Part shown: piece after piece, positions 1-64,000 of the stretch | How the letters are laid out: each line of letters opens with the position of its first letter | How positions within the stretch are numbered: the stretch's first letter is position 1 | Assembly: GCA_021371935.1 (NCBI GenBank) | Contig: JAJFVF010000022.1 | Coordinates: forward strand, 62,001 to 126,000 | DNA from: a bacterium | GTDB lineage: Bacteria > Armatimonadota > UBA5829 | Length of the DNA stretch: 64,000 nucleotides | Direction: 5' to 3' | The notes under the pieces: model-generated | Databases searched by the model: none | What the model was told of the DNA's origin: nothing | What the model saw: only the letters and a program-made list of their open reading frames with translations | Program-made: the position numbers and the translations under genes

Positions 1-369
1 GTTCGCAGGCGGCTTGTCGAGCTTCAGAGAAATATGGGAGCCGAGGGTGGCATAGTGATGGAAGGGCGCGATATAGGCACGATCGTCTTCCCAAACGCTG
101 AGGTTAAGGTCTTTTTGACCGCATCGGTGACAGAGCGCGCAAGGCGTCGAGTCGAGCAGCAGAAAGAGATGGGCATGGATGCAGATATCGAACAGATTTC
201 CGCTGAGATTCGTGAGCGCGACCTTCGTGACAGTTCACGTGAGCATGCTCCATTGAAGATGGCTCCGGGTGCAGTGCTGCTTGAAACTGATAGCATGTCC
301 GCCGAGCAGGTGGCGGATGCCATCATCAATATCCATAACGAGAAGGTGTCCAAAGCAAAGAGTGAATAA
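1..369 (+). CDS. cmk: Cytidylate kinase, C-terminal part (cut by window edge)
   Basis: CMP/dCMP kinase making CDP/dCDP for nucleotide supply. The reading frame is open from base 1 and enters at VRRRLVELQR. It then shows MEGRDIGTIVFPNA, the conserved region of bacterial Cmk, and the C-terminal helix region with RERDLRDSSR that carries the substrate and phosphate-binding Arg/Asp residues. The end, LKMAPGAVLLETDSMSAEQV, is also typical of the family. About 122 residues are present, so roughly the first 100, including the P-loop, lie outside the window. plsC follows 306 bp downstream in the same direction; cmk-plsC is a common gene order. Confidence 0.93.
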   Translation, partial: VRRRLVELQRNMGAEGGIVMEGRDIGTIVFPNAEVKVFLTASVTERARRRVEQQKEMGMDADIEQISAEIRERDLRDSSREHAPLKMAPGAVLLETDSMSAEQVADAIINIHNEKVSKAKSE

Positions 370-492
370 ATTCGCGGCAACAACTATACTGCGCCGAAAA
401 GGGCCAAACGGCATCCCCGATGCCAACAGAAGATTAGGTGCGCTTGCTCTGATGTTTTGTGGAGCAGTTCATTTTTTGCAAGCGCCAAACCA

Positions 493-527
493 AAGCTCGG
501 CAGGAGCCTCGCCCTCCCAGCTTTTTT
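493..527 (+). terminator. Possible terminator / dispersed GC-rich repeat C (copy 1)
   Basis: An AAAGCT...AGCTTT stem encloses the sequence CTCGGCAGGAGCCTCGCCC and is followed by a T run. The inner part is shared with copies at 11008-11034 and 18276-18342. The likely role is termination downstream of cmk, built on a dispersed repeat. Confidence 0.45.
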
Positions 528-551
528 GGTTTCTTTGTGATATAGGTTAGG

Positions 552-665
552 CTCAAAGCAGATTCTTCACATTCGTTCAGAATGACAGTTATTGATACGG
601 TATTCCGCTTGTTGATACGGTTTCATTACAATAATCAATATAAAACACTCAATATTCAATCAAGG
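552..665. repeat. Dispersed intergenic repeats A1 and G1
   Basis: Positions 552-588 hold repeat A (core GCAGATTCYTC...GTTCRGAATGAC), also found at 4964-5002, 52592-52630 and 58561-58597. Positions about 632-665 hold an AT-rich element (ATAATCAATATAAAA, CTCAATATT) also found near 5126, 5228 and 58684. No gene is visible in the cmk-plsC gap (370-675). Confidence 0.6.
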
Positions 666-675
666 AAACATGTAG

Positions 676-1299
676 ATGCTTTATTGGATAGGCGCGTCGC
701 TTTCGGCGATGGTCTGCAGAATATTTGGCCGTTGGCAGGTTATTGGCCGTGAAAATATTCCCAAAACCGGCGGTGTGATGCTGTGCGGCAACCACGTGAG
801 CTACATCGACCCGCCTGCTCTAGGTGCCCGTGCCAACGGGCGGCCTGTGCATTTCATGGCCAAACTGGAGCTTTTTCAAATACCCATCCTTGGACTGCTC
901 ATCAAAGCCGTAGGAGCGTTCCCGGTCAAACGGGGCACAGCGGACAGGGCGGCTCTCAAAAAAGCAATAGAACTGCTGCAATCCGGCGAGGTAGTCGGTA
1001 TGTTTCCCGAAGGTCAGAGGAGCCTGGACGGCACTCTGCTGCCCGCTGAGGCAGGTGTCGGGATGATTGTGCTGCGGGCGAAGGTTCCCGTAATCCCTGT
1101 AGGGCTGATAAACTCAAACAAGCTGCTGCCGCCGCACTCCATCTTCCCCAAGTTTACTCGATTGAAGGTAGTCTACGGTAAACCTGTCCCGCTCGAAGAT
1201 CTATATGATAAAGGTGGGCGAGAGGCTGTCGAGAAAGTCGGCAGGAGGATCATGGCAGCAATTGGCGAACTGCTGAATAAGTACGGGGACGTTAAGTAA
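676..1299 (+). CDS. plsC: 1-acyl-sn-glycerol-3-phosphate acyltransferase (PlsC/LPAAT)
   Basis: Transfers an acyl chain to lysophosphatidate, making phosphatidate at the inner membrane. The 207-residue protein has an N-terminal hydrophobic segment (MLYWIGASLSAMVCRI) and the acyltransferase motif NHVSYID (HX4D form) near residue 39. The substrate-phosphate motif FPEGQRS follows near residue 112, and a proline-rich PVIPVGL motif near 140. Length and motif order match PlsC. The ATG has AAGGA about 9 bases upstream. It lies downstream of cmk and converges on the EEP gene. Confidence 0.92.
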   Translation: MLYWIGASLSAMVCRIFGRWQVIGRENIPKTGGVMLCGNHVSYIDPPALGARANGRPVHFMAKLELFQIPILGLLIKAVGAFPVKRGTADRAALKKAIELLQSGEVVGMFPEGQRSLDGTLLPAEAGVGMIVLRAKVPVIPVGLINSNKLLPPHSIFPKFTRLKVVYGKPVPLEDLYDKGGREAVEKVGRRIMAAIGELLNKYGDVK

Positions 1300-1318
1300 C
1301 GTTCTGTTCATTTGAGGC

Positions 1319-1354
1319 TGCGCCCTCACCCTAGCCATCTCCCCCAGGAGAGGT
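1319..1354. repeat. Dispersed repeat B, copy 1
   Basis: Core CGCCCTCACCCTAGCC followed by a CTCCCCCAGGAGAG mini-hairpin. Copies occur at 5161-5198 and 58643-58683. This copy sits between the convergent plsC and EEP genes. Confidence 0.6.
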
Positions 1355-1393
1355 ACTGGCTGACATTACTTCCGCTTTTGCTTTATTTTCGGC

Positions 1394-2377
1394 CTAATGC
1401 AGCAACAGATCACAAACTACCATCCTGTGATCCGAATTATGCGTCTTGTATGCACGCACACTCACCGCGTGAAAGCGCTTATCTGCCCAGATTTGATCCA
1501 CTCTTTGAACCGGAAAATCATTTAGGACCGTGTTGCCCCACCCTACTCCATGCTCAGCAAATGTGTCGTGCATGCGGGGACATAAATGCTCGAATATGTC
1601 ATCTCCAGCAGGAGCGTTGAAATCACCACCAGCTATTATTGGCAGATGGCGAGGCAGGCCGGCAATAATATTCGCGATCTGTTTTGTCTGATCACGCCGT
1701 ATGCGCCGATTACCTGCATATTCATTCCAACAGTTCGGTGACCACAGATCAAGACGAACCACGGGCGGCACTAGTCGCAGACTTATTGCCTCCAGCTCAA
1801 AGCCGGAGCACAGCTTCACATGCGCCGAGGCGCATATTAGTCTGTTGTCACTTGAAGGAGTATGAGGCTGCACATGTCCACGGGCAAGTATAGAATCATC
1901 CGCTGTGCATGTATATCCACCATGGCTGCCGAAGAGTTCTCGCGTCAGGCGCTTTATATCTGATTCACTCGGTGATTCCTGCAGCAGGACAATATCTGGC
2001 CGGTATTTCCTAACCTCGGCTGCTGCCTTGGAGTTTCCTCCAGAGCAATTGAGTGTGATTACCCGGACAGCTCTTCCACGATTTACATCTGATTGTAATT
2101 GAGCCTTGGAAATGCCCGGCCTGCGAATAATACTTCGAGGCTCTTCATTGAAGACCAGCGCAAAGACAGCCCACATTCCAAAGACTGTAAATAGCCATCT
2201 TCTATGCTTTGCCTTAAATGCTGGAACTGTAATAATAATTCCCGGCACGAGCCAGACCCATGCCGGGAAAAACGTGACTGCTGCAAACATATCAGGTTTC
2301 AAGCCGTAGCAAAGCGAAACTGCAATGCACAGTAATGCGGATGCTGCTGCAAACCATTGCCTGATATTTGATTTCAC
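1394..2377 (-). CDS. Endonuclease/exonuclease/phosphatase (EEP) family protein, membrane-anchored
   Basis: Metal-dependent phosphodiesterase/phosphatase fold; substrate unknown. The first ~85 residues hold three hydrophobic segments, resembling the EndoU/EEP proteins with an N-terminal membrane region. The EEP domain follows with motifs VITLNCSGGN, IVLLQES, the catalytic GGDFNAP and the C-terminal NSDHRMV (catalytic Asp-His). I chose the GTG at 2377 because GAGGA lies 7 bases upstream and it avoids a 59-bp overlap with the upstream gene; an ATG at 2446 is also possible. It starts 10 bp after the end of the large secreted protein, so the two probably form an operon. Confidence 0.8.
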   Translation of the reverse strand: MKSNIRQWFAAASALLCIAVSLCYGLKPDMFAAVTFFPAWVWLVPGIIITVPAFKAKHRRWLFTVFGMWAVFALVFNEEPRSIIRRPGISKAQLQSDVNRGRAVRVITLNCSGGNSKAAAEVRKYRPDIVLLQESPSESDIKRLTRELFGSHGGYTCTADDSILARGHVQPHTPSSDNRLICASAHVKLCSGFELEAISLRLVPPVVRLDLWSPNCWNEYAGNRRIRRDQTKQIANIIAGLPRHLPIIAGGDFNAPAGDDIFEHLCPRMHDTFAEHGVGWGNTVLNDFPVQRVDQIWADKRFHAVSVRAYKTHNSDHRMVVCDLLLH

Positions 2378-2387
2378 AAAGTCATCC

Positions 2388-4859
2388 TCAGTATGGTTTG
2401 ATAACTCCGTTTGGCTTGAAACCTCTGGGTGTGGCCACCAACGCATCTATTGCAAAATAATACCGACTATCCGAAGCCCTTCTGCTGTCCGCTCTAAGCC
2501 TGAGAATATGCTTACCAGGGAACAAGTTTACAGCACCAATCTTATACCAGCCTAAACCAGGTGCGTAATTATCGACCTTACTGCCTACGGCTGTAACCGG
2601 AATCCAGTTAATGTCATCGACCGTGTAGCTCATCGGTGAAGCATCGGACGGAGGTGTTGCCGCGATATATAGCTCATAGCTGGAATTGGTCTTTGCATCT
2701 ATCGTGAATGTGGCGCAATACGGAGCAAGCGGTGGGTCATCATAAGTATCAAGGACCAGTGCCAGCGCGTTGCTCGCACCTTGAATTGGCATAACATTGT
2801 CAAAGTTTTCGGCACGAACCAGTTCACCCTCGAGCCATATGTCCGCACCCATCAAGACCAGCAGGTCTCCCAGGCTGGCTTGAGCCATGCCATAGGCCTG
2901 CATATATTGCTTGTTCTTCATGAGTGTCTTTGCGCGGCTGAGACTATCCCTGGGCCTCTGCACGCTGAAGCCGGATCTGTCGGCCTCAGGAATGAGTGCC
3001 GCGAGTATGTCGATCTCAGCCTGTGCGGTCTCTGCCGGAAATACCAGACTGAGGTCTATGCCCTTCAACACAGTCGGCACGTCTTTGAGAGTGGTCGTAA
3101 ACGTGCCTCTGCCTCCTGAAACACGAGCATCCGGTGGAAACAGCACGCTCGGCACTCCTGTGGGAGGGATTTTGATCGTTACATTCTTATCGCCGATCGA
3201 TGACCAGATATATGTCCTGTCCTCACCGGCCATTGTATAGGCAAAGAGACCGTCGCCGATATAGCTGGTCTTGCCCGTCGTCAGAGTCGGCAGCCACCAT
3301 GTGTTCGGCAGGAGACGCTTAACGTATGCGCCTGTGGTTATGGAGACCGGATATCCGATCACATCAGGTTTGAAATCAGCAAAACCGGATGGGCGCAGCT
3401 TCTCTTTGAAACTCGTGAGTCCATGAATAACGCCTTCGTCCATACTGCCGGCAAAGAAACCCTTGCAGCCGATCTCACGGAACAGATCGAGTGTGCCCGA
3501 AATTGCGCTCTCGCTGGAACCAGTAACCTGGGTCGAAGTTGCAATATACCATGTCGTCTTGCCGGACTCTTCCGCAAGCGAGTAGACCGGTCCTATCACC
3601 TCACCAACAGACTTCTCACCTGTGCCCTGCACCTGAGCGCTCAGACCGTCGTAGCTGCCTATGCCGTATGGATTGGCATATATGCGGTGAAATTTGTCGC
3701 TTTTGAAGATCACCGGCACGTTGGCGCAGTGTTTGCGTATTAAGTCCGAGATCGTGTTCATATATTCCTGGGCGGAAGTGTCACGGTAGTCTACAATATC
3801 ACGCCAAAGCCCGGTTGTGGTCACATCAATTGAATATAGAAGACCGCTCGCGGGGTTATATGCATACGGCATGCCGCGGCCCGATGCCCACATTGGAACC
3901 AGCCGGGTGGCATCCTCAATCGTGTTCAGATTATCGTTCATGCCCCAGCCCGAATTGACACCGCCTTCGTGTTGATATTTGCGGGTCAGATATGCCTCCA
4001 GACCAAGCCTGAATCCCGATGAATCGGGTAGAAAACTGACCATATCACCGGTGAAGTCCATCTTGGTCGTGAAAGGTTCCAGGAAAAATCTAAGCCCGGG
4101 ACCAAATTTGACCTTGCCGAAAAATGCAATCACACGGTCGCGATATTCACCGAAGCCGCCCCATAAATCGTACATAGCGTTCTGTTTGAATGTCTTGTGA
4201 GGGTAGACTATCAGCACCTGCTCGGCGCGCAGTGGCTCGCGCAGGTTGATCGTCACTTTTCCGTTTGCGACAACAGCACCACCGCGATTTACTATCGTGT
4301 TGTCTAGTCTGTTTATGACCAGATAAATCGCAGAATCGACATCCGGCCAGGAACAGACAATGCTGCGCCGGCTGTCCGGGCCTTCCAGTCTATAGCGATT
4401 GGGCGAAATAAGATAACCGCTCAATGGAGCGTTGGGACCATCGTCCATCTCTATCCCGTAATGAAAACCGTTGGAGTCAAGATAATCGATGATCTTCTGC
4501 AGTGCGGCAGGATCGACCGAGGTTATAGGGCAGTTCGCCTTCAGGATTATGTCGGTGATGCCACCTGATTTTATTGCATCGAGTGAACTGACATCTGCCT
4601 GATAGTCCGCATCTGTCGCGCCAGGCGAAATATAGCGGGAAGTGAATATGCCTCCCACTGGAATATACGGATCATTGTCCCAGAAAAGAGTATGGGCTTC
4701 GTTGATGTCCCATACATGCTGGCCGCCCGCTGAATCAACGTATGTACCGGAGGTCTTGTACTTAATCCCATATGCCGCTGATGGAATAGGAAATGCCGCC
4801 GCCGACATTATGGCGGCAATTACGAGGGTGGTTAAGAGTGCCGTATGTTGTTTTCTCAT
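2388..4859 (-). CDS. Large secreted protein with glycosidase-like (TIM-barrel) region, function unknown
   Basis: An 823-residue exported protein. Its N-terminus (MRKQHTALLTTLVIAAIMSA...) is a signal peptide. The opening HVWDINEAHTLFWDNDPYIPVGG resembles the start of beta-galactosidase-like glycoside hydrolases, where the phrase 'you put in x-PYIPVGG' begins the barrel. A long aromatic-rich central region follows. Residues near 600-680 are helical, and the C-terminal ~140 residues look like a jelly-roll carbohydrate-binding domain (SYELYIAATPPSD, GKHILRLRADSR). I see no family signature that fixes the catalytic acids. Start: AGGAGA lies 4-5 bases before the ATG at 4859, while the ATG at 4883 has no ribosome binding site. 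It is followed closely by the EEP gene. Confidence 0.7.
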   Translation of the reverse strand: MRKQHTALLTTLVIAAIMSAAAFPIPSAAYGIKYKTSGTYVDSAGGQHVWDINEAHTLFWDNDPYIPVGGIFTSRYISPGATDADYQADVSSLDAIKSGGITDIILKANCPITSVDPAALQKIIDYLDSNGFHYGIEMDDGPNAPLSGYLISPNRYRLEGPDSRRSIVCSWPDVDSAIYLVINRLDNTIVNRGGAVVANGKVTINLREPLRAEQVLIVYPHKTFKQNAMYDLWGGFGEYRDRVIAFFGKVKFGPGLRFFLEPFTTKMDFTGDMVSFLPDSSGFRLGLEAYLTRKYQHEGGVNSGWGMNDNLNTIEDATRLVPMWASGRGMPYAYNPASGLLYSIDVTTTGLWRDIVDYRDTSAQEYMNTISDLIRKHCANVPVIFKSDKFHRIYANPYGIGSYDGLSAQVQGTGEKSVGEVIGPVYSLAEESGKTTWYIATSTQVTGSSESAISGTLDLFREIGCKGFFAGSMDEGVIHGLTSFKEKLRPSGFADFKPDVIGYPVSITTGAYVKRLLPNTWWLPTLTTGKTSYIGDGLFAYTMAGEDRTYIWSSIGDKNVTIKIPPTGVPSVLFPPDARVSGGRGTFTTTLKDVPTVLKGIDLSLVFPAETAQAEIDILAALIPEADRSGFSVQRPRDSLSRAKTLMKNKQYMQAYGMAQASLGDLLVLMGADIWLEGELVRAENFDNVMPIQGASNALALVLDTYDDPPLAPYCATFTIDAKTNSSYELYIAATPPSDASPMSYTVDDINWIPVTAVGSKVDNYAPGLGWYKIGAVNLFPGKHILRLRADSRRASDSRYYFAIDALVATPRGFKPNGVIKPY

Positions 4860-4963
4860 GGTTCTCCTGACGACATAACTCAATGATGGGTTCCAATGCG
4901 AGTTGCAAGTTACTATTTTTACGACGAGACAGACGGTGTTGAGTTCCCGTTCTCCTGTTGGAG

Positions 4964-5259
4964 GTTCAAAGCAGATTCCTCGTCGTTCCTCCTCGGAATG
5001 ACAAATGCATTATGTTATCTCTTGTTTTTATGTTTCGGTGGCGAGAGGTCGGGGGCAAGAATACCCCCGACCATCGGCTTTTTTTGTTTCGGTCGCGATC
5101 GGATATCGCAACCGAACTAGAGGTAAATAATCAATACAAAATCTAAAATGCTAAATCAGGAGCGCCCTCACCCTGACCCTCTCCCCCGGGAGAGGGAATA
5201 AAAACCGTATTGCCGCACACACATCGGCAAATAATCAATATAATATACTCAATACTAAA
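4964..5259. repeat. Cluster of dispersed repeats A2, G2, B2 and G3
   Basis: This gap between two minus-strand genes has no credible ORF. It holds repeat A (4964-5002), an AT-rich G element (about 5126-5160), repeat B (5161-5198, CTCTCCCCCGGGAGAGGGA) and a second G element (about 5228-5265) running into the end of the next gene. The same A-B-G association recurs at 58561-58727. At 5040-5105, GGTCGGGGGCAAGAAT and CCCCCGACC form a hairpin followed by TTTTTTG, a possible plus-strand terminator. Confidence 0.6.
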
Positions 5260-6414
5260 TCAGAAGAGTCCTGGGATAGGTATATAGCGGCTGAACAGGC
5301 TCAACACCCAGAGAAAAGTCGCCATGCCCATAAATGTCTGCGGGAACCCCAGTTTCCAGATGCGCTGGAAGCCGGTCAGGTTGATGTGCGGGTTCTCCTG
5401 GTATTTGTCGAGCAGTTCACTGCCCGCAGCAATACCGCTTGCAAGCTGCTTTGAGTTTGGATTCTTGGTCGTGGCATAATATTGAAGCCAACCGCCTATC
5501 GATCTCCAGCCGAGCACCACGGCCAGCATCGCCAACAAAACCACAACCTGACTGCTTATCTTGGAAGTCAAGATCACAAATATCCCCGCCGCGGCTAGCA
5601 GGTTGGTACCGCACCTTGGATGAACTCGCGGCATGCGGCTCACAACGCCCGGTTCAAGCGCTTCACCCGCTTCTATGGCATTCACCGTCATATGCTCGGC
5701 AGCATGATAGCCCGCAAGTGGAGACAACCTCATCAACAGCAGGAATATGAATGCGATCAGTGCCGTCGATATATAAAATGGCAGATCGTAGAGGTTAGGC
5801 GATATCGTCAGCGGTGCGGAGTTGAGATATGCATTTATCGGAAAGCCGGTGAGCTTGCCGAACGCAGTCGTAAGGCCGGTTACGATCAGGGTCGCAATAA
5901 GGATCATCACCCCAAGAGAGACTCCGGTCAAAAACAAACCGAAACTGCCCGCTCCGCCGGATATGGAACCGGTGGTCAGATATACGCCCAACGGGGTCGC
6001 CATCCCCGCAATCGTGCTCGGACGCAGGTTCTTCGCGATCCGCCCGATCAGTTCGCTGCGATATATTACACCTCGATATCCGCCAAAATTGTCTATAACA
6101 GGCAGCATGTCCTCACTGTTATCGGCAAATATTTGAGCGGCCTCTTTTAGCGATACACGTGAATCGACAAAAGCACCGCTTGGCTCTATTATCGGTTCGA
6201 TGCATGACCTGATGGCGGCCTCGGGATCTTCTGAGGCGGCCACGTATGCGGATATACCACGTTCACTGACAGTGCCGACGATGTGTCCGTCGTCAATGAC
6301 GAGAATTCGTGACCCGCTTGTGCCCTGGATCAGACCTGCGGCTCTCTGGATCGAGTCGTTGGGTGCCACCACAGGAGCACTCTTTACCAAGCTTAATATT
6401 GAGCTGTCTATCAT
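5260..6414 (-). CDS. CBS-domain / DUF1385 (YqhQ-like) membrane protein
   Basis: A 384-residue fusion. Residues 1-125 are two CBS repeats ([40 protein letters not shown]), which normally bind adenine nucleotides. From about 140 on is a DUF1385 membrane domain with the hallmark [16 protein letters not shown] and HPRCGTNLL plus several transmembrane helices. Stand-alone DUF1385 proteins (YqhQ) usually lack CBS repeats. Function is unknown; the CBS part suggests nucleotide-gated control of the membrane part, which is inference. It is divergent from rpmB with an 80-bp gap; a strong SD is not obvious. Confidence 0.85.
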
Positions 6415-6417
6415 CTA

Positions 6418-6446
6418 TTGCCAAACCCGTGAAATTATGTTATTAT
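6418..6446 (+). promoter_or_regulatory. Sigma-70-type promoter for rpmB
   Basis: -35 TTGCCA (6418-6423), 17-bp spacer, -10 TATTAT (6441-6446). The start would fall near 6453, giving a leader of about 42 bases. Confidence 0.6.
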
Positions 6447-6494
6447 GGACACTGCATTTTTTGTGGCTACTCACTTCAGGAGGTCCTTTTAGAT

Positions 6495-6710
6495 ATGTCC
6501 AATACTTGTGCAGTTTGCGGCAAGGGTCCGCAGTTCGGTCAGAATATCAGACACGTACACTCCGGTTCATGGGCTCTTCGCGCGCCTAGGACCAAGCGCA
6601 GATGGCTGCCCAATCTGCAGACCGTCCATACCAAGATCAACGGCACTCCTAAAACAATTCGCGTATGCGCTAAGTGCCTGAAGGCCGGTAAAGTCGTCCG
6701 CGCTATATAG
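6495..6710 (+). CDS. rpmB: 50S ribosomal protein L28, zinc-ribbon form
   Basis: Structural protein of the large ribosomal subunit, 71 residues. It begins [15 protein letters not shown] and ends [13 protein letters not shown], so it keeps both CxxC pairs and is the Zn-binding C+ form. [10 protein letters not shown] is the conserved L28 core. ATG at 6495 is preceded by AGGAGG (6478-6483) at an 11-base spacing, slightly long. A longer in-frame opening upstream has no L28 similarity and is ignored. It is monocistronic, with its own promoter and terminator. Confidence 0.96.
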
Positions 6711-6744
6711 TAAATAGCTCTTACATTCTATCAGATACGCAAAC

Positions 6745-6794
6745 AAAAGGGGAGAACATTCCAAGTAACTATCAGTAATCGTTCTTCCCTTTTT
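6745..6794 (+). terminator. Rho-independent terminator of rpmB
   Basis: Arms AAAAGGGGAGAAC (6745-6757) and GTTCTTCCCTTTT (6781-6793) form a 13-bp stem with one G:U pair, a 23-base loop, and end in five T. Confidence 0.75.
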
Positions 6795-6853
6795 GATGGT
6801 CAAGGGTCGGGGTAATTGCTCTTGCCAAGGATGTTTGATCATTCACAATGCCC

Positions 6854-6883
6854 TTGACCAAATGATGTGCCAAGTGATATATT
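6854..6883 (+). promoter_or_regulatory. Sigma-70-type promoter for the tRNA gene
   Basis: -35 TTGACC (6854-6859), 18-bp spacer, -10 TATATT (6878-6883), 12 bases before the tRNA 5' end. Confidence 0.6.
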
Positions 6884-6895
6884 AAATAACGACGC

Positions 6896-6972
6896 GCACC
6901 TGTAGCTCAGTGGATCAGAGCATCTGACTTCGGATCAGAGGGTCGGGGGTTCGAGTCCCTCCAGGTGCGCCA
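6896..6972 (+). tRNA. tRNA-Arg (anticodon TCG)
   Basis: Folded by hand: acceptor GCACCTG/CAGGTGC, D arm GCTC...GAGC, anticodon stem TCTGA/TCAGA with loop CTTCGGA (anticodon TCG at 6930-6932, reading CGA), and T arm GGGGG TTCGAGT CCCTC. Discriminator G and CCA are encoded (6970-6972). Length is 77. A PHP-family gene begins 28 bases downstream. Confidence 0.95.
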
Positions 6973-7000
6973 TTTTACTGTACATACGGGAGCCAGACAT

Positions 7001-7789
7001 ATGGTGACCTCCTATCATGTCCACACAACATTTTCGGACGGCCAAAACAGCGTCCAAGAAATGATTGAAGCGGCCATATCATTGGGCATAGATGAGATTG
7101 GCATCTCCGATCACTATGTCCTGACAACCGGCCAAATCTTCGATTGGAGCATGAAGCTGGACGCAATTGCTGACTATTTTGGCGCCATTGGCCTTGCTGC
7201 TGATAAGTTTCGGACTAAGATTAAAGTCAGATATGGTATCGAGGCGGACTTTGTGCCGGAAACAGCACAACAACTCGGAGAAATTCTGCAGGAATATCAA
7301 TTTGATTACGTGATCGGGTCGGTCCACCTGATCGATGGCGTATGCATTGACAGCAGCAAAGATTATTGGGACGCACTGGACCAGTCCGGGAAAAATGATG
7401 TAATCCGCGCATACTGGGCTATGATAGCCAAACTTGCCAAATCCGGCCTTTATGACATCGTTGGCCATTTGGACCTCTATAAGAAATTCGGCTCCCAACC
7501 CACTATAGATATCTCAGCAGATGTGATGACCGCACTCGATGCGATAGCCGAAGCCGGGATTGCGATAGAACTCAACACCTCCGGCTGGCATAAACCTATC
7601 CATGAGCAATACCCTTCGGCAGCAGTTTTGAGGGGCTGTCAAAAGCGGGGGATTCCAGTTATTTTGACTGCGGATGCGCACAGGACAGATGATATAACAT
7701 GTGACTTTGACCGAGGCAGACTACTGTTGCGGACAATTGGGTATACAAACACAGCACTCTTCCAGAATCGCAAAATGACTATCGACTAG
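7001..7789 (+). CDS. PHP-family histidinol-phosphatase
   Basis: Predicted to dephosphorylate histidinol phosphate in histidine biosynthesis (HisJ/HisK type); other phosphoesterase substrates are possible. The 262-residue protein shows the four PHP metal motifs: YHVHTTFSDG near residue 5, ISDHY near 36, GSVHLIDG near 106 with GHLDLYK near 155, and TADAHRTDD near 224. ELNTSGW is the typical HisK-like strand. I chose the ATG at 7001 because GGGAG precedes it; the longer frame would start inside the tRNA. No other his genes are in the window. Confidence 0.82.
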   Translation: MVTSYHVHTTFSDGQNSVQEMIEAAISLGIDEIGISDHYVLTTGQIFDWSMKLDAIADYFGAIGLAADKFRTKIKVRYGIEADFVPETAQQLGEILQEYQFDYVIGSVHLIDGVCIDSSKDYWDALDQSGKNDVIRAYWAMIAKLAKSGLYDIVGHLDLYKKFGSQPTIDISADVMTALDAIAEAGIAIELNTSGWHKPIHEQYPSAAVLRGCQKRGIPVILTADAHRTDDITCDFDRGRLLLRTIGYTNTALFQNRKMTID

Positions 7790-7792
7790 GAA

Positions 7793-7872
7793 TCGTGGCT
7801 TGAACACTCTCGCGACTGCTCCGCAGCGCAGTTGTGTTCGCCACGAAGGGAATGAAAATGCTCCGCATTTTC
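7793..7872. other. Two strong hairpins in the leader of the epimerase gene
   Basis: TCGTGGC (7793-7799) pairs with GCCACGA (7840-7846), extended inside by GAACAC/GTGTTC. GAAAATGC (7854-7861) pairs with GCATTTTC (7865-7872), just before the AAGGAG SD of the next gene. They could end the upstream message or control translation. They match no riboswitch I know. Confidence 0.5.
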
Positions 7873-7885
7873 GAAGGAGTAAAAA

Positions 7886-9370
7886 ATGTGTCTGGCATTG
7901 GCTAACCTGATGGACAATGCAGGTTATCAACTATACGAAAAGTCTCTGAGGAGAATTGACAATCAAATAAGCATATTCACCGTTGTCCGCCACGGAAGAA
8001 AACTTGTCGGTATGCTCGGACCAGAACATATCCACAGACTGGCCGATGAAACCGGTCCGGCAAGACTGAGACTATCCGCCGAAGAGAAAGTGACACTCCA
8101 CCCTTTGACCTGGGAAAATTATGTGCGTCTAAGACAGATGCTGCCTTTAGCTCCCTCAATATGTGGCAAAGCCGCTTCATTCGGTACTGGAGACAGGCTG
8201 GGAATGGTGAGCGCAGCACATCTTGAAGCAGACAATAAATTCCAGGTCTTTCCGGTAATAGCGCAGCAGTCGCCTCGTGAACTGGAGCGGACCAACCGAA
8301 CGTTCAAAAGCGTCCTTTTGGATGCAGTTATGGGCGTTCTGGAGTCAGGGTACACAGGCTCTTTCGGAGCGGATGCCGATCACATAAAGAATGACACGCA
8401 ATTCATGGAAGGTGTTGAGGCAGGTTACAGCATGTTCACACTCGACGTCAGTGACAACCTGCTGGATATAAGCAGCCTGTCTGCATCAGAGATTAATGAC
8501 GCGGCAAATAACCTGACCGAACTCAGCCGTGGAATAGCGAAAAGATATGCGGAAAAAACCATATCTCTTCCTGGTGAGCAGAATTATACATTCTCTGAGG
8601 ATGAACTGATCAGATCGGCCTTGGTATATGAGAAGTCCATGCTCCAAGCGGTGCGATTTTGTGGAATGGCCAGGACCAAGCTCGACGAGTTCGACCTTGA
8701 GATTTCAATTGACGAAGGCAGCCGCGAAACAACACCAGAAGATCACCTCTTCGTGGCTGAATTTCTGCACGCAAATAATGTCGATTTTACGAGTCTTGCA
8801 CCAAAGTTTCCTGGTCAGTTTCAGAAAGCGGTCGACTATAAAGGCAATTATGCAGAGTTGAAACGTTCTTTCAGTATCCATGGTGAACTGGCAAGACTCA
8901 TTGGTGGATATCGACTGAGTATGCACTCAGGCAGCGACAAGTTCAGCATATATGAAATCTTTGCTGAGATGACTCGGGGAAATTTCCATATCAAAACATC
9001 GGGCACAAGCTGGCTGCAGGCCGTAAGACTGATTGCACATACAAATTTGCAGCTGTTCAAAGACATGTATGATATCTGCATCGAGACCCTGCCAGAAAGC
9101 AAGAAGGCATATCATGTGGATATCACGCCTACCGACTTTCCCAATAAGCTCCCGTATGACGCGATCAGGTTCTTTGGGCAGCCGAATGTTCAGCAGCTAT
9201 TCCACATATCATATGGTGCACTGCTGGATGCAAAGCGGCCTGAAATCCTCGACACTCTGCACAAAAATGAGCAGCAGCATTACGCCTTTGTGACTGAGCA
9301 TATCGAAAGACACTTGAAACTGGCTTTCAATAAAAAAGGAGAGAAGTCCCCTTCTCTCCTGACGCCTTAG
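7886..9370 (+). CDS. uxaE: Tagaturonate/fructuronate epimerase-like protein (UxaE family)
   Basis: UxaE interconverts D-tagaturonate and D-fructuronate in uronate degradation. The 494 residues match the family in length and layout. GTGDRLGMVSAAH (near 100) is the first family signature; SFGADADHIKN near 155 and MFTLDV near 180 follow. HSGSDKFSIYEIFA (near 350) and the HVDITPTD / RQLFHISYG-like end complete it. The ATG has AAGGAG at good spacing. The assignment is from memory of the family, not a search. Oddly, the last 12 codons overlap a terminator that serves the opposite strand. Confidence 0.75.
   Translation: MCLALANLMDNAGYQLYEKSLRRIDNQISIFTVVRHGRKLVGMLGPEHIHRLADETGPARLRLSAEEKVTLHPLTWENYVRLRQMLPLAPSICGKAASFGTGDRLGMVSAAHLEADNKFQVFPVIAQQSPRELERTNRTFKSVLLDAVMGVLESGYTGSFGADADHIKNDTQFMEGVEAGYSMFTLDVSDNLLDISSLSASEINDAANNLTELSRGIAKRYAEKTISLPGEQNYTFSEDELIRSALVYEKSMLQAVRFCGMARTKLDEFDLEISIDEGSRETTPEDHLFVAEFLHANNVDFTSLAPKFPGQFQKAVDYKGNYAELKRSFSIHGELARLIGGYRLSMHSGSDKFSIYEIFAEMTRGNFHIKTSGTSWLQAVRLIAHTNLQLFKDMYDICIETLPESKKAYHVDITPTDFPNKLPYDAIRFFGQPNVQQLFHISYGALLDAKRPEILDTLHKNEQQHYAFVTEHIERHLKLAFNKKGEKSPSLLTP
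9332..9359 (-). terminator. Rho-independent terminator for minus-strand 52-codon gene
   Basis: On the minus strand GGAGAGAAG (9359-9351), loop GGGA, CTTCTCTCC (9346-9338), then TTTTTT. The 9-bp stem is perfect and starts 8 bases after the stop of the small gene. It lies inside the last codons of uxaE. Confidence 0.8.
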
Positions 9371-9525
9371 GCGGCTTTCTGCCTGCTTTTCATCTGCCTG
9401 CGGGTATCGTCTTCCTTCTTTATCCTGGTGTAGGATATTCGGGAGACTGCCCTGGCAAATGCAGTGCGATCCGTATGCCTCTCTTGAGACCTAAAAAGCA
9501 GGCTCTGCAAATTGCATTCGCCCAT
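9367..9525 (-). CDS. Small basic protein, 52 residues, unknown
   Basis: Starts MGECNLQSLL and ends RRQMKSRQKAA, with many Arg/Lys residues in the second half. A near-perfect SD, GGAGGAGT, lies 6 bases before the ATG, and a rho-independent terminator lies 8 bases after the stop, which together argue for a real gene. It is 111 bp downstream of the CaCA exchanger on the same strand, so it may share the riboswitch-controlled transcript. It overlaps the uxaE stop codon by 3-4 bases. I do not recognise the sequence; a highly basic short protein could bind nucleic acid, but that is only a guess. Confidence 0.6.
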   Translation of the reverse strand: MGECNLQSLLFRSQERHTDRTAFARAVSRISYTRIKKEDDTRRQMKSRQKAA

Positions 9526-9636
9526 TGCTCACTCCTCCGGCAGGCGGTACCGGTTTGCATTTGTATAGACTGTAGGTTAAGCCTGTTTGTTCCACAAAAC
9601 GGCTCAAAATCTGCAATATTTGTGACCGTATGGTTA

Positions 9637-10596
9637 TCAACTCTGCTCTACAGCCAGAACCATCGCTAATATGTATGCTGCAACCAATCCTATACCCTGC
9701 CATTTCTGCAGTCTGCCCCTCGCGAGCAGCGCCGAAACAACTACAGTCAGCACACTCATCATCACAAACATCGGGCTCATCAGATTCGTGACTATGTCAT
9801 GTCCCTTGAAATGGGCCACAAACGGCATCACTGCCAGAAGCAGTGAGTTATGATTGACCTTTGAACCTATGAAGTTGCATATCGACAGCTCCGCATTGTG
9901 GCCGTTTTTTAATACAAGCATGTATGCAGTAAGCTTCTCCGGCATCTCAGAAGCTATCGGACCCAAAACAATGGCAATCACCACGGGACTGACATGGAAA
10001 AACGTTGCGATATGGATCATCGAGTCCACAAAAGGCTCCGACGCAAAATAAATAATCGCGCCGCCTGCGAGCAGTTCTATTGCCGCTCTAATCATACCTT
10101 TGCGAGTGACGACCTGATTTTCCACACATTCAGACTTGCCGCTTCGGATAACCTGGAAAACATACCCTCCAAAAATAAGCGCGAGAATAATGCCCTCAAT
10201 CAGGCTCAGAGCATTGTCACCCCACACAAAAACAAAAGCAATAACGCCGGTCACAAGCAGATATAGCGCATCGATGCGGGTGGCCTTTGAAAGGCGTATC
10301 TCCTTCACAGGCTTTCTGCTCAGTTTTGAAGTGGCCAGCCAGATCACCATCCCGTAGCCGAGGGTAATCAGGATTGTGCAAGAGCCTATCGCAGAGCCTA
10401 TCGCCATCCTGTATTCGTTTTTCATGGATGCCCAGAAGACAAACGCATACTCAGGCAGTGTCGTGAACAATGCAAGGACTATGCTGCCGACTATATTGCA
10501 GCCCCATATTTGAGCCATTACCTCAGCTCCACGGCTGAGCAAATACGCCGCGAAGACAATAATCAATAACAAAGCTATAAACACAAGAATGACCAT
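9637..10596 (-). CDS. CaCA-family cation exchanger, probable Mn2+/Ca2+ efflux
   Basis: A 319-residue inner-membrane exchanger with about ten hydrophobic segments. The two alpha repeats are visible: GSIVLALFTTLPEYAFVF near residue 37 and VIAIVLGPIASEMPEKLTAY near 205, each followed by a GS(A/K)(I/V) segment (AIGSAIGSC; NFIGSKVNHN). The acidic residues Glu in LPE and SEMPE are in the expected ion-coordinating places. The family normally moves Ca2+ against Na+ or H+, but the yybP-ykoY riboswitch in front suggests Mn2+ export. SD GAGGGG lies 6 bases before the ATG. Confidence 0.85.
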   Translation of the reverse strand: MVILVFIALLLIIVFAAYLLSRGAEVMAQIWGCNIVGSIVLALFTTLPEYAFVFWASMKNEYRMAIGSAIGSCTILITLGYGMVIWLATSKLSRKPVKEIRLSKATRIDALYLLVTGVIAFVFVWGDNALSLIEGIILALIFGGYVFQVIRSGKSECVENQVVTRKGMIRAAIELLAGGAIIYFASEPFVDSMIHIATFFHVSPVVIAIVLGPIASEMPEKLTAYMLVLKNGHNAELSICNFIGSKVNHNSLLLAVMPFVAHFKGHDIVTNLMSPMFVMMSVLTVVVSALLARGRLQKWQGIGLVAAYILAMVLAVEQS

Positions 10597-10616
10597 ACAA
10601 GCCCCTCGTAACCATC

Positions 10617-10752
10617 AAAAAAGACCTTTGCCCTTTGGTAAGGACAAAGGTCTCGCATTGCATTGCTGCCGACACAGCCAGCCTCGCGCCCACGCGCGTG
10701 ACGGTTGTTGACCATGCCGAACCCATATTATACGGGCTGCTACTCCCCTTTG
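10617..10752 (-). promoter_or_regulatory. yybP-ykoY (Mn2+) riboswitch with terminator
   Basis: Read on the minus strand, the leader has the hallmark AAAGGGGAGTAGC (10750-10738), then ACCGTCACGCGCGTGGGCG, then GTCGGCAGCAATGCAATGCG. It ends in GAGACCTTTG...CAAAGGTCTTTTTT, a 9-bp terminator stem (10653-10645 with 10630-10622) and six T. This combination is the known yybP-ykoY Mn2+ aptamer, in which Mn2+ binding favours expression of export genes. The exchanger ATG is 20 bases downstream. Confidence 0.92.
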
Positions 10753-10770
10753 GGATATTCGATTTCTGTA

Positions 10771-10800
10771 ACTATAACATATTTGAATGGGACTGTGCAA
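10771..10800 (-). promoter_or_regulatory. Sigma-70-type promoter for the riboswitch transcript
   Basis: Minus strand -35 TTGCAC (10800-10795), 18-bp spacer, -10 TATAGT (10776-10771). The start would be about 12 bases before the GGGGAGTAG element. Confidence 0.6.
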
Positions 10801-10849
10801 CTATGCTATTTGCTCAGGGGCACATACCATTAAAGGCAACCAAGCTTGT

Positions 10850-10933
10850 GTCATTCCCGCGAAAGCGGGAATCCAGGCACCCTGTCTTCATCGTAGCGCC
10901 GTTTCCTGGATTCCCAGTCAAGCTGGGAATGAC
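10850..10933. repeat. 84-bp bipartite palindromic repeat
   Basis: GTCATTCCCGCGAAAGCGGG and AAGCTGGGAATGAC are the outer ends, and CCAGG/CCTGG pair inside. Each half is itself a small hairpin (CCCGCGAAAGCGGG; CCCAGTCAAGCTGGG). This is the style of the nested repeats common in intergenic DNA of many bacteria. No other copy is in the window. Confidence 0.75.
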
Positions 10934-11007
10934 ATATGAGCTTCACCTTGATTTTGAGGAGACACCAGGCACAGAACAAGGAAATAGCTCAGTCTTAAGA
11001 CAATAAA

Positions 11008-11034
11008 GGCTCGGCGGGAGGGACGCCCTCCCGA
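11008..11034. repeat. Dispersed repeat C, copy 2
   Basis: GGCTCGGCGGGAGGG ACG CCCTCCCG, a perfect 7-bp hairpin sharing the GGCTCGGC and CCCTCCC parts with the copies at 493 and 18276. The rest of 10934-11095 shows no gene. Confidence 0.55.
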
Positions 11035-11095
11035 TGCGCTATGGGACAATACATGACACACACTCAAACCATTTGACCATACTCGGAGACTGGCT

Positions 11096-12154
11096 CTAGC
11101 CGCTCAGCCACTCATCTATATGTTCTTGCACGAATGCATCATCATGGAGATGAGGATAGGCAGCATAGACACGGTCTATCTCTTCTTTTTGGCCGGGACT
11201 GAGTGTCTCTTTGGGATCGAGGCACCATATTCCTTCAAAAAGCCCCTGCCTGCGCAGGACCTCATGCAGACCGGCTATACAGCCCGCAAAACCATTCGCG
11301 GCATCAAAAAATGCAGCATTGCAGTCCGTAACCTCGATGTGTTTCCTGAGAAGCCCCACCGGAACTTCCTGATTCCTGACAGCTTCATGACATTCATCCA
11401 GAAGCTCGACCGCTTTCTTGGTCCACACTGTCCAGTGACCGAGCAGGCCGCCGACAATCCGGCGTTCCACCGTCCGTCCCCCGACTTTGAAGCGATAGGG
11501 AGTAATCAGGTCCATCACGATATTATCGTCGTTGCCGGTGAGCAGGGTTATATCGCTGCGGCCTGCCTCGCATACCGCTCGAACGACATCCAGCGTCTGA
11601 TATCGGTTGAACGGCGCAATTTTGATGGCGACCACATTCTCGGTCTCCGCGAACCTTCTCCAGAACGAGTAGGCAAGCCTTCGACCTCCGACAGATGCCT
11701 GAATATAGAAGCCGATTATCGGCGATATTTCAGCTACGGCACGACAATGGTCGATAAGCTGGTCCTCACTCGCGTCACTCAATGCCGTAAGACTGAGAAG
11801 CACCGCATCGTAACCGAGACTATGCGCCAATTTCGCTTCACTAACCGCCTGTGACGTGTTTCCGCAGACTCCCGCAATCTTTATCTTCAGGCCGTTTTCC
11901 CTCTGCCGCAGTGCCTCTTCCATTACAAGATCGAGGACGGGCTGCAGCAACCCGACTTTTGGATCATGAATGGCGAACTGAGTGGTGTGGACACCCACTG
12001 CAATGCCTCCCGCCTTTGCCTGGGCATAATAGCGGATCAGCGCGCGCTGCCTCCGCTCATCCAGCTTGCGATTTTTGTCAAGGGCGAGAGGGCATGCGGG
12101 GATCACCTGACCGGCATTCAATGCCCGCTTGATATCAGCATCTATAAACGACAT
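11096..12154 (-). CDS. Dihydrodipicolinate synthase (DapA/NanA) superfamily aldolase
   Basis: A class I aldolase fold of 352 residues. The Schiff-base lysine is in ENVVAIKIAPFN near residue 182, and TTQFAIHD replaces the usual G-T-T-G-E, so it is not a standard DapA. TLLTGNDDN matches the family's late-barrel motif. It starts right at the stop of the epimerase gene upstream, so the two are co-transcribed and probably act in one carbohydrate pathway, for example oxidation then aldol cleavage of a sugar acid. The exact substrate cannot be read from sequence. Confidence 0.78.
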   Translation of the reverse strand: MSFIDADIKRALNAGQVIPACPLALDKNRKLDERRQRALIRYYAQAKAGGIAVGVHTTQFAIHDPKVGLLQPVLDLVMEEALRQRENGLKIKIAGVCGNTSQAVSEAKLAHSLGYDAVLLSLTALSDASEDQLIDHCRAVAEISPIIGFYIQASVGGRRLAYSFWRRFAETENVVAIKIAPFNRYQTLDVVRAVCEAGRSDITLLTGNDDNIVMDLITPYRFKVGGRTVERRIVGGLLGHWTVWTKKAVELLDECHEAVRNQEVPVGLLRKHIEVTDCNAAFFDAANGFAGCIAGLHEVLRRQGLFEGIWCLDPKETLSPGQKEEIDRVYAAYPHLHDDAFVQEHIDEWLSG

Positions 12155-13243
12155 CTAAAATCTCCCGTCGCGCACATCGAAATGCGTCGGTTTGTCGATT
12201 GTCTCGCCTCGACGCATGATCCAATCGGCAGTCATGATAATCATCTGCTGTGCGCTAATTTTGGGGTAGGCATAGAGACGGTGTCCCATCTGGCCGTTGC
12301 TGAGAAGCGCATCCGTGCATTCTGTGTTGACGAATGACACGCTCTTGCCCATCAACTCTGCAAACTGCTCCGCCACACGCCGAATACTCAACGTTTCAGG
12401 TCCAGCGACATTGAGTATGAACGGCGGACTTGCGGCATGACGTAGAGCTGCCAACGCCATTGCGCAGGCATCGGCCTGCCATATGACGTTGAATTCGCCC
12501 ATACTCAGATCGACGGGCTTACCTGCCCACACGTTCCGTGCTATATCGACAAGCACCCCATAGCGCAGTTCGCACGCATAGTTCAAACGTATAATACTTA
12601 GAGGTATGTTGTAAGTGCGGCTGAAGTGTTCGAAGACACGTTCTCGTCCCAAAGCACTCATGGCATATTCCCCGATAGGCGCGGGCATATCTGTCTCGAC
12701 TGAACCTCCGAGATGTATAGGTTTGAGACCGTAGACATTGCCTGTGGAGAAAGCGATGATCCGACTGTTGCGATAGCGCTGCGCAACCAGCCCAGGCACA
12801 TATGTATTTATTGCCCAGGTCAGCGATTGTTGGGTCGATGTTCCGAACTTCATGCCGACCATAAATATCACGTTTTTTGTGTCCTGGAGTTGGGCAACCT
12901 GAGATGGCTCCAGCAGATCACAGCGGACTATTTCTATACCGCGTTTATTCAAGTCCGCTTCAAGCTCAGAGCTGAAAGACCTCGATACACCTATGACACG
13001 GCGGTCACACCCTGCTGCCTCGGAAGCGCGCTTTGCCATTCGCAGCATAGTTGGTCCCATCTTGCCTGCGGCACCGAGGACCATTATGTCCCCGTCCAAC
13101 CCGCTCAGTGCATCAACAAGGTAATCCGGAGGTTCGCTGAGAATGTCGTCGAGTTGGCTGACATTGTCTATGAGACCTTGATGTCCCAATCCTATGGCCT
13201 TAATTACAGCTTCCGAATGATTTGTTCCCTTGATACCTTTCAT
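12155..13243 (-). CDS. NAD-dependent epimerase/dehydratase (extended SDR)
   Basis: Rossmann-fold sugar-nucleotide or sugar-acid oxidoreductase, 362 residues. The dinucleotide motif is IMVLGAAGKMGPTMLRMA (GxxGxxG form) near residue 55; FSTGNVYG near 165 and the downstream EYAMSALGRERVFEH hold the Ser/Thr and Y...K-like region, though the canonical YxxxK reads YAMSALGRE, so the lysine is absent. An N-terminal ~50-residue extension precedes the Rossmann fold. The ATG at 13243 is preceded by GGGAG, and is preferred over a GTG 27 bases earlier. The downstream aldolase gene abuts it. Confidence 0.75.
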   Translation of the reverse strand: MKGIKGTNHSEAVIKAIGLGHQGLIDNVSQLDDILSEPPDYLVDALSGLDGDIMVLGAAGKMGPTMLRMAKRASEAAGCDRRVIGVSRSFSSELEADLNKRGIEIVRCDLLEPSQVAQLQDTKNVIFMVGMKFGTSTQQSLTWAINTYVPGLVAQRYRNSRIIAFSTGNVYGLKPIHLGGSVETDMPAPIGEYAMSALGRERVFEHFSRTYNIPLSIIRLNYACELRYGVLVDIARNVWAGKPVDLSMGEFNVIWQADACAMALAALRHAASPPFILNVAGPETLSIRRVAEQFAELMGKSVSFVNTECTDALLSNGQMGHRLYAYPKISAQQMIIMTADWIMRRGETIDKPTHFDVRDGRF

Positions 13244-13359
13244 GCACCGCAGCTCCCGAATATGTTTCACTCTAATACCGGCCGGCCGGTTGGGTCATTA
13301 TAACACCGGGCAATATCGATATCAAGGAATTCGGCCATATGGAGAGAAATCAGCATAAT

Positions 13360-13875
13360 TTATTTAGACAAGCCTAACTTTGCAAGTTCCGAGCGTATAG
13401 TCTTCTCGCCTGCTTCGCCCCTGAAAATGGCCTTCACAACGGCATTCTTATCCAGCACAAACATGGCCGGTATACCACTGACACCATATGTATCAGCTAC
13501 TTTCATGCCTTGATCCGTGCCTCCGAATGCAACGGGAAACGTTACAGATTTCGACTTCATAAACTCACGCGCATCCTTGGCGCTATTATCCATGCTGATC
13601 CCCACTATCTCCAGCCCGGCTGAGTGAAGGTCGCCGTATATCTTTTGAATCACAGGAAGTTCTGTCCGACAGTGCGGGCACCAAGTTGCCCAATATACCA
13701 GAAGCATTGGCTTGCCGAAATGGCTGGAGAGTTTGATGGTGCTCTTTCCATCAACACTTGTCAGTTGGAAATCGGGAGCCTTGCTGCCCACCGTAACCGC
13801 AGCGCATGCAGGTTCGATTAACATGAAAATTGCCAATATAACAGTTGACAAGGCTATAATCCGGTTGATCGACAT
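13360..13875 (-). CDS. TlpA/ResA-like thiol-disulfide protein, exported
   Basis: A 171-residue thioredoxin-fold protein outside the membrane. The signal peptide/anchor is MSINRIIALSTVILAIFMLI, followed by ACAAV. The redox motif is YWATWCPHCRTELP with active site CPHC, and the cis-Pro motif is GVSGIPAMFVLD. It probably reduces or exchanges disulfides in periplasmic proteins or cytochromes. GGAGGT lies 5 bases before the ATG at 13875; the earlier ATG would add a non-homologous tail. It is divergent from the UroD-like gene. Confidence 0.88.
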   Translation of the reverse strand: MSINRIIALSTVILAIFMLIEPACAAVTVGSKAPDFQLTSVDGKSTIKLSSHFGKPMLLVYWATWCPHCRTELPVIQKIYGDLHSAGLEIVGISMDNSAKDAREFMKSKSVTFPVAFGGTDQGMKVADTYGVSGIPAMFVLDKNAVVKAIFRGEAGEKTIRSELAKLGLSK

Positions 13876-13991
13876 ATCAGACCTCCGTTGCAGAATATGC
13901 GATAAATATATACCCTGATTACGTTGACACACCAAAAGCGGCTATCTATAATGCTCGTGTTAAATACGAATAGTGCGACAAGGAAGAATTA

Positions 13992-15080
13992 ATGGAATTT
14001 TCAAGCGAATACCTGGCCTATATGGGCAAAGCACCCAAACGTGTGCCGCACTGGGAACACTGGTCATGCCCCGATGCAGAGACATTTCTGACTGGAATCG
14101 ATTATTACGAACATCCGAGACTCTGCCGCCAAAAGCTCCAGGAACTATATCCGCAGCTCAATCTTCCGATGTTCGACACGGATGCCCCAAAACCGCGCCC
14201 CACACAGGATCAGACTTCATATACTGACGAAGAGGGTCTGCATCATGTCCGATGGGGAGACACTCAATCAAATCACTGGGACTGGGGAGGCCGGTTCAAA
14301 AGCGCTGAGGATGTGTTTGCATACTCTCCACTTGAACATGCAAACTTGACGGGCGTGCCGATAAACGAGGGTCGGGACTATTCGAGTGTGGATGCCGTAT
14401 ACAAAGAATACAGACCGGGATTCCCGGAAGATTGGGGAGACACAGCCCCCGAGGGATCTACGGCTATGGTCAGCTTTTATAACACTATGTTTATGTGGCC
14501 GCTGCTGACATTCGGCTGGGAACTTTTCCTTGAGACTTGCCTGGATGAAAGATTTGAGCGGATCATGGACGAGTTTGCAGAGATCAACAGGCGTCTGTTT
14601 ACCGCATTTGCCAGGCTGCCGGTGAATTTCGTGATCTGCCATGATGACATAGTAAATACAAGGGGACCTGTCTGCTCGCCCACATGGATGCATAAGTATG
14701 TCTTTCCCAGATACGAAGAGTATTGGAGCATACTCAAAGCATCTGGAAAGAGGATACTGTTCATGTCCGACGGATGCATGGACCGCTATGCAGATGACGT
14801 TATGGCATGCGGGGCAACGGGCATCATAACCGAACCATATACCGACTTCAAGGCTCTTGCACATAAATACGGCGATATTTTTCTTGCGGGTGAGGGAGAT
14901 GTGCGCATTCTGATGAGAAATAATCATAATGAGATACGCGCAATGGTCGAGAGTATGGTGGACACCGCTCAGATATGCGGCGGATATTTTATGTGCATCG
15001 GAAACCATATACCATGGAACACACCGCCTGAGGCCATCAAATTCTATCTGGACCTCTCCGCCGAGCTTGCTCACAGATAA
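13992..15080 (+). CDS. Uroporphyrinogen decarboxylase-like (UroD/MtaA superfamily) protein
   Basis: A 362-residue UROD-fold protein. It carries FVICHDDIVNTRGPVCSPTW and VFPRYEEYWSILKASGKR, motifs of the UroD-like methyltransferase group, and IGNHIPWNTPPEAIKFYLD at the end. It lacks the classical UroD N-terminal arginine-rich motif, so porphyrin decarboxylation is unlikely; a corrinoid or demethylase-type role is known for some relatives, and is only a possibility here. AAGGAAG precedes the ATG. The gene stands alone. Confidence 0.72.
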   Translation: MEFSSEYLAYMGKAPKRVPHWEHWSCPDAETFLTGIDYYEHPRLCRQKLQELYPQLNLPMFDTDAPKPRPTQDQTSYTDEEGLHHVRWGDTQSNHWDWGGRFKSAEDVFAYSPLEHANLTGVPINEGRDYSSVDAVYKEYRPGFPEDWGDTAPEGSTAMVSFYNTMFMWPLLTFGWELFLETCLDERFERIMDEFAEINRRLFTAFARLPVNFVICHDDIVNTRGPVCSPTWMHKYVFPRYEEYWSILKASGKRILFMSDGCMDRYADDVMACGATGIITEPYTDFKALAHKYGDIFLAGEGDVRILMRNNHNEIRAMVESMVDTAQICGGYFMCIGNHIPWNTPPEAIKFYLDLSAELAHR

Positions 15081-15187
15081 ACAAGCTATTTAGAATAGAA
15101 TATTGACGATTTTGCTTATATTGGTCGGGCTGTGTCGACATCCACTTTGCCGTCAGGGATGCTGCATGGAGTGATTAGCCTTCAATA

Positions 15188-15222
15188 AAAATAAGGCTGG
15201 GGCAGAACGCTCCGGCCTCTTA
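15188..15222 (-). terminator. Terminator of the GlpT-like transporter gene
   Basis: On the minus strand, AGGCCGGAGC pairs with GCCCCAGCCT with two mismatches, followed by TATTTTT, just after the transporter stop. Confidence 0.5.
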
Positions 15223-15226
15223 ATTA

Positions 15227-16582
15227 CTAGGCAGACTTGCGCTTAGCCTTACAGGGCCTGACATTCCAGGTAAATGCCAGCAGCACTCCCGAAAGGAAAG
15301 TGCAGGCCAAAATCCCGTATATGACTATATGCCATGCCGTGCCCTTGTCATAGATCGAGCCGAAGTGGTCCAGCATCCAGCCGAATCCTTTGGCTTCAGC
15401 CATTCTGCCAAGATAGCCGAACAGACCGATAAACCCTGCCGCTGTGCCGATAGCTTTCTTCGATGTCAAGTCCAGAGCAATGATCGCAATCATGTTGATA
15501 ACCGGATACACGAAGAACCCAACAAGCGCAAGCATTAACATATCCAGCCATATCATACTTGGCGGAGTCAACAGGATGGTGGTAAATGCGCACAATACCG
15601 GGACCATACACAGCGTGCTGATCATGCCGCGGCGTCCACCGGCTTTGTCCGACATCCATCCGAAAAATATGGTCGATGGAATCCCGCCGAATTCAGTTAG
15701 GAGCACCGCGATACCGCCGCCGAGCAGAGTGGCATTCTTTATCTCGCGCAGATACATAGGACCCCAATCGAGCATGCTGTAACGTGAAACATAGGTGAAG
15801 AAGTTTGCAATCGCCAGCAGCCAGATGTATTTGTTCTTGAGAACATTGTTGACAAAGAGCTCTTTTGTGGTAAGCTCGCGCTCGATATCTGCACAATCAT
15901 CCTGTGCGGCAGGGTAATCGTTTCGGTATTCCTCGACTGGAGGAAGCCCGACTGACTGCGGTGTGTCGCAGAGCCTGAAGAATATGTATATCGATCCTAT
16001 GAGTGCTATTGCACCCGGCACATAGAATGCATATTGCCAGCCTCCGAAAGAACCGACCGCCCAGGCCGTAATTATACCGGCAAGCCCACCGCCAACGTTG
16101 TGGGCGGTGTTCCATATGCTGAATGTCAGACCGCGTTCGCGCTCACTGAACCAGTGTCCCATCGATCGTCCGCATGGAGGCCAGCCCATACCCTGGAAGA
16201 AGCCGTTTAGCGCCCAGAGCCAGATGTGTATGTTGAGATTTTGCACGCCGCCGAACGCAAAATTGCATATTGCCGTCAGCAGCAGACCGAGTGACATAAA
16301 CTTGCGGGGGTTGCTTCTGTCTGAGACAGCTCCCATGAGAAACTTGCCCAGGCCGTATGTGGCGGCTGAGATTGCAAGGATGCTGCCTATGTCCGACTTG
16401 CTGTAATGAAGCGCACCCTCGATGTCTTTGGAGACAACCGAGAAATTGTTGCGGACCAGATAGAACAGTGCGTAACCGATGAATGTCGACTCCATAACGC
16501 GCCATCTGTATCCTGGATAGCGTTTTTTTACCATATCATCGGGCAGCCGCTTCTTGTGCGGCGCAGGCGACAGAAAATTCAT
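15227..16582 (-). CDS. MFS transporter, OPA (GlpT/UhpT-like) family
   Basis: About 451 residues with twelve hydrophobic segments. FYLVRNNFSVVSKDI resembles the start of GlpT/UhpT, and GYALFY, KFLMGAVSDRSNPRKFMSLGL and a late SDKAGGRRGMISTL loop fit the MFS/OPA pattern. These carriers swap organophosphates for phosphate; the substrate here is not readable. The ATG at 16582 has GAGGG 6 bases before it. A terminator follows the stop. Confidence 0.85.
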   Translation of the reverse strand: MNFLSPAPHKKRLPDDMVKKRYPGYRWRVMESTFIGYALFYLVRNNFSVVSKDIEGALHYSKSDIGSILAISAATYGLGKFLMGAVSDRSNPRKFMSLGLLLTAICNFAFGGVQNLNIHIWLWALNGFFQGMGWPPCGRSMGHWFSERERGLTFSIWNTAHNVGGGLAGIITAWAVGSFGGWQYAFYVPGAIALIGSIYIFFRLCDTPQSVGLPPVEEYRNDYPAAQDDCADIERELTTKELFVNNVLKNKYIWLLAIANFFTYVSRYSMLDWGPMYLREIKNATLLGGGIAVLLTEFGGIPSTIFFGWMSDKAGGRRGMISTLCMVPVLCAFTTILLTPPSMIWLDMLMLALVGFFVYPVINMIAIIALDLTSKKAIGTAAGFIGLFGYLGRMAEAKGFGWMLDHFGSIYDKGTAWHIVIYGILACTFLSGVLLAFTWNVRPCKAKRKSA

Positions 16583-16747
16583 CATGCTCCCTCGGTAAAT
16601 TATTATTGTGAAAAGTAACACAACGCAGAGCCTGTTGTCAACCAATATTATATCAAATGCCACATCACCAAATCGTTGAGCTGAATGTATAATAATGACA
16701 GCGCAGCCACGTCTAATAATATATCTAGCCCTTCAGGGAGGAAACCA

Positions 16748-18193
16748 ATGAAACGCACTTTGATTTGTATTGCCGCTGTGCTTGTGCTTGCGAGCGCGTG
16801 CATGGCTGCCACAGTATCATCTCCAAAATCTATCGCTCTGACCGTATATAATGGCAACTTCGCGCTGGTCAAAGACAATCGCGCTGTGAGCCTGGCTCAG
16901 GGCATAAACTCGATAGATGTCGAGGATGTTGCCGCCAAGATCGACCCGACAAGCGTGCTCTTTAAGTCCATTACAGCTCCCAACTCGGTCTCGATTCTTG
17001 AGCAGAACTATCAATATGACCTCATCAGCCCGAACAATATTCTGGGCAAATCTGTCGGCCAGAGGGTTGTATTCACATCTTATAATATGGATGGCTCCAT
17101 GCGCCAGCAGGAAGGCATCTTGTTGAACCCGCCGGACAATGGCGGCATAGTTATCAGGACCGACGACGGCAACCTTGTGATGAACCCGTCGGGTCAGGTG
17201 ACCTTGAAGCAGATGCCCGAAGGCCTTCACCCCAAGCCGACTTTAAACTGGCTGATTGCCAGCAACAAGGCATGTGACCAGAATGTCGAGATCAGTTATA
17301 TTACTGACGGAATAGGCTGGAAGGCTGACTATGTGGCCTTGGTCAATAGAGACGATACTGCTCTCGACCTGGCGGGATGGGTCACTCTAAATAATCAGAG
17401 CGGCGCGACATATGAGAACGCCAAACTTACGCTTATGGCGGGTGATGTGCGCAGGATTCAGGACAGATACAGCTATGCCAGACCTGCGGTGGCAGGCAAA
17501 ATGCTGGATTATGCCGAGGCATCGCAATTTGAGGAGAAGAGCTTCTCGGAATATCATATGTATACAATGGAACGCCCGACAGATATCCGCAACAAAGAGA
17601 CCAAACAGCTTTCACTGCTCAATGCGTCCAACGCAGGCGTAAAGAAAGAGCTGATCTATGACGCTCGGGGCGATTGGTTCAAGAGCTGGTTCTATCCGGG
17701 CAGAAAAGATTATGATCCCGGCAGCGGCTATGACACATCGGACTATCACAAAGTAAACGTTGTCCTTGAGCTGAAAAACTCAAAAGAAAACCATATGGGT
17801 ATGCCCCTTCCTGCGGGTAAGATCAGAGTATATAAACTCGACGACACAGGCAGCCAGCAGTTCATCGGTGAGGACAGCATCGACCATACTCCCAAGGACG
17901 AAAAAATCCGGCTGTATATAGGTGATGCGTTCGATGTGGTTGGCGATTACAAGCGCACGAACTACAGGAAAATCGCCTCGAATATAGTCGAGGAGAGTTT
18001 TGAGGTACAGATCAGGAACCACAAGGATGTGCCGGTGGAGGTCAAAGTCGTCGATCATGTATGGTCCGACTGGAAAGTAACACAATCTACCTGTGATTAC
18101 ACCAAGAAAGATGCCGGCACAATCGAATTTCCGGTCAAAGTGCCCAAGGACGGAAAGACAACCGTCACATATACTATTCGGACAAGTTGGTAA
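16748..18193 (+). CDS. Secreted DUF4139-domain protein
   Basis: A 481-residue exported protein with signal peptide MKRTLICIAAVLVLASACMA. The body holds VNRDDTALDLAGWVTLNNQSG and the C-terminal DUF4139 signature: LELKNSKENHMGMPLPAGK, VYKLDD, RNHKDVPVEVKVVDHVW and a final TVTYTIRTSW. Related domains occur in envelope proteins whose role is unclear. ATG is preceded by GGGAGG at good spacing. A strong terminator follows. Confidence 0.82.
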   Translation: MKRTLICIAAVLVLASACMAATVSSPKSIALTVYNGNFALVKDNRAVSLAQGINSIDVEDVAAKIDPTSVLFKSITAPNSVSILEQNYQYDLISPNNILGKSVGQRVVFTSYNMDGSMRQQEGILLNPPDNGGIVIRTDDGNLVMNPSGQVTLKQMPEGLHPKPTLNWLIASNKACDQNVEISYITDGIGWKADYVALVNRDDTALDLAGWVTLNNQSGATYENAKLTLMAGDVRRIQDRYSYARPAVAGKMLDYAEASQFEEKSFSEYHMYTMERPTDIRNKETKQLSLLNASNAGVKKELIYDARGDWFKSWFYPGRKDYDPGSGYDTSDYHKVNVVLELKNSKENHMGMPLPAGKIRVYKLDDTGSQQFIGEDSIDHTPKDEKIRLYIGDAFDVVGDYKRTNYRKIASNIVEESFEVQIRNHKDVPVEVKVVDHVWSDWKVTQSTCDYTKKDAGTIEFPVKVPKDGKTTVTYTIRTSW

Positions 18194-18201
18194 TATAATC
18201 G

Positions 18202-18234
18202 ATCCCTCCAGGTAAGACATCTGGAGGGATTTTT
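18202..18234 (+). terminator. Rho-independent terminator
   Basis: ATCCCTCCAG (18202-18211) and CTGGAGGGAT (18221-18230) form a perfect 10-bp stem followed by TTTT. Confidence 0.85.
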
Positions 18235-18275
18235 GTATCAGCTATTTACCGCGAGAGTTCGGCTATCCGGGATTT

Positions 18276-18342
18276 CGGCTCAGCAGGAGCTTCGCCCTCC
18301 CAACAATGAGCTTTCCGGGAGGGCGAGGTTCCCACCGAGCCA
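18276..18342. repeat. Dispersed repeat C, copy 3, long inverted form
   Basis: GGCTCAGCAGGAGCTTCGCC CTCCC and GGGAGGGCGAGGTTCCCACC GAGCC are inverted arms of about 25 bases with a few mismatches. The same inner blocks appear at 493-527 and 11008-11034. Confidence 0.6.
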
Positions 18343-18369
18343 TATCAGCTCCTGTAAAAGTAACTGCTT

Positions 18370-19647
18370 CTATTTACCGCCCAATTTCACGACAGCGTAG
18401 TTCTTCTTGCCTCTTCTGATCAACAGCAGAGCGCCGTGAATGAAGTCGGATGTCTTAGGCTGGAAGTCTATATCCGAGACCCGCTGGTTGTTGATATACA
18501 CACCGCCCGAGCCTATCTGGCGTCTGGCTTCCGACTTGGACGCGATGAGACCGCTGTCCACCGCAAGCTGCAATGCATTGGGCACTGATTCAACGGTGTC
18601 GTAGCTCAGTGTCGGAGCGCTCTCAACAGCCGAAAGCAGTGTCTTGAGGTCTACACTCGCCAGATCGCTGTCGCCGAAGAGAGCCTGGCTCGCCGCCACG
18701 ACTTTGTCCGCCTCTGTTTTGTCGTGAATAATGGATGTTACTTCATAGGCCAGTTTCTTTTGTGCCTCTCGTCTTTCAGGCGCAGTCTCTACCTTACTTA
18801 TCAAGTCAGAGATATCCTCGTGGCTTAGGAGAGTAAAGTATTTCAGATATTTCACGACATCGCGGTCGTCTGTGTTCACAAAGTATTGATACAGCGCATA
18901 TGGCGAAGTCAGTTCTGCATCGAGCCAGATCGCCCCAGCTTCGGACTTGCCGAATTTCTGACCAGCCGCATTAGTGACCAGCGGGAAAGTAAGGCAATAC
19001 GCCTGCTTCGAGAGCTTGCGTCTGACAAGCTCTATCCCGGCAGTCATGTTTCCCCACTGATCTGCGCCTCCCACCTGCATTTTGCAGTCATACTCTTTGT
19101 AGAGATGATAAAAATCATATGCCTGCAGGAGCATGTAGCTGAACTCGGTGTAGGATATGCCGACCTCGTCCCTATCGAGCCTGGCACTGACGGAGTCCTT
19201 GGCCATCATCATATTGACGCTGAAGTGCTTGCCCACATCCCGTAGGAATTCTATAGCCGTAATTGGAGCCATCCAGTCATAATTATTGACCACACGCACG
19301 CCGGTGGAGCCGGACGGATCGAGCACTTTCTCGATCTGCGCACGGATTCCCTCGACATAGCTGTCGACTGTCTCTTTGGTGTTGAGTGTGCGCTCGGTTG
19401 CCTTGCCGCTTGGATCGCCTATGAGGCCGGTTGCGCCGCCTACCAGCGCGATGGGTTTATGACCCGCAAGCTGGAATCGTTTGAGTGTGAGCAGAGGCAG
19501 CAGGCTGCCTATATGCAAACTGGCAGCGGTAGGGTCGAAGCCACAATACAGGGTCTGTCCGGGATTTGCCAGCAGTTCAGGAATCCCCTCAGGGTCCGAA
19601 CTCTGGAATATTATTTCTCGCCATTTCAAGTCTTCGTAGATCGTCAT
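18370..19647 (-). CDS. tyrS: Tyrosyl-tRNA synthetase
   Basis: Charges tRNA-Tyr. The 425-residue class I synthetase shows LHIGSLLPLL (HIGH motif) near residue 42, GGATGLIGDPSGK near 70, the QAYDFYHLY tyrosine pocket and the KFGKSEAG (KMSKS) loop near 230. The C-terminal S4-type RNA-binding domain (RRQIGSGGVYINNQRV) is present. ATG at 19647 has AGGGTGG before it and gives MTIYEDLKW, the family start. No T-box leader is visible. Confidence 0.96.
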   Translation of the reverse strand: MTIYEDLKWREIIFQSSDPEGIPELLANPGQTLYCGFDPTAASLHIGSLLPLLTLKRFQLAGHKPIALVGGATGLIGDPSGKATERTLNTKETVDSYVEGIRAQIEKVLDPSGSTGVRVVNNYDWMAPITAIEFLRDVGKHFSVNMMMAKDSVSARLDRDEVGISYTEFSYMLLQAYDFYHLYKEYDCKMQVGGADQWGNMTAGIELVRRKLSKQAYCLTFPLVTNAAGQKFGKSEAGAIWLDAELTSPYALYQYFVNTDDRDVVKYLKYFTLLSHEDISDLISKVETAPERREAQKKLAYEVTSIIHDKTEADKVVAASQALFGDSDLASVDLKTLLSAVESAPTLSYDTVESVPNALQLAVDSGLIASKSEARRQIGSGGVYINNQRVSDIDFQPKTSDFIHGALLLIRRGKKNYAVVKLGGK

Positions 19648-19763
19648 TTTACCACCCTGTATTGTAATATTTTCGGCTTTGCCTATAGTCATTGTAGACT
19701 CAGGCCTCAATCATGGTAATCTGGGCAAGCGAGGAAGTCAAATCTGGAAGATATACGTGGATT

Positions 19764-19820
19764 TGCCGGATTCGGAGATCCGGCATTGGCATTAGGGTGA
19801 GGATTCGGAGATCCTCACCC
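19764..19820. repeat. Twin hairpins sharing the loop TCGGAG
   Basis: TGCCGGAT TCGGAG ATCCGGCA (19764-19785) and GGGTGAGGAT TCGGAG ATCCTCACCC (19795-19820). Both stems are perfect and differ, while the loop is identical. They lie between tyrS and the PEP-CTERM miniprotein. Confidence 0.8.
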
Positions 19821-19835
19821 ATCGGTAATGATCAA

Positions 19836-20012
19836 CTATTTCGTAGATTTTCGTTTGGATGAATATCCGACAATTCCAATTATTCCAACAATAAACAGCA
19901 GCATACTGCTCGGTTCAGGGCATACGCAAACATCACCTGGACTTGCCCAGGCCGTGCCCATAACAAATATCTCAAGCACGCAGACAAATGCGCAGCATAT
20001 TAAACTCTTCAT
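19836..20012 (-). CDS. Miniature PEP-CTERM protein
   Basis: A 58-residue protein that is almost only sorting signals. MKSLICCAFVCVLEIFVMG TAWA is a signal peptide, then SPGDVCVCPEPSSM, then LLFIVGIIGIVGYSSKRK, a PEP-CTERM tail (PEP, hydrophobic helix, basic end). The predicted mature part between the two signals is about 8 residues. GGAGG precedes the ATG by 5 bases. PEP-CTERM tails are normally processed by an exosortase, which is not in the window. Unusually short for the class. Confidence 0.75.
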   Translation of the reverse strand: MKSLICCAFVCVLEIFVMGTAWASPGDVCVCPEPSSMLLFIVGIIGIVGYSSKRKSTK

Positions 20013-20055
20013 AACTGCCTCCATCCCGTTCTATCGGGCAAAATGGAGGCGGGCT

Positions 20056-21366
20056 TTAGACTATTCGGCCTATAAACTCGCGCATGGCTGCCTGCGCACA
20101 CGCCACCTTCAGCTCTTTGCGCATCTTCTTGGGATGCTTTTCGAGTATGGGAGGCAGGATTCCGAAGTTGGAGTTCATGGGCTGGAAGTCGTCCATCGAG
20201 CAGTTTGCGATATAGTCGAGCAAAGCGCCTATGATGGTCTCCTTTGGTGGAACCACAGGCTCCATGCCGAGCGCGACACGTGCAGCATTGATTCCGGCGA
20301 CTATCCCAGATGCGGCAGACTCCATATAGCCCTCGACCCCGACAAGCTGACCTGCAAAGAATAAACCCATATCGGTTTTAGTGTGCAGCGCTGCAGTGAG
20401 CACGTTGGGCGAATCGATATACGTATTGCGGTGGACTGCACCATACCGCACGAATTTCGCATTCTCCAGCCCTGGGATCATCCTGAAGACACGATCCTGC
20501 TCGTTTTGCCTGAGCTGAGTCTGGAAACCGACAAGGCCGTATACGCTGCCCTCTGCGTTTTCCTGCCTGAGCTGGACTACGGCATGAGGTCTGCGGCCTG
20601 TGTGCGGATCGGTCAAGCCGACGGGTTTCATGGTTCCATAAGCAAGTGTGTCCCTGCCGCGCTTTGCGATCACTTCAACAGGCAGGCATCCCTCGAAATA
20701 CTGCGCGTCTCTTTCTTCTTCCAGGTGCAGATTCGCTATCTTGGCCTCTAACAGAGCATCTATAAACGCCTCATACTCTTCTCGGGTCATAGGGCAGTTT
20801 ATATACGCGGCCTCACCCTTATCATAGCGCGACTGCCTGAAGCATTTGTCATAATCGATGCTGTCTGCATCAACCGACGGTGCTATCGCATCAAAGAAGA
20901 GAAGATTGCTAGCGCCTGTGAGTCCGCGAATGCTTTCAGAGAGCGCTGGAGAAGTGAGAGGGCCTGTGGCTATTATGCAGGGCCTCTCGTTTGGAATATT
21001 GGTGAAATGCTCGCGGATGACGTCGATATTGGGGTTGGTCTCGATTGCATTAGTCACAAGTTCGCCGAAGTGCTCTCTGTCCACACAAAGAGCATCGCCT
21101 CCCGGCACTGACGCCTTAGCCGCACAATCAAGAATGATCGAGCCCATGGCGCGCATTTCCTCTTTCAGCAGGCCGTGCGCAGTCATAGGTGAATTGGACT
21201 TGAGCGAACTCGAACATACCAGTTCACCCAGGTTGCCTGAGCGGTGCGCCGGTGTCATCACGACAGGCCTCATCTCATATAGCCTGACATGCAATCCCCT
21301 ATCAGCAATTTGAAAGGCGGCCTCGCAACCTGCAAGCCCGCCTCCGATGATTGTTATATAGTCCAT
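20056..21366 (-). CDS. trmFO: Methylenetetrahydrofolate-tRNA-(uracil-54-C5)-methyltransferase TrmFO
   Basis: Flavin- and folate-dependent enzyme making ribothymidine at tRNA position 54. 436 residues. The FAD motif is TIIGGGLAGCEAAFQ at the N-terminus; LYEMRP, GNLGELVCSSSLKSN and the C-terminal GQLVGVEGYMESAASG are TrmFO signatures. The ATG at 21366 lies 1 base after the trpS stop, so the two are translationally coupled. TrmFO in place of TrmA points away from Gammaproteobacteria. Confidence 0.95.
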   Translation of the reverse strand: MDYITIIGGGLAGCEAAFQIADRGLHVRLYEMRPVVMTPAHRSGNLGELVCSSSLKSNSPMTAHGLLKEEMRAMGSIILDCAAKASVPGGDALCVDREHFGELVTNAIETNPNIDVIREHFTNIPNERPCIIATGPLTSPALSESIRGLTGASNLLFFDAIAPSVDADSIDYDKCFRQSRYDKGEAAYINCPMTREEYEAFIDALLEAKIANLHLEEERDAQYFEGCLPVEVIAKRGRDTLAYGTMKPVGLTDPHTGRRPHAVVQLRQENAEGSVYGLVGFQTQLRQNEQDRVFRMIPGLENAKFVRYGAVHRNTYIDSPNVLTAALHTKTDMGLFFAGQLVGVEGYMESAASGIVAGINAARVALGMEPVVPPKETIIGALLDYIANCSMDDFQPMNSNFGILPPILEKHPKKMRKELKVACAQAAMREFIGRIV

Positions 21367-21367
21367 A

Positions 21368-22336
21368 CTAGAAGTGCATTGAAGCACGGATCTCTTCCAT
21401 GCTCACACGCGCCACTTTCCGCGCCTTTTCTGCTCCGGCAGCCAGTATCTCATCGACCTTTTCAGGATGGCCGATAAGCTCATTACGACGCTCGCGTATG
21501 GGAGCAAGCCTGTCATTCAGGAAACTTGCCAGACGCTTCTTGCACTCCATGCAGCCTATCTTGCCCGCCACGCAGTCATCATGCATATCTGCTTGGCCAT
21601 AGACATCCAGCATTGCGTAGACCGCGCAGCCTTCCGGGTGCCCAGGGTCATTCTTGTGAATCTTTAGTGGGTCGGTGAACATAGTGCGCACCTTCGCTGC
21701 CGTCTCCTCGGCGCTGTCGCAGATATAGATAGCATTGTCATAACTCTTGGACATCTTGCGACCGTCAAGGCCGGGCATCGCCGCATATTTGGTAAGCAGT
21801 CCCTTGCATTCCGGGAATATCTCGCCGAACATGCTGTTGAACCGCCTGCCTATCTCACGGGTCAGTTCCAAATGCGGAAGCTGGTCCTGGCCGACTGGCA
21901 CCGCGTCCGCTTTATAGATAAGAATATCACCAGCCATAAGGACCGGATAGCCCAAGAGGCCGTAGCTGACCGACTCTATGTGAAGCTGTTCTTTCTTTTC
22001 TTTGAATGTGGGCACGCGCTCCAGCCAGCCGATTGGAGTCGACATACTCAGCAGCAGGAACAGCTCAGCATGCTCCTTAATATCCGACTGGACGAAGATA
22101 GCACACTTTTCAGGGTCAAGGCCAGCTGCCAAAAAGTCTACCGCCACCTCGCGCCTGTATTTTGCGATCTCCTCCGTACGGTCGAGCATGGTCGTCAGGG
22201 CATGCCAGTCCGCTATGAAATAGAATGCTTCGTATTCGTCCTGGAGCTTGACCCAGTTGGCCAGTGCACCCTCCAGATTGCCCAGGTGGAGCAGCCCGGT
22301 CGGCTGCATGCCGGAAAGTAGTCTACCTTTACTCAT
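21368..22336 (-). CDS. trpS: Tryptophanyl-tRNA synthetase
   Basis: Charges tRNA-Trp. The 322-residue protein opens GMQPTGLLHLGNLEGAL (HIGH-type motif), followed by FYFIADWHALTT and the DGRKMSKSYDN (KMSKS) loop near residue 192. Length matches the short bacterial TrpS. It belongs to the lysA-M50-trpS-trmFO minus-strand run, with 5-bp spacing to the protease gene upstream. Confidence 0.97.
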   Translation of the reverse strand: MSKGRLLSGMQPTGLLHLGNLEGALANWVKLQDEYEAFYFIADWHALTTMLDRTEEIAKYRREVAVDFLAAGLDPEKCAIFVQSDIKEHAELFLLLSMSTPIGWLERVPTFKEKKEQLHIESVSYGLLGYPVLMAGDILIYKADAVPVGQDQLPHLELTREIGRRFNSMFGEIFPECKGLLTKYAAMPGLDGRKMSKSYDNAIYICDSAEETAAKVRTMFTDPLKIHKNDPGHPEGCAVYAMLDVYGQADMHDDCVAGKIGCMECKKRLASFLNDRLAPIRERRNELIGHPEKVDEILAAGAEKARKVARVSMEEIRASMHF

Positions 22337-22341
22337 CCTCT

Positions 22342-22971
22342 TTAAACCCCAACAAATAAATGAAGTAAGAACCGGCTCGGCGGCTCCATAATTATGCGCA
22401 AAACATCCGGCGCGAGGAATATCAGCGCCAGAAAGATTATAAATCCATACCGAGCCATAAACATTTCATACCTGCGTGCCTGTTCGACCGGCAGCAGTGA
22501 AGAGACAATGTGAGAGCCGTCCAGTGGAGCCAGCGGTATCAAGTTGAAAATTGCAAGCGCTATGCTGATGAGAGTGATTATCAGCAAAAACTCGACCACG
22601 CTGCCGCTCATGTACCCGGCAAATAGCCTAAGAGCTGTCCCAATGACCAGCGCAGTCAACAGGTTTGAGAGCGGTCCCCAGAGTGAGACCCACAAATTTC
22701 CCCATCTCGGGCTGCGGAAATTGCCGGGGTTGATTCGCACAGGTTTGCCCCAACCGATTCCAAACCCAGAAAGGGATGACACCACCATCATGATCGTTCC
22801 AATCGGGTCGAGATGATCGAACGGGTTGAGCGATATTCGTCCCTGCGCTTTTGGAGTATCATCGCCCGCTTTCCATGCCGAATATGCATGAGCGAACTCA
22901 TGGATGGTGATGCATATGACCAGCGCCATCATAGACAGAGCGAATTTGTATGGATTGATATTATTGAGCAT
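22342..22971 (-). CDS. Site-2-protease-like M50 membrane metalloprotease
   Basis: A 209-residue polytopic protease. The zinc motif HEFAHAYSAWKAGD (HExxH) is at residues 23-27 and the second motif LAPLDGSHI (LDG) near 150. Four to five hydrophobic segments surround them. Single-domain homologues of this kind often have no known substrate. It is 2 bp from lysA and 5 bp from trpS, so it sits in the same operon, probably by convenience. Confidence 0.9.
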   Translation of the reverse strand: MLNNINPYKFALSMMALVICITIHEFAHAYSAWKAGDDTPKAQGRISLNPFDHLDPIGTIMMVVSSLSGFGIGWGKPVRINPGNFRSPRWGNLWVSLWGPLSNLLTALVIGTALRLFAGYMSGSVVEFLLIITLISIALAIFNLIPLAPLDGSHIVSSLLPVEQARRYEMFMARYGFIIFLALIFLAPDVLRIIMEPPSRFLLHLFVGV

Positions 22972-22973
22972 AC

Positions 22974-24314
22974 TTAAACTTTCGTTTCCGAGCCTTTGAA
23001 CCTTTCGGGCAGCAAATCGCAGGATACGAGATCGTCCATATTCTCGCGCCGCGCCACCAGATCGGCATGCCCGTCCGCCACAAACACCACTGCCGGGCGT
23101 GTAAACCGGTTATAGTTGCTGGCCATAGAATGATTATACGCCCCCGTAGTCTGCACCGCCAGCAAATCGCCTGCCTTTGCCTCGGCCAGCATGATGTCTG
23201 TAATCAGATTATCGGTCTCGCAGTGTTTTCCACACACCGTATATGTGTCTGTCGGCTCATTGCCTGCACGGTTTGCCAGAATAGCTGAATACTGTGCGTC
23301 ATATAACGCAGGTCTGGGATTATCAGATAGACCGCCGTCCACAGGCAGGTATGTCCGTGTGCCTGGTTCTTCGGGTATATCCACCTGCTTGGGTGAGCCG
23401 ACTGTATAGATCGTCGTCCCGGCCTCGCCTACTATGGATCTCCCAGGCTCCAATATCAAGATCGGCTTATCGACTCCGCGCACTGCGCAGGCTGTAATTA
23501 CGCTTTCGCTGACAACTTTAGCGAACTCATCTATGCTGGGGGGATTGTCTTGCTCAACGTACCTTACTCCCAAACCGCCGCCTATATCCAAAACTTCAAT
23601 CAATGTGCCTGTCTCAGCCTTGACCTGTCTGATAAAGTCGATCATGATCGGGACGGAGTCGATGAACGGCGAAAGGTCAAAAAGCTGGCTGCCCACGTGG
23701 CAGTGTATGCCCTTCAAGACTATGCCATTACAGCCGAGCGCCTGCTTTATGGCTTTCATGGCCGAGCCGTCTCTGATATTCAAGCCGAACTTGCTGTCTT
23801 CCTGGCCTGTACTGATCAGTCTATGAGTGTGAGGATCGACACCCGGATTGCATCGCAGCAATACTTCTTGAACCTTGCCTGCATCTTCGCATATCGCGCT
23901 CAGCAGTTCGAGTTCAAGGAAGCTGTCGACCACTATATACTTTGCTCCGTAGTCGACGGCCATCTCAAGCTCATCGGCAGACTTGAAGTTGCCGTGGACC
24001 AGTACCCGCTCCATTGGGAAACCCGCGCATTTGGCCGTGTATAGCTCACCTGCACTTGCAACATCCAGCCACATACCCTCCTGGTCTGCCAGAGCGCACA
24101 TCGATGTCACTATAAACGCTTTGCTTGCATATGCTATATCCGCGCCGCCATATTCACGCGCAAACGCCTGCCTGTAGGCCCGGCATTTATCGCGTATCGA
24201 CTTCTCGTCCATTACATATAATGGCGTACCGAACTCAGCCGCCAGATCAACACAGTCACAGCCACCGATCTCGAGGTGATTGCGACTGTTTACCTTTTGT
24301 GAACCAAGCAACAT
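22974..24314 (-). CDS. lysA: Diaminopimelate decarboxylase
   Basis: Last step of lysine biosynthesis: PLP-dependent decarboxylation of meso-DAP. About 446 residues. AYASKAFIV holds the PLP-lysine near residue 65; GIHCHVGSQ near 205, EPGRSIVGEAG near 310 and the GAYNHSMASNYN C-terminal motif follow. The start is uncertain: ATG 24314 gives a family-like N-terminus, but AGGAAGGA is 15 bases away; TTG 24317 or ATG 24341 are alternatives. First gene of the run ending with trmFO. Confidence 0.93.
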   Translation of the reverse strand: MLLGSQKVNSRNHLEIGGCDCVDLAAEFGTPLYVMDEKSIRDKCRAYRQAFAREYGGADIAYASKAFIVTSMCALADQEGMWLDVASAGELYTAKCAGFPMERVLVHGNFKSADELEMAVDYGAKYIVVDSFLELELLSAICEDAGKVQEVLLRCNPGVDPHTHRLISTGQEDSKFGLNIRDGSAMKAIKQALGCNGIVLKGIHCHVGSQLFDLSPFIDSVPIMIDFIRQVKAETGTLIEVLDIGGGLGVRYVEQDNPPSIDEFAKVVSESVITACAVRGVDKPILILEPGRSIVGEAGTTIYTVGSPKQVDIPEEPGTRTYLPVDGGLSDNPRPALYDAQYSAILANRAGNEPTDTYTVCGKHCETDNLITDIMLAEAKAGDLLAVQTTGAYNHSMASNYNRFTRPAVVFVADGHADLVARRENMDDLVSCDLLPERFKGSETKV

Positions 24315-24345
24315 CAAAACAGATAGTCGTCCTTCCTGCATATAT

Positions 24346-24379
24346 AAAAAAGGAACCAGCCCCACATCAAAGCCGGTTC
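24346..24379 (-). terminator. Terminator-like hairpin in front of lysA
   Basis: On the minus strand GAACCGGC (24379-24372) pairs with GCTGGTTC (24360-24353, one G:T), followed by C and TTTTTT (24351-24346). It lies directly behind a promoter at 24387-24415, so it would be at the very 5' end of the lysA message, or it ends the array transcript from upstream. Confidence 0.55.
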
Positions 24380-24386
24380 AAGAAAT

Positions 24387-24415
24387 AATCTATCATACAA
24401 ACCAATACATGTCAA
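24387..24415 (-). promoter_or_regulatory. Sigma-70-type promoter of lysA operon
   Basis: Minus strand -35 TTGACA (24415-24410), 17-bp spacer, -10 TAGATT (24392-24387). The start would fall near 24380. Confidence 0.6.
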
Positions 24416-24520
24416 ACTTTGGGCATCTTGCAAGCAGAAACCCTCTCTTCATCACAGACAATCGCAATGACCTCGGTTGTGCTTGTGCCATCGGGTGCTA
24501 TCCTGGAAGCGCCGGATATG
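24412..24520 (-). pseudogene. Truncated Ig-like (Big_1-type) cassette fragment
   Basis: Minus-strand translation gives SRIAPDGTSTTEVIAIVCDEE then a stop after SACKMPKV. It matches SRIAPDGISTTEVTAIVFDEE near residues 496-516 of the 1046-residue lipoprotein encoded at 27124-30264. No start codon or SD is evident, and the homology breaks off in both directions. It lies just downstream of hairpin E1. Confidence 0.75.
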
Positions 24521-24523
24521 ATG

Positions 24524-24550
24524 ATGGGCCGGAAGCGGATTCCGGCCCAT
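24524..24550. repeat. GC-rich hairpin E, copy 1
   Basis: ATGGGCCGGAA GCGGA TTCCGGCCCAT. Identical over 27 bases to copy 3 (26605-26631); the next 28 bases differ at only two positions. It sits 11 bases after the stop of the 156-residue gene. Confidence 0.85.
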
Positions 24551-24560
24551 TGGGGTTCTG

Positions 24561-25031
24561 TTATTCTATTCTTGATTTGATGTCTTTGCGCTTGTATATG
24601 TCATATACGATCTTTCCGAGGTCATTTGATCGCATTGACTTCGAGATTACTGGAACACATTTAGGGTCAAAACATCCTATAAGAATGAATAATTTTTCTT
24701 TTTTATTCTTGTCAAGAATGGTAATTACAATCCTGTCTTTGTAATTGGATATACGCTCTATATCTTCCACTCGGATGCGCTTCATACTGTCAAGAAGCGC
24801 TGCGATGTAACGCATGTCAGATTCTGGATGGAGTTCAACTACCTTGCCTGATCGTATTATCGTTATCTTCTTGATTTCGGTAGCTGAGATACGGTTAATT
24901 GCCTTTATCTTTAGTTTTGCTGAAGCAGGGTCATCCCACTTTGTTCCTGTTCTAAGTGATGCCCGCACACAAAGATAAACAGCAACCGTTATTACCACAA
25001 GCATAGCTACTATGATTAGCCGATTTTTCAT
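24561..25031 (-). CDS. Small membrane-anchored protein (partner B of the array), unknown
   Basis: A 156-residue protein with one N-terminal transmembrane helix (MKNRLIIVAMLVVITVAVYLC) and a soluble ~125-residue domain ending KIVYDIYKRKD. The domain has ISATEIKKITIIRSGKVVEL then DMRYIAALLDSMKRI, and a charged beta-strand section, KDRIVITILDKNKKEK. It resembles the 157-residue product at 26643-27116 in size, single N-terminal anchor, order of beta and helical segments and the D-I-x-K-R-K tail, though identity is low. Both follow a caspase-like domain gene or fragment, so a cognate-partner role is inferred. Confidence 0.7.
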   Translation of the reverse strand: MKNRLIIVAMLVVITVAVYLCVRASLRTGTKWDDPASAKLKIKAINRISATEIKKITIIRSGKVVELHPESDMRYIAALLDSMKRIRVEDIERISNYKDRIVITILDKNKKEKLFILIGCFDPKCVPVISKSMRSNDLGKIVYDIYKRKDIKSRIE

Positions 25032-25044
25032 CTAGTGACTCCAA

Positions 25045-25272
25045 TTAATAAGTTAGCCATGTTACATATGTCCCTCCATATGCGTATAGAAAATTGTGCA
25101 TCCAACCATTGTAATTAATGCTGTTGTCTGCATAATATATTGCTTGATTGACATTGTATCCTTGTCCTAGATAACACCAAAATTCTTTTGTCCATGCTGT
25201 TCCACATGCTTGCAAACCTAAATACCATGGACTTCCGAGCGGGTAGTATTTTGTCAACCAGCCAATATAATG
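25045..25272 (-). pseudogene. C-terminal fragment of a caspase-like lipoprotein
   Basis: The frame opens right after hairpin E2 and reads YIGWLTKYYPLGSPWYLGLQ, then TAWTKEFWCYLGQGYNVNQA and stops after TYVTWLTY. This aligns with FIGWQGDFKPYG, GWVKGFWYYL and YGVSVYQANQQ at the end of the 1046-residue protein. The N-terminal domains and the catalytic His and Cys are missing. An intact stop and open frame suggest recent truncation or a domain cassette rather than old decay. Confidence 0.75.
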
Positions 25273-25293
25273 GGCCGGAAGAGAATTCCGGCC
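25273..25293. repeat. GC-rich hairpin E, copy 2
   Basis: GGCCGGAA GAGAA TTCCGGCC, the same stem as copies 1 and 3 with a different loop. It lies 30 bases after the stop of the DUF2330 gene and immediately before the caspase-like fragment. Confidence 0.8.
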
Positions 25294-25322
25294 TCATCGT
25301 ATGTTTACCTATCAATAAGTCA

Positions 25323-26249
25323 TTAAGGAAGTCTCTGGTTTTGTGGCAAGGGAGGAGGAGGCGAGTAAAAAGATATATTCCAGACCAGATCAGCAGTGCA
25401 ATCACTAGGTTCAAGTCTACAGCTAATCTGATGAAATATTTCCAGGCGAGCCGAACTCAGCTTGGCTAATGATGGATATTTAGTCTGCTTTGCATCCAAG
25501 GTAATCATTGGAATGTGAGCAATATTCGCTATTCTATCAGGTAAACCATCAATCTTAACCTCATGTTCTCTTTCCCCCTCAGGTAAAATCAAACTGATCG
25601 CTATATCAAATGCTTTCGGATTGGCTGAAGAAAGCCTTAATGGATAAACAGGCTTTCGAGATAAAAACTTGAGCTTTAGTGGGGTAAGGGTTCCTGATTG
25701 AAGGCCACTTTCTGCCGACTCCGGGTCATGGACTTTGCAGGCTACAAACGTCCAACCCTCTCTAGCATAACTGTCTACAGGTTCTGACGCTTTCTCAGGT
25801 AAATGATATGCATTTTCATCAAGCCACTGTATTAGAGCATTGCCATCTGTAGACTTCAATACACTGACATCATAGTCACCGGTTGTCTTTTGCTCCAGCA
25901 CATTAATCGGTGTTTCAACCGGTGAGACTGTTTTTCTAAAACTTAACAACAGCCTATCCAAATCTCCAAATATCTCTGCATCACCTTTTTCTACTCTAGG
26001 TCTGGACGGTACTGGGATTACCCATGCAAAGTTTTTTGCAGACCCCTCGTATCGTGGGCTGATGATAAGAGTCTCCTCACCTCTGTTGAAGTAGATTACG
26101 GCCTTTTGCTCGGGTTCATTAATTAATGTTTTTACTTGCTTCTCAAGCCATGCTATCCTCTGAGGCAGCATTACGCCGTCAGCGCTGGATGACGTGACAA
26201 AGCTAAGAAATAATACTCCTATTGTCATTATCAGTATAAATTTACGCAT
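25323..26249 (-). CDS. DUF2330-type exported protein
   Basis: A 308-residue secreted protein; signal peptide MRKFILIMTIGVLFLSFVTSSSA then DGVMLPQRIAW. AVIYFNRGEETLIISPRYEG and FAWVIPVPSRP are typical of DUF2330, a domain of unknown role in exported proteins. Many relatives keep a C-terminal transmembrane helix; this one ends in a proline-rich tail (SPPPPLPQNQ) instead. AAGGAG lies 9 bases before the ATG. It sits in the array between a truncated Ig-like fragment and hairpin E2. Confidence 0.8.
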   Translation of the reverse strand: MRKFILIMTIGVLFLSFVTSSSADGVMLPQRIAWLEKQVKTLINEPEQKAVIYFNRGEETLIISPRYEGSAKNFAWVIPVPSRPRVEKGDAEIFGDLDRLLLSFRKTVSPVETPINVLEQKTTGDYDVSVLKSTDGNALIQWLDENAYHLPEKASEPVDSYAREGWTFVACKVHDPESAESGLQSGTLTPLKLKFLSRKPVYPLRLSSANPKAFDIAISLILPEGEREHEVKIDGLPDRIANIAHIPMITLDAKQTKYPSLAKLSSARLEIFHQISCRLEPSDCTADLVWNISFYSPPPPLPQNQRLP

Positions 26250-26268
26250 GGTTAACAACTCCTTGGTA

Positions 26269-26604
26269 CTAGAACAGCGAGTTTGTCGTGTTACCCCAGA
26301 AACGCCAATTGTAGAACGGCGCAATCATATACAATGGTGGCTCAGGATCTCTTCTATAAGATATCAACTCATCGGGATTTGGGTCCATTGTATAGCTATA
26401 AGGATCATCCTCATCCGCATATTCCACATAGCATCCACCACCAAGGCTTCCAGCTTCTGCCCAGACAGTTCCTGTCTCATGATTGGTGCTTGATCTGATC
26501 GTCGCCTTCGCCTCACCGACATCATCTGTGACTGATTCATAGTCTACAATGGTTCCAACGTCTATACTCCAACTCATGCTATCCTGGAAGTGCCGGATAT
26601 GATT
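26269..26604 (-). pseudogene. Truncated Ig-like cassette fragment with a different tail
   Basis: Downstream of hairpin E3 the minus strand carries TSRIA in one frame, then jumps to WSIDVGTIVDYESVTDDVGE and IRSSTNHETGTVWAEAGS, almost identical to residues of the 1046-residue lipoprotein (WNIDVGDIVDSDAFTDDVGE; IRSSTNHETGTVWAEAGS). About 27 codons are deleted at the junction. After YADEDDP the sequence diverges fully into a short new tail ending YNWRFWGNTTNSLF and a stop. An ATG inside the hairpin could express it, but no SD is visible. Confidence 0.75.
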
Positions 26605-26631
26605 ATGGGCCGGAAGCGGATTCCGGCCCAT
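26605..26631. repeat. GC-rich hairpin E, copy 3
   Basis: ATGGGCCGGAA GCGGA TTCCGGCCCAT, 12 bases after the stop of the 157-residue gene and immediately before an Ig-like fragment, as in copy 1. Confidence 0.85.
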
Positions 26632-26642
26632 ACTGTGACATT

Positions 26643-27116
26643 CTATGGCTTACCTTTTCTTTTTATAATATCCTGGACAACGCGCTTAAACTCACCTGTC
26701 CTCGACCGAATATTCAAAGATGGATTTTTACCACCTTCATTTCCAAGCCAGCAAAGCATTATTCGCGTTTTTCCATCATTCATATGTATCCTTACTTCAT
26801 CGTATGCTGGTGGTTCGTCTCCATAGGGATTTATCTCCCATCTCGAAAACCAAAGGTCCTTTTTTATTACTGACATCAGTTTTTTAATGTCAGTTTTATC
26901 TCTGTTGTGATCCAACTCGGCAGTTCTATTACCCCACATCCACCATAAGTAGACAGATTCAATTTTGCTTACAGGAATATTAGAATATGCTTCCAGACTG
27001 GCCTTTTGAGAAATGTACTCAGGCCGACGGTGAGTCAACATCAAAATGCCAATGCTGAAACCAAGGAATATGATAATATAAATTACTATATTCTTTACCA
27101 CAGTAGCCTTTTTCAT
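26643..27116 (-). CDS. Small membrane-anchored protein (partner A of the array), unknown
   Basis: 157 residues: one N-terminal transmembrane helix (IVIYIIIFLGFSIGILML), then a soluble domain with IPVSKIESVYLWWMWGN, TDIKKLMSVIKKDLWFSRWE, YDEVRIHMNDGKTRIMLCWL and a tail RVVQDIIKRKGKP. It begins 7 bp after the stop of the large caspase-like lipoprotein and must be co-transcribed with it. No family recognised. Position and layout match the 156-residue gene at 24561, which follows a fragment of the same lipoprotein type. An inhibitor, immunity or anchoring partner is plausible but unproven. Confidence 0.72.
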   Translation of the reverse strand: MKKATVVKNIVIYIIIFLGFSIGILMLTHRRPEYISQKASLEAYSNIPVSKIESVYLWWMWGNRTAELDHNRDKTDIKKLMSVIKKDLWFSRWEINPYGDEPPAYDEVRIHMNDGKTRIMLCWLGNEGGKNPSLNIRSRTGEFKRVVQDIIKRKGKP

Positions 27117-27123
27117 AGCAGTT

Positions 27124-30100
27124 TTACTCCAAATAAGTAACCGTAGACTCCAAATCAGTATACATCCCTAGATTGCTGTGTATGGTGTTCCAATAAAGAG
27201 GATTATTGGAAGAGTTCAGTTGTTGATTGGCCTGATATACTGAGACACCATAGTAACGGCAAAGGTAATACCAAAAACCCTTAACCCAACCTAATCCATT
27301 GTACCAGCCGTAAGGTTTAAAATCACCTTGCCAACCAATGAATGTACAACCAGATAGGTCATCTCGACAGCCAAGTGCTCTTGCAATAGAACTGTCAGAG
27401 TGTTCAGGTGAGCCCATCGAATCGCATACACTAAAGTGAATTACTTTCAGCTTCCCTGCAACCAAATGTAAATCAGTAAATGCGGGTGTATTCTCGGGAT
27501 GTTCAGCCCAGCTATCAGTTCCATATACGCATGGCCAATCAGAGAATTGGACAGAACTCTGATAGGTGCCGCCATACCTTCGTAAATTTTCACCATGAGT
27601 ATTTAGGTAGAAATGATGTATGTTGCCCATACCTGAACCCAACCAGTAATCCATGCCATAGACTTCATCAGTAAATAAACCTACACGATCTCTGCTGGAT
27701 TCCCAATACATATCACAAACGTACACGGGTATAACTCCGCGCTTTTTGGCATTATCACCGACAGTCCTCATCTCCTTATAAGTTTCATGTTCGTCAATCC
27801 AGTCAAACCTGCTGACGACAGCCGCAACGAGTATCTCATCAGATCCAGTTCTGCTACTGACTGAAATAATAGCATACTCATTTGTGCCAGTAGAGGCTTC
27901 TCCATTCTGTCTTGCCGTAAGCTCTGCTGCTACTCGTTGAGCCATCGTCATTGATGACTGGTTTTCACCAGCGTCAAAAGATACCATATAAACATCTGAT
28001 TGATACTGTCCATCAACTTTTCCATCCCATGCTATATGCACCGATCCTGTTTGACTGCCTGTTGCAGACCAAACTGTTGTTTCAGTATCATCATCAGCAA
28101 TTGTAAAAATTCTAACCGTCCATGGAGACAGATTTGCATTGAAATCAAAAGTAAATCCAGTCTGGTTCGGATCATCATAGAGTAAATCTTGACAGTTCAT
28201 TCTTAGCTCAGATATTGGATTATTTACGACAATAGGCACTATATTGCTTAGCATTTCAGTGCCATCAATGTCTATCACCTTTGCGCAAATCATATGAGAG
28301 CCATTTGTTAACCAGGCCGTGTTGAATCCAGGAATCTTTGTGGATTCGTCAGTCTGGGTATATTCCGCAGAGCAAAATGTGCCACTTTCTTGACCATCAA
28401 CCAATAACACTTGCCTGCTAATGGTATCAGTGCCATCCTCTCTTCTGTTTTCTATTCTTACGTAGAATTGAATCACTCCGCAAACAGTCTGATTGCACGA
28501 TGGTTTCAATATGATTACAGACGGGTCTCCCTCATCCGCATATTCCACATAGCATCCACCGCTGAGGCTTCCAGCTTCTGCCCAGACAGTTCCTGTCTCA
28601 TGATTGGTGCTTGATCTGATCGTCGCCTTTGCCTCACCAACATCATCTGTAAAAGCGTCAGAATCGACTATGTCTCCAACATCTATATTCCAATACATGG
28701 GCTGGTTAGGAATACGCCTGCCCTCCTCGTCAAAGACAATGGCAGTGACTTCGGTCGTGCTGATTCCGTCCGGGGCAATCCTGGAGGTGTTCGCATAGAC
28801 ATAGATATCCATGTCTATGGCCGTCAGAGTGAAATTCTTAGTTGTCGTCTGGTTAGTAGTCACAGTCGCCTTCTCAGCGGCGTGAGTGTAGCCTGCAACA
28901 TCCACAGAGACCGTATGATCACCGGGTTTCACAGTCAGGCTGTATGTCCCGACTCCTGCTGCGTTGAGTGTGCATGTGGCAGTGCCGCCTGTCGAGTGAA
29001 CCCAGGCCGTGGCATTTGCCGCACTCGCACCTGCAGTGACTGTCCCGGAGATAGTGCCCGAGCCTGTGGAGTATGTGGGATAAGTCACATCTACCGGATA
29101 AACAACAGGTATACTGATCGATCCTGATGATTTGGTGGTGACGATACCGGTATCAGTCAGATATGTGCCCGGCTCGAAATACCCCAAAATATAAGACCTT
29201 ATCCCGATGCGATCATTTCCGGCATCAAGGTTGGAACCATCATCGATACAGGTATATGCATTTGACTCATCATCACCTATGCCGCTGTCGGTGACTTTGC
29301 CCCAAACTCTTACCAGCATACCGGTATTGTTTGCTCCGTTCGATGAGCCGATTGCATTGGTGAATGGACCCATCGCTCCTCCACCGAGGGCTTTATTGTT
29401 CATTCCTACGGGTGCGGGAAGAGTAAAGCCGTTGTCGGTGATCGTTAATTTTTCTGTATATGTGGTCTCATCATAGTCCGCCTGGAGAATTCTCTCGTCA
29501 CCCACAGTTGTGAGGGTTCCTTCTATATCGATGAGATCTCCCGAAGTGACTTCATAATTCATCGAATCCACACGTATTGCTCCCGTGCGGTCAGGCTCTT
29601 CTATACTTTTCTTTTCGTACACTGATACGATTGTCAGTCTGTCGCGGAGGTGGACATGTGTTCCATCGGGGAGCCATTTCAAGCTGTCGCGAGAGCCAGG
29701 AGCGGGAGGCGCAGGTTCTGATTCGGGGGAATCGTCCAATACCGGGAAGCCGCCACCATCCATCAGCGATGCACTCGAAAGACTTGTTCCCGCAAGCTGT
29801 GTAAGAGTTCGTTTGTCAGTCCATTCGGTTCCCGTGCCTTTGACCGGAGGGCAGAGCATGGGATGTCCGTCTGAGCTGCAATATACGGACACGCATGCCG
29901 GAGTTGTGATGATGACACGCTGCCTTATTGACTCACCATCTTTGGAGGTGCCGGCGACTGTGGCAAGTGTGCCTGTGACATCGACAGTCATACTGCTGTC
30001 TACCGGCAGGCTGAGTGAACTGATAACTATCAATCGAGGTGTCTTGGGTTTCGGCTCGAAATTCTCTTTAATGGCAAATGACTTGCCGCTTTTACCTCGC

Positions 30101-30264
30101 CAAACCACTTGTTCTGCAGTAAGGGTGACGGCTACACCGTCCGGCTGACTCAGGCATGCGCCGATTGTGCCGGGGTCACCGTCTTGGACTGTAGCGCCGC
30201 AGGACCCGAGAACAGACATACAGAGCAGCACCACAAACAACACCACATCGATACGCAATTTCAT
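27124..30264 (-). CDS. Multidomain lipoprotein with Ig-like and caspase-like (clan CD) domains
   Basis: 1046 residues. The N-terminus MKLRIDVVLFVVLLCMSVLG SC carries a lipobox-like LGSC. Residues ~25-390 look like tandem OB-like beta modules (VTGTLATVAG; IEGTLTTVGDERILQ). Residues ~400-485 form a carboxypeptidase-regulatory-like repeat (SGTVTAGASAANATAWV, GDHTVSVDVAGYTHAA). Residues ~493-578 are Big_1-type Ig (SRIAPDGISTTEVTAIVFDEE). From ~580 a further beta domain leads to a C-terminal peptidase-like region: HHFYLNTHGEN with His890-Gly and VIHFSVCDSMGS with Cys947, the hydrophobic-strand/HG and strand/C pattern of caspase-like clan CD peptidases, followed by TFIGWQGD and GWVKGFWYYL. The protease call is inference from this pattern. 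AAGGAGG lies 7 bases before the ATG. Confidence 0.72.
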   Translation of the reverse strand: MKLRIDVVLFVVLLCMSVLGSCGATVQDGDPGTIGACLSQPDGVAVTLTAEQVVWRGKSGKSFAIKENFEPKPKTPRLIVISSLSLPVDSSMTVDVTGTLATVAGTSKDGESIRQRVIITTPACVSVYCSSDGHPMLCPPVKGTGTEWTDKRTLTQLAGTSLSSASLMDGGGFPVLDDSPESEPAPPAPGSRDSLKWLPDGTHVHLRDRLTIVSVYEKKSIEEPDRTGAIRVDSMNYEVTSGDLIDIEGTLTTVGDERILQADYDETTYTEKLTITDNGFTLPAPVGMNNKALGGGAMGPFTNAIGSSNGANNTGMLVRVWGKVTDSGIGDDESNAYTCIDDGSNLDAGNDRIGIRSYILGYFEPGTYLTDTGIVTTKSSGSISIPVVYPVDVTYPTYSTGSGTISGTVTAGASAANATAWVHSTGGTATCTLNAAGVGTYSLTVKPGDHTVSVDVAGYTHAAEKATVTTNQTTTKNFTLTAIDMDIYVYANTSRIAPDGISTTEVTAIVFDEEGRRIPNQPMYWNIDVGDIVDSDAFTDDVGEAKATIRSSTNHETGTVWAEAGSLSGGCYVEYADEGDPSVIILKPSCNQTVCGVIQFYVRIENRREDGTDTISRQVLLVDGQESGTFCSAEYTQTDESTKIPGFNTAWLTNGSHMICAKVIDIDGTEMLSNIVPIVVNNPISELRMNCQDLLYDDPNQTGFTFDFNANLSPWTVRIFTIADDDTETTVWSATGSQTGSVHIAWDGKVDGQYQSDVYMVSFDAGENQSSMTMAQRVAAELTARQNGEASTGTNEYAIISVSSRTGSDEILVAAVVSRFDWIDEHETYKEMRTVGDNAKKRGVIPVYVCDMYWESSRDRVGLFTDEVYGMDYWLGSGMGNIHHFYLNTHGENLRRYGGTYQSSVQFSDWPCVYGTDSWAEHPENTPAFTDLHLVAGKLKVIHFSVCDSMGSPEHSDSSIARALGCRDDLSGCTFIGWQGDFKPYGWYNGLGWVKGFWYYLCRYYGVSVYQANQQLNSSNNPLYWNTIHSNLGMYTDLESTVTYLE

Positions 30265-30370
30265 CACACATCCTCCTTTTTGCAACCGGCAATGTGAAAT
30301 GTAAGTTAAGTGCCGATTCGCGCAACGAATGTTAGACGACACTTTATGGCCGGTTGTTTCCAGTTGGACA

Positions 30371-32218
30371 TTATATGTTGATGTTTTCTGGTGGTAAAGT
30401 ATTGTTTGTGCGCTTGTTTATCTGCACGACGACCACAGCTGCATCGTCCTGCAAATCTCCACCGGCATGCCGCCTGGCGGATTCAACAATTCCTTGAGCC
30501 AGTGAATTCAGATCACGGTGACGACCTTTCATGAGGTATTGTTTCACACCCTCTTTGTCAAATTGCTCTCCACTCGCCGACCTGGCTTCCGTGATCCCAT
30601 CGGTTATCATAACCATAACATCGCCAGGCATGAGTTCCATGTTCGCTTCAGCATAGACGAACCCATCATAAAAACCAAGCCCTCCACCCTGCAGTTCCAG
30701 TTCCATAACTTTCCCATCAGCACCAATCACAAGCGGAGGTTCATGTCCTCCATTTGCATATGTGATGGTTCGGCTGGGCACATCCATTACGGCGAAAAAC
30801 GCAGTGAGCAACCCTACCTCACATGTCTCCTCTCTGCATAATGCCTGGTTGGCTAAGGTCATCACTACCGATGGACTCGGGTCCAAAAAAGCATAGCTGC
30901 GGATGGAATAACGTGCAGCAGCTACTCGTATCGCGGCTGGCAGACCCTTGCCGGCAACATCCCCGATAAGTATGCCGATCTTGCCGTCACCAACATCGAA
31001 AATGTCATAAAAATCGCCGCCAACGGCCGCCTCGTCAAGTGCCGGTTGATACTTCACTACAATTTTGCAGCCATCTATATTGTAACTGACCTGCGGCGGT
31101 ATTAGAGCTTGTTGGAGTATCTCCGCTATCCTGTGTTCTCGCTCGTATACTTCACGCCTCTGTTCCTCGAACGCTACCAGGTTGCCAATATCCCGAAAGA
31201 CCAGAGTCGCCCCGACAACCTCGTTATTGCAGTCTTTCACCGGTGCCGCGCTGACACCGGCAATAAAATCACAACCAGACACTGTGACAATCCTGTAGCG
31301 TTCATCGATTATATTCTCGCCATTCAGCGCACGTGTCAATGGGATTGTTTCAGGCGGCATCTCCTGCCCCTCTAGCGTATATCTACTTATCGATTTCGCC
31401 CATTCATTACTAGACACCTTTGATTTGACGCCCAGCAAATGACTTCCGGCGCTGTTAATCAAGCGTAAATTTCCTGCTGAGTCAAAGAATGCAACCCCAT
31501 CGCTCATCCCTGATATCAGGGACTCCATCTCATTCGCATGCTGCTCTGCGTTTGCACGAGCGTCAATCAGTTCTTTCTCCAGCTGCCTCTTGCGTTCGAT
31601 CTCAGCATTGAGTCTGTCTATTGTTTCCTGCAATTCTTCTACTCGCAGTGTATGAGGCCTTTCGTCGGTCTGCGTAACACATTTATACTCTGTCACAGAT
31701 ATTACCAGTCCGTAGAACTGGCCGGATGAACCTTTGAGCGAGGCTATGGTGCAGATGAGTTCAGTGTTAAATTGAGCAAGAACAGTGCTGATCCTGACAG
31801 GCGCTCCGGTATTGCGCACACATTCAAAAATAGCACTGTCATTGCTGCCGGAGTGAAAATCGAAATAGCTGTCATTGTTAAAATCAATCACAATACCAAA
31901 CAGTGCCTTATATGTGGGGTTAGCCCAAATTAGGTTATAATCGGCATCAATATAAGCAGTGGCACCGTTCAAAGAGGCTATTTGTCCCTTGGCACGTACG
32001 GCGGCATCAAGTGCACTAAAGACTTCTTCGCCAGACTGAAAAAGTAATGCAGGATCAATTACAATCGTATCCGAAGTCTCGCGTGAATGCTTTTCCAGGG
32101 CTTGCTTAAACGTGTCTACTACCTCGACCCTCACTCCTGATGGCGCCCTAAGGTAAATGCTGCTTGCCGCTCTGTCTCCGACTACCAATATTCGTTTTTT
32201 ATCCGCATAATGTGTCAT
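30371..32218 (-). CDS. PAS-domain SpoIIE/RsbU-type serine phosphatase
   Basis: A 615-residue soluble signalling phosphatase. An N-terminal receiver-like stretch (KRILVVGDRAASS) and a first PAS region (AYIDADYNLIWANPTY) come first, then a coiled coil (EELQETIDRLNAEIERKRQL) and a second PAS (GVAFFDSAGNLRLIN). The C-terminal PP2C/SpoIIE domain has VGGDFYDIF, GDVAGKGLPAA, MITDGITEAR and DDAAVVVV, covering the metal-binding aspartates. It likely dephosphorylates a STAS anti-anti-sigma factor; two STAS genes are in the window (46013 and 56431). A perfect -10 TATAAT lies at 32244-32239; no clear SD. Confidence 0.9.
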   Translation of the reverse strand: MTHYADKKRILVVGDRAASSIYLRAPSGVRVEVVDTFKQALEKHSRETSDTIVIDPALLFQSGEEVFSALDAAVRAKGQIASLNGATAYIDADYNLIWANPTYKALFGIVIDFNNDSYFDFHSGSNDSAIFECVRNTGAPVRISTVLAQFNTELICTIASLKGSSGQFYGLVISVTEYKCVTQTDERPHTLRVEELQETIDRLNAEIERKRQLEKELIDARANAEQHANEMESLISGMSDGVAFFDSAGNLRLINSAGSHLLGVKSKVSSNEWAKSISRYTLEGQEMPPETIPLTRALNGENIIDERYRIVTVSGCDFIAGVSAAPVKDCNNEVVGATLVFRDIGNLVAFEEQRREVYEREHRIAEILQQALIPPQVSYNIDGCKIVVKYQPALDEAAVGGDFYDIFDVGDGKIGILIGDVAGKGLPAAIRVAAARYSIRSYAFLDPSPSVVMTLANQALCREETCEVGLLTAFFAVMDVPSRTITYANGGHEPPLVIGADGKVMELELQGGGLGFYDGFVYAEANMELMPGDVMVMITDGITEARSASGEQFDKEGVKQYLMKGRHRDLNSLAQGIVESARRHAGGDLQDDAAVVVVQINKRTNNTLPPENINI

Positions 32219-32604
32219 AATTGCATATCTATATCATTATTATACCAGATGCGAACAGCAAACTGAACAACAAACTGTTCAGTTTTACTTTAATTAATAA
32301 AGCTAAGCGTAAACCATGCTCTCTGATACACTCTACGTTGGAATGACGTAGTTTCAGCCGAACAAAAAACGACAAAGATTCAATGCCTGCATATGAAGAC
32401 GGTAAAAATAATGAAACGCAGAAACTGCAAGATATGTGACAACACTTTCAACATTCGTATATCTAGCCCGGATAATGCGGGCTAGATATATTGTCGCTAT
32501 GGTCAATCCCTGCTATATGGCCAGTTGTATAAGGCTAAATAGAAAGAACATAAAAAAAGCGGCCGTCCGGCATAAAGCCGGGCGACCGTATATTATGTCT
32601 GCTT
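32219..32604. other. Intergenic region with hairpins, no gene seen
   Basis: Holds the promoter of the phosphatase gene, a perfect 11-bp stem ATATCTAGCCC/GGGCTAGATAT at 32458-32488, and the terminator of the downstream lipoprotein gene (32552-32588). A 24-codon reading frame at 32411 (MKRRNCKICDNTFN...) with a CxxC has no SD. Confidence 0.6.
32552..32588 (-). terminator. Terminator of the lipoprotein gene
   Basis: Minus strand: CGGTCGCCCGGC, loop TTTAT, GCCGGACGGCCGC, then TTTTTTT. The stem has a mismatch in the middle. It begins 17 bases after the stop at 32605. Confidence 0.7.
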
Positions 32605-33126
32605 TCAATCATAGAAAGAAGGCGGAGCCGGAGGAGTGTCATATGGATCATCATCACTCATATCAGGAGGGTCAGGCGGTGCCTCGATATCATCATCCGA
32701 TACGCTGTCGCCCTTAGTTCCGGTAACTGTGATATTCTCGCAGATGACCTCTTCGTCCTGACACACGGTGGCGCACAATGACAGTTTGCTATTATTGGAA
32801 TCGACGCTTCCAGTGGCATCTATCGTGTGATCCACACCATCAACCGTCCAGCCGCCATTCAAATTGAGTGTGCCGTCTGCACTGCAACCTCCAATGACAA
32901 CCGTGCTGTCGCCGCGTGTCTGAGAGGTTGTGGCTTCGACTACCACATCGCCGTCATCTTGTATGACGATCTGGTCGTTGGGCAGGCCCAGGTCCTCGAC
33001 CTGCCAGGTTCCAACGATATCATTCGACAACTTCAGCGGGGTCGAAGCCGTACTGCCTCCTCCACCCCCGCAGCCCGCTGTCGCCAAAATCATGATTATG
33101 GATAGCCCCCACAAAACCTTATGCAT
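32605..33126 (-). CDS. Lipoprotein, acidic proline-rich tail, unknown function
   Basis: 173 residues. Signal peptide with lipobox LATAGC followed by a GGGGGS linker. Then a beta-rich region with VGTWQVEDLGLPNDQIVIQDDG, and paired cysteines (GCSADGT; CATVCQDEEVIC). The last 30 residues are acidic and proline-rich (DDDIEAPPDPPDMSDDDPYD). 'VGTWQ' opens a lipocalin-like or copper-resistance-like beta domain in other proteins, but I cannot name the family. GGAGG lies 6 bases before the ATG at 33126. Confidence 0.75.
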   Translation of the reverse strand: MHKVLWGLSIIMILATAGCGGGGGSTASTPLKLSNDIVGTWQVEDLGLPNDQIVIQDDGDVVVEATTSQTRGDSTVVIGGCSADGTLNLNGGWTVDGVDHTIDATGSVDSNNSKLSLCATVCQDEEVICENITVTGTKGDSVSDDDIEAPPDPPDMSDDDPYDTPPAPPSFYD

Positions 33127-33266
33127 ACCTAACCTCCGGAAACACATCCATTACTTTATTCCCAGCACCATTGCCGGGTCTCTATTTATGTGTTCCATGT
33201 CCTGGTGCATTTACGGGGGTATGGGGCGTAAAACTGGTAGTTATACCTGGACTCAACAGACGACTT

Positions 33267-34289
33267 TTACATCGTCCGATCGACCGCGGAAGCAATACGC
33301 TTAAGTTCGCCCATCAGATGAGCGAATTTCTCTGGACGCAGAGACTGCGGACCATCACTCATGGCATGCGCCGGGTCATTGTGGACCTCCAGCAAAAGAC
33401 CATCGGCTCCGCCTGCCACCGCTGCTTTTGCCACAGCGCCGACATACTGCCAGTTGCCGGTGGCATGACTCGGGTCGAGCATTATGGGCAGATGAGTCCA
33501 GTTCTTGAGGACTGGGATCGCGTTGATATCGGTGGTGTTCCTGGTAGAGTCCTCGAATGTTGTGATTCCGCGCTCACACAGGATGACATTCTGGTTACCT
33601 TCGGAGATTACATATTCAGCAGACATGAGCAAATCCTTGACCTTGGAACCAAGACCACGCTTGAGCAGCACAGGCCGACCTGCCGCGCCGACCTTCTTGA
33701 GCAGAGCAAAGTTTTGCATGTTGCGTGCACCGATCTGCAGCACATCGGCATATTCACACACAAGATCGACCTCATGTGTGTCCATCACCTCGGTCACCAC
33801 CGGCAAACCGGTCTCTTTGCGTGCACTGGCAAGTATCTTGAGGCCATCCTCGCCAAGTCCCTGGAAAGCATACGGAGATGTCCTGGGCTTGAATGCCCCT
33901 CCGCGCAGCATCTTTGCGCCTGCCGCTTTTACTTGCTGCGCAAGCTCGACTGTCTGCGCCTCACTCTCAACAGAACATGGTCCGGCTGCGACGACTATCT
34001 CATCACCGCCTATCTTGACATCATTCACGCACACCACGGTATTCTCAGGATGATATGTCCGAGAGGCCAATTTCCACAGATCAGAAATCAGCTCTACCCT
34101 CGCAACACCCGCCATTGCATTGAAATGTTCGACAAGATCAGCCTTGCGAACATCTAACTCCCCGAGCACGGCAATTACTTTGCGCTCCACGCCGGGGTTC
34201 ATAAAGGGTCTGAAGCCTATTCGCCTGATATCCTGCTTTACCGATTTGACCTCATCCTCGGTAGCGTTTGTGTGCATAATGATAATCAT
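33267..34289 (-). CDS. aroF: 3-deoxy-7-phosphoheptulonate (DAHP) synthase, type I-beta
   Basis: First step of the shikimate pathway: PEP + erythrose-4-phosphate to DAHP. The 340-residue form has an N-terminal ferredoxin-like regulatory domain ([17 protein letters not shown] to ~70), then the KDOPS-like barrel with [44 protein letters not shown] and DPSHATG. The N-terminal domain in this group usually gives feedback control by aromatic amino acids. Stand-alone gene; no other aro genes nearby. Confidence 0.95.
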
Positions 34290-34333
34290 ATACTTGCCCC
34301 CTACTTCAAGAACAAGTATAGCTTAAATTACAT

Positions 34334-35176
34334 TCAAAATCCACACAGATGTTTATACCATACGTTCATACTCTCGGTGCTGCCGCAGATGTCGGTGTTG
34401 TTGATGAGTGTGCCGGCATACTCATAATTCATCTTGGCGAATGTAATATTCATCCCGGGAGATACGGACCGAGCTATGGTATACGCCGTCTTGATCGACC
34501 TCGCACACATCTCATCCTCCATCTTTGAAAGAAGGAAACCTGCAAACCCATGGCCGCGATAGTCAGGCAGAGTGGCAAAGTCGGTCATCTCAACGCTCTG
34601 CGCATCAAAGTCCATCTCAGAAGATGCAGCAGAGACCAGTTCCCCACCCCTGAACACGCAAAAATAGATGATATTATCTTTCATCGTCTCGCGTATGTAC
34701 TGTTCATCATGGATAGGGAATGGATAGGAGACAAAGACCTGCCGGTATATATTGCTTATTGAATGCGCATCAGACTCTTGTGCGATACGCCACTCGAAGC
34801 CCTCCGGCAGTTTCTCTCGGCAGCCTTTCAGGCGGTGCTGGCAAGCATTTGAAAGGACGTCGAGAATGATATCGGCATCCTTTTCGCACTCCCGCACCGT
34901 GGAGAAATATTTGCCCATAAACGATACATCGATACTGCCGTTATAGAAGCCTGGGACCGATGCTTCCGACTTGTATCCATTCGCTTCAAACTCGCTGCTT
35001 GCCCAACGTGGAACCTTTGCGATTATCTTGGTATAGCCATTGACCATGGCCATCTCATCGAGTCGGGCAATCACTTCAGGTATGTAAGAATCACCGAGTT
35101 TCATAAGATATATGCGGTTGCTCGACTTGCCATGCTGGAACAGACAGCCCTCTATTTTATCGATGACGTCAGGCAT
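34334..35176 (-). CDS. ablB: Beta-lysine N6-acetyltransferase (AblB-like)
   Basis: Acetylates beta-lysine to N-epsilon-acetyl-beta-lysine, a compatible solute. The 280-residue protein has an N-terminal AblB-specific part ([24 protein letters not shown]) and a C-terminal GNAT domain with [26 protein letters not shown], where RGHGFA is the acetyl-CoA loop. AAGGAGG lies 7 bases before the ATG, and the start overlaps the end of the symporter gene by 25 bp, so translation is coupled. The identity is strengthened by ablA two genes upstream. Confidence 0.9.
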
Positions 35177-36612
35177 TGCTCAACCTCCTTGCAAACCTTG
35201 GGCTTTCTGTCGGGGAAAAGAAGAGAAAATGATATGAACACGATCGCGGAAAGGACAATCCCATAAAAACTGGCATCCAGACCCAGCGGCATGCCCATGC
35301 CGGATATGAGCATGATGAGGGTGAAAGTGCCGCCTGAAAGCATTCCCCAAAATGCTCCCTTCGAGCTGCTCCTGCGCCAGAAATATGCGCCGAGTGTGGG
35401 AACGAACAAGCCCGAGACCATAAATGAGTAAGCATACAAAATTGCGTCGAGGACGGTATTAAAACGACTTGCCATCAGCACGGCCAGAACGCCGATTATC
35501 AGGGTGACGAACATCGAAAGACGCATTATCTTCCATTCGGGCGCATCTTTTATGAAATAGCGCTGTATTATGTCGTTGACGAAATTGCCTGAAGACGCCA
35601 TAAGGCAGCTGTCGGCGGTGGACATGATTGCCGAAAAGTATGCCGCCACAACGATGCCTGTGACACCTATAGGCAGCACCTCACGGATCAGTGTGGGAAG
35701 ACCCATTTCTGCTTCCACACTCGGAAAGAGAACCCGTGCGCACATCCCGAGGAATACTCCCATAAAGGCCATGATGGGATACTCGAAGATGCCCGCTATA
35801 AACCAGGCTTTCTTGGCTTCCGCCTCGTCCCTGCAGGCATACATGCGCTGGTATAGAGTCATGCCCACCAGCCATATTGGTATGATTGTCACCATCCAGT
35901 TGATGATCTGAACGGCGCTGACATTGGTAAGCGAGAAAAACCCAGGCGGGAGGCTGTCTTTGAGAGTATGCCAACCGCCCAATTCGTAGAGCGTTACTGG
36001 AATGGTGACGCATATGAGGCCAAAGAGCAGGATAAGCCACTGGATCGTATCGGTGTAGATCACGGCCTTGAGACCGCCGATCACCGTGTAGGCTATTACC
36101 ACACCAGCTATCGTGTAAAGCGAAAACTGAAATGGGTCGAACCCGAATGGAGCGCTCGTAAAGAGTGTCGCTGATGCAAGTTTTGCACCGGCAAGAACCT
36201 GGCCTCCCGTGAAACCCAAATATCCGATGCCCGAGATGACTGCTGCCAGAAGAGCCACACGCTCGCCGAATTTGAACCGAAGAAAATCGGGATAGGTGAG
36301 CATATTCTGCTTGGCATCGATTGCTTTGATGCGCGGAATCACCAGCACGGCAGTGAGCCACGCCCCAACCAGACCTGTAAAGAGCAGCCAGCTTCCAGAC
36401 AGGCCCATCAAGAAACCCAGACCTCCCAGACCTATCGAGAACCCGCCGCCTACATCTGTGGCCACAATCGACAGACCCACATGGTGTGCGCTTATGCTGC
36501 GGCTGCCTACATAATAGTCCTCAGCATTTTTGTTTTTGCGGTAATGATGGAACCCGACATACAGCACGACGGCCATATAGAGTATCAGGATAGCAAAGTC
36601 TACGACCGTCAC
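35152..36612 (-). CDS. Sodium:solute symporter (SSS family)
   Basis: Na+-coupled uptake carrier, 486 residues with about 13 membrane segments. [32 protein letters not shown] and [15 protein letters not shown] match the SSS pattern (the last is the Na+ site region). GTG at 36612 has AAGGAGG 8 bases before it and overlaps the ablA stop as GTGA. Placed between ablA and ablB, it could import an osmolyte or precursor such as lysine or betaine; the substrate is not readable. Confidence 0.88.
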
Positions 36613-37922
36613 TGCGCGTTCCTCCTTGCCATTCGTTCGCTGTCTTGAGGGATCAGAGCTATGGTCGAGTCTGAATCGGCCAACAGCTTGCATATTCCTT
36701 CCGCCTTGCCCTCATCCGCGCCGTCGAGCCTGAGCTGGAGTTTGCACTCGTTACAATTGCGGTCGCAAAAGACCGGTTCGTAGCTCTCGGGCTCCTGATA
36801 GGTCGTGATGACACCCTCATAGTTGCGCAGGACCACTTTGTTGGTGGACCAGGAGATAAGATAGTTTGGGATAATGGGAATCTTGCCGCCGCCGCCGGGA
36901 GCATCTATCACATAAGTGGGCACGCAGAATCCGCTGGTGTGGCCGATAAGACTCTCAATTATCTCGATGCCTTTGCCAATGGGTGTGCGGAAATGCGAAA
37001 GGCCCTCCGAAAGATCGCACTGATATAGATAATACGGCCTCACGCGGTTTGCGACGAGCTTGTGCACCAGCGCCTTCATGATCCGAGGACAATCGTTGAC
37101 TCCGGCCAACAGCACTGACTGGTTTCCAAGCGGAATTCCTGCATCAGCCAGCTTCGCCAGAGCCTGCTGGGAGGATTTGGTTATCTCCCTGGGATGGTTG
37201 AAATGGGTGTTGATCCACAAAGGATGATATTTGCGGAGCATCCGAACCAGGTTGTCGGTGATCCTCTGCGGAAGCACGACCGGCGTCCGCGTGCCTATCC
37301 TGATTACTTCGACATGTGGTATGTCTATGAGCAATGAAAGAATCCAGTCCAGATAGTCATCGGAGAGCATGAACGGATCGCCGCCCGATAGCAGCACGTC
37401 TCGGACTGTGGGAGTTTTCCTGATATACTCGACGCCCTCGAGAACCTCGCTCCTCGTAGGAATGTTCTCTTTGTCGCCGACCTTGCGCTTGCGGGTGCAG
37501 TGACGGCAATACATGGCGCATGTGTTGCTTACACGGAAGAGCACCCTGTCCGGGTATCGGTGCGTGATAAGCTCGGTGGGGCTGTCCCTGTCCTCGGCCA
37601 GAGGATCCACCATCTCATGCTCATCGATATGCAGTTCAGCCGAAGAGCAAAATGACTGCTTGAAGATGGGATCATTTTGGTAATCGTCAGTATCGATCAG
37701 AGAAAGATAATACGGAGTTATGCACAGCGGAAACCTGGATATTGTCATTTTGAGCAGCCTGCACTCCTCAAAGTCCAGACTGATATCCAGCAGTTTCTCG
37801 AACGTCTCTATACTTCTGATTGAGTGTGCGCACTGCCAGCGCCAGTCGTTCCAGTCAGCGGTCCGCACATGCGGATCGATTCGTTCCGCAATCTCGGTCT
37901 GCCTGTCTGTCAGGTTTATCAT
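36609..37922 (-). CDS. ablA: Lysine 2,3-aminomutase (radical SAM)
   Basis: Converts L-lysine to beta-lysine with SAM and PLP. The 437-residue protein shows [18 protein letters not shown] with the cluster motif CX3CX2C near residue 135, [30 protein letters not shown], and [17 protein letters not shown] with the PLP lysine. A C-terminal Cys cluster ([14 protein letters not shown]) is the structural zinc site. Followed by a symporter and ablB, it is best read as osmolyte synthesis rather than lysine fermentation. Confidence 0.95.
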
Positions 37923-37958
37923 GATTACACTCCTCTCAGAAAATGGTTTGGTGCCGTC

Positions 37959-39047
37959 CTATACGAGTTGTTCAGACGGCTGTGTGTCAGTCGTGCGCAT
38001 CTCGACCACGCGCACAGGGTAAGATATCTCGATTCCTTCCTCACGATAGCGGCGGTGAAGCCTCTTGATGAACTCATGGTGAATCAGATATTGACTGGCT
38101 ACATCTTTGGCTCTGAGGATGGTGAGGAAGTTGATGTTGGAATCGCCGAACTCTTTGAAGCGGACGATGGGCTCGAAATCGGTAACTGCTCCGGGCACAT
38201 CTTGCAGCACCTGCCTGCCGACATCTATGGTCACCTGCTCGACATAGTCCAGATCGCTATTGTAGCCCACACCGCACGATATGTAGACCGAAAGCTGCTG
38301 CTGAGGAAGATCGTAGTTGGTGAGTATGCTCTGGATCAACTTGGAATTCGGCACGATCACCGTGTTGTTGGCCCAAAGACGTATACGGGTGTTGCGCCAG
38401 CCGATGTCCTCGACGAAACCTTCGTCACCGGAATCGAGCTTGATGTAGTCTCCGGCCTTGACGGACCGGTCCGCCATTATATAGAACCCGGCGAATACGT
38501 TGGCCAGGGTATCCTGTAGAGCCAGGGCAACTGCCAAACCGGCTACGCCCAAAGTCGCGAGCAGAGCGCTGACTTTATAGCCGAGTTGACCCAAAGCAAG
38601 AGCAATCACTATCGCCCAGATTACTGCGTTGGCCAGCTTTTTTAGCACCCTGATCTGGTATGACGCACCTTTGGAACCGACAGAATGAATATACCACTCA
38701 GCTATTCCGTTGAGTACCCCAAGAATTCCCAGCGCCACGACTACGGTGAGGACCGCGCTCAAAATCTGACTGATTTTGCCCGAATATGCATCGAGCTTTA
38801 CGGCAGACAGCCCCCATATGTCCATATGTACGACGGTCGCGGCTGCACCGTATAGGCCGAGAGTGATTATCAAGAGCATCAGCGGACGTTCCAACGATTT
38901 GAAGATTACATCGTCGAACTCGGACTTGGTCCTGCTGTAGAACTTTCTAATGACATTTCGGAATATCCAGCGGGACAATAGTGCCAAAACAATCGAGCCC
39001 AGCAGAAAACTTGCCGCAGTGACCAGATGAACGGTTGTGCTAGACAT
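37959..39047 (-). CDS. MscS-family mechanosensitive channel
   Basis: Membrane valve opened by tension, 362 residues. Four N-terminal hydrophobic segments, then the MscS core: GVAGLAVALALQDTLANVFAG (pore helix TM3) and the beta domain with VKAGDYIKLDSGDEGFVEDIGWRNTRIR and NNTVIVPNSKL. AGGAG lies 7 bases before the ATG at 39047. It is the first gene of the four-gene operon and 36 bp upstream of ablA, pairing osmolyte release with osmolyte synthesis. Confidence 0.92.
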   Translation of the reverse strand: MSSTTVHLVTAASFLLGSIVLALLSRWIFRNVIRKFYSRTKSEFDDVIFKSLERPLMLLIITLGLYGAAATVVHMDIWGLSAVKLDAYSGKISQILSAVLTVVVALGILGVLNGIAEWYIHSVGSKGASYQIRVLKKLANAVIWAIVIALALGQLGYKVSALLATLGVAGLAVALALQDTLANVFAGFYIMADRSVKAGDYIKLDSGDEGFVEDIGWRNTRIRLWANNTVIVPNSKLIQSILTNYDLPQQQLSVYISCGVGYNSDLDYVEQVTIDVGRQVLQDVPGAVTDFEPIVRFKEFGDSNINFLTILRAKDVASQYLIHHEFIKRLHRRYREEGIEISYPVRVVEMRTTDTQPSEQLV

Positions 39048-39269
39048 CTCGCCACTCCTGTCCTGCCGCTTGCAAACAAGGCGAAAAGGCCGAAGAGGCT
39101 GACCGAACATTACATTTCATCGGATGACACTCCTTTCGCATGATGGCGTGGCAGCTATGGGCCGCGCTGCATCAGCGTGCCGAGTGACCGGTGAAACAGA
39201 AGACTATTTGCGCAGAAAGAAAGACATAGATATTTCGGCCGTAGAACTGGCCAAAAATGAGGTGTGAAT

Positions 39270-39402
39270 TGCCTCTTCCCCCACGCCTGCGAGGTTAGCT
39301 GACGGGCTGGGATCGGAAAGATGACCCCTCTATGATACTCATAGATTAGCCCCCAGAAACTGGGTCCCCCGCTCCTGTTTCACAGGATTCGGCGTATGTC
39401 GT
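39270..39402 (-). promoter_or_regulatory. c-di-AMP (ydaO/yuaA) riboswitch
   Basis: On the minus strand: CGCCGAATCCTG (39395-39384), ACAGGAGCGGGGGACCCA, CTGGGGGCTAATC, then AGAGGGGTCATCTTTCCG and the near-universal CCCGTCAGCTAACCTCG followed by CAGGCGTGGGGGAAG. These blocks in this order are the ydaO aptamer, which binds c-di-AMP and usually switches genes off. It lies about 220 bases before the mscS ATG, upstream of the mscS-ablA-symporter-ablB operon. No clear terminator follows, so control may be at another level. The 39048-39269 remainder holds no gene. Confidence 0.93.
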
Positions 39403-39431
39403 AGTTTATTTGGTTTACTTAACTTATCCGC

Positions 39432-39460
39432 ATTTTAGCACAGACGAGCTTCTAATGCAA
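39432..39460 (-). promoter_or_regulatory. Sigma-70-type promoter for the osmoadaptation operon
   Basis: Minus strand -35 TTGCAT (39460-39455), 17-bp spacer, -10 TAAAAT (39437-39432). The start would be about 25 bases before the riboswitch. Confidence 0.65.
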
Positions 39461-39521
39461 CTCTTGACATCTGTATAAGCATCAGGTAGTCTGACAAGAT
39501 AATCACACGACGAGGTGCAAA

Positions 39522-40538
39522 GTGAGACCCAAAGTTGCAATTCTTTTGTTGGAGCGTTTTAGAAACCAACAACTAAGCAAGGCAGTTATAGACCAAAAAG
39601 ACCGCAAACGGCTTGAACAGTTCGCTCAAATAATGAACACAGACATGCCCGATGCCGACCCGGCCACTGTCAGACAAATAATCGCGGGCGCAGACGCATG
39701 CCTCACGGGTTGGGGCACACCTAAACTAACCGCCGAAATACTGGACGCGGCGCCGAATCTCAAAATGATCGCTCATACTGCCGGAAGCGTCAAACCTATA
39801 GTCTCCGATGCCGTCTGGGAGCACGGTATAAAAGTGACCAGCTCAGCAGCAGCGATTGCCGTTGGCGTTGCCGAGCACGCACTCGGCCTGATGCTGTCGG
39901 CTATGAAACGAAATTACTGGTTCAACGATGTGATCCACAAAGGCGGATGGCTCGATCAGGATGAGAGAAACAAGATTGTTGAGGCCTATGGAATCAAGGT
40001 GGGTGTCATCGGCGCTGGAAATGCAGGCAGACACTTCATTAAACTCCTGGGCAATTTCGATCTGGATATTCTGCTGTATGATCCGTTCGTCTCAGACGAC
40101 ACAGCCAAGCAAATGGGCGTAGCTAAGTATGAGAAACTCGACGATATGATGCGCGAGGCAGACGTGATCTCAATTCATGCTCCCAGCCTGCCTGAGACAA
40201 CAAACATGATAAACTCAAGTAACCTCAAGCTTCTTAAAGATGGAGCAATCATTATAAACACTGCACGTGGAGCCATAATAGATGAATCCGCATTATACGA
40301 TGAACTCAAGACAGGCCGCATTACGGCATGCTTGGATGTGACTGAGCCGGAACCACCGTCAGAGGGCAACCCTCTGCGCACCCTTCCTAACGTGATCTTT
40401 ACTCCTCACATCGCAGGAGCAATAGCCAACAATATGGCACGTTTGGGTAACTTTGCGGTAAGCGAACTGGAGAGATTTTTCTCTGGCGAAGCGCTGAAAT
40501 ATGAGGTTACGCAGCAGGATTTGGCGCGTTTGGCGTAA
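39522..40538 (+). CDS. D-isomer-specific 2-hydroxyacid dehydrogenase
   Basis: NAD-dependent oxidoreductase of the SerA/GhrA family, 338 residues. GVIGAGNAGRHFIKLLGNFD holds the GxGxxG dinucleotide motif near residue 160; INTARGAIIDESAL holds the substrate-binding Arg; CLDVTEPEP holds the Glu, and FTPHIAGA the catalytic His. It has no ACT domain, unlike many 3-phosphoglycerate dehydrogenases, so the substrate is open. The start is GTG with AGGTG upstream. Confidence 0.87.
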   Translation: MRPKVAILLLERFRNQQLSKAVIDQKDRKRLEQFAQIMNTDMPDADPATVRQIIAGADACLTGWGTPKLTAEILDAAPNLKMIAHTAGSVKPIVSDAVWEHGIKVTSSAAAIAVGVAEHALGLMLSAMKRNYWFNDVIHKGGWLDQDERNKIVEAYGIKVGVIGAGNAGRHFIKLLGNFDLDILLYDPFVSDDTAKQMGVAKYEKLDDMMREADVISIHAPSLPETTNMINSSNLKLLKDGAIIINTARGAIIDESALYDELKTGRITACLDVTEPEPPSEGNPLRTLPNVIFTPHIAGAIANNMARLGNFAVSELERFFSGEALKYEVTQQDLARLA

Positions 40539-40555
40539 AATGCTTCAATAACATA

Positions 40556-40608
40556 TTAGCGTGCTTCCGCACTTAAAAGCCTGCATGATTTGTGCAGAGG
40601 CACGCTAA
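40556..40608. terminator. Long hairpin, probably a bidirectional terminator
   Basis: Arms TTAGCGTGCTTCCGCAC (40556-40572) and GTGCAGAGGCACGCTAA (40592-40608): 17-bp stem with one mismatch and one G:T pair, lying between convergent genes. A short A/T run follows on each side. Confidence 0.65.
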
Positions 40609-40625
40609 AATACATTGTTAATTTG

Positions 40626-41639
40626 TTATAGGTTCTCTACATTGTCTCCATAAAGCATATAGGAAACCGCCTTACAACGCACACTGAATCCATTTGGATG
40701 CAGAAGCTCAGACCCGCCAGGTGGCAACTTCGCTTGCGCAGGCGACAGATCGTAATGCGCAGGAGCAGAAACCTGTTCAAGACACATCATTATTTCGTCC
40801 TTGCCGTCAGAAAGACTGCCAAGGTGAATTGACTCACCACACCAGTGGCTGAGAAAAACCTGCCTGTCATTATCTATATTGATAACGTGATGGAATGGGG
40901 CGGTCTGAGGCCAGGTGCGCGGGCCGAATTCTTCGGAATGCGATTCTTGCTGCCATGCTCTAAACCATGCGGACTCAGTGAGTTCTTCCAGCTGTTTCTC
41001 TTTCAATGGACCCAGCCAATCTTGTGTGTGGAGCCCATCCAATAGCTTTTTTACATCTCTGAGTTGCGGCCTAATATTCTCATATCGCCACAATCTGCGA
41101 CTGACGGAATGGCGTGGAACTTCCAACCAGCAAGATATGCCGAATTCCCGCTTTCCAAGCTCTATTAAATGCGGGATATCATCCAGATTTTGCTGATCCA
41201 AAAACACTTGCCAAAATACATTGAATCCCTCCTCTGCAGCTCTGCGGCCAGCTTTTAGAATTGTTTGAAATGCTCCCTTCCGACAAACAAACCAATCGTG
41301 TTTGTCTTCCAGCCCGTGCAGAGTGAAAGAAAACTCGTTGATGCCAAGCTCACGCAGACGCTCAAAGACAGCCTTATAGTCTTCGCGTTCAGCCAGTCCA
41401 AAACCATTCGTCGGAATTAGTTTCCACCCTTCACCGACTATCCGTGGGTCTAGAATTTCAGGAAATTGCGGATGAACTGTGAACTCAAAGTAAGGAACAA
41501 TCGGTCCCCATTCATCAGCTATTGATCTAAGCTCGTCCACAGAATAAAAGCCACCATACGGAGGATGACCGTCCGCGCCACAGTGACGGCATGCATTTGG
41601 ACATCCAGCCGCATTGACATAAATAAACATTGAAGCCAT
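40626..41639 (-). CDS. Radical SAM protein, unknown substrate
   Basis: 337 residues. The cluster motif NAAGCPNACRHCGADGHPP has CX3CX2C near residue 13. PTNGFGL is a typical SAM-domain strand. The C-terminal part contains HHVINIDNDRQVFLSHWCGE and EIMMCLEQV, which may hold an extra cysteine site. I do not see a SPASM-type cysteine array. Isolated gene, no pathway context. Confidence 0.75.
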   Translation of the reverse strand: MASMFIYVNAAGCPNACRHCGADGHPPYGGFYSVDELRSIADEWGPIVPYFEFTVHPQFPEILDPRIVGEGWKLIPTNGFGLAEREDYKAVFERLRELGINEFSFTLHGLEDKHDWFVCRKGAFQTILKAGRRAAEEGFNVFWQVFLDQQNLDDIPHLIELGKREFGISCWLEVPRHSVSRRLWRYENIRPQLRDVKKLLDGLHTQDWLGPLKEKQLEELTESAWFRAWQQESHSEEFGPRTWPQTAPFHHVINIDNDRQVFLSHWCGESIHLGSLSDGKDEIMMCLEQVSAPAHYDLSPAQAKLPPGGSELLHPNGFSVRCKAVSYMLYGDNVENL

Positions 41640-41751
41640 TTCGTAATCCTATTGTTTACCTTAGCAGAAACAGAAAATGACCAAGGCACGAAAATTAAAA
41701 AGCCAAATTCCGCGCCTCCATTATTTTCACAATTTTGATCTTGATCTTATG

Positions 41752-42537
41752 CTAATCAGCCAACTCAGGCCAGTACTTTAGGACCAGGTCGCGGGTCTTT
41801 TTCACGCCCTCTACCTGGTCGTCAGGACCCTCATACTCAATCGAGACGGCGCGCTTATAGTCCACGTCCTTGAGCATCTGCAGCAATCGCTTGTAGTCCT
41901 TATTTATGTCCTCGCCCTGATCATTAAACTCATGGGTCTTGGCATGCACATGATAAGCATACGGTGCGAGCTTGGCGCTCTCTGTGTAGCGCACATCGTC
42001 AGCCCAGTTGCCGAAGTCAAGGCATGAGCCTACCCATTCACGGTCGGTGCCGTTTATCACATCGAGGATCATATCGGCTGTCTTGCTAACGCCGCCGTGG
42101 TTTTCTATCGTGATCTTGACACCAAGCTCCTTTGCAATCGGAATAAGCCGATTGAACGCCTCTACACACCTCTGCACGCCGACTGTCTTGTCCCTCTCGA
42201 TATCGCCTGTGCTGCCGAGATTAATCCGCACAATCGGGGCGCCCATATAGGCCGTCGCACGCATCATCATCTCATCATCGGCAAGCTGCTTCTCGCGAGC
42301 CTCGGCATCATCGTTCGCAAGATTGCCCTCTATGATAAACCCAGTAATCTTGACCCCGGCATCGGCACAGGCCTGCTTGATCTTGTCGAGATAATCAGTG
42401 TCGTATGAACTCATATATAGCTGATTATACGTCACGCCCGATATGCCGAGGTCTTTCAGGAGCTTGGGCACGCTCAAGCAGTCTATCTTGCCCTCTTTGA
42501 AGTAGTCTCTCAAACTGTATGTGTCGCAGGATATCAT
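41752..42537 (-). CDS. Sugar phosphate isomerase/epimerase (xylose-isomerase-like TIM barrel)
   Basis: A 261-residue AP-endonuclease-2-like barrel. GVKITIENHGGVSKTAD (metal-binding Glu and His), DREWVGSCLDFGNW and YHVHAKTHEF are the usual metal-site strands of IolE/IolI-type enzymes. MISCDTYSLRDYF is the common opening. It may act on an inosose, ketose or similar, unresolved here. GAGGGG lies 6 bases before the ATG. Confidence 0.83.
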   Translation of the reverse strand: MISCDTYSLRDYFKEGKIDCLSVPKLLKDLGISGVTYNQLYMSSYDTDYLDKIKQACADAGVKITGFIIEGNLANDDAEAREKQLADDEMMMRATAYMGAPIVRINLGSTGDIERDKTVGVQRCVEAFNRLIPIAKELGVKITIENHGGVSKTADMILDVINGTDREWVGSCLDFGNWADDVRYTESAKLAPYAYHVHAKTHEFNDQGEDINKDYKRLLQMLKDVDYKRAVSIEYEGPDDQVEGVKKTRDLVLKYWPELAD

Positions 42538-42648
42538 TTATTTCCCCTCAACTAGAATATTAGCCACGCATTCCTTAACCAATACAGGCTCGCCATCCTG
42601 CAACAATTTTGGGTATAGAAGCAGCATAATGATCGAGAGAGGAGACAG

Positions 42649-43260
42649 ATGATGGCTGTTGGAGACAAACTCAAAGCTGAACAGATAAAAGCAATATTGA
42701 TAGCAAATGAAACACAGGGATTATCAGAAATTGATGTGAATGTGCGCAATGGAGTGGTCGTACTGGAAGGAGATGTCGATACTGAGGAACAGAAAATGCT
42801 TGCTGAGCAGCTGGCGTATGAGGAGGATATACAGGGCATCATTAATAATATACGCGTTGTCCCCACGGTTCCAGGTAAAGCATCCGCCTATGACGGTTTC
42901 GACGCACGGCTGGGATTCGGACCCGCCGAAGGAGAGGCTGGTGATATAGCCTTTTCGCTGTCGGCTGCGGATAACGTCCCAGGACCGGGCGTACCGACAA
43001 GCGAACAGTTTCCGGGTGAGTTTTCAGACGATGAGATAGAATCAGAAATCGAACGCAAATTCCAAACCCAGCACGAAGTGGATGTCTCAAACATCAAATT
43101 TAACTCTGAAAATCAGATCGTTAACCTGGAAGGCAGTGTTGAAACAGTCGATGACCTCAACAGCCTTCAGGAAATGATACTGCGCATGCGGGGCGTGCTG
43201 GGTATCAACAGCAAACTCAAGGTAAAAAAGGGGCATACCGGCACACCTATAGAAGAATAA
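42649..43260 (+). CDS. Protein with two BON domains
   Basis: 203 residues. The N-terminal half (residues ~8-70) and the C-terminal half (~130-195) are both BON domains: IDVNVRNGVVVLEGDVDTEEQ and VSNIKFNSENQIVNLEGSVETVDD, each with the GxV.L.G pattern. A disordered acidic linker joins them (PGPGVPTSEQFPG). BON domains bind phospholipid or membrane; there is no signal peptide here, so a cytoplasmic role is likely. GGAG precedes the ATG-ATG; the second ATG fits the spacing better. Confidence 0.85.
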   Translation: MMAVGDKLKAEQIKAILIANETQGLSEIDVNVRNGVVVLEGDVDTEEQKMLAEQLAYEEDIQGIINNIRVVPTVPGKASAYDGFDARLGFGPAEGEAGDIAFSLSAADNVPGPGVPTSEQFPGEFSDDEIESEIERKFQTQHEVDVSNIKFNSENQIVNLEGSVETVDDLNSLQEMILRMRGVLGINSKLKVKKGHTGTPIEE

Positions 43261-43305
43261 GTTGGCAGTTGGCCGTCGGCGGTCCGCCAACTGCTAACTG
43301 CCAAC
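43261..43305. terminator. Hairpin between convergent genes
   Basis: GTTGGCAGTT (43261-43270) and AACTGCCAAC (43296-43305) pair perfectly over 10 bp, with an inner GGCGGT/CCGCC element. No clear T run on either side. Confidence 0.5.
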
Positions 43306-43313
43306 CGCTGACT

Positions 43314-45749
43314 CTATTCACACACTATATTGTTGATCTCGATCTTGCCCTCTTTGACTTCAATATAGACCTCGCCGCCGCGCAAACCGACTGTGCCGTA
43401 TCCAGTCGCGGTGCACAGAAAACTGCGGAAGTCACCCTTGATCTGTGGGTTCACATACAGCGTCTTTTCTACTGCGTCATAGCGCACACCCGTCATAGCC
43501 TGCAGCAGCGAGTATGATGACATCGCCCTGGCATACCAGTGGCCGCACTCGTATTCGTTATACGGATTGCGCTTATTGCCGTCATAGCGCTCACGTGCAG
43601 TCCTGACGATCTCAAGACCCTCATCTACAAGCCCCATCATTATGCAGTGCGCCGCGACCTGATACTCAATGCCTGTCCAGACCTCGTCGCTGTAGACAAA
43701 CGGCAGAGAAGGCTTGCCGCCATTCGGCCATGAGCACAGCAGCAGACCGCCCTCTTTACCCATCGCAAACGTTGGCCGCTGGGGATTTGCATGCGTCGAA
43801 AGATCGCGCTTGAGATTGTATTTATGAATGGATGCGAGATGACTCTTCACATGCCCGGTATTGCCGAATGTGCCCAGACCTGCTGCCTGAGCCATCCAGT
43901 AACCGATCACCCCGTCAGAAAGACACCCGGAACCATACTGATATTTTGGACCCTCCTTGGCAAGAATAGCTGAGGCTTCGGGTGAATAGCCTGAAAAGGC
44001 CAGAGACTGATACTCCAGAGGATTTCCAGAATGAAGACCCTCCCACTGCGCCTTCTGAATATAATACTCGCCGCTCCATAGCTCATTATCGAGATAAGCT
44101 GATCCCTTGCTCAAAAGCTCCGAATATTTCGAGACATCTTCGCCGAGAGAGCTGCCCATCAATACGGCTGCCTTGAGAGCGGCATGATATATACTGCTGC
44201 ACATGCCATCGGCTCCCCAGAACTCGATATCGTAGGTGTTGTGATGAGGCTCCTTGAGAACACCTTCACCGTCCGGGTCCCACGTCCTTATACAATAATC
44301 AAGGCTCGACTTTACCTGCGGCCACATCTTTTCGAGCCACTTAGTGTCTCCGCTGATGCGCCACTCGCGGTAGACTTTTATTATGCCGCCAAGTTGGCCG
44401 TCCGCGGCGGCCTGTATTCCATGAGTTGCATCCGTTATCGGGAGCGGCACACGGAAAGACTGGTGGCCGTTTGAATCCTGACCTTCGTTGAACTCTGTCT
44501 CGCGCAGAGTGCGTTCGAGATCGGGAAACAGATGAGGCAGAGCCTGAGCATAATTCCAGACATGGGTGCATGATCCCGCGCAGCAGCCGCTTCCATCACA
44601 ACACCCCTCCCAGCACCAGAGCCTGCCGTCCTTTTGTCTCAAGACGGTCGGCGATTTGAGAATTGAAAGATTTGCTTCAATTGCCTCGATCACTTCATTG
44701 GGCAGGCTTGTATCGAAAAAAGCATCGGCAAAACGCGCCGACCTGTCCCTGAGATTATCGTAATTTTTGCGCCAGTAGTCCGCGACAGACTCAATATTAT
44801 CGAATGCGCCCGCATACCACGGCTGGTGATAATAACCGTCGGACTTGTCAGGCTCCTCGGTACAATCACATCCGCAGGAGCATTTTCTCTGCTCCCACTC
44901 GAAGTGTACGTCGGTCTTCGGCACATACCATGAGAGCATGAGCCTTACAGTCTTATCCTCTCCGGGACCAAGAGTAAATGGCACATATATACTCGCACCT
45001 GGGCTGGGAGCACCATCGACAATTGGAGGACAAGCGCTGATCTCACCGCGGGCGATCTCGTTCCAGGCCATAGTCAGTGAATCGAACCATCCGCCCCTGA
45101 ACCACGCACAGTTGACTACAGCCTCCGGGCTGTCCACGGATGCCCAAAACTCCCCTTGCTTCCAAGGCTCATCTTCTGTACCTGGTTCACAAAACACGAA
45201 GCCATTTGTCGCTGCCGACACTTTCGCTTCATGAGAACCGGTATCCATAAAATTCTTTGCGTTGAATGAATAGACAGCCTCGATAGCCTCATCTGTATTA
45301 TTCACGAACTTGTATTCCAGAGCTACAACGGGAAGACTGGAATTATCAGCATCACCCGGGATAAACGGGCTCCAGCCGGTGAGCAATATATCGAGGGCCA
45401 TATTATCGTCGGCAAAATTAATGGTCGCAAACGGAAAGTGAGAGCTGAAACCTGCTCCAGCCAACCTTGGAAGGCCATAAGATTTATGCGCACCACCATT
45501 GCCAGTGCCTGGAGAACCGAATATCTTCCTGGTCGGAACCGGACCCTCAATTACGCGGGCTATATTTTGTTCTCCCTTTAAGCATATAGCCGAAAACACG
45601 CTTGGCTCAAAGAACACATCAGGTTTGTTGCGTATGGATACGTTCGAAAGCGCGCCTGTGCCCTCCAAACATATCATACCAGCGCCAATGCCGCCCAATG
45701 GAAACGCTATATGGTTAAGATACTCGCCTTTATAAGTCTTCTTGCTCAA
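43314..45749 (-). CDS. GH116-family beta-glucosidase / glucosylceramidase-like protein
   Basis: About 811 residues, the usual GH116 length. The N-terminal beta domain carries FPLGGIGAGMICLEGTGALS. The (alpha/alpha)6 catalytic domain carries EPHHNTYDIEFWG and SDEVWTGIEYQVAAHCIM, which in GH116 enzymes hold the nucleophile and acid/base residues, and SCTHVWNYAQALPHLFP. No signal peptide, so it is probably cytoplasmic. I chose the TTG at 45749, which has GAGGGGGT 7 bases upstream; the ATG at 45794 has none. Confidence 0.87.
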   Translation of the reverse strand: MSKKTYKGEYLNHIAFPLGGIGAGMICLEGTGALSNVSIRNKPDVFFEPSVFSAICLKGEQNIARVIEGPVPTRKIFGSPGTGNGGAHKSYGLPRLAGAGFSSHFPFATINFADDNMALDILLTGWSPFIPGDADNSSLPVVALEYKFVNNTDEAIEAVYSFNAKNFMDTGSHEAKVSAATNGFVFCEPGTEDEPWKQGEFWASVDSPEAVVNCAWFRGGWFDSLTMAWNEIARGEISACPPIVDGAPSPGASIYVPFTLGPGEDKTVRLMLSWYVPKTDVHFEWEQRKCSCGCDCTEEPDKSDGYYHQPWYAGAFDNIESVADYWRKNYDNLRDRSARFADAFFDTSLPNEVIEAIEANLSILKSPTVLRQKDGRLWCWEGCCDGSGCCAGSCTHVWNYAQALPHLFPDLERTLRETEFNEGQDSNGHQSFRVPLPITDATHGIQAAADGQLGGIIKVYREWRISGDTKWLEKMWPQVKSSLDYCIRTWDPDGEGVLKEPHHNTYDIEFWGADGMCSSIYHAALKAAVLMGSSLGEDVSKYSELLSKGSAYLDNELWSGEYYIQKAQWEGLHSGNPLEYQSLAFSGYSPEASAILAKEGPKYQYGSGCLSDGVIGYWMAQAAGLGTFGNTGHVKSHLASIHKYNLKRDLSTHANPQRPTFAMGKEGGLLLCSWPNGGKPSLPFVYSDEVWTGIEYQVAAHCIMMGLVDEGLEIVRTARERYDGNKRNPYNEYECGHWYARAMSSYSLLQAMTGVRYDAVEKTLYVNPQIKGDFRSFLCTATGYGTVGLRGGEVYIEVKEGKIEINNIVCE

Positions 45750-45902
45750 AACGTCTACCCCCTCGACTTGCTCGGCATATGCTATCAAGAACAAAATATA
45801 TAGTCAACAAACCATATGATGTATAATAATATATAGCACTTAAAGATACAATTTGTGGTTTACTTCAAACAGTAGGCATGGGTATAACCCACAAGCTCAC
45901 TA

Positions 45903-45972
45903 ACCCGTATTATGCGGGAAGCGCATGATACGGGTCTTCGAGAGCATTATTCACGTTTCTCGTGAATAATGC
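45903..45972. repeat. Two adjacent hairpins between divergent genes
   Basis: ACCCGTATTATGCG/CGCATGATACGGGT (45903-45935, one mismatch) and GCATTATTCACG/CGTGAATAATGC (45944-45972, perfect 12 bp, loop TTTCT). They sit 41 bases upstream of a STAS gene and may hold operator sites. Confidence 0.7.
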
Positions 45973-46012
45973 AGGCTAAGTTCGACAATGGTCAAAGAGA
46001 AAAGGATGGTGA

Positions 46013-46399
46013 ATGTTTGTGAACTCACAATCATTCGATATCTCGCTGGCTCGAAACGAACACTCACAAATCATCAGGATGTCCGGTGAGATCGACTTTG
46101 CAGCCTTGATCGACCTTGATCCTGTATTGTCGAAAATTATCGATGATGGTGAAGGTGAACTGCTGATGGATATGGCTGAGGTCACTTTCATCGACAGCGA
46201 AGGTATAAGACTTCTGCTCAACACGTTCAATAAAGCAAGTCAAAAAAATCGAAAAGCTCAGATTATTAAGTGCAGCCCACAGGTTATGCGAGTGCTAAAA
46301 CTCGCAGGCATATCCGAAATTCTGTGCATACATATAGAAAAAGCCCCTCCCTATATGTCCAGGGAGGAGCGTGTGCAACCATTTAATTGGCCCAGATAA
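46013..46399 (+). CDS. STAS-domain anti-sigma factor antagonist
   Basis: A 128-residue SpoIIAA/RsbV-like switch protein. MSGEIDFAALIDLDP and the phosphorylation loop VTFIDSEGIRLLLN (Asp-Ser-x-Gly) are the family hallmarks; the Ser near residue 64 is the likely target. GAKxx-like SD (AAGGATGG) precedes the ATG. The last codons overlap a minus-strand terminator for pepA. The SpoIIE-type phosphatase (30371) is a candidate partner. Confidence 0.88.
   Translation: MFVNSQSFDISLARNEHSQIIRMSGEIDFAALIDLDPVLSKIIDDGEGELLMDMAEVTFIDSEGIRLLLNTFNKASQKNRKAQIIKCSPQVMRVLKLAGISEILCIHIEKAPPYMSREERVQPFNWPR
46338..46370 (-). terminator. Rho-independent terminator of pepA
   Basis: Minus strand GCTCCTCCCT, loop GGACATAT, AGGGAGGGGC, then TTTTT. 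The stem has one G:T-type mismatch. It overlaps the end of the convergent STAS gene. Confidence 0.75.
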
Positions 46400-46406
46400 A
46401 ATTCAA

Positions 46407-47891
46407 CTACGCCAGCAAATACTCGACCAGAGTGCCTGCGCCCGATCCAGTGCTCCCTTTTTTTGCTAAATCGGTATCTTTCTCGACAGAAGATGACGAC
46501 AGATCGATATGTGCCCATGCCCTCTCACCTGTGAATCGCTTGATAAACAGTGCCGCGCTTATTGCCCCACCCTCACGGGAGCCTGTGTTTTTCATGTCGG
46601 CAACGTCACTCTTGAGGTTTTCCTTATAATCATCGAAAAGAGGCAGACGCCACATAACCTCACCGCTCACACGGCCTGCGCTTATCAGTTTATCGACCAT
46701 AATATCATCGTTGCCGAATATACCGTTGATCTCCCGGCCAAGCGCAACGACGCATGCGCCGGTGAGGGTCGCAACGTCTATTATCTCATCGACACCGAGT
46801 TTGTCGGCATATGCAACAGCATCAGCCAGGATCAGACGCCCCTCGGCATCAGTATTGTTTACCTCGACGCTCTTGCCGCTGTAAGACGTGAACACGTCAC
46901 CTGGGTGGATCGCTGAAGGACCGATCATATTCTCAGTCGCAGGGATCAGACCTATCACATTTATATTGGGCTTCTCACGGCCTACAGCACGCATTGCTGC
47001 CAGCACTGCTGCCGCGCCTGACATATCGTCTTTCATGCCGTACATATGCTCGCTCGGCTTAAGAGAGTATCCGCCGGAATCGAATGTAATTCCCTTGCCG
47101 ACTATGGCGACAGTCTTTGAAGGTTTTGGAGTGCTGTATCTAAGCTCGATGAAACGAGGCTCCACCTTACTGCCCCGTGCGACCGCTGCCAATAGCCCCA
47201 TCCCAGCAGACTCAATCGTATCTCTATTCATCACTCCACATTCCATACCACCTTCGGCAGCAATTTTCTGGGCAAGGTCGGCTAGGTAGACAGGTGTGAC
47301 TATATTTGACGGGGCGTTTGCCAAATCTCGTGCAAAAATAACCGCATCTCCAATGACCTGAGCTTTGGCAATTCCAGCGGCAATCGTGTTTAGCTTTTCG
47401 CCGGATAGCTCAACAATATTGAACTGCTCGATCAAGTTTTCTTTGACATTTTCAGTCTTAAGATCGGTATACTCATAGGTTCCGAGCATTGCCCCAAGAG
47501 TTACAGCACGTGCGCAGTCCTCTACCGGCAGGCCGCCGATACCAGCGCCATGAAGTATGCTTGAGACTGTTTTTGCTCTGAGTTCGCGGCACTTTCGCGC
47601 TGCACGAGCAGAAGCACGCATTGCACTGAGCAGATCGAAGTCAGTGCTTTTGCCCAGACCAACTACTATTACATATTTCGCCGGGATTGCACCGAAGGTC
47701 CTTATGACCAGAGTCTCTCCGAGGCTGCCGTCGAACTCCTCGTCCATGATCGTGTTCGATATGACACCACCCATGGCCGCATCCACTGCACCTGTGCCGC
47801 CGCCGGGATATTTTACACCCTCAAAAAGGTTTACAATAACAACGTCGCTCTGTTGATTTTGAAGCAAGCCTTGTTCTGCTCTAAACTCCAA
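46407..47891 (-). CDS. pepA: Leucyl aminopeptidase (M17)
   Basis: Cuts N-terminal residues from peptides with two zinc ions. 494 residues, N-terminal macro-like domain then the catalytic domain with VGKGITFDSGGYSLKP, KDDMSGAAAV, NTDAEGRLILADAV and the signature DEIIDVATLTGACVVALG. TTG at 47891 is a good start because GGAGG is 6 bases before it. Some PepA proteins also bind DNA. Terminator at 46338-46370. Confidence 0.95.
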   Translation of the reverse strand: MEFRAEQGLLQNQQSDVVIVNLFEGVKYPGGGTGAVDAAMGGVISNTIMDEEFDGSLGETLVIRTFGAIPAKYVIVVGLGKSTDFDLLSAMRASARAARKCRELRAKTVSSILHGAGIGGLPVEDCARAVTLGAMLGTYEYTDLKTENVKENLIEQFNIVELSGEKLNTIAAGIAKAQVIGDAVIFARDLANAPSNIVTPVYLADLAQKIAAEGGMECGVMNRDTIESAGMGLLAAVARGSKVEPRFIELRYSTPKPSKTVAIVGKGITFDSGGYSLKPSEHMYGMKDDMSGAAAVLAAMRAVGREKPNINVIGLIPATENMIGPSAIHPGDVFTSYSGKSVEVNNTDAEGRLILADAVAYADKLGVDEIIDVATLTGACVVALGREINGIFGNDDIMVDKLISAGRVSGEVMWRLPLFDDYKENLKSDVADMKNTGSREGGAISAALFIKRFTGERAWAHIDLSSSSVEKDTDLAKKGSTGSGAGTLVEYLLA

Positions 47892-47988
47892 CTTTTTCCT
47901 CCATCAAAATCTGTAACTGCAATCAGAAATCGCAGCAGCATTCTTTTTGGACATGATCGGATATCGCGTCCAAACTTCAAATCATACT

Positions 47989-48777
47989 CTAGTTGGGATT
48001 TCGACCTCTGCCCCAATCAGGAGCCTCGCCGGACTGCTGTAGGCTCTGCATCACTGAATGCATATCCTGCCTGAACTGCTCACTATCCTGAGAACTCATA
48101 TTGAACATAGCCCGCATCCTGTCGGCCAAAAGTGACTGTCTATCTTCTGGACTCAGAGTCATATAGGCGCTCATCTCGCTCGCATATACCTGCTGCCTCT
48201 GTTCAGGCGTCATATTGGCCATATCCACGGTGTTTTTCATTTCGGCTTTACTGATCCGGTCGACATCCGATTCCACTTTGGCAGCCTGTGCTGCATCGGC
48301 CTCAGGGTTTAGTATTACGTATACGGTGGTCCAGGTGTAACCCTCGGGAAGCTGCAGACCCGACGTATCGGGAGACTTAGTAAGATCTTTTGCACATATC
48401 GAGGTCGTCTTGCTCGCGGGGTCCTCCACAGACAGACCGACCATAGGCAGCGCACTCAATGACAATATGGCAGACTTTAGCTGTTCAAGCTTTATAGTTG
48501 TGTCCGCGGGTTTTGCGAACTGCAGCTTTTTCCAGGCCAGTTTATCGAGCTTGGTAATGACATCCAGAGCCTGGTTCACATCAACATCACTAATACTCAC
48601 TGAAATACTCGCTTGAGCCTTTGGGTCAACTACGATTGAAATACCTGCCTGTTGCTCAATCTGAAAGGCGACATCCTTAATGGGCATATCGCTGACGTTC
48701 AGGCTCACTTTACCGGCAGCATATGCTCCTGAAACAAAATACAGCAGAATGATGAATGCGGACAATGCGGTTCTCAT
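47989..48777 (-). CDS. Exported protein with STN-like secretin N-terminal domain
   Basis: 262 residues. Signal peptide MRTALSAFIILLYFVSGAYA. Residues 20-80, VSLNVSDMPIKDVAFQIEQQAG then ISIVVDPKA and ISDVDVNQALDVIT, fit the short STN fold found at the start of secretins and TonB-type receptors. The rest is helical and charged (KAEMKNTVDMANMTPEQRQQ, LSPEDRQSLLADRM), with no beta barrel, so it is not a full secretin. A role in pilus or secretion assembly is possible given the pseudopilins nearby. Confidence 0.72.
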   Translation of the reverse strand: MRTALSAFIILLYFVSGAYAAGKVSLNVSDMPIKDVAFQIEQQAGISIVVDPKAQASISVSISDVDVNQALDVITKLDKLAWKKLQFAKPADTTIKLEQLKSAILSLSALPMVGLSVEDPASKTTSICAKDLTKSPDTSGLQLPEGYTWTTVYVILNPEADAAQAAKVESDVDRISKAEMKNTVDMANMTPEQRQQVYASEMSAYMTLSPEDRQSLLADRMRAMFNMSSQDSEQFRQDMHSVMQSLQQSGEAPDWGRGRNPN

Positions 48778-48918
48778 TTCAACTCCTCCAATTGCAAGCG
48801 TACATTATTATAGCACCTTACAGGCAGGTTCAACGCATAACATACCCATGGCCAGCTTGCATATTATCAGAATTAGACGCACTGGAACCTTGGAGGTTAC
48901 GTTGCAGCAGATTGTCTT

Positions 48919-50346
48919 TTATCTGCGGCGCTGGCGGCTGGAGAGGATTTTTTGGGCTTCGCGGTATTTGACTACAGTCCTGCGGGCAACATTGAGTCCC
49001 TGCTCCTGCAGATGCTTTGCAATCTGCTGGTCACTGAGAGGATTGCATTTATCTTCCGATGCTATGAGTTCACCGATCATATCCTTGATGGATACAGAAC
49101 CATCGAAGAAAAAGTCAAACGGTATAACTTCCTGGCTTGGAAGTTGAACATACTTGTTCGCCGTGGCACGACTGACAGTGGATTCATGCATCTTTAGCGA
49201 ACGCGCTATCTTCGTGCGAGTCAGCGGCCTCAAAAAAGACTTCGCGCCGGTTTCTATATAGCCCTGTTGGAACTCCACGATCCATTTCGTGATCTGACGC
49301 AGCGTCTTGCGCCTCTCGTTTATATAGCGTATGAACAGGTCGGCGCGCTCGACAAACTGAGAGATGTGGCTCTTATCATCACCGCTGTATTTCTTCGACC
49401 CACCATTGCGAATTTCATTGTACATCTGGCGATATCTTGAGTTAATTGCCAGCAGATAATAATCACTGCCCGCCACATCGATTTCATAACCATTCGACGT
49501 CCGGCGCACCACGACATCCGGTTTGACTGCACCACCATGATTTACAGGCTCATTCTGATATGGAGGTCGGAAACTGTTGCCGGGATAAGGGTTCAACTGC
49601 TTTTTGATGAACTCGATTGCACAGCCGACATCCTTTGCAGTCACCTTGAGACGACGGGCAATCCTGCCTACCTTGCCGGAAAGCATCTCCTGCCAGTAAT
49701 CACGCACCATTGCCAACGCAACCGGATTGCCGCATTCATCCTCTTCCAGCCTTTCGAGCTGGATCCCTAGGCATTCCTGCAAATTCCGCGCACCAATCCC
49801 CGGAGGATCGAGAGTATGGATAACCGAAAGCACCATCTCGACCTCATCTATATCCTTGCCCATCTCATGAGCAAGCTCTTCTATGGTACACTCAAGATAG
49901 CCGGATTCATTTATGTTGGATATTATATATTCGCCGATTTCCCATTGCTCGGATGGAATTACGGCACGCAAAAGTTCAGTGAGGTAATCATGAAGCGTGA
50001 TTTCAGCCCGGATGTTTGAGATGAAATCACCTTCCCCATCGTCCGCATCCGCTGCAAAATCAATCGGCTCCTCTAGCTCATATACGCTGATATCGGTATC
50101 ATCCGAAGAGACGGACTGCTTGCGGAAAGGACAGTCCAGACACAAAGTCTTGGGCTGCTCGCAGCCTTCACAGGGGTCTTCCTCTGGTACCTCAAGCGCC
50201 GGATTCTCCGCAAGTTCCTGCTCGATGACCTGTTGCAACTCCAAAGAAGAAAGCTGCAATATGTTGTTGGCCATGATTAACTTGGGGTCAATCCGTTGTG
50301 ATAGAGTCTGTTTTAGACCTTGCTCGATCAGCAATCCGTAGTTCAC
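48919..50346 (-). CDS. rpoN: RNA polymerase sigma-54 factor
   Basis: Recognises -24/-12 promoters and needs an AAA+ activator. The 475-residue protein has region I (LKQTLSQRIDPKLIMANNILQLSS), the core-binding section, and ends with the RpoN box ARRTVVKYREAQKIL. Between region I and the core lies an unusual Cys cluster, PCEGCEQPKTLCLDC (CX2CX6CX2C), that could bind zinc; I do not recall it as standard. The activator at 61751 is a likely partner. Confidence 0.95.
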   Translation of the reverse strand: MNYGLLIEQGLKQTLSQRIDPKLIMANNILQLSSLELQQVIEQELAENPALEVPEEDPCEGCEQPKTLCLDCPFRKQSVSSDDTDISVYELEEPIDFAADADDGEGDFISNIRAEITLHDYLTELLRAVIPSEQWEIGEYIISNINESGYLECTIEELAHEMGKDIDEVEMVLSVIHTLDPPGIGARNLQECLGIQLERLEEDECGNPVALAMVRDYWQEMLSGKVGRIARRLKVTAKDVGCAIEFIKKQLNPYPGNSFRPPYQNEPVNHGGAVKPDVVVRRTSNGYEIDVAGSDYYLLAINSRYRQMYNEIRNGGSKKYSGDDKSHISQFVERADLFIRYINERRKTLRQITKWIVEFQQGYIETGAKSFLRPLTRTKIARSLKMHESTVSRATANKYVQLPSQEVIPFDFFFDGSVSIKDMIGELIASEDKCNPLSDQQIAKHLQEQGLNVARRTVVKYREAQKILSSRQRRR

Positions 50347-50493
50347 CTCTCTCGCCTGCCGTACCTATATCTATTATCGGCAGATAATGAGGGATCCTCA
50401 ATTCTCCTTGCGCAATGTGTCTATAATGCGGGGGTATACAACTATCAAACTACCTGGAGTATATCATGCACCCCGCACGCTGTCAATTAATGT

Positions 50494-51858
50494 CTAAGTA
50501 CAAACACCAAACTTGCGCACTGCCAACTTAGCTGCTCCAACCTTGTCACCAGCAAGGAGATTTCCTTCGATTATCTCTCTTTCCAGATAGGCCTTGACCT
50601 CGCCTACGCGCGGTCCAGGATCAATGCACAGCAAATCGATTATTTCACGCCCATCAAGTGGACTGGCAATTTTGTGTCCTGCCAGCTTTGCCTTTACTCG
50701 CTCCACATGCTCTCGAAAAGCATCCAGATCGACTGAAGGCATATCAGTATTTGACGCTGACTTGTCAGCCTGGGTAAGCAAGATCAGGTCTTCCAGGTGA
50801 TGGTCAGCCTCGCGTATGAGACGGCGCACGGCAGCATCAGTCCACACTTTATCATATTCCCCAACTCGCAGATGCATTGATATCAGAAATTCGACCTCGC
50901 TTATCTCTGAGTTTGAAAATTTCAATCTGCGCATTATTTTATGGGCCATCTTCGCGCCGACTTGAGCATGATTATAGAAATGAACGGCTCCGTCAGGAGC
51001 GACCGTTTTTGTCTCGACCTTTCCCACATCATGCATCAAAGCAGTCAGCCGTAATATCATACCCGATTCGACAGGAATTAACTCAAGTGTCCGTAAAGAA
51101 TGTGTCCATACGTCGTATATGTGATAGATATTTTGAGTGACACCATGCATCGCCGCCAGCTCAGGAGCAAATACATCAAGCAGCCCAGTCTCGCGCATGC
51201 TCTCCAGCCCATGGATTACTCCCGCACTCATCAAAATTTTCAGGAATTCGTCCTTAATGCGCTCCTGGCTGACTATACTCAATCTGGGTGCGCAGGCATA
51301 TATTGCTGAGTAGGTCTTGTCGTCTATCTTGAACCCGTATCGAGATGCAAAACGTATTGCGCGAAGCATACGTAGAGGATCATCGGCAAATGTAACCATC
51401 GGATCGACAGGAGTGCGAATAATCCCATCGCGGATATCTGTCTCTGCCTGGCCGGTAAGGTCTAGAATCTCGCCGGTGTGGAGGTTTTCGAGCAGTGTAT
51501 TGATCGTAAAATCGCGGCGGGAAACATCGTCGGCAAGAGTGCCGGGCTGTGTGAACGGCTTGCGGCTGGATGGGTCATATGACTCTTTTCTTGCCCCTAC
51601 GATCTCGACCTGACGGCCATCGACTATGACCATAGCCGTGCCGAAACGCGCAAACGTTACCGGGCGGTATTCGGCGACGCCGCGCTCATGCAAAAAACAA
51701 GCAAGTTCCGCCGCACCGCCCTCAAGCACGATGTCTATATCCTCATCAGGCGGCATACCCATGAACTTGTCGCGTACTATGCCGCCGACCAGATAAAGCC
51801 GACCCTCGTATGGACTATCGGCTGTTTCCCTCCGAAGTTTTTCGATTACCCGGTTCAT
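50494..51858 (-). CDS. CCA-adding tRNA nucleotidyltransferase / HD-domain protein
   Basis: A 454-residue class II nucleotidyltransferase that adds or repairs the tRNA CCA end. LYLVGGIVRDKFMG, DEDIDIVLEG (catalytic Asp pair) and RRDFTINTL are the fingers and palm; RIKDEFLKILMS is the substrate arm. The C-terminal HD domain (LTALMHDVGKVETK) suggests 2',3' phosphatase or phosphodiesterase activity. It overlaps the translin-like gene by 44 bp, so they are translated together. Confidence 0.88.
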   Translation of the reverse strand: MNRVIEKLRRETADSPYEGRLYLVGGIVRDKFMGMPPDEDIDIVLEGGAAELACFLHERGVAEYRPVTFARFGTAMVIVDGRQVEIVGARKESYDPSSRKPFTQPGTLADDVSRRDFTINTLLENLHTGEILDLTGQAETDIRDGIIRTPVDPMVTFADDPLRMLRAIRFASRYGFKIDDKTYSAIYACAPRLSIVSQERIKDEFLKILMSAGVIHGLESMRETGLLDVFAPELAAMHGVTQNIYHIYDVWTHSLRTLELIPVESGMILRLTALMHDVGKVETKTVAPDGAVHFYNHAQVGAKMAHKIMRRLKFSNSEISEVEFLISMHLRVGEYDKVWTDAAVRRLIREADHHLEDLILLTQADKSASNTDMPSVDLDAFREHVERVKAKLAGHKIASPLDGREIIDLLCIDPGPRVGEVKAYLEREIIEGNLLAGDKVGAAKLAVRKFGVCT

Positions 51859-52486
51859 TATACATCCGCTTCATAGCAGTTTCGATCGCGCCCTCGAGGG
51901 ACTGCTGCTGTTGAAGAAGAGTGATGTCCCCTCGGGTGCGCTCGAGAACACCTCTGACCATATCCGTCTGCCGCCGGAGACCCTGTGTGACTGCGTCGGG
52001 ATAGTCGAACGTGATGAGAATATAGTATACCTCGTCCATTATATCCAGAATCCGCTCAGCCCTAACCAGGTCACCATGACGCATCACGTCCAGGACATGC
52101 CGCCTGCTCTCGCCAATCGCCTCTGCCATTCCATTGAGATATGCGGCCGCTTCGACACCCAGTTCTTCATGGCGCGGAAACTCCATCTCGCGGATTATCG
52201 CATAAGTCAGCTCCGATTCGGCATACTCCTTTTGAGCATCTTGAACATAGCCGGTGTAATAAATTTCGAGCTTGTCCCTGAGTATCCGCTTTGCTTCTTC
52301 GACTTTTTTGCGAGCCTCTGACTTTAGCCTGCAGGCTTCATCGTAATCTTCTCTATGGCTCGCACGTATTGAGTTTGCCGAAAGCCTGATCGTCTCACGA
52401 GAAAGCTTCAAAGCCTCTTCTCTGACTGCGTTGGTTTCATCGAGCTGTCCACGAATCTCATCAGCTATTTTTGTTATGTTTTCCAT
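51815..52486 (-). CDS. Translin-family protein
   Basis: A 223-residue helical RNA/DNA-binding protein of the translin type (COG2178-like in archaea). MEFPRHEELGVEAAAYLNGM, GESRRHVLDVMRHGDLVRAE, ILDIMDEVYYILITFDYPDA and VTQGLRRQTDMVRGVLERTR all fit the translin core order. The family is common in archaea and eukaryotes and patchy in bacteria. Overlap with the CCA enzyme gene suggests a role in tRNA or RNA end metabolism, which is inference. Confidence 0.78.
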   Translation of the reverse strand: MENITKIADEIRGQLDETNAVREEALKLSRETIRLSANSIRASHREDYDEACRLKSEARKKVEEAKRILRDKLEIYYTGYVQDAQKEYAESELTYAIIREMEFPRHEELGVEAAAYLNGMAEAIGESRRHVLDVMRHGDLVRAERILDIMDEVYYILITFDYPDAVTQGLRRQTDMVRGVLERTRGDITLLQQQQSLEGAIETAMKRMYNEPGNRKTSEGNSR

Positions 52487-52498
52487 TTGCCCTCCATA

Positions 52499-52630
52499 GT
52501 GGAAAGTTGAGAGTGGAAAGTGGAAAGCCCGGAATGCTTGTCGTACTTTCTACTTTCGACTGGAAGCTATATATGGCTTTTTACTGTGTCAAGTTCACAG
52601 CAGATACCTCACTTTTGTTCGGAATGACTT
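52499..52630. repeat. GTGGAAAGT direct repeats and dispersed repeat A3
   Basis: GTGGAAAGT occurs three times in tandem at 52499-52530 and its complement ACTTTC twice just after (52548-52560). Then repeat A copy 3 at 52592-52630 (CAGCAGATACCTC...GTTCGGAATGAC). No gene in 52487-52693. Confidence 0.55.
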
Positions 52631-52693
52631 GATTTGATATGCCATTCGTTTTATATTCAGCTTTCCTACTCCATATTGCCTGTTAACTGTTAT

Positions 52694-52882
52694 CTATTTG
52701 GGTTTGATGCGCATGAGCACGTTTTGCATCTCATCCGCGCATTTGTGAAGCTCTGATGCGGCATTGGTCAAACGTCGATGGTTTTCTTTCTTCTCCGCAG
52801 CAGCAGATGCCTCCTCCAACTCGCCCATAGCAGCCGCTATCCTGTCTTTTATTGCCCGAAAAACCGACTCAGTATGATTCAT
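52694..52882 (-). CDS. Small helical protein, 62 residues, likely leaderless
   Basis: Sequence MNHTESVFRAIKDRIAAAMG then EEASAAAEKKENHRRLTNAA, amphipathic and charged, predicted to be all helix. It has no SD. Instead, TTGAAT (52918-52913), an 18-bp spacer and TAAAAT (52894-52889) place transcription about at the ATG (52882), so the message may be leaderless. I cannot name a family. Confidence 0.55.
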   Translation of the reverse strand: MNHTESVFRAIKDRIAAAMGELEEASAAAEKKENHRRLTNAASELHKCADEMQNVLMRIKPK

Positions 52883-52918
52883 GGCACGATTTTAGCACGA
52901 GCGAAGCAGAGTATTCAA
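52882..52918 (-). promoter_or_regulatory. Sigma-70-type promoter (minus) overlapping a possible sigma-54 site (plus)
   Basis: Minus: -35 TTGAAT (52918-52913), -10 TAAAAT (52894-52889). Plus: TGGCACGATTTTAGCA (52882-52897) keeps the GG and GC with 10 bases between, as in sigma-54 promoters, pointing at the pseudopilin genes; the match TAGCA for TTGCA has one mismatch. Confidence 0.4.
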
Positions 52919-53006
52919 GGGCGCAGTGTCGTCCGCCTACTTTTTTGCTCTCATTCTGGAACAATGGCAGCCATTTTGAGGTCTACTAATCGGGTGAAAA
53001 AGCGCG

Positions 53007-53035
53007 TTGACACGATGCTAAGCGTATGCTACGAT
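53007..53035 (+). promoter_or_regulatory. Sigma-70-type promoter of the pseudopilin genes
   Basis: -35 TTGACA (53007-53012), 17-bp spacer, -10 TACGAT (53030-53035). It gives a leader of about 140 bases containing the hairpin GAGGAA CTGA TTCCTC (53048-53063). No known riboswitch recognised in the leader. Confidence 0.6.
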
Positions 53036-53183
53036 ATTGACGAGCTTTTGAGGAACTGATTCCTCAGCCCAAAAAGCAGTTTCAGAGAAAGGATGGTGTC
53101 TGAGGTAGGCCAAACATAAATCAAGCAATTCTGTATTGTATTTTATTGGTTCGACTACCCAAATTTCTATGAGGAGAAAAACT

Positions 53184-54104
53184 ATGAAAGGTCGCAAAGG
53201 CTTTACACTAATCGAGCTTCTGGTTGTTATTGCGATTATTGCCATATTGGCCGCGATTCTGTTCCCGGTCTTTGCCAAGGCCCGCAGACAGGCGCAGGCA
53301 AGCAACTGCGAGTCTAACCTGAAGCAAATCGGCAGCGGTATTAAAATGTATCTCTCCGACTGGGAAGATACTTATCCAACCAACAGGCTTGCCAGTATTA
53401 CATCACAAACACCACCTCCTATTGTGGCGGAAGTGCCGCTGTCTATCAATACCACCAGCGGTAAATATGGAGATAAAGGTGAGCCTAAGACTGTCAACGG
53501 AAGACCGGTCAGGTTCGTTGGTCCCAGCGCCGGCGGCAGTATAAACAAAAGTACATTAGGCTATGGTCCAAACTGGGTTGAGGCACTCTATAACTATGTT
53601 GAGGCAGTCACAAAAATGTCTGACTCATCAAGCATTTGGAAGTGTCAAGCCTCCGTTGTGTTAGGGCGAAAAGATCAGAATTTCAGTTGTGTGAGTTACG
53701 CTTTCAATCCAAACCTTATTGAGGTCGGTGAGGGAGCTGTTAAGTGCTCTGGAAACTTGATGATGGTCCGCGAGATGGATGGCTATCAGTATTCGGCAAT
53801 TAGGCCGACTAACATCTCCAGGGATAATGTTTCTAATCCACCTGCTAACAGCGGTAAAAATAATGCACCGGTAGTCCCATTCCTGGCAAATGATGCGGAT
53901 GGCTATATCATCACTTCTCCAAAAGCAAATTACAAATTGCATGGGACTGGCTCTCATATACTTTTTGCTGACGGGCATGTCAAGCTGATTCCAAGATTAG
54001 TATTTATTAAAGATTCCGATTTCTATCAGTGCACTGCAAACAATGACTATAAGGGTGTCTGGTTTGAAAGTACTGATTTGAAGATTGCAATTACACCTGA
54101 CTAG
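53184..54104 (+). CDS. Pseudopilin-like protein with type IV prepilin N-terminus (1)
   Basis: 306 residues. [20 protein letters not shown] is a class III (prepilin) signal cut by a PilD-type peptidase after KG, then [20 protein letters not shown], a head group typical of Armatimonadota/Planctomycetes pilins. The C-terminal domain ends with [14 protein letters not shown], the DUF1559-like H-x9-DG motif. AGGAG precedes the ATG at 53184. First of two tandem pilin-like genes, likely envelope or extracellular structure. Confidence 0.92.
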
Positions 54105-54211
54105 ACAACACAGATCGAAATGAGGAGGTGAAGCCGGCAGCTATTCACGTTAGCTTCATACATACGTTCTTAAAACAACGCTAGGCAACAATAATAGAGG
54201 AGGTAGTTTCA

Positions 54212-55000
54212 ATGCCTGCACGAAAGAAAGGCTTTACGCTTATCGAGCTTCTGGTCGTTATCGCGATTATCGCAATCTTGGCGGCCATACTTTTCCCGGT
54301 CTTCGCTCGCGCAAGAGAGCAAGCCCGTAAGTCTAATTGCCAGAATAACCTGAAGAGCTGCGCAGTTGCGCTCCAGCTCTACTGGAGTGACTACGACGGC
54401 ACTCTCCCGTCTTCTGCAATTGCCCAAGGTACATCGGTGGCAACTAATCCGGTATTCAATGCTGCAAATAGCACCACATTTGTATCAAAATTTGGAACAT
54501 TGCCGCCAACAGATGGAACCGTATTGACAACCTGGCCGCAGGTACTCTACGGACACATGAAAAATAAAGACATATTGGTATGTCCGTCTGATTCAGTTGA
54601 GCCGTCAGCTGCTACGAATGTTTCCTATTGGTACAAGACTGCTGCTGACTGGGCATGGTTTAGCACCAGTAGCAGCACAGATGGTCATGTTGGAGCCAAA
54701 AAAGAAGGTAACTTCACATACAATTCTGACCAGATCTGCTTCTACGAACACAGGGCTTGGCACTTTGGCAATGATACAATTCACAATGGCGCACAGATTA
54801 ATGCAGCCTACATGGATTCTCATGTAAAGACAATCACCATCAAAGACTGCAGCCTTGCAGAAACAAGCACAACTGACTGGGATCCAACATATTCTGGCGA
54901 ACCTAACTACTATAACTACAATTTTGATAAAGCTCAAACCATAGGCACGGGAACCAGTGCCACTGGCACCGACCCGTCATGCATGGGTGACAAACTTTAG
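54212..55000 (+). CDS. Pseudopilin-like protein with type IV prepilin N-terminus (2)
   Basis: 262 residues. [20 protein letters not shown] then [20 protein letters not shown] gives the same prepilin signal and head. The body is different from gene 1: it has [15 protein letters not shown] in place of FADGHVK, so the DG-type motif is altered. GGAGG precedes the ATG. Together they are probably structural subunits with diverged tails. A terminator follows at 55037. Confidence 0.92.
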
Positions 55001-55036
55001 TAGACAATATTCAGCCATCTGTGGCTGAAATCTTTC

Positions 55037-55068
55037 AGGCGGACCCATTTCTGGGTCCGCCTTTCTTA
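55037..55068 (+). terminator. Rho-independent terminator after the pseudopilin genes
   Basis: AGGCGGACCCA/TGGGTCCGCCT, 11-bp perfect stem with loop TTTC, then TTCTT. A second smaller stem TTCAGCCA/TGGCTGAA lies just upstream. Transcription of the next gene must start afresh or read through. Confidence 0.85.
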
Positions 55069-55081
55069 TGAGGGCATAATA

Positions 55082-56428
55082 ATGGGCAAAGAGAATTGCT
55101 ATGATGTCATTGTGGCTGGTGGAGGAATGGCAGGGTGTTCCGCTGCGATATCTGCCGCAGAATCAGGATCCAAGACACTTTTAATCGAACAGTTCGGATA
55201 CCTGGGAGGCTGGGCTACTGCAGCTTTAGTTAATCCGTTTATGCCTCATTGGGCATCCGACGGCAAGACCCTTGTAGCAGGTATATTTAAGAAAATAAGT
55301 GATATGCTGGACGATGCTGGAGGGCGCCTTGCCAATGCATTCGATGCTGAGGCGTTGGAATTCGGGCTCCAGGAAATGGTCATAGCTTCAGGAGCCAACA
55401 TCAGGCTCCATACATTTGCAGATCAGCTTAACTACACTGATGACGGTAACATCACAGTGCACACCATCTCAAAATCCGGCAGTGAACTGTTCTGCTGCAA
55501 ACGCCTCATCGACTGCACGGGTGATGGTGACCTTGCCGTATCCCTTGGCGCTAAATTTGAATTGGGAGGCGATGATGGTATTCCCCAGGCAGCTACACTG
55601 ATGTTCGATGTAGGCGGTGTGGATGTCGCAAAAGCTCTCGAATACGTTAAAGACCACCCCGATCAGGTGCGCTTCCCAAAATTTGAACCGGATGCAGATA
55701 TCGCAAAAATCAGCACAGAAGTGTTCTCAGTGGCAGGATACTATGACCTTATTAGCCGTGCAAAAGCCGCCGGTGAATACAACGCACCGGGCGATTTGCT
55801 GCTATATTTCGGCCGCCCTAGAAAAGGTGAAGTGACTTTTAATACCACTCATATCGGCAATGTCGATGGAACCAATGCAGATGATCTTACCAGAGCCGAA
55901 ATTGAAGGCCGACGACAAATGATGTCGATTGTCGCCTTTGTCAAAAAGTATGTGCCCGGATTTGAAAACTCTTATCTTCTTAGAACTCCGGTGCATGTTG
56001 GTATTCGAGAGACACGCAGAATTGTTGGACTATATAAATTCAGCGCTGACGACGTGGTTAATGCACACAAATTCGAAGACGGAATATGCAGGCTTGCGTA
56101 TCCTGTTGATGTGCACTCCGGCAAAGGTGAAGGCTACACCAAGGAAGAAGAAACACATACAGTGAAGACCGCTCCGCACGGCGACTGGTATGATATTCCA
56201 TACAGGTGCCTAATACCTGAAGGTATAGACGGAGTCCTGGTGGCGGGAAGATGCGCATCCAGCACACAGGAAGGCCACGGAGCCATAAGAATTATGCCTG
56301 CGTGTGCTGCTATGGGAGAGGCCGCAGGCGTTGCGGCAAGCATCTCACTGAAAAAAGGGATTCCTCTGAAGGATGTTGACCCGGTTCTGCTGAAGACCAC
56401 CTTGAGGCAGCGAGGCGCCCTACTCTAG
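55082..56428 (+). CDS. FAD-dependent oxidoreductase
   Basis: 448 residues. VIVAGGGMAGCSAAISAAES is the N-terminal FAD dinucleotide motif; GGWATAALVNPFMPHW follows. RLIDCTGDGDLAVSLGA and the C-terminal GVLVAGRCASSTQEGHGAIR and MPACAAMGEAAGVAAS are typical of the FAD-dependent dehydrogenase group found next to sugar genes in Armatimonadota and Planctomycetes. Substrate unknown. Confidence 0.83.
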   Translation: MGKENCYDVIVAGGGMAGCSAAISAAESGSKTLLIEQFGYLGGWATAALVNPFMPHWASDGKTLVAGIFKKISDMLDDAGGRLANAFDAEALEFGLQEMVIASGANIRLHTFADQLNYTDDGNITVHTISKSGSELFCCKRLIDCTGDGDLAVSLGAKFELGGDDGIPQAATLMFDVGGVDVAKALEYVKDHPDQVRFPKFEPDADIAKISTEVFSVAGYYDLISRAKAAGEYNAPGDLLLYFGRPRKGEVTFNTTHIGNVDGTNADDLTRAEIEGRRQMMSIVAFVKKYVPGFENSYLLRTPVHVGIRETRRIVGLYKFSADDVVNAHKFEDGICRLAYPVDVHSGKGEGYTKEEETHTVKTAPHGDWYDIPYRCLIPEGIDGVLVAGRCASSTQEGHGAIRIMPACAAMGEAAGVAASISLKKGIPLKDVDPVLLKTTLRQRGALL

Positions 56429-56430
56429 TA

Positions 56431-56847
56431 CTATGCGGCAAGTGGAAGCTCGGTGTCCTGTGAGCCACGAGCCATCCATCGCGACGTGAGATACTCTTCA
56501 TCGTCACTAAACATATCGGCGATGTCATCGACTGATGAATAGACTCTCACACTGGGTCCAAAACCGCTCTTACTCAGAATCGATCCTAAGGCGCCGGATG
56601 CAACTACGTGAAAATTTGTTGTGGAGCCGAGTGAACGTAAAACATTTATAAGCCCGGTGGCGGCATCAGTGCCTGAAGAAGTTAGTCCAGCCAGGTCGAG
56701 AACAAGTGATGTTGAACCCTGCTCTTGAAGTCCATTCAGGACCCCTTGGAGCGCTTGATCGTGTCGGGGGCTGAGCTGACCATTGAGTGAGACCTTGACT
56801 ATTCCTAATAACTCTCCCACCGTGATCGAAAGCTCCTGATTCGCCAT
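56431..56847 (-). CDS. STAS-domain protein (anti-anti-sigma type), no conserved DS
   Basis: About 138 residues. ANQELSITVGELLGIVKVSL and LVLDLAGLTSSGTDAATGLI keep the STAS pattern; the phosphorylation loop reads SSGTDAA, so Ser-Ser-Gly replaces the usual Asp-Ser-x-Gly. It can be the second STAS partner of the SpoIIE-type phosphatase. AGGAG lies 9 bases before the ATG at 56847; ATG 56853 is also possible. Confidence 0.8.
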   Translation of the reverse strand: MANQELSITVGELLGIVKVSLNGQLSPRHDQALQGVLNGLQEQGSTSLVLDLAGLTSSGTDAATGLINVLRSLGSTTNFHVVASGALGSILSKSGFGPSVRVYSSVDDIADMFSDDEEYLTSRWMARGSQDTELPLAA

Positions 56848-56909
56848 TGCCATGCGCTCCTTTTGAAATGTATCTACTATGATTATTGGCGCAAGCGAGT
56901 AATGACTAT

Positions 56910-57740
56910 ATGCCAAACTCAAAAAAACAAAACAATATGGTGGACCCGAGAAACTCGCTGAACCACCTATCTAATACACAGTGGATGGTCGAGACAAAAA
57001 GTGTGTGGTTTAGCAAGCCGCCAAGGCGTGATAAACTCAAGTCTCAGCACCCGGCCACGTTCGCTGAGTCAGATATCATCAGGCTGATCGAATTTTTTAC
57101 CAAACCTGGAGAAAACGTATTGGACCCGTTTCTTGGAAGCGGATCGACACTCGTCGCATGTGCCCAATGCGGCCGACAGGGCACTGGAATTGAACTGGTC
57201 CGCCAATGGGCAGACGTTGCAAGACAGCGAATCGCTGATGAGCAATGTCAGTTCCCGCAGACTGTCCTGGAAGGCGATGCCAGGCGAATCTTGCCGGCCA
57301 TCGGCAATGAATCCATCGACTTCATTGTCACTAGCCCACCCTACTGGATGATCCTGCGCAAAGACTGGGATCATAAGGTCAAAGCAGAAAGAAAAGCAAA
57401 AGGTCTGCAAACGCGCTATAGCGATGAAAATGATGACCTGGGCAATATCCCGTCATATGACGATTTCCTGGACGAACTCGGAAAGGTATTTGGGCAGTGC
57501 AGGGGCGTGCTCAAAAAGAAACAATATATGTGTGTGGTGGTCTCGGATTTCAGGCACAAGTCAAAATTCATCGCCTATCATGCCGACATTGTCCGAACTG
57601 TGGAATCGGTGGGTTTTACACTCGAAGGAATTACAATACTTGCACAGGACAGCAAAAACCTCTATCCATATGGAATACCTTATGCGTTTGTATCCAATAT
57701 TCACCACCAGTATATACTGGTATTCAGGAAGAAGAATTAA
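56910..57740 (+). CDS. Orphan DNA methyltransferase (N4-C or N6-A type)
   Basis: SAM-dependent DNA methyltransferase, about 276 residues. Motif I is DPFLGSGSTLVA near residue 65; motif IV is VTSPPYW near 145. The order I then IV and SPPYW suggest an N4-cytosine or N6-adenine enzyme; the target sequence is not readable. No restriction gene lies nearby, so it is a solitary enzyme. Start is uncertain (MPNSKK at 56910 or a TTG at 56886); SD is weak. Confidence 0.83.
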   Translation: MPNSKKQNNMVDPRNSLNHLSNTQWMVETKSVWFSKPPRRDKLKSQHPATFAESDIIRLIEFFTKPGENVLDPFLGSGSTLVACAQCGRQGTGIELVRQWADVARQRIADEQCQFPQTVLEGDARRILPAIGNESIDFIVTSPPYWMILRKDWDHKVKAERKAKGLQTRYSDENDDLGNIPSYDDFLDELGKVFGQCRGVLKKKQYMCVVVSDFRHKSKFIAYHADIVRTVESVGFTLEGITILAQDSKNLYPYGIPYAFVSNIHHQYILVFRKKN

Positions 57741-57761
57741 GCTCGCGCTGCTTGAAAGAGG

Positions 57762-58400
57762 CTAGTGAAGAAATATGGAATTGCAGGCGACTTTGCGCTT
57801 TATTCTGCCCAAGGCATTATCCACAGACTTGGTATTGCAAGCAAGATCAACCGCTATTTCATTATACGTCTTGCCCAAATTGTATCTTTTGAGAACCTCC
57901 CACTCAAAACCGGACAACAGTCTCTGAAGCGTCTCACGAAGAATTTTGATACTCTCCCTCCGAAGCAGTAGTTCCTCCGGGTCCATGTCAACTTCGGATA
58001 CTAATACTTCTTCGAGATTGAAATCTACATCGCTCTCGTCCACACTGTAATCGAGTGATATGGCATTGTTTAGTGGTGATTGCTTGCGGCGAGTTGCGGT
58101 CTTTATGGCAGTTATTACATGGCGCTCAATGCATATCCTGGCAAATGAGAGGAATGATATATCCTTGTCCGGCACATAGTCCATAATCGACTGCCACAAG
58201 CCGATCATCCCAATCTGGAGCAGGTCTTCCTTCTCGGCGCCCATCAGGAAATATGAGCGGATCTTCGTTCGCACCAGACTGCGATACTTGTACAATAAAT
58301 ACTCGGAAGCGCATATGTCCCCACGCTGCGCCAGCCCGACAATATTGTTGTCAGACAGCCTTTCGTATCGGGAACCTGCTATGTGCTTATATATCCTCAT
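57762..58400 (-). CDS. SigH-type RNA polymerase sigma factor
   Basis: 212 residues, sigma-70 family, with the SigH/Spo0H pattern. EYLLYKYRSLVRTKIRSYFL, GAEKEDLLQIGMIGLWQSI, SFARICIERHVITAIKTATR and SPLNNAISLD are close to Bacillus Spo0H. Region 4 has SGFEWEVLKRYNLGKTYNEI and TKSVDNALGRIKRK. SigH-like factors outside Firmicutes are known but their regulons are not. Overlap with other genes is absent; a terminator is not evident. Confidence 0.88.
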   Translation of the reverse strand: MRIYKHIAGSRYERLSDNNIVGLAQRGDICASEYLLYKYRSLVRTKIRSYFLMGAEKEDLLQIGMIGLWQSIMDYVPDKDISFLSFARICIERHVITAIKTATRRKQSPLNNAISLDYSVDESDVDFNLEEVLVSEVDMDPEELLLRRESIKILRETLQRLLSGFEWEVLKRYNLGKTYNEIAVDLACNTKSVDNALGRIKRKVACNSIFLH

Positions 58401-58560
58401 CCTTTCCTCCGACGTCGCCAGAGTTTAACCTGGGGCACAAAACTATAGCACAACTATACTTATAAAGCAATGTCTAAGATTATGGATTGTAGTTGTATTA
58501 TACTGCAGAGTTTATATTGTGGCAATGGCATTTTTGCGGGGAAATTGACTGATATTATTG

Positions 58561-58717
58561 AAAAGCAGATTCCTCGCATTCGTTCGGAATGACTACATTT
58601 GAGAGGTTTTCCGCTTTTTTTATATGATATGTACACCAATAGGCTGCCCCCTCACCCTAACCTTCTTCCCCAGGGAGAGGGAACTCAATACTCAATACAA
58701 AATACTCATTACTAAAT
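58561..58717. repeat. Cluster of dispersed repeats A4, B3 and G4
   Basis: Repeat A at 58561-58597, repeat B at 58643-58683 and an AT-rich G element from about 58684 to the stop of the next gene. Same order and type as 4964-5265. The rest of 58401-58717 shows no gene. Confidence 0.6.
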
Positions 58718-60529
58718 TTAGAGTATTCTTGCGAGTTCTTCAAACTTGAGGTCGGCGCCTATTACGCCAATAGCCTTGCCATCGTCATCAAGAATTGCTG
58801 CCGAGACGGTTATACACAGCGCCCCGGTAATCCTGGACTTATAAAAGTCTGTAATAAACACCTCGCCGCGCCCCGCGCCAAGCGCTCCGACAAACCAGTC
58901 CCTGCTCGAGAAATTCTCCTTGAGACCAAACCTGCCAAACTGCTTGCGATAAATCGGCTGAGTGACATTCTCCGTGATCTTCTTTCCATTTACGTCGATT
59001 ACGTAGATGAACTGGATAAACTGAAACTGCTCCAGTAACTTTTGCAGCACAGGAACGATCTTTGCCGGGTCCATGGAGTGGACTCGCTGATCCTCGACCA
59101 GTCTGAGCATAATCTGCTCGGAAATATCCAGGGCGTGATCGCGCAGCCTGTCGAAATCACTCTTGAAGTACTCGTGCAGATGCATCCTCGACTGCATCAG
59201 CATCTCGTCATCGGAGATCGAAGTCACCCTCCCGGCTGCATATTGTTCCTTGACCCAATCCTGTATTGCAAGCAGGCCGGGATGCCGCTTGTCAAGAGCC
59301 ATCTCAGGCTTAAGACCCAGATATGAATTGACCCAGTGCGCAATGCCTGCCACACCCGATTTGTCGGTGACATTGACCCTTGCCGGACGGCTGAGTATCT
59401 TGTCCGTATCGAAGATATTGTATATCTCCTCATTCTTGAGCATGCCGTCCGCATGAATTCCAGCGCTGGTCACATTAAAGTGCGAACCTATAAACGGATA
59501 GCCAGACGGAATATCGACGTCCACTTCGTTCCTAAAGAACTCGGCTATCTCCGTAATGACACGCGTGTCGATGCCGTTCGCATCGCCCTTGAGGGATATA
59601 TAGTCCATTATCGCACCCTCAAGAGGCGGATTGCCGGTGCGCTCGCCGAAACCCAATAAAGCGCAGTTTGCAGCGCAGCAGCCATAGAGCCATGCTGTGG
59701 TGGCATTTGCAAGCACCTTATGGAAATCGTTGTGACCATGCCATTCCAGCCATTCGCTTGGCACTCCGCACTCGTGGATCATTGTGTGGATCATCTTTGG
59801 AATAGAGCGCGGTAGTGTTGCCTCGGCATACGGCAGGCCGTAGCCCATAGTATCGCACAGTCTGATCTTCACTGTCTTGCCGGACTGCTGGGCTATCTCC
59901 ATCAGTTTTTGCACAAACGGAATGATAAAGCCGGGAAAGTCGGCACGGGTGACGTCCTCAAGGTGACACCTCACCGTATCCAGACCAGACTCCAAAGCAG
60001 ACGCAACCAAGTCGAGATAATGATTGAGTATCTGAGCACGTGTTTTTTTGAATTTTAGAAATATGTGATAGTCGGAGGCCGACGTCAGGATGCCCGTCTC
60101 ACGAAGCCCCATACTTTTGACAAGGGCGAAATCCTCTTTGGTAGCGCGTATCCAGCCGGTCACTTCAGGGTATTGATGACCCAACTCGAGACACTTGGCT
60201 ACGGCCTCCTTGTCTTTGTCGCTGTAGAGGAAAAACTCGGTGGCGCGTATGACACCGTTCGGTCCGCCAAGCCTGCTGAGCATGTCGTATATCTTGACCA
60301 CATGCTCCACCTTATATGGCGGACGCGCCTGCTGGCCGTCGCGAAACGTCGTGTCCGTAATATAAAAATCCTGGGCAGGCTCCATCGGCACGCTTCTGCC
60401 GTCAAAGATGATGCGTGGAACATCTATATACGGAAACATCTCTCTGAGCAGATTTGGCTCGGTGACATCCTTGACATTCCGCTTGCTTACCAGATGCAGC
60501 AGGCCATATTTGGGGTCCTTGGATAACAT
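58718..60529 (-). CDS. Re-citrate/isopropylmalate-synthase-like enzyme fused to a Cache-like sensor
   Basis: 603 residues. The HMGL-like barrel has FYITDTTFRDGQQARPPY near residue 55, TGWIRATKEDFALVK, RCHLEDVTRADF, KIRLCDTMGYGLP, EWHGHNDFHKVLAN and GERTGNPPLEG. This set matches the Re-citrate-synthase-like branch of the isopropylmalate/homocitrate synthases. From about residue 445 a Cache/PDC-like domain follows (FIQFIYVIDVNGKKITENV; FSSRDWFVGALGAGRGEVFI; IGVIGADLKFEELAR), without a membrane helix. ATG at 60529 has AAAGGAG 8 bases before it. The pathway, citrate or leucine-type, cannot be fixed from the sequence. Confidence 0.82.
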   Translation of the reverse strand: MLSKDPKYGLLHLVSKRNVKDVTEPNLLREMFPYIDVPRIIFDGRSVPMEPAQDFYITDTTFRDGQQARPPYKVEHVVKIYDMLSRLGGPNGVIRATEFFLYSDKDKEAVAKCLELGHQYPEVTGWIRATKEDFALVKSMGLRETGILTSASDYHIFLKFKKTRAQILNHYLDLVASALESGLDTVRCHLEDVTRADFPGFIIPFVQKLMEIAQQSGKTVKIRLCDTMGYGLPYAEATLPRSIPKMIHTMIHECGVPSEWLEWHGHNDFHKVLANATTAWLYGCCAANCALLGFGERTGNPPLEGAIMDYISLKGDANGIDTRVITEIAEFFRNEVDVDIPSGYPFIGSHFNVTSAGIHADGMLKNEEIYNIFDTDKILSRPARVNVTDKSGVAGIAHWVNSYLGLKPEMALDKRHPGLLAIQDWVKEQYAAGRVTSISDDEMLMQSRMHLHEYFKSDFDRLRDHALDISEQIMLRLVEDQRVHSMDPAKIVPVLQKLLEQFQFIQFIYVIDVNGKKITENVTQPIYRKQFGRFGLKENFSSRDWFVGALGAGRGEVFITDFYKSRITGALCITVSAAILDDDGKAIGVIGADLKFEELARIL

Positions 60530-60657
60530 GACGCTCGCTCCTTTCCAGCTTCCACAACCAAACCTTGGGCGCTTGCATATAGTATAGCAGAAACTCGGCT
60601 TTACACAAAACATCTCCGGCGATATAATACGTCTGGCAGATTGGGGAGGCTGTTGGT

Positions 60658-61740
60658 TTGGCTGCGCTTTGCAACGTCATATCACCCGAACGAGGAGTCG
60701 TTCTTCTAAATAAAGACCACGTCGTCACTCATGCGAACCAGCGGGCATCCGACGTGTTCGATATACCGCTGGTCGACATGATCGGCAAAACGCTGCCGTC
60801 TGTAATTACCACTCTGCCTGCAAATGAAACCGATGTGGTCGAAGAAGTAATGGACTCACTGTGCGGTGGAAAGGCACTGGTCCATCGCTACTCATCACCC
60901 ATATTCGACTCCAACGGACAGGTCGGCGGTCGGGTGGAAATCTACAGCGACATAACAGCCAGACGTGAACTCGAAAAAGAAATACTAGACCGAAATCGAG
61001 AACTGGCTGAACTCAACAGACTGCTCGAAGACGCTCAGGAGCAGTTGATACATTCGGAGCGACTTAGAACCCTCGGCGAGATGGCTGCGGGTGTGGCGCA
61101 TGATATAAACAATGTGCTTGGAATCATACTCGGGAACGCTCAGCTTGCAAAACGAAAGATTGCGGACAACCCTGCCGCATCTAAATGCATCGACGCCATA
61201 GAACTGGCGGCAAGAGACGCCGCAGAGACCGTGCGCAGGCTCAAAGAAATCGGCAAACCGCCGGATACGACCGGATATCAGACAATCGACATAAGCGAAA
61301 TCGTCAAAGACCTGATGCAAAGCGCCATGCCGGCATGGCTTGAACCAGAGTCCAATACAGATTCGGAGATTACGGTCGAGACCAAGCTCGCGGATAACTG
61401 CCGTGTGCTGGGAAACGCGACAGAACTTAGAGAAGCCCTGGCTAATCTGATACTCAATGCAGCCCAGGCCATTGAGTGCAGCGGCAAGATCGAAATCATT
61501 ACCTCATGCAAAAATGGCTATGTGGACCTGAGTGTGGTCGATAACGGAATAGGTATGTCCGAAGAGACAAGACAGCGCATATTCGATCCGTTCTATACTA
61601 CCCGCGGAGCCGAAGGCACAGGACTTGGAATGAGTATGGTCGACGCAATCGCTATCAGGCATCAGGGCAAGGTGATCGTCGAATCGGAAGAAGGTAAAGG
61701 CACGAAAGTGACGCTGCGTCTAAGCTCTTGCAAGTGTTAG
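60658..61740 (+). CDS. PAS-domain sensor histidine kinase (NtrB-like)
   Basis: 360-residue soluble kinase. N-terminal PAS (RGVVLLNKDHVVTHANQRAS) and PAC (GRVEIYSDITARRELEKEI), coiled coil, then HisKA with MAAGVAHDINNVLGIILGNA where His148 is the phosphorylation site. The ATPase domain has NLILNAAQAIE (N box), VVDNGIGMSE (G1) and GTGLGMSMV (G2). TTG start with GGGGAGG 8 bases upstream. It pairs with the sigma-54 activator 10 bp downstream. Confidence 0.93.
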   Translation: MAALCNVISPERGVVLLNKDHVVTHANQRASDVFDIPLVDMIGKTLPSVITTLPANETDVVEEVMDSLCGGKALVHRYSSPIFDSNGQVGGRVEIYSDITARRELEKEILDRNRELAELNRLLEDAQEQLIHSERLRTLGEMAAGVAHDINNVLGIILGNAQLAKRKIADNPAASKCIDAIELAARDAAETVRRLKEIGKPPDTTGYQTIDISEIVKDLMQSAMPAWLEPESNTDSEITVETKLADNCRVLGNATELREALANLILNAAQAIECSGKIEIITSCKNGYVDLSVVDNGIGMSEETRQRIFDPFYTTRGAEGTGLGMSMVDAIAIRHQGKVIVESEEGKGTKVTLRLSSCKC

Positions 61741-61750
61741 GTGAAAATGG

Positions 61751-63139
61751 TTGGATAGTAAATCAATACTCATAATTGACGATGAGGCCGGACTGAGAGA
61801 CGTTATGTCTCAGCTATTTGAGGATGCAGGTTACGAAACCGCAGCCGCCCCGGACGGCGCGGCAGGACTTGCATCGGCCAGAGCGGGTGACTTCGACCTT
61901 GTGATACTGGATATGAGCCTGCCGAAAATGAGCGGGTTGGAAGTGCTTGGTGGAATAAAGGAAGAAAAACCGGACCTGCCTGTCATCATGGTGACCGCAT
62001 TCGGAAGCACCCAGACCGCCATCGAGGCCATGAGACTCGGGGCTTATGATTATATCACCAAACCTTTCGAGCTTGACGAACTGCAGATTGTCGCTGAACG
62101 TGCACTCCAGCAGAAGAGAGTGATCGACGAAAACCGGTTCCTAAGAGGCGAACTCAAGAAGAAATACGGATTTGACAACATCATAGGAACCAACCAAGAC
62201 GTCCAGAGGGCATATGTCATGGCAGCACAGGTCGCGCCGACCAATGCCACCGTGCTCATTACAGGCGAGACAGGCACAGGTAAAGAGTATCTCGCTCGAA
62301 CAATCCATTACCAGAGCGGGCGGGCTTCAGGGCCGTTTGTGAAAGTCAACTGCGCTGCGCTCTCGGAAAGCCTGCTTGAAAGTGAACTCTTCGGGCACGA
62401 AAAAGGAGCATTTACACACGCAGTTACCCGACATATCGGACGGTTTGAAGTGGCGGATAAAGGCACCATCTTTCTTGACGAAATTGGGGAAGTCTCACTA
62501 TCGGTCCAGACAAAACTGCTTAGAGTGCTGCAGGAAAAGCAGTTTGAGCGGGTCGGCGGCAGCGAGACGCTGAATGTGGATGTCCGTGTGATTGCCGCCA
62601 CTAATTGCGACCTCATGCAGGCAATCAAAGACAAAAAATTCCGTGAAGACCTCTACTACAGGCTCAATGTCATCACATTGAACCTGCCGCCAGTCCGGCA
62701 GCGTGGCGACGACATAGAACTCTTTGCCCATCATTTCCTGAAAATATATGCAGACGAGACCGCAAAGAATGTGATGGACTTCAATGATGAAGCCCTCGAA
62801 GCTCTGAAAAATCATGAATGGCCGGGAAATGTGCGAGAACTGGAGAATGCAATAGAGCGGGCTGTGATTCTATGCAACAGCCGCACAATCCGGCCTGAAC
62901 ACCTCATGCTCAACCACAATAACCACCCCACCCCCTCGACTTCACCAAAGTCGATCATGGATGGTATAGCCCCAATGGCTCCGCTCAGGGATTTAGAGAA
63001 AATCCACATAGAACGAGTGCTCAAAGCCAAGAACTGGAACCAGTCTGCTGCAGCGCAGGTGCTCGGGATCGACAGAAAAACACTCAGAAATAAGATCAGG
63101 GAATTTCACCTGGAAAAAGAGGAATGCCAAAAAGTTTGA
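61751..63139 (+). CDS. NtrC-type sigma-54 activator / response regulator
   Basis: 462 residues. Receiver domain with DLVILDMSLPKMSG (phospho-Asp) and VMVTAFGS. AAA+ domain with GETGTGKEYLARTIHYQSG (Walker A), the sigma-54 contact loop reading GAFTHA instead of GAFTGA (His223), and DKGTIFLDEIGEVSL (Walker B). C-terminal Fis-type helix-turn-helix: NWNQSAAAQVLGIDRKTLRNKI. TTG start 10 bp after the kinase stop. It probably acts with RpoN (48919). Confidence 0.94.
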   Translation: MDSKSILIIDDEAGLRDVMSQLFEDAGYETAAAPDGAAGLASARAGDFDLVILDMSLPKMSGLEVLGGIKEEKPDLPVIMVTAFGSTQTAIEAMRLGAYDYITKPFELDELQIVAERALQQKRVIDENRFLRGELKKKYGFDNIIGTNQDVQRAYVMAAQVAPTNATVLITGETGTGKEYLARTIHYQSGRASGPFVKVNCAALSESLLESELFGHEKGAFTHAVTRHIGRFEVADKGTIFLDEIGEVSLSVQTKLLRVLQEKQFERVGGSETLNVDVRVIAATNCDLMQAIKDKKFREDLYYRLNVITLNLPPVRQRGDDIELFAHHFLKIYADETAKNVMDFNDEALEALKNHEWPGNVRELENAIERAVILCNSRTIRPEHLMLNHNNHPTPSTSPKSIMDGIAPMAPLRDLEKIHIERVLKAKNWNQSAAAQVLGIDRKTLRNKIREFHLEKEECQKV

Positions 63140-63194
63140 GCGACCTCAAGAAGTAGGCCGATCCATTAGCAGTGAATTAGTTGCTTGAAACTGA

Positions 63195-64000
63195 TCAGCG
63201 GTGAGACTGCGCGACTTTCAAGACCGTGTCAAAAATTGCCTCGGCCATTTCCTGTAAAGGCACTACCTTGTCGACCACACCCATTTCAGCAGCCGCCCTG
63301 GGCATTCCGTAGACCACGCAACTTGACTCGTGCTCGCCAAGCGTTACTCCACCGGCATCCTTTATCAGCTTAAGGCCGTTCGCTCCGTCACGTCCCATAC
63401 CCGTAAGGACTACACCGATCAGCCTGTCATGAAACACCGGAACAGCCGAGGCCATGGTGACATCAGCCGACGGTCTGACACCCCAAAGGGGAGGATCGCT
63501 GGTAATATGAACAATGCCGCGTTTGTCAAAAACAGTGTGAAAACCAGACTTGGCAAACATGACATCGCCCGGCTTTATTGTGTCACCTTCGGCACTCTCA
63601 CGCACGTTGAGGATCGTTTGAGTATCGAGGTCGCGCGCAAATGGACCGGTGAAACCCGGCGGCAGATGCTGTACTATCACATATGCCACACCGTCGGAAT
63701 CCGTGAGATCGGGAATCAAAGTGCGCAGAGCGCGCGGACCGCCGGTCGAGGACGCAATCATGACAATGGGAAATTTGGTGATTGCAGGTCTGGAAGTCTG
63801 AACGCGCGGATGCGAAGGCGCCTGTTCCACGAGGCTCAGATGTGATACCTCCACATCGGCGGCAGCAAGAACCTTTGCGACCAGGTCTTCGGCAAGCATG
63901 GACATGCCCAGACCTAGAGAGCTGTTGGGCTTTGCCATGACATCCACCGCACCATAACGCAGAGCCTGGACACTTTCAGTGGCGCCCTGGGTCGTAAGTG
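63195..64000 (-). CDS. cheB: CheB-type protein-glutamate methylesterase (5' end outside window)
   Basis: Removes methyl groups from chemoreceptors and deamidates them; a response regulator. The frame runs open to the window edge and enters as LTTQGATESVQALRYGAVDV MAKP, the end of a receiver domain. The CheB catalytic domain follows with IASSTGGPRALRTLI (Ser), VQHLPPGFTGPFA (His), and LTGMGRDGANGLKLIKDAGG (Asp). About 268 residues are present. The gene suggests chemotaxis genes beyond the edge. Confidence 0.93.
   Translation of the reverse strand, partial: LTTQGATESVQALRYGAVDVMAKPNSSLGLGMSMLAEDLVAKVLAAADVEVSHLSLVEQAPSHPRVQTSRPAITKFPIVMIASSTGGPRALRTLIPDLTDSDGVAYVIVQHLPPGFTGPFARDLDTQTILNVRESAEGDTIKPGDVMFAKSGFHTVFDKRGIVHITSDPPLWGVRPSADVTMASAVPVFHDRLIGVVLTGMGRDGANGLKLIKDAGGVTLGEHESSCVVYGMPRAAAEMGVVDKVVPLQEMAEAIFDTVLKVAQSHR

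Follow-up and report, generated by a model that had tools for sequence, protein, structure and literature searches.

A candidate exported protease effector with exchangeable caspase-like tails and downstream partner genes in a genome of Armatimonadota

Does a locus in which a large exported protein is followed by a small single-pass protein, and then by displaced pieces of the same kind, represent a polymorphic effector with its immunity genes, or an ordinary exported protease with its inhibitor and some decaying duplicates? The question was raised by a window of 64,000 nt (assembly GCA_021371935.1, contig JAJFVF010000022.1, positions 62,001-126,000 of the forward strand; Armatimonadota, UBA5829), in which an earlier note had inferred an effector/partner array recombining through a shared junction. 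The locus was located on the - strand from 30264 to 24412, with the effector gene followed by the gene of a 157-aa partner, and then by a junction fragment with a different tail and a DUF2330 gene, a tail fragment with a second single-pass protein, and another junction fragment, with hairpins standing between these displaced pieces. Each element claimed by the note was present at its place, as checked by ORF, sequence and blastp:

27124..30264, - strand: effector gene, 1046 aa (ORF; Big_1 PF02369, E 1e-9; full-length relative in G016)
28480..28800, - strand: Big_1 junction, residues 489-595 (domain-wise identities; copies at 26409 and 24441)
27127..27897, - strand: caspase-like, putatively catalytic domain, about residues 790-1046 (invariant His/Gly/Cys; hhalign to Peptidase_C14)
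26643..27116, - strand: s1, 157-aa single-pass partner, predicted inhibitor (7 bp after effector; homology to L027 and L028 partners)
26607..26629, + strand: hairpin 1 (GGGCCGGAA..TTCCGGCCC), after s1
26269..26578, - strand: displaced Big_1 fragment with tail B (end MIAPFYNWRFWGN..) (DNA identity to the effector's Big_1; tail end shared with relatives)
25323..26249, - strand: DUF2330 gene, immediately following the end of tail B (PF10092, E 7.5e-34)
25273..25293, + strand: hairpin 2, after the DUF2330 gene
25045..25290, - strand: C-terminal fragment, lacking His and Cys, of a second caspase-like tail (blastp; profile match)
24561..25031, - strand: s2, 156-aa single-pass partner, no intact effector beside it (same family as s1 and G017 partners)
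24526..24548, + strand: hairpin 3, after s2
24412..24515, - strand: displaced fragment, first half of Big_1 (DNA identity to the effector's Big_1)
24353..24379, - strand: terminator-like hairpin with T-run, array end (consensus scan)

The preferred reading, with a probability of about 0.58, is a polymorphic protease effector that is exported and accompanied by cognate anti-protease (immunity) cassettes, with exchange taking place immediately behind Big_1. The conserved N-terminal part, from the signal peptide to Big_1, would carry an exchangeable caspase-like cysteine protease tail with toxic and antagonistic action, and the membrane-anchored or exported product of the downstream gene would block this protease in the periplasm or at the surface, by which the producer and its kin would be protected. 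Recombination near the Big_1 end would bring in new tail-plus-partner units; the displaced units would lose most of the catalytic tail, and the partner gene could stay and protect against relatives still using that tail.

The effector was composed of a signal peptide, N-terminal and surface modules, PEGA-like, Big_1 and Ig-like parts and the caspase-like C-terminal domain, and its C-terminus reads STVTYLE. It had been called a lipoprotein, but the cysteine of the lipobox LGSC was not conserved, being absent from the signal peptide of the full-length relative in L050, so "exported" is the safer term. TPS domain and RHS repeats were absent in the Pfam scan, and no CdiB-like gene was noticed among the neighbouring genes. 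The effector had no recognisable contact-dependent delivery part, which counts against the polymorphic-effector reading. A scan of public genome contigs with the whole effector protein gave no relative, and an alignment of the tail recovered G017 and G003. The system had no match in viral contigs and phages, and plasmids yielded a single weak one that lay largely in the Ig part, so there was no sign of mobile carriage.

A mosaic of conserved junction and divergent tails was observed, and the same junction with other tails, which the earlier note had proposed to look for, was found in related genomes. The junctions of two G017 copies were 98.2% identical over 164 nt, after which the tails diverged, and three G241 copies were 93-98% identical before their diverged tails. 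Compared with G003, the effector was 65% identical over Big_1 and about 30% identical over the tail, and conservation also dropped after Big_1 in comparison with G016. Recombination at the junction may be ongoing.

Both displaced junction fragments were real pieces of Big_1: in the one at 26269, positions 26409-26578 shared 88% DNA identity with 28530-28699 of the effector gene, and in the one at 24412, positions 24441-24507 shared 78% with 28721-28785. The different short tail on the 26269 piece was confirmed, and its end (tail B) was also found in G017, G001 and G002. A truncated DUF2330 also closed the tail B cassettes of G017; the DUF2330 gene is possibly an alternative partner, with an uncertain role. 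The idea that tail B is the end of a G016-type tail was plausible from the shared partner family and was not adopted, the direct similarity being weak (best z 3.4; 3 of 300 shuffles were as good). The second set seen in the note was present as well, in which the fragment at 25045..~25290 matched the effector C-terminus (blastp E 3e-8, 38% over 52 aa) and the profile, and s2 begins 13 bp after it. The tails of displaced units were mostly reduced to their last 20-75 residues, so that "array" here means decayed remnants and one intact second partner gene.

The start of the 157-aa protein s1, 7 bp downstream of the effector, was confirmed. It was homologous to partners in L027 and L028 and matched one G017 partner at E 1e-8, and s2 matched each of the two at about E 1e-17. 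The two small proteins of the window, noted as similar in size, are thus related through the relatives, with barely any direct match between them.

At all 15 catalytic loci examined in Armatimonadota, a co-directional gene with an exported or anchored product lay directly downstream of the tail, so the pairing of tail and partner genes is established at the level of sequence. The partners were the same small protein, a family of about 300-350 aa or a PepSY-like protein, with a serpin in one case. Besides such pairs, orphan copies were found in related genomes: standalone cassettes or orphan partner genes occurred in the window, G001, G002, G004 and G017, with orphan partners behind tail remnants in the window, G001, G002 and G017. 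The sister genome G004 had a partner-only array, which carried the same hairpin and was made up of partner B, a serpin and a small membrane protein. Partner B aligned with the small partner in hhalign (56%), over 106 columns and with a score of 36.7, where shuffled controls reached 20.0 at most. One domain common to all partners was also considered, and was dropped for the G241 partners, G024 C-terminal domains and PepSY-like proteins because their alignments were unconvincing.

These orphan genes bear on the best surviving alternative, which is somewhat unlikely: a protease exported for nutrition or for the turnover of matrix or envelope would be accompanied by a self-protection inhibitor, as in staphopain-staphostatin or Bacteroides C10 operons, with tails diverging by ordinary duplication and with fragments that are decaying duplicates and serve neither as weapons nor as immunity cassettes. 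The retention of partners without a protease in several genomes, once with three kinds in a row, argues against it, as do a dN/dS of about 0.23 in the G017 orphan partner B genes and the sharp stop of junction conservation after Big_1. In its favour are the decay of the fragments, the effector's want of a recognisable delivery part, and the fact that the closest experimentally based precedents are co-transcribed protease/inhibitor genes, some of whose inhibitors are membrane-associated (PMC3462683).

The serpin partner in G003 (PF00079, E 9e-116) begins 24 bp after the tail, and together with the G004 serpin (E 2.5e-111) it covers the whole profile, above the Pfam cut-off. The hinge EEGTEAAAAT was read directly in the reactive loop of both, and such a hinge marks inhibitory serpins. 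A serpin next to an adjacent catalytic gene was seen once, and the remaining serpins that were checked in the class were located elsewhere. The idea that serpins generally mark the system was rejected, those checked in the class's other genomes having no system profile match nearby. All PepSY matches of partners were below the Pfam cut-off. Inhibition of the adjacent caspase-like tail by the partner is strongly suggested.

It is quite improbable that the partner, instead of inhibiting the caspase-like protein, serves it as membrane anchor, chaperone, activator or substrate in a module for signalling or processing at the surface. Any obligate partner would be compatible with single-pass anchors and close gene coupling, the solved match of s2 (model pLDDT 75) was 2mct, which has no known function, and PepSY-like proteins can act as folding propeptides as well as inhibitors. 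Against this, a serpin of full length, whose fold is dedicated to protease inhibition, replaces the partner in G003 and sits among the G004 partners, and partners outlast the enzyme.

For the tail itself, the reported His890-Gly and Cys947 were read in the sequence at the correct positions (His890-Gly891 at about 27597, Cys947 at about 27426). The domain matched Peptidase_C14 by hhalign at 85% and 90% (P 6e-6 and 2e-6), with a score of 45.4, where none of 58 column-shuffled controls exceeded 15.8 and reversed controls were also far below, and with the catalytic His-Gly and Cys in register. This supports a divergent caspase-like (Peptidase_C14-like) domain of distant kinship, which would act as a protease. 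Members of PF01364 (Peptidase_C25, gingipain) from the phylum reached 5% or less. The domain did not reach the Pfam PF00656 model, the catalytic alignment retrieved nothing when its profile was searched against PDB, and there was no family match in Pfam, NCBIfam or PDB, which counts against the polymorphic-effector reading. The suggested caspase-like fold is kept at the profile level: the AlphaFold model of the tail had a mean pLDDT of 50.7, with values below 50 in most of the catalytic region, and was of too low a quality for a fold to be read from it, and fold searches with it returned Ig-like folds of the Ig part only, so no fold claim was built on it. A reading without protease, in which the protein is an adhesin of the cell surface whose tip varies and whose His-Gly and Cys are structural, would suit the missing family match and the low-confidence model, but it is very improbable given that His, Gly and Cys are invariant in 13 diverse relatives at 14-29% overall identity and in register in a significant Peptidase_C14 match.

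The polymorphic-effector reading is thus favoured by the invariant residues, the Peptidase_C14 match, the pairing at every locus, the serpin and PepSY-like partners, the G004 array, the orphan partners, the junction/tail divergence and the cassette-only hairpin; the unconfirmed AlphaFold fold, the PepSY matches below cut-off, the single serpin pairing and the decayed tail fragments stand against it. Overall, the effector/partner interpretation of the earlier note was supported by the homology of partners, the pairs and orphans in relatives and the caspase-like profile, all evident in sequence comparisons. Of the outcomes that the note had named as refuting it, unrelated small proteins and a lack of paired copies in related genomes did not occur; for the third, a structure without a caspase-like fold, the model was too poor.

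The hairpins accompanying the junction fragments were real, and numbered three (24526, 25273 and 26607) rather than two. In the whole genome their sequence occurred only at these sites (25-nt search, up to 3 mismatches), and among five genomes of the genus only at the window locus and the G004 array. An ordinary terminator was rejected, as only the 25273 copy passed the consensus scan on the coding strand. An extended form of the preferred reading, put forward tentatively and as unlikely, is kin discrimination in Armatimonadota by exported caspase-like proteases swapped via Big_1, with libraries of membrane-anchored inhibitors, among them a serpin, kept as immunity genes, where the cassette-specific hairpin would mark or promote exchange.

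In CdiA and Rhs systems, orphan CT/immunity modules follow the main gene, and immunity genes also occur as orphans. The locus is like them in its displaced junction-tail-partner units downstream and orphan partner genes, and unlike them in an effector without TPS domain or RHS repeats (Pfam) and in displaced tails mostly cut down to the short ends given above. The system is undescribed only in part, since caspase-type C-terminal toxin domains of polymorphic toxins (Tox-Caspase) were described in 2012 by Zhang et al. (PMC3482391). A conserved export part, an exchangeable caspase-like C-terminal domain, an adjacent partner gene, standalone cassettes and mixed poly-immunity loci are common to both. 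In contrast, the delivery part here is unrelated to those listed there, the partners are membrane-anchored or exported whereas immunity proteins there are nearly all cytoplasmic, and they include PepSY-like proteins and serpins, the latter unmentioned in the available part of that paper (PMC3482391).

In the secreted cysteine protease/inhibitor operons (staphopain-staphostatin, SpeB-Spi, and Bacteroides C10 proteases with staphostatin-like inhibitors; PMC3462683), an exported cysteine protease likewise adjoins an inhibitor gene, and some inhibitors are membrane-associated; those proteases are papain-like, whereas here they are caspase-like, and a shared junction with swapped tails and partner-only arrays are not described there. 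The Tannerella KLIKK proteases, from a species that also has a serpin (miropin), similarly combine a near-identical region with different catalytic domains, each adjoining a small lipoprotein gene (PMC4404884). Unlike here, their shared region is C-terminal and ends in KLIKK, which is absent from the effector C-terminus, their catalytic domains are of several classes, and their lipoproteins are encoded upstream and without mutual sequence similarity (PMC4404884).

If the preferred reading is true, a surface- or periplasm-acting protease branch would be added to the polymorphic toxins, in a phylum where few systems have been studied. Some bacterial serpins would gain a concrete job as immunity proteins, and caspase-like enzymes with small membrane-anchored inhibitors of unknown type would be available as natural pairs.

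The genome holding the window (3.54 Mb in 22 contigs) belongs to the phylum Armatimonadota, and the array was located on its minus strand between two flanking genes, in the following order:

30371-32218, SpoIIE/PAS-type gene (flank)
27124-30264, minus strand, effector, an exported protein of 1046 aa, with Big_1 (the junction) at 28480-28800
26643-27116, minus strand, s1, single-pass partner of 157 aa, starting seven bases after the effector
hairpin
26269-26578, minus strand, Big_1 fragment joined to tail B, a short tail unlike that of the effector
25323-26249, minus strand, DUF2330 gene
hairpin
C-terminal fragment of a caspase-like tail, minus strand
24561-25031, minus strand, s2, single-pass partner of 156 aa
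hairpin
last Big_1 fragment, minus strand
22974-24365, diaminopimelate-decarboxylase-type gene (flank)

The effector was composed of a signal peptide, an N-terminal part in common with a full-length relative in G016, a recurrent module, PEGA-like and Big_1 domains, more Ig-like parts and the tail, in which His890-Gly and Cys947 lie. Residues about 195-380 (window about 29120-29690) were found again in numerous other proteins encoded by this genome, and most of the 20 matches of the effector there fell in this stretch, which is thus a general surface module and not system-specific.

Relatives of the tail were revealed in 13 of 291 genomes, namely G017 (an Armatimonadetes groundwater MAG, two loci), G003 (UBA5829, the same genus as the window), G016 and G024, with weaker ones in other families of the phylum. 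No profile in Pfam, NCBIfam or PDB recognised the domain. Across 13 aligned catalytic domains, which were 14-29% identical to that of the window, His, Gly and Cys were invariant. The profile of these 13 sequences matched 12 Peptidase_C14 domains of the same phylum (probability 85%, P 6e-6), with His-Gly placed on His-Gly and Cys on Cys; a six-row profile reached 90%. The real score was 45.4, against a maximum of 15.8 for column-shuffled targets and 16.7 for the reversed target, and Peptidase_C25 gave 5% or less. The quality of the AlphaFold model was too low to add to the caspase-like assignment. A clear Peptidase_C25 (gingipain-type) domain was also observed elsewhere in the window's genome (G000:C2:220358-221461, within a 1384-codon open frame), which by profile was unrelated to the array.

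A partner gene with a hydrophobic stretch near its N-terminus was present at all 15 catalytic loci, co-directional and overlapping or at most 37 bp away, except possibly at L051, where the choice of start gives a spacing of either 21 or 93 bp. s1 and s2 hardly matched each other directly, and they could be placed in one family since both matched small partners of G017, s2 both of them (about E 1e-17) and s1 one (E 1e-8). In the model of s2 (pLDDT 75) an anchor helix was accompanied by a small alpha/beta domain; the solved structure that matched it best, 2mct (Z 6.8, rmsd 3.1, 85 aligned; next match 4.2), is of an uncharacterised Ruminococcus gnavus protein and does not inform the function of s2. 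In G016 the tail was followed by a 295-aa protein of the partner B family, also found in G001, G002, G004, G011, G015 and G017, the first part of which aligned with the small partner over the whole of its soluble region. In G003 the tail was followed after 24 bp by a membrane-anchored serpin; the catalytic gene there contains an assembly gap and may not be intact. PepSY-like or YcdB-like proteins followed the tail in G024 (two loci), G113, G084 and G075, each match being under Pfam's cut-off and the pattern recurrent across loci, while the partners in G029, G241 and G193 matched nothing. The DUF2330 gene followed the tail B cassette both in the window and in G017 (L027:1316-1891, truncated); it occupies the position taken by partner B in other genomes and may be an alternative partner. 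Two other serpin genes of the class were observed in L154 (G006) and L155 (G010), distant from any catalytic or partner gene, in a different, conserved context between apparent rpmA and obg genes.

Partners also occurred as orphans. In the window, s2 was preceded by a tail fragment that lacks both His and Cys. A tail B end preceded each of two partner B genes in G017 and the one in G002, and in G001 Big_1 was fused to a tail B end, followed by partner B, then a fragment of a small partner and a further piece of Big_1. In G004 partner B, a serpin and a small single-pass protein were encoded one after another, and no catalytic gene accompanied them; membership of this small protein in the s1/s2 family was not demonstrable on comparison. 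The dN/dS of the two G017 partner B genes was about 0.23 (dN 0.28, dS 1.25), which would be compatible with retained function, and part of this selection may predate orphaning. In G015 (L098:3442-5281) partner-B-like genes with signal sequences occurred as a tandem pair, and no tail remnant could be recognised upstream of them. Adjoining the orphan array of G001 was a phage-type gene (L072:11676-13340) that combines a Mu F domain (PF04233) with an ADP-ribosyltransferase domain (PF03496), as MuF polymorphic toxins do.

Compared with G003, the effector of the window was about 50-73% identical through to where Big_1 ends (65% within that domain), and in the tail the values fell to 38%, 30% and 30%; compared with G016, it was 38-55% identical up to Big_1 and 23-29% beyond, and the catalytic parts could not be usefully aligned as a pair. 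The two G017 copies, at contig ends, were 98.2% identical over 164 nt of Big_1 with only short patches beyond, and a 29-nt piece of the active-site region of copy a was found downstream of the partner of copy b. The three copies of G241 had 93-98% DNA identity before the tail, diverged tails and diverged partners (27-34%). Sampling was one genome per species, so these comparisons between genomes are between species, and most relatives were assemblies of many contigs with several loci ending at contig edges. A conserved junction with diverged tails is what would be expected if tails were exchanged or diversified behind a junction that stays fixed. The 25-nt hairpin (at most 3 mismatches) occurred five times in total across five genomes of the genus, three times at the window locus and twice in the G004 partner array, each directly after an array gene; its role may be to terminate transcription, to stabilise RNA or to serve as a site of recombination.

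Polymorphic toxins are already known to include C-terminal toxin domains of caspase-like type and to have mixed immunity loci (PMC3482391), protease/inhibitor operons are on record in staphylococci, streptococci and Bacteroides (PMC3462683), and in Tannerella different proteases with a common region have small lipoproteins adjacent (PMC4404884). Among open-licence papers, no description was found of serpins as immunity partners or of this family in Armatimonadota.

The effector would be exported and its caspase-like protease displayed or released, while the anchored partner would hold the protease off in the producer cell. The best single clue that the partner may be an inhibitor is the serpin occupying its position. 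The partner-only arrays and variable tails are best read as signs of antagonism between relatives, but a non-antagonistic protease with self-protection is a serious rival.

Follow-up and report, generated by a model that had tools for sequence, protein, structure and literature searches.

A c-di-AMP riboswitch of the ydaO/yuaA class (RF00379) heads an osmolyte operon in the Armatimonadota genome studied here, and the arrangement in which this aptamer precedes the abl genes with mscS in the same operon appears to be new and recurs in distant Armatimonadota. The best overall explanation of the locus, which lies within the 64-kb stretch of DNA that we analyzed (the window), is very probably that of a c-di-AMP OFF switch governing an operon for both the synthesis of an osmolyte and the production of an MscS valve. 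c-di-AMP is best known for the control of K+ and osmolyte uptake.

We scanned the window against 4,227 Rfam families (cmscan), which recovered RF00379 at 39404..39268 on the minus strand and otherwise a tRNA only. The RF00379 match scored 92.6 bits (E = 1.8e-20; gathering score, 38 bits), spans the full length of the model (positions 1-134), contains CCCGTCAGCTAACCTCG, and has an intact invariant core, confirming the ydaO/yuaA leader proposed in the initial annotation; the RNA at 39404-39268 belongs to the RF00379 class of c-di-AMP riboswitches and is predicted to bind this ligand. No Na+-I aptamer was matched upstream of it in the same scan, and in this respect the leader differs from the tandem Na+/c-di-AMP logic gate. 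The host genome, 3.54 Mb in size and 98% complete, contains four copies of RF00379, and a genome-wide search identified a single DAC domain, that of a CdaA equivalog (TIGR00159, 217.2 bits versus a cut-off of 188.8) whose gene, in our reading of the locus, adjoins one for a YbbR-like protein. Since the riboswitch lies far above threshold and a diadenylate cyclase is present, both grounds on which the initial annotation might have been given up fall away. The features of the locus are as follows.

39432..39460, minus strand: probable promoter, identified by eye (TTGCAT, 17 nt, TAAAAT, with an extended -10, TGCTAAAAT)
39268..39404, minus strand: c-di-AMP riboswitch aptamer (ydaO/yuaA, RF00379; 92.6 bits by cmscan, 95.9 bits for the copy in the congener G003)
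39187..39267, minus strand: conserved leader 3' of the aptamer, putative expression platform, nearly identical in G003
39256-39233, minus strand: leader hairpin, part of the conserved leader
39225-39210, minus strand: pyrimidine strand GUCUUUCUUUCUGCGC, part of the conserved leader
39199-39191, minus strand: CUGUUUCAC, part of the conserved leader
39040..39120, minus strand: possible 26-codon upstream open reading frame (ORF) behind AAAGGAG (39136-39130), read from the sequence
37959..39047, minus strand: mscS, MscS-type mechanosensitive channel (Pfam PF00924, PF21082, PF21088)
36609..37922, minus strand: ablA, lysine 2,3-aminomutase (TIGR03820, 764.8 bits versus a cut-off of 525.4)
35152..36693, minus strand: SSS-family sodium:solute symporter (PF00474, E = 5e-51; other phyla also have the order ablA-SSS-ablB)
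34334..35176, minus strand: ablB, beta-lysine N-acetyltransferase (TIGR03827, 333.8 bits versus a cut-off of 205.1)
33267..34289, minus strand: DAHP synthase (TIGR01361), 44 nt behind ablB

Downstream of the riboswitch the minus strand reads mscS-ablA-SSS symporter-ablB and then DAHP synthase, and the Pfam and TIGR equivalog matches agree with the operon content first proposed (mscS, ablA, a symporter, and ablB). The mscS product has the TM2/3, beta, and C-terminal domains of the family (PF21088, PF00924, and PF21082, all above cut-offs); its likely start is at 39047, behind AGGAG in our reading, about 220 nt from the aptamer on the same strand, and its longest frame runs from 39110. A gap of 36 nt separates mscS from ablA, and both equivalogs of N-epsilon-acetyl-beta-lysine biosynthesis (ablA and ablB) lie above their cut-offs in one cluster. 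The start of the symporter is uncertain, with a longest frame that overlaps ablA. Judging from this spacing, the four genes are assumed to form one transcript. DAHP synthase, which follows ablB directly both here and in G003, has no evident role in an osmolyte operon and is possibly a read-through member.

The coupling of this riboswitch to abl genes is shared with relatives. Among 291 Armatimonadota genomes, AblB was above its cut-off in 5, and in 4 of these RF00379 heads the abl genes; mscS is also in the operon in 3 of those 4, each with a gene order of its own. In G003, a member of the same genus, the aptamer lies 141 nt before ablA without mscS; the locus is split between a contig carrying switch-ablA-SSS and another carrying SSS-ablB-DAHP synthase, which we infer to be parts of a full ablA-SSS-ablB operon. 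Two genomes of a distant family have the orders RF00379-ablA-ablB-mscS (G232) and RF00379-dapB-ablA-ablB-mscS-amino-acid ABC transporter (G231). The link is not obligatory, since in an order-level relative (G015) ablA of the ablA-SSS-ablB cluster is immediately preceded by a MarR-type gene, and the 19 kb examined there contain no RF00379. The recurrence of the layout supports c-di-AMP control of osmolyte genes, as had initially been suggested.

How the aptamer might act was assessed from the leader. The initial annotation had included a sigma-70 promoter; a consensus promoter scan called none on the minus strand of the leader, and the site listed above, not a strong consensus, is plausible as a promoter and is conserved in G003 as TTGCAA-17 nt-TAGAAT in our reading of the alignment. 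The same alignment shows that approximately 80 nt 3' of the aptamer are common to the window species and G003. Within this region, possible partners of GUCUUUCUUUCUGCGC are the 3' strand of P1 (-18.4 kcal/mol in the window, -19.4 kcal/mol in G003) and, alternatively, the Shine-Dalgarno region (-12.5 and -19.0 kcal/mol, respectively), albeit with window energies not far from those of shuffled sequences (p = 0.06 and 0.2). CUGUUUCAC and its neighbors can pair with a strand of P2 at an energy reached by 0 of 500 shuffles for the window and by 1.4% for G003. When the window leader was folded without constraints, both alternative pairings appeared. Constrained equilibrium folding, comparing aptamer-forced and free leaders, gave no clean two-state difference between a masked and an unmasked ribosome-binding site.

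Most ydaO riboswitches act by premature transcription termination, and the window leader could do the same if a terminator were formed by the AAGAGG/CCUC hairpin, with the U run at 39257-39253, or by the GGCC hairpin that follows. The same aptamer is directly followed by a terminator hairpin with a U run in G232 and G231 (-26.3 and -20.7 kcal/mol), terminators also follow RF00379 aptamers before other targets in the host genome, and the corresponding G003 hairpin, GGGAAGAGG/CCUCUUUUU, is stronger at -9.0 kcal/mol. Against these points, a terminator scan called no intrinsic terminator in the window leader, where we rejected the AAGAGG/CCUC hairpin as a candidate (-4.4 kcal/mol, z = 0.5 versus shuffles), the GGCC hairpin has no U tract, and a switch whose first hairpin formed in the ligand-free state would have the reverse polarity; termination here is on balance unlikely. 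An antiterminator formed by P1 and the left arm of the terminator in G231 and G232 is possible, but its pairing did not stand out from that of shuffled sequences (p = 0.39 and 0.09, respectively). Given a working switch, we lean slightly toward an action of the window leader on translation.

Regulation might instead be directed mainly at mscS or at the short upstream peptide, with the abl genes transcribed independently. Here mscS is the first gene, 36 nt ahead of ablA, and may be coupled to the upstream ORF, whose stop overlaps the likely mscS start; however, the same conserved leader stands straight before ablA in G003, which has no mscS there, and mscS comes after ablA-ablB in G231 and G232, leaving the abl genes as the constant partner and making this reading improbable. 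That the aptamer is a degenerate or chance match without function is barely credible given its score and E value, full length and intact core, its retention at the same place in G003, and the ligand synthase (CdaA) encoded in the genome.

Outside the phylum we examined the best 80 of 336 ablB loci from one-per-species genomes, a sample in which many contigs are short and which gives no estimate of prevalence. RF00379 occurred within the fetched stretch in 3 of these 80 best-scoring loci and directly before ablA-ablB in 1, from an Actinomycetes MAG (L175); in a relative of that MAG (G636) ablAB is present and RF00379 was not found. Two candidates for further cases were rejected after their translations were read: the RF00379 of L132 heads TrkH/TrkA, and that of L149, a Bacillota MAG (79 bits, 7946-8183), lies behind ablB and precedes an asparagine-synthase-like gene, asnB. 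No further case was found among four genomes of the Desulfitobacteriaceae order. The abl genes have an MscS gene as neighbor at seven loci of Methanoperedens-type or other euryarchaeal origin (L123, L124, L131, L133, L134, L136, and L155) and at two of Desulfuromonadaceae/Geobacter. Clusters in Planctomycetota, Kiritimatiellota, Chlorobiota, and Ignavibacteriota have the same ablA-SSS-ablB order and symporter type (about 60 to 69% identity) as the window but no RF00379 nearby.

A phylogenetic analysis of AblA (38 rows) required at least three state changes for association with the switch and rejected a single clade of switch-associated proteins (AU p = 3.4e-8); the Armatimonadota proteins themselves form two well-separated lineages (AU p = 1.4e-4). 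Because switch-bearing AblA proteins fall in separate lineages, the switch has probably been recruited to abl genes repeatedly. What the tree counts is several associations; the leader itself need not have been invented several times, since the same pattern would arise if protein genes were transferred to a site behind a leader already in place. Recurrence in unrelated AblA lineages and in different gene orders points to selection for the coupling.

Other RF00379 targets were seen in the host and its relatives. One aptamer ends a few nucleotides before a gene for a STAS-domain (anti-sigma-antagonist-like) protein (L008:7437-7955, G000:C10), a layout also present in G002, G003, G004, G005, G006, G009, G010, G013, G015, and G017; the purine-rich 3' end of such aptamers (e.g., AGGAAGGA) appears to double as a Shine-Dalgarno sequence, forming a compact translational switch. 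Another, followed by a strong terminator, heads genes for a metallophosphoesterase and an AAA/SMC-like ATPase (L007:4242-7759, G000:C2; similar in G001, G004, G006, and G010). This pair resembles SbcD-SbcC/Mre11-Rad50 while scoring below equivalog cut-offs, and the layout suggests c-di-AMP control of what may be a DNA-repair nuclease. A further copy (L006:3914-6882, G000:C22:250746-250881) heads an octopine/nopaline-dehydrogenase-like gene, followed in G000 by one for a B12-binding-domain protein; similar layouts in G002, G007, G011, G015, G017, and G023 show conservation beyond the order.

We infer OFF polarity for the window switch from the tested Dehalobacter ablA switch, the terminator-bearing relatives, Streptomyces rpfA, and the usual behavior of the class. 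When turgor and ions suffice, c-di-AMP from the single CdaA would be high, the aptamer would fold, and expression would stop; under hyperosmotic stress or ion need, c-di-AMP would be low and the operon expressed. Without ligand, two conserved downstream strands would each engage a helix of the aptamer, one the 3' strand of P1 and the other P2; with ligand the strand released from P1 may mask the ribosome-binding site, a step that the folding energies support poorly. Once on, the operon would yield N-acetyl-beta-lysine, perhaps with import of solute by the symporter, and would install the MscS valve ahead of a later drop in osmolarity. The initial annotation had assigned mscS to osmolyte release. 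The channel stands on its MscS domains, but simultaneous release does not follow: MscS serves as a safety valve, opened by osmotic down-shock, and its production alongside the solute amounts to preparation. We tentatively propose, at slightly less than even confidence, that a module to "accumulate and vent" (synthesis of an osmolyte together with an MscS valve, in some cases also lysine supply and a symporter) has been assembled under a c-di-AMP switch several times independently, with terminator-free, three-strand translational gating by P1/P2 competition in the window genus.

Such a design would have one RNA switch couple compatible-solute synthesis to the production of a channel able to release the solute, which would explain how the cell avoids filling with solute without a valve. 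Novelty had been claimed for the switch ahead of beta-lysine genes, which goes too far as it stands and is right in part, for the three-part combination: a switch before ablA (PMC9337991) and an mscS-like/kamA/ablB operon (PMC11337218) are each published, and full-text literature searches found no report of switch, mscS, and abl together, older reports in the subscription literature being possible.

In Dehalobacter sp. CF, a tandem Na+-I/c-di-AMP riboswitch precedes ablA and c-di-AMP causes termination in vitro, and in Acetivibrio cellulolyticus a tandem of the same kind precedes dapB (White et al. 2022, PMC9337991). Like the window, these systems place a c-di-AMP aptamer over lysine 2,3-aminomutase or dapB, with N-acetyl-beta-lysine or its precursor lysine as output; the window switch differs in standing alone with no clear terminator, in an operon that adds mscS, the symporter, and ablB, and in belonging to Armatimonadota. 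"Ca. Methanoperedens" has a ynaI(mscS-like)-kamA-ablB operon that is reported to be up-regulated at higher salinity (PMC11337218), which also sets an MscS-type channel beside lysine aminomutase and ablB and whose regulation fits the making of the valve together with the solute; unlike the window it is archaeal, and the loci checked lack RF00379 over a distance of 7 kb. The Bacillus ydaO/yuaA switches and that of Streptomyces rpfA, where c-di-AMP lowers expression through an RF00379-family switch (PMC10117811), share the aptamer family of the window, whereas they control transporters of K+ and amino acids and enzymes of the cell wall. The finding extends, and does not overturn, the known links of the switch to ablA and of mscS to the abl operon.
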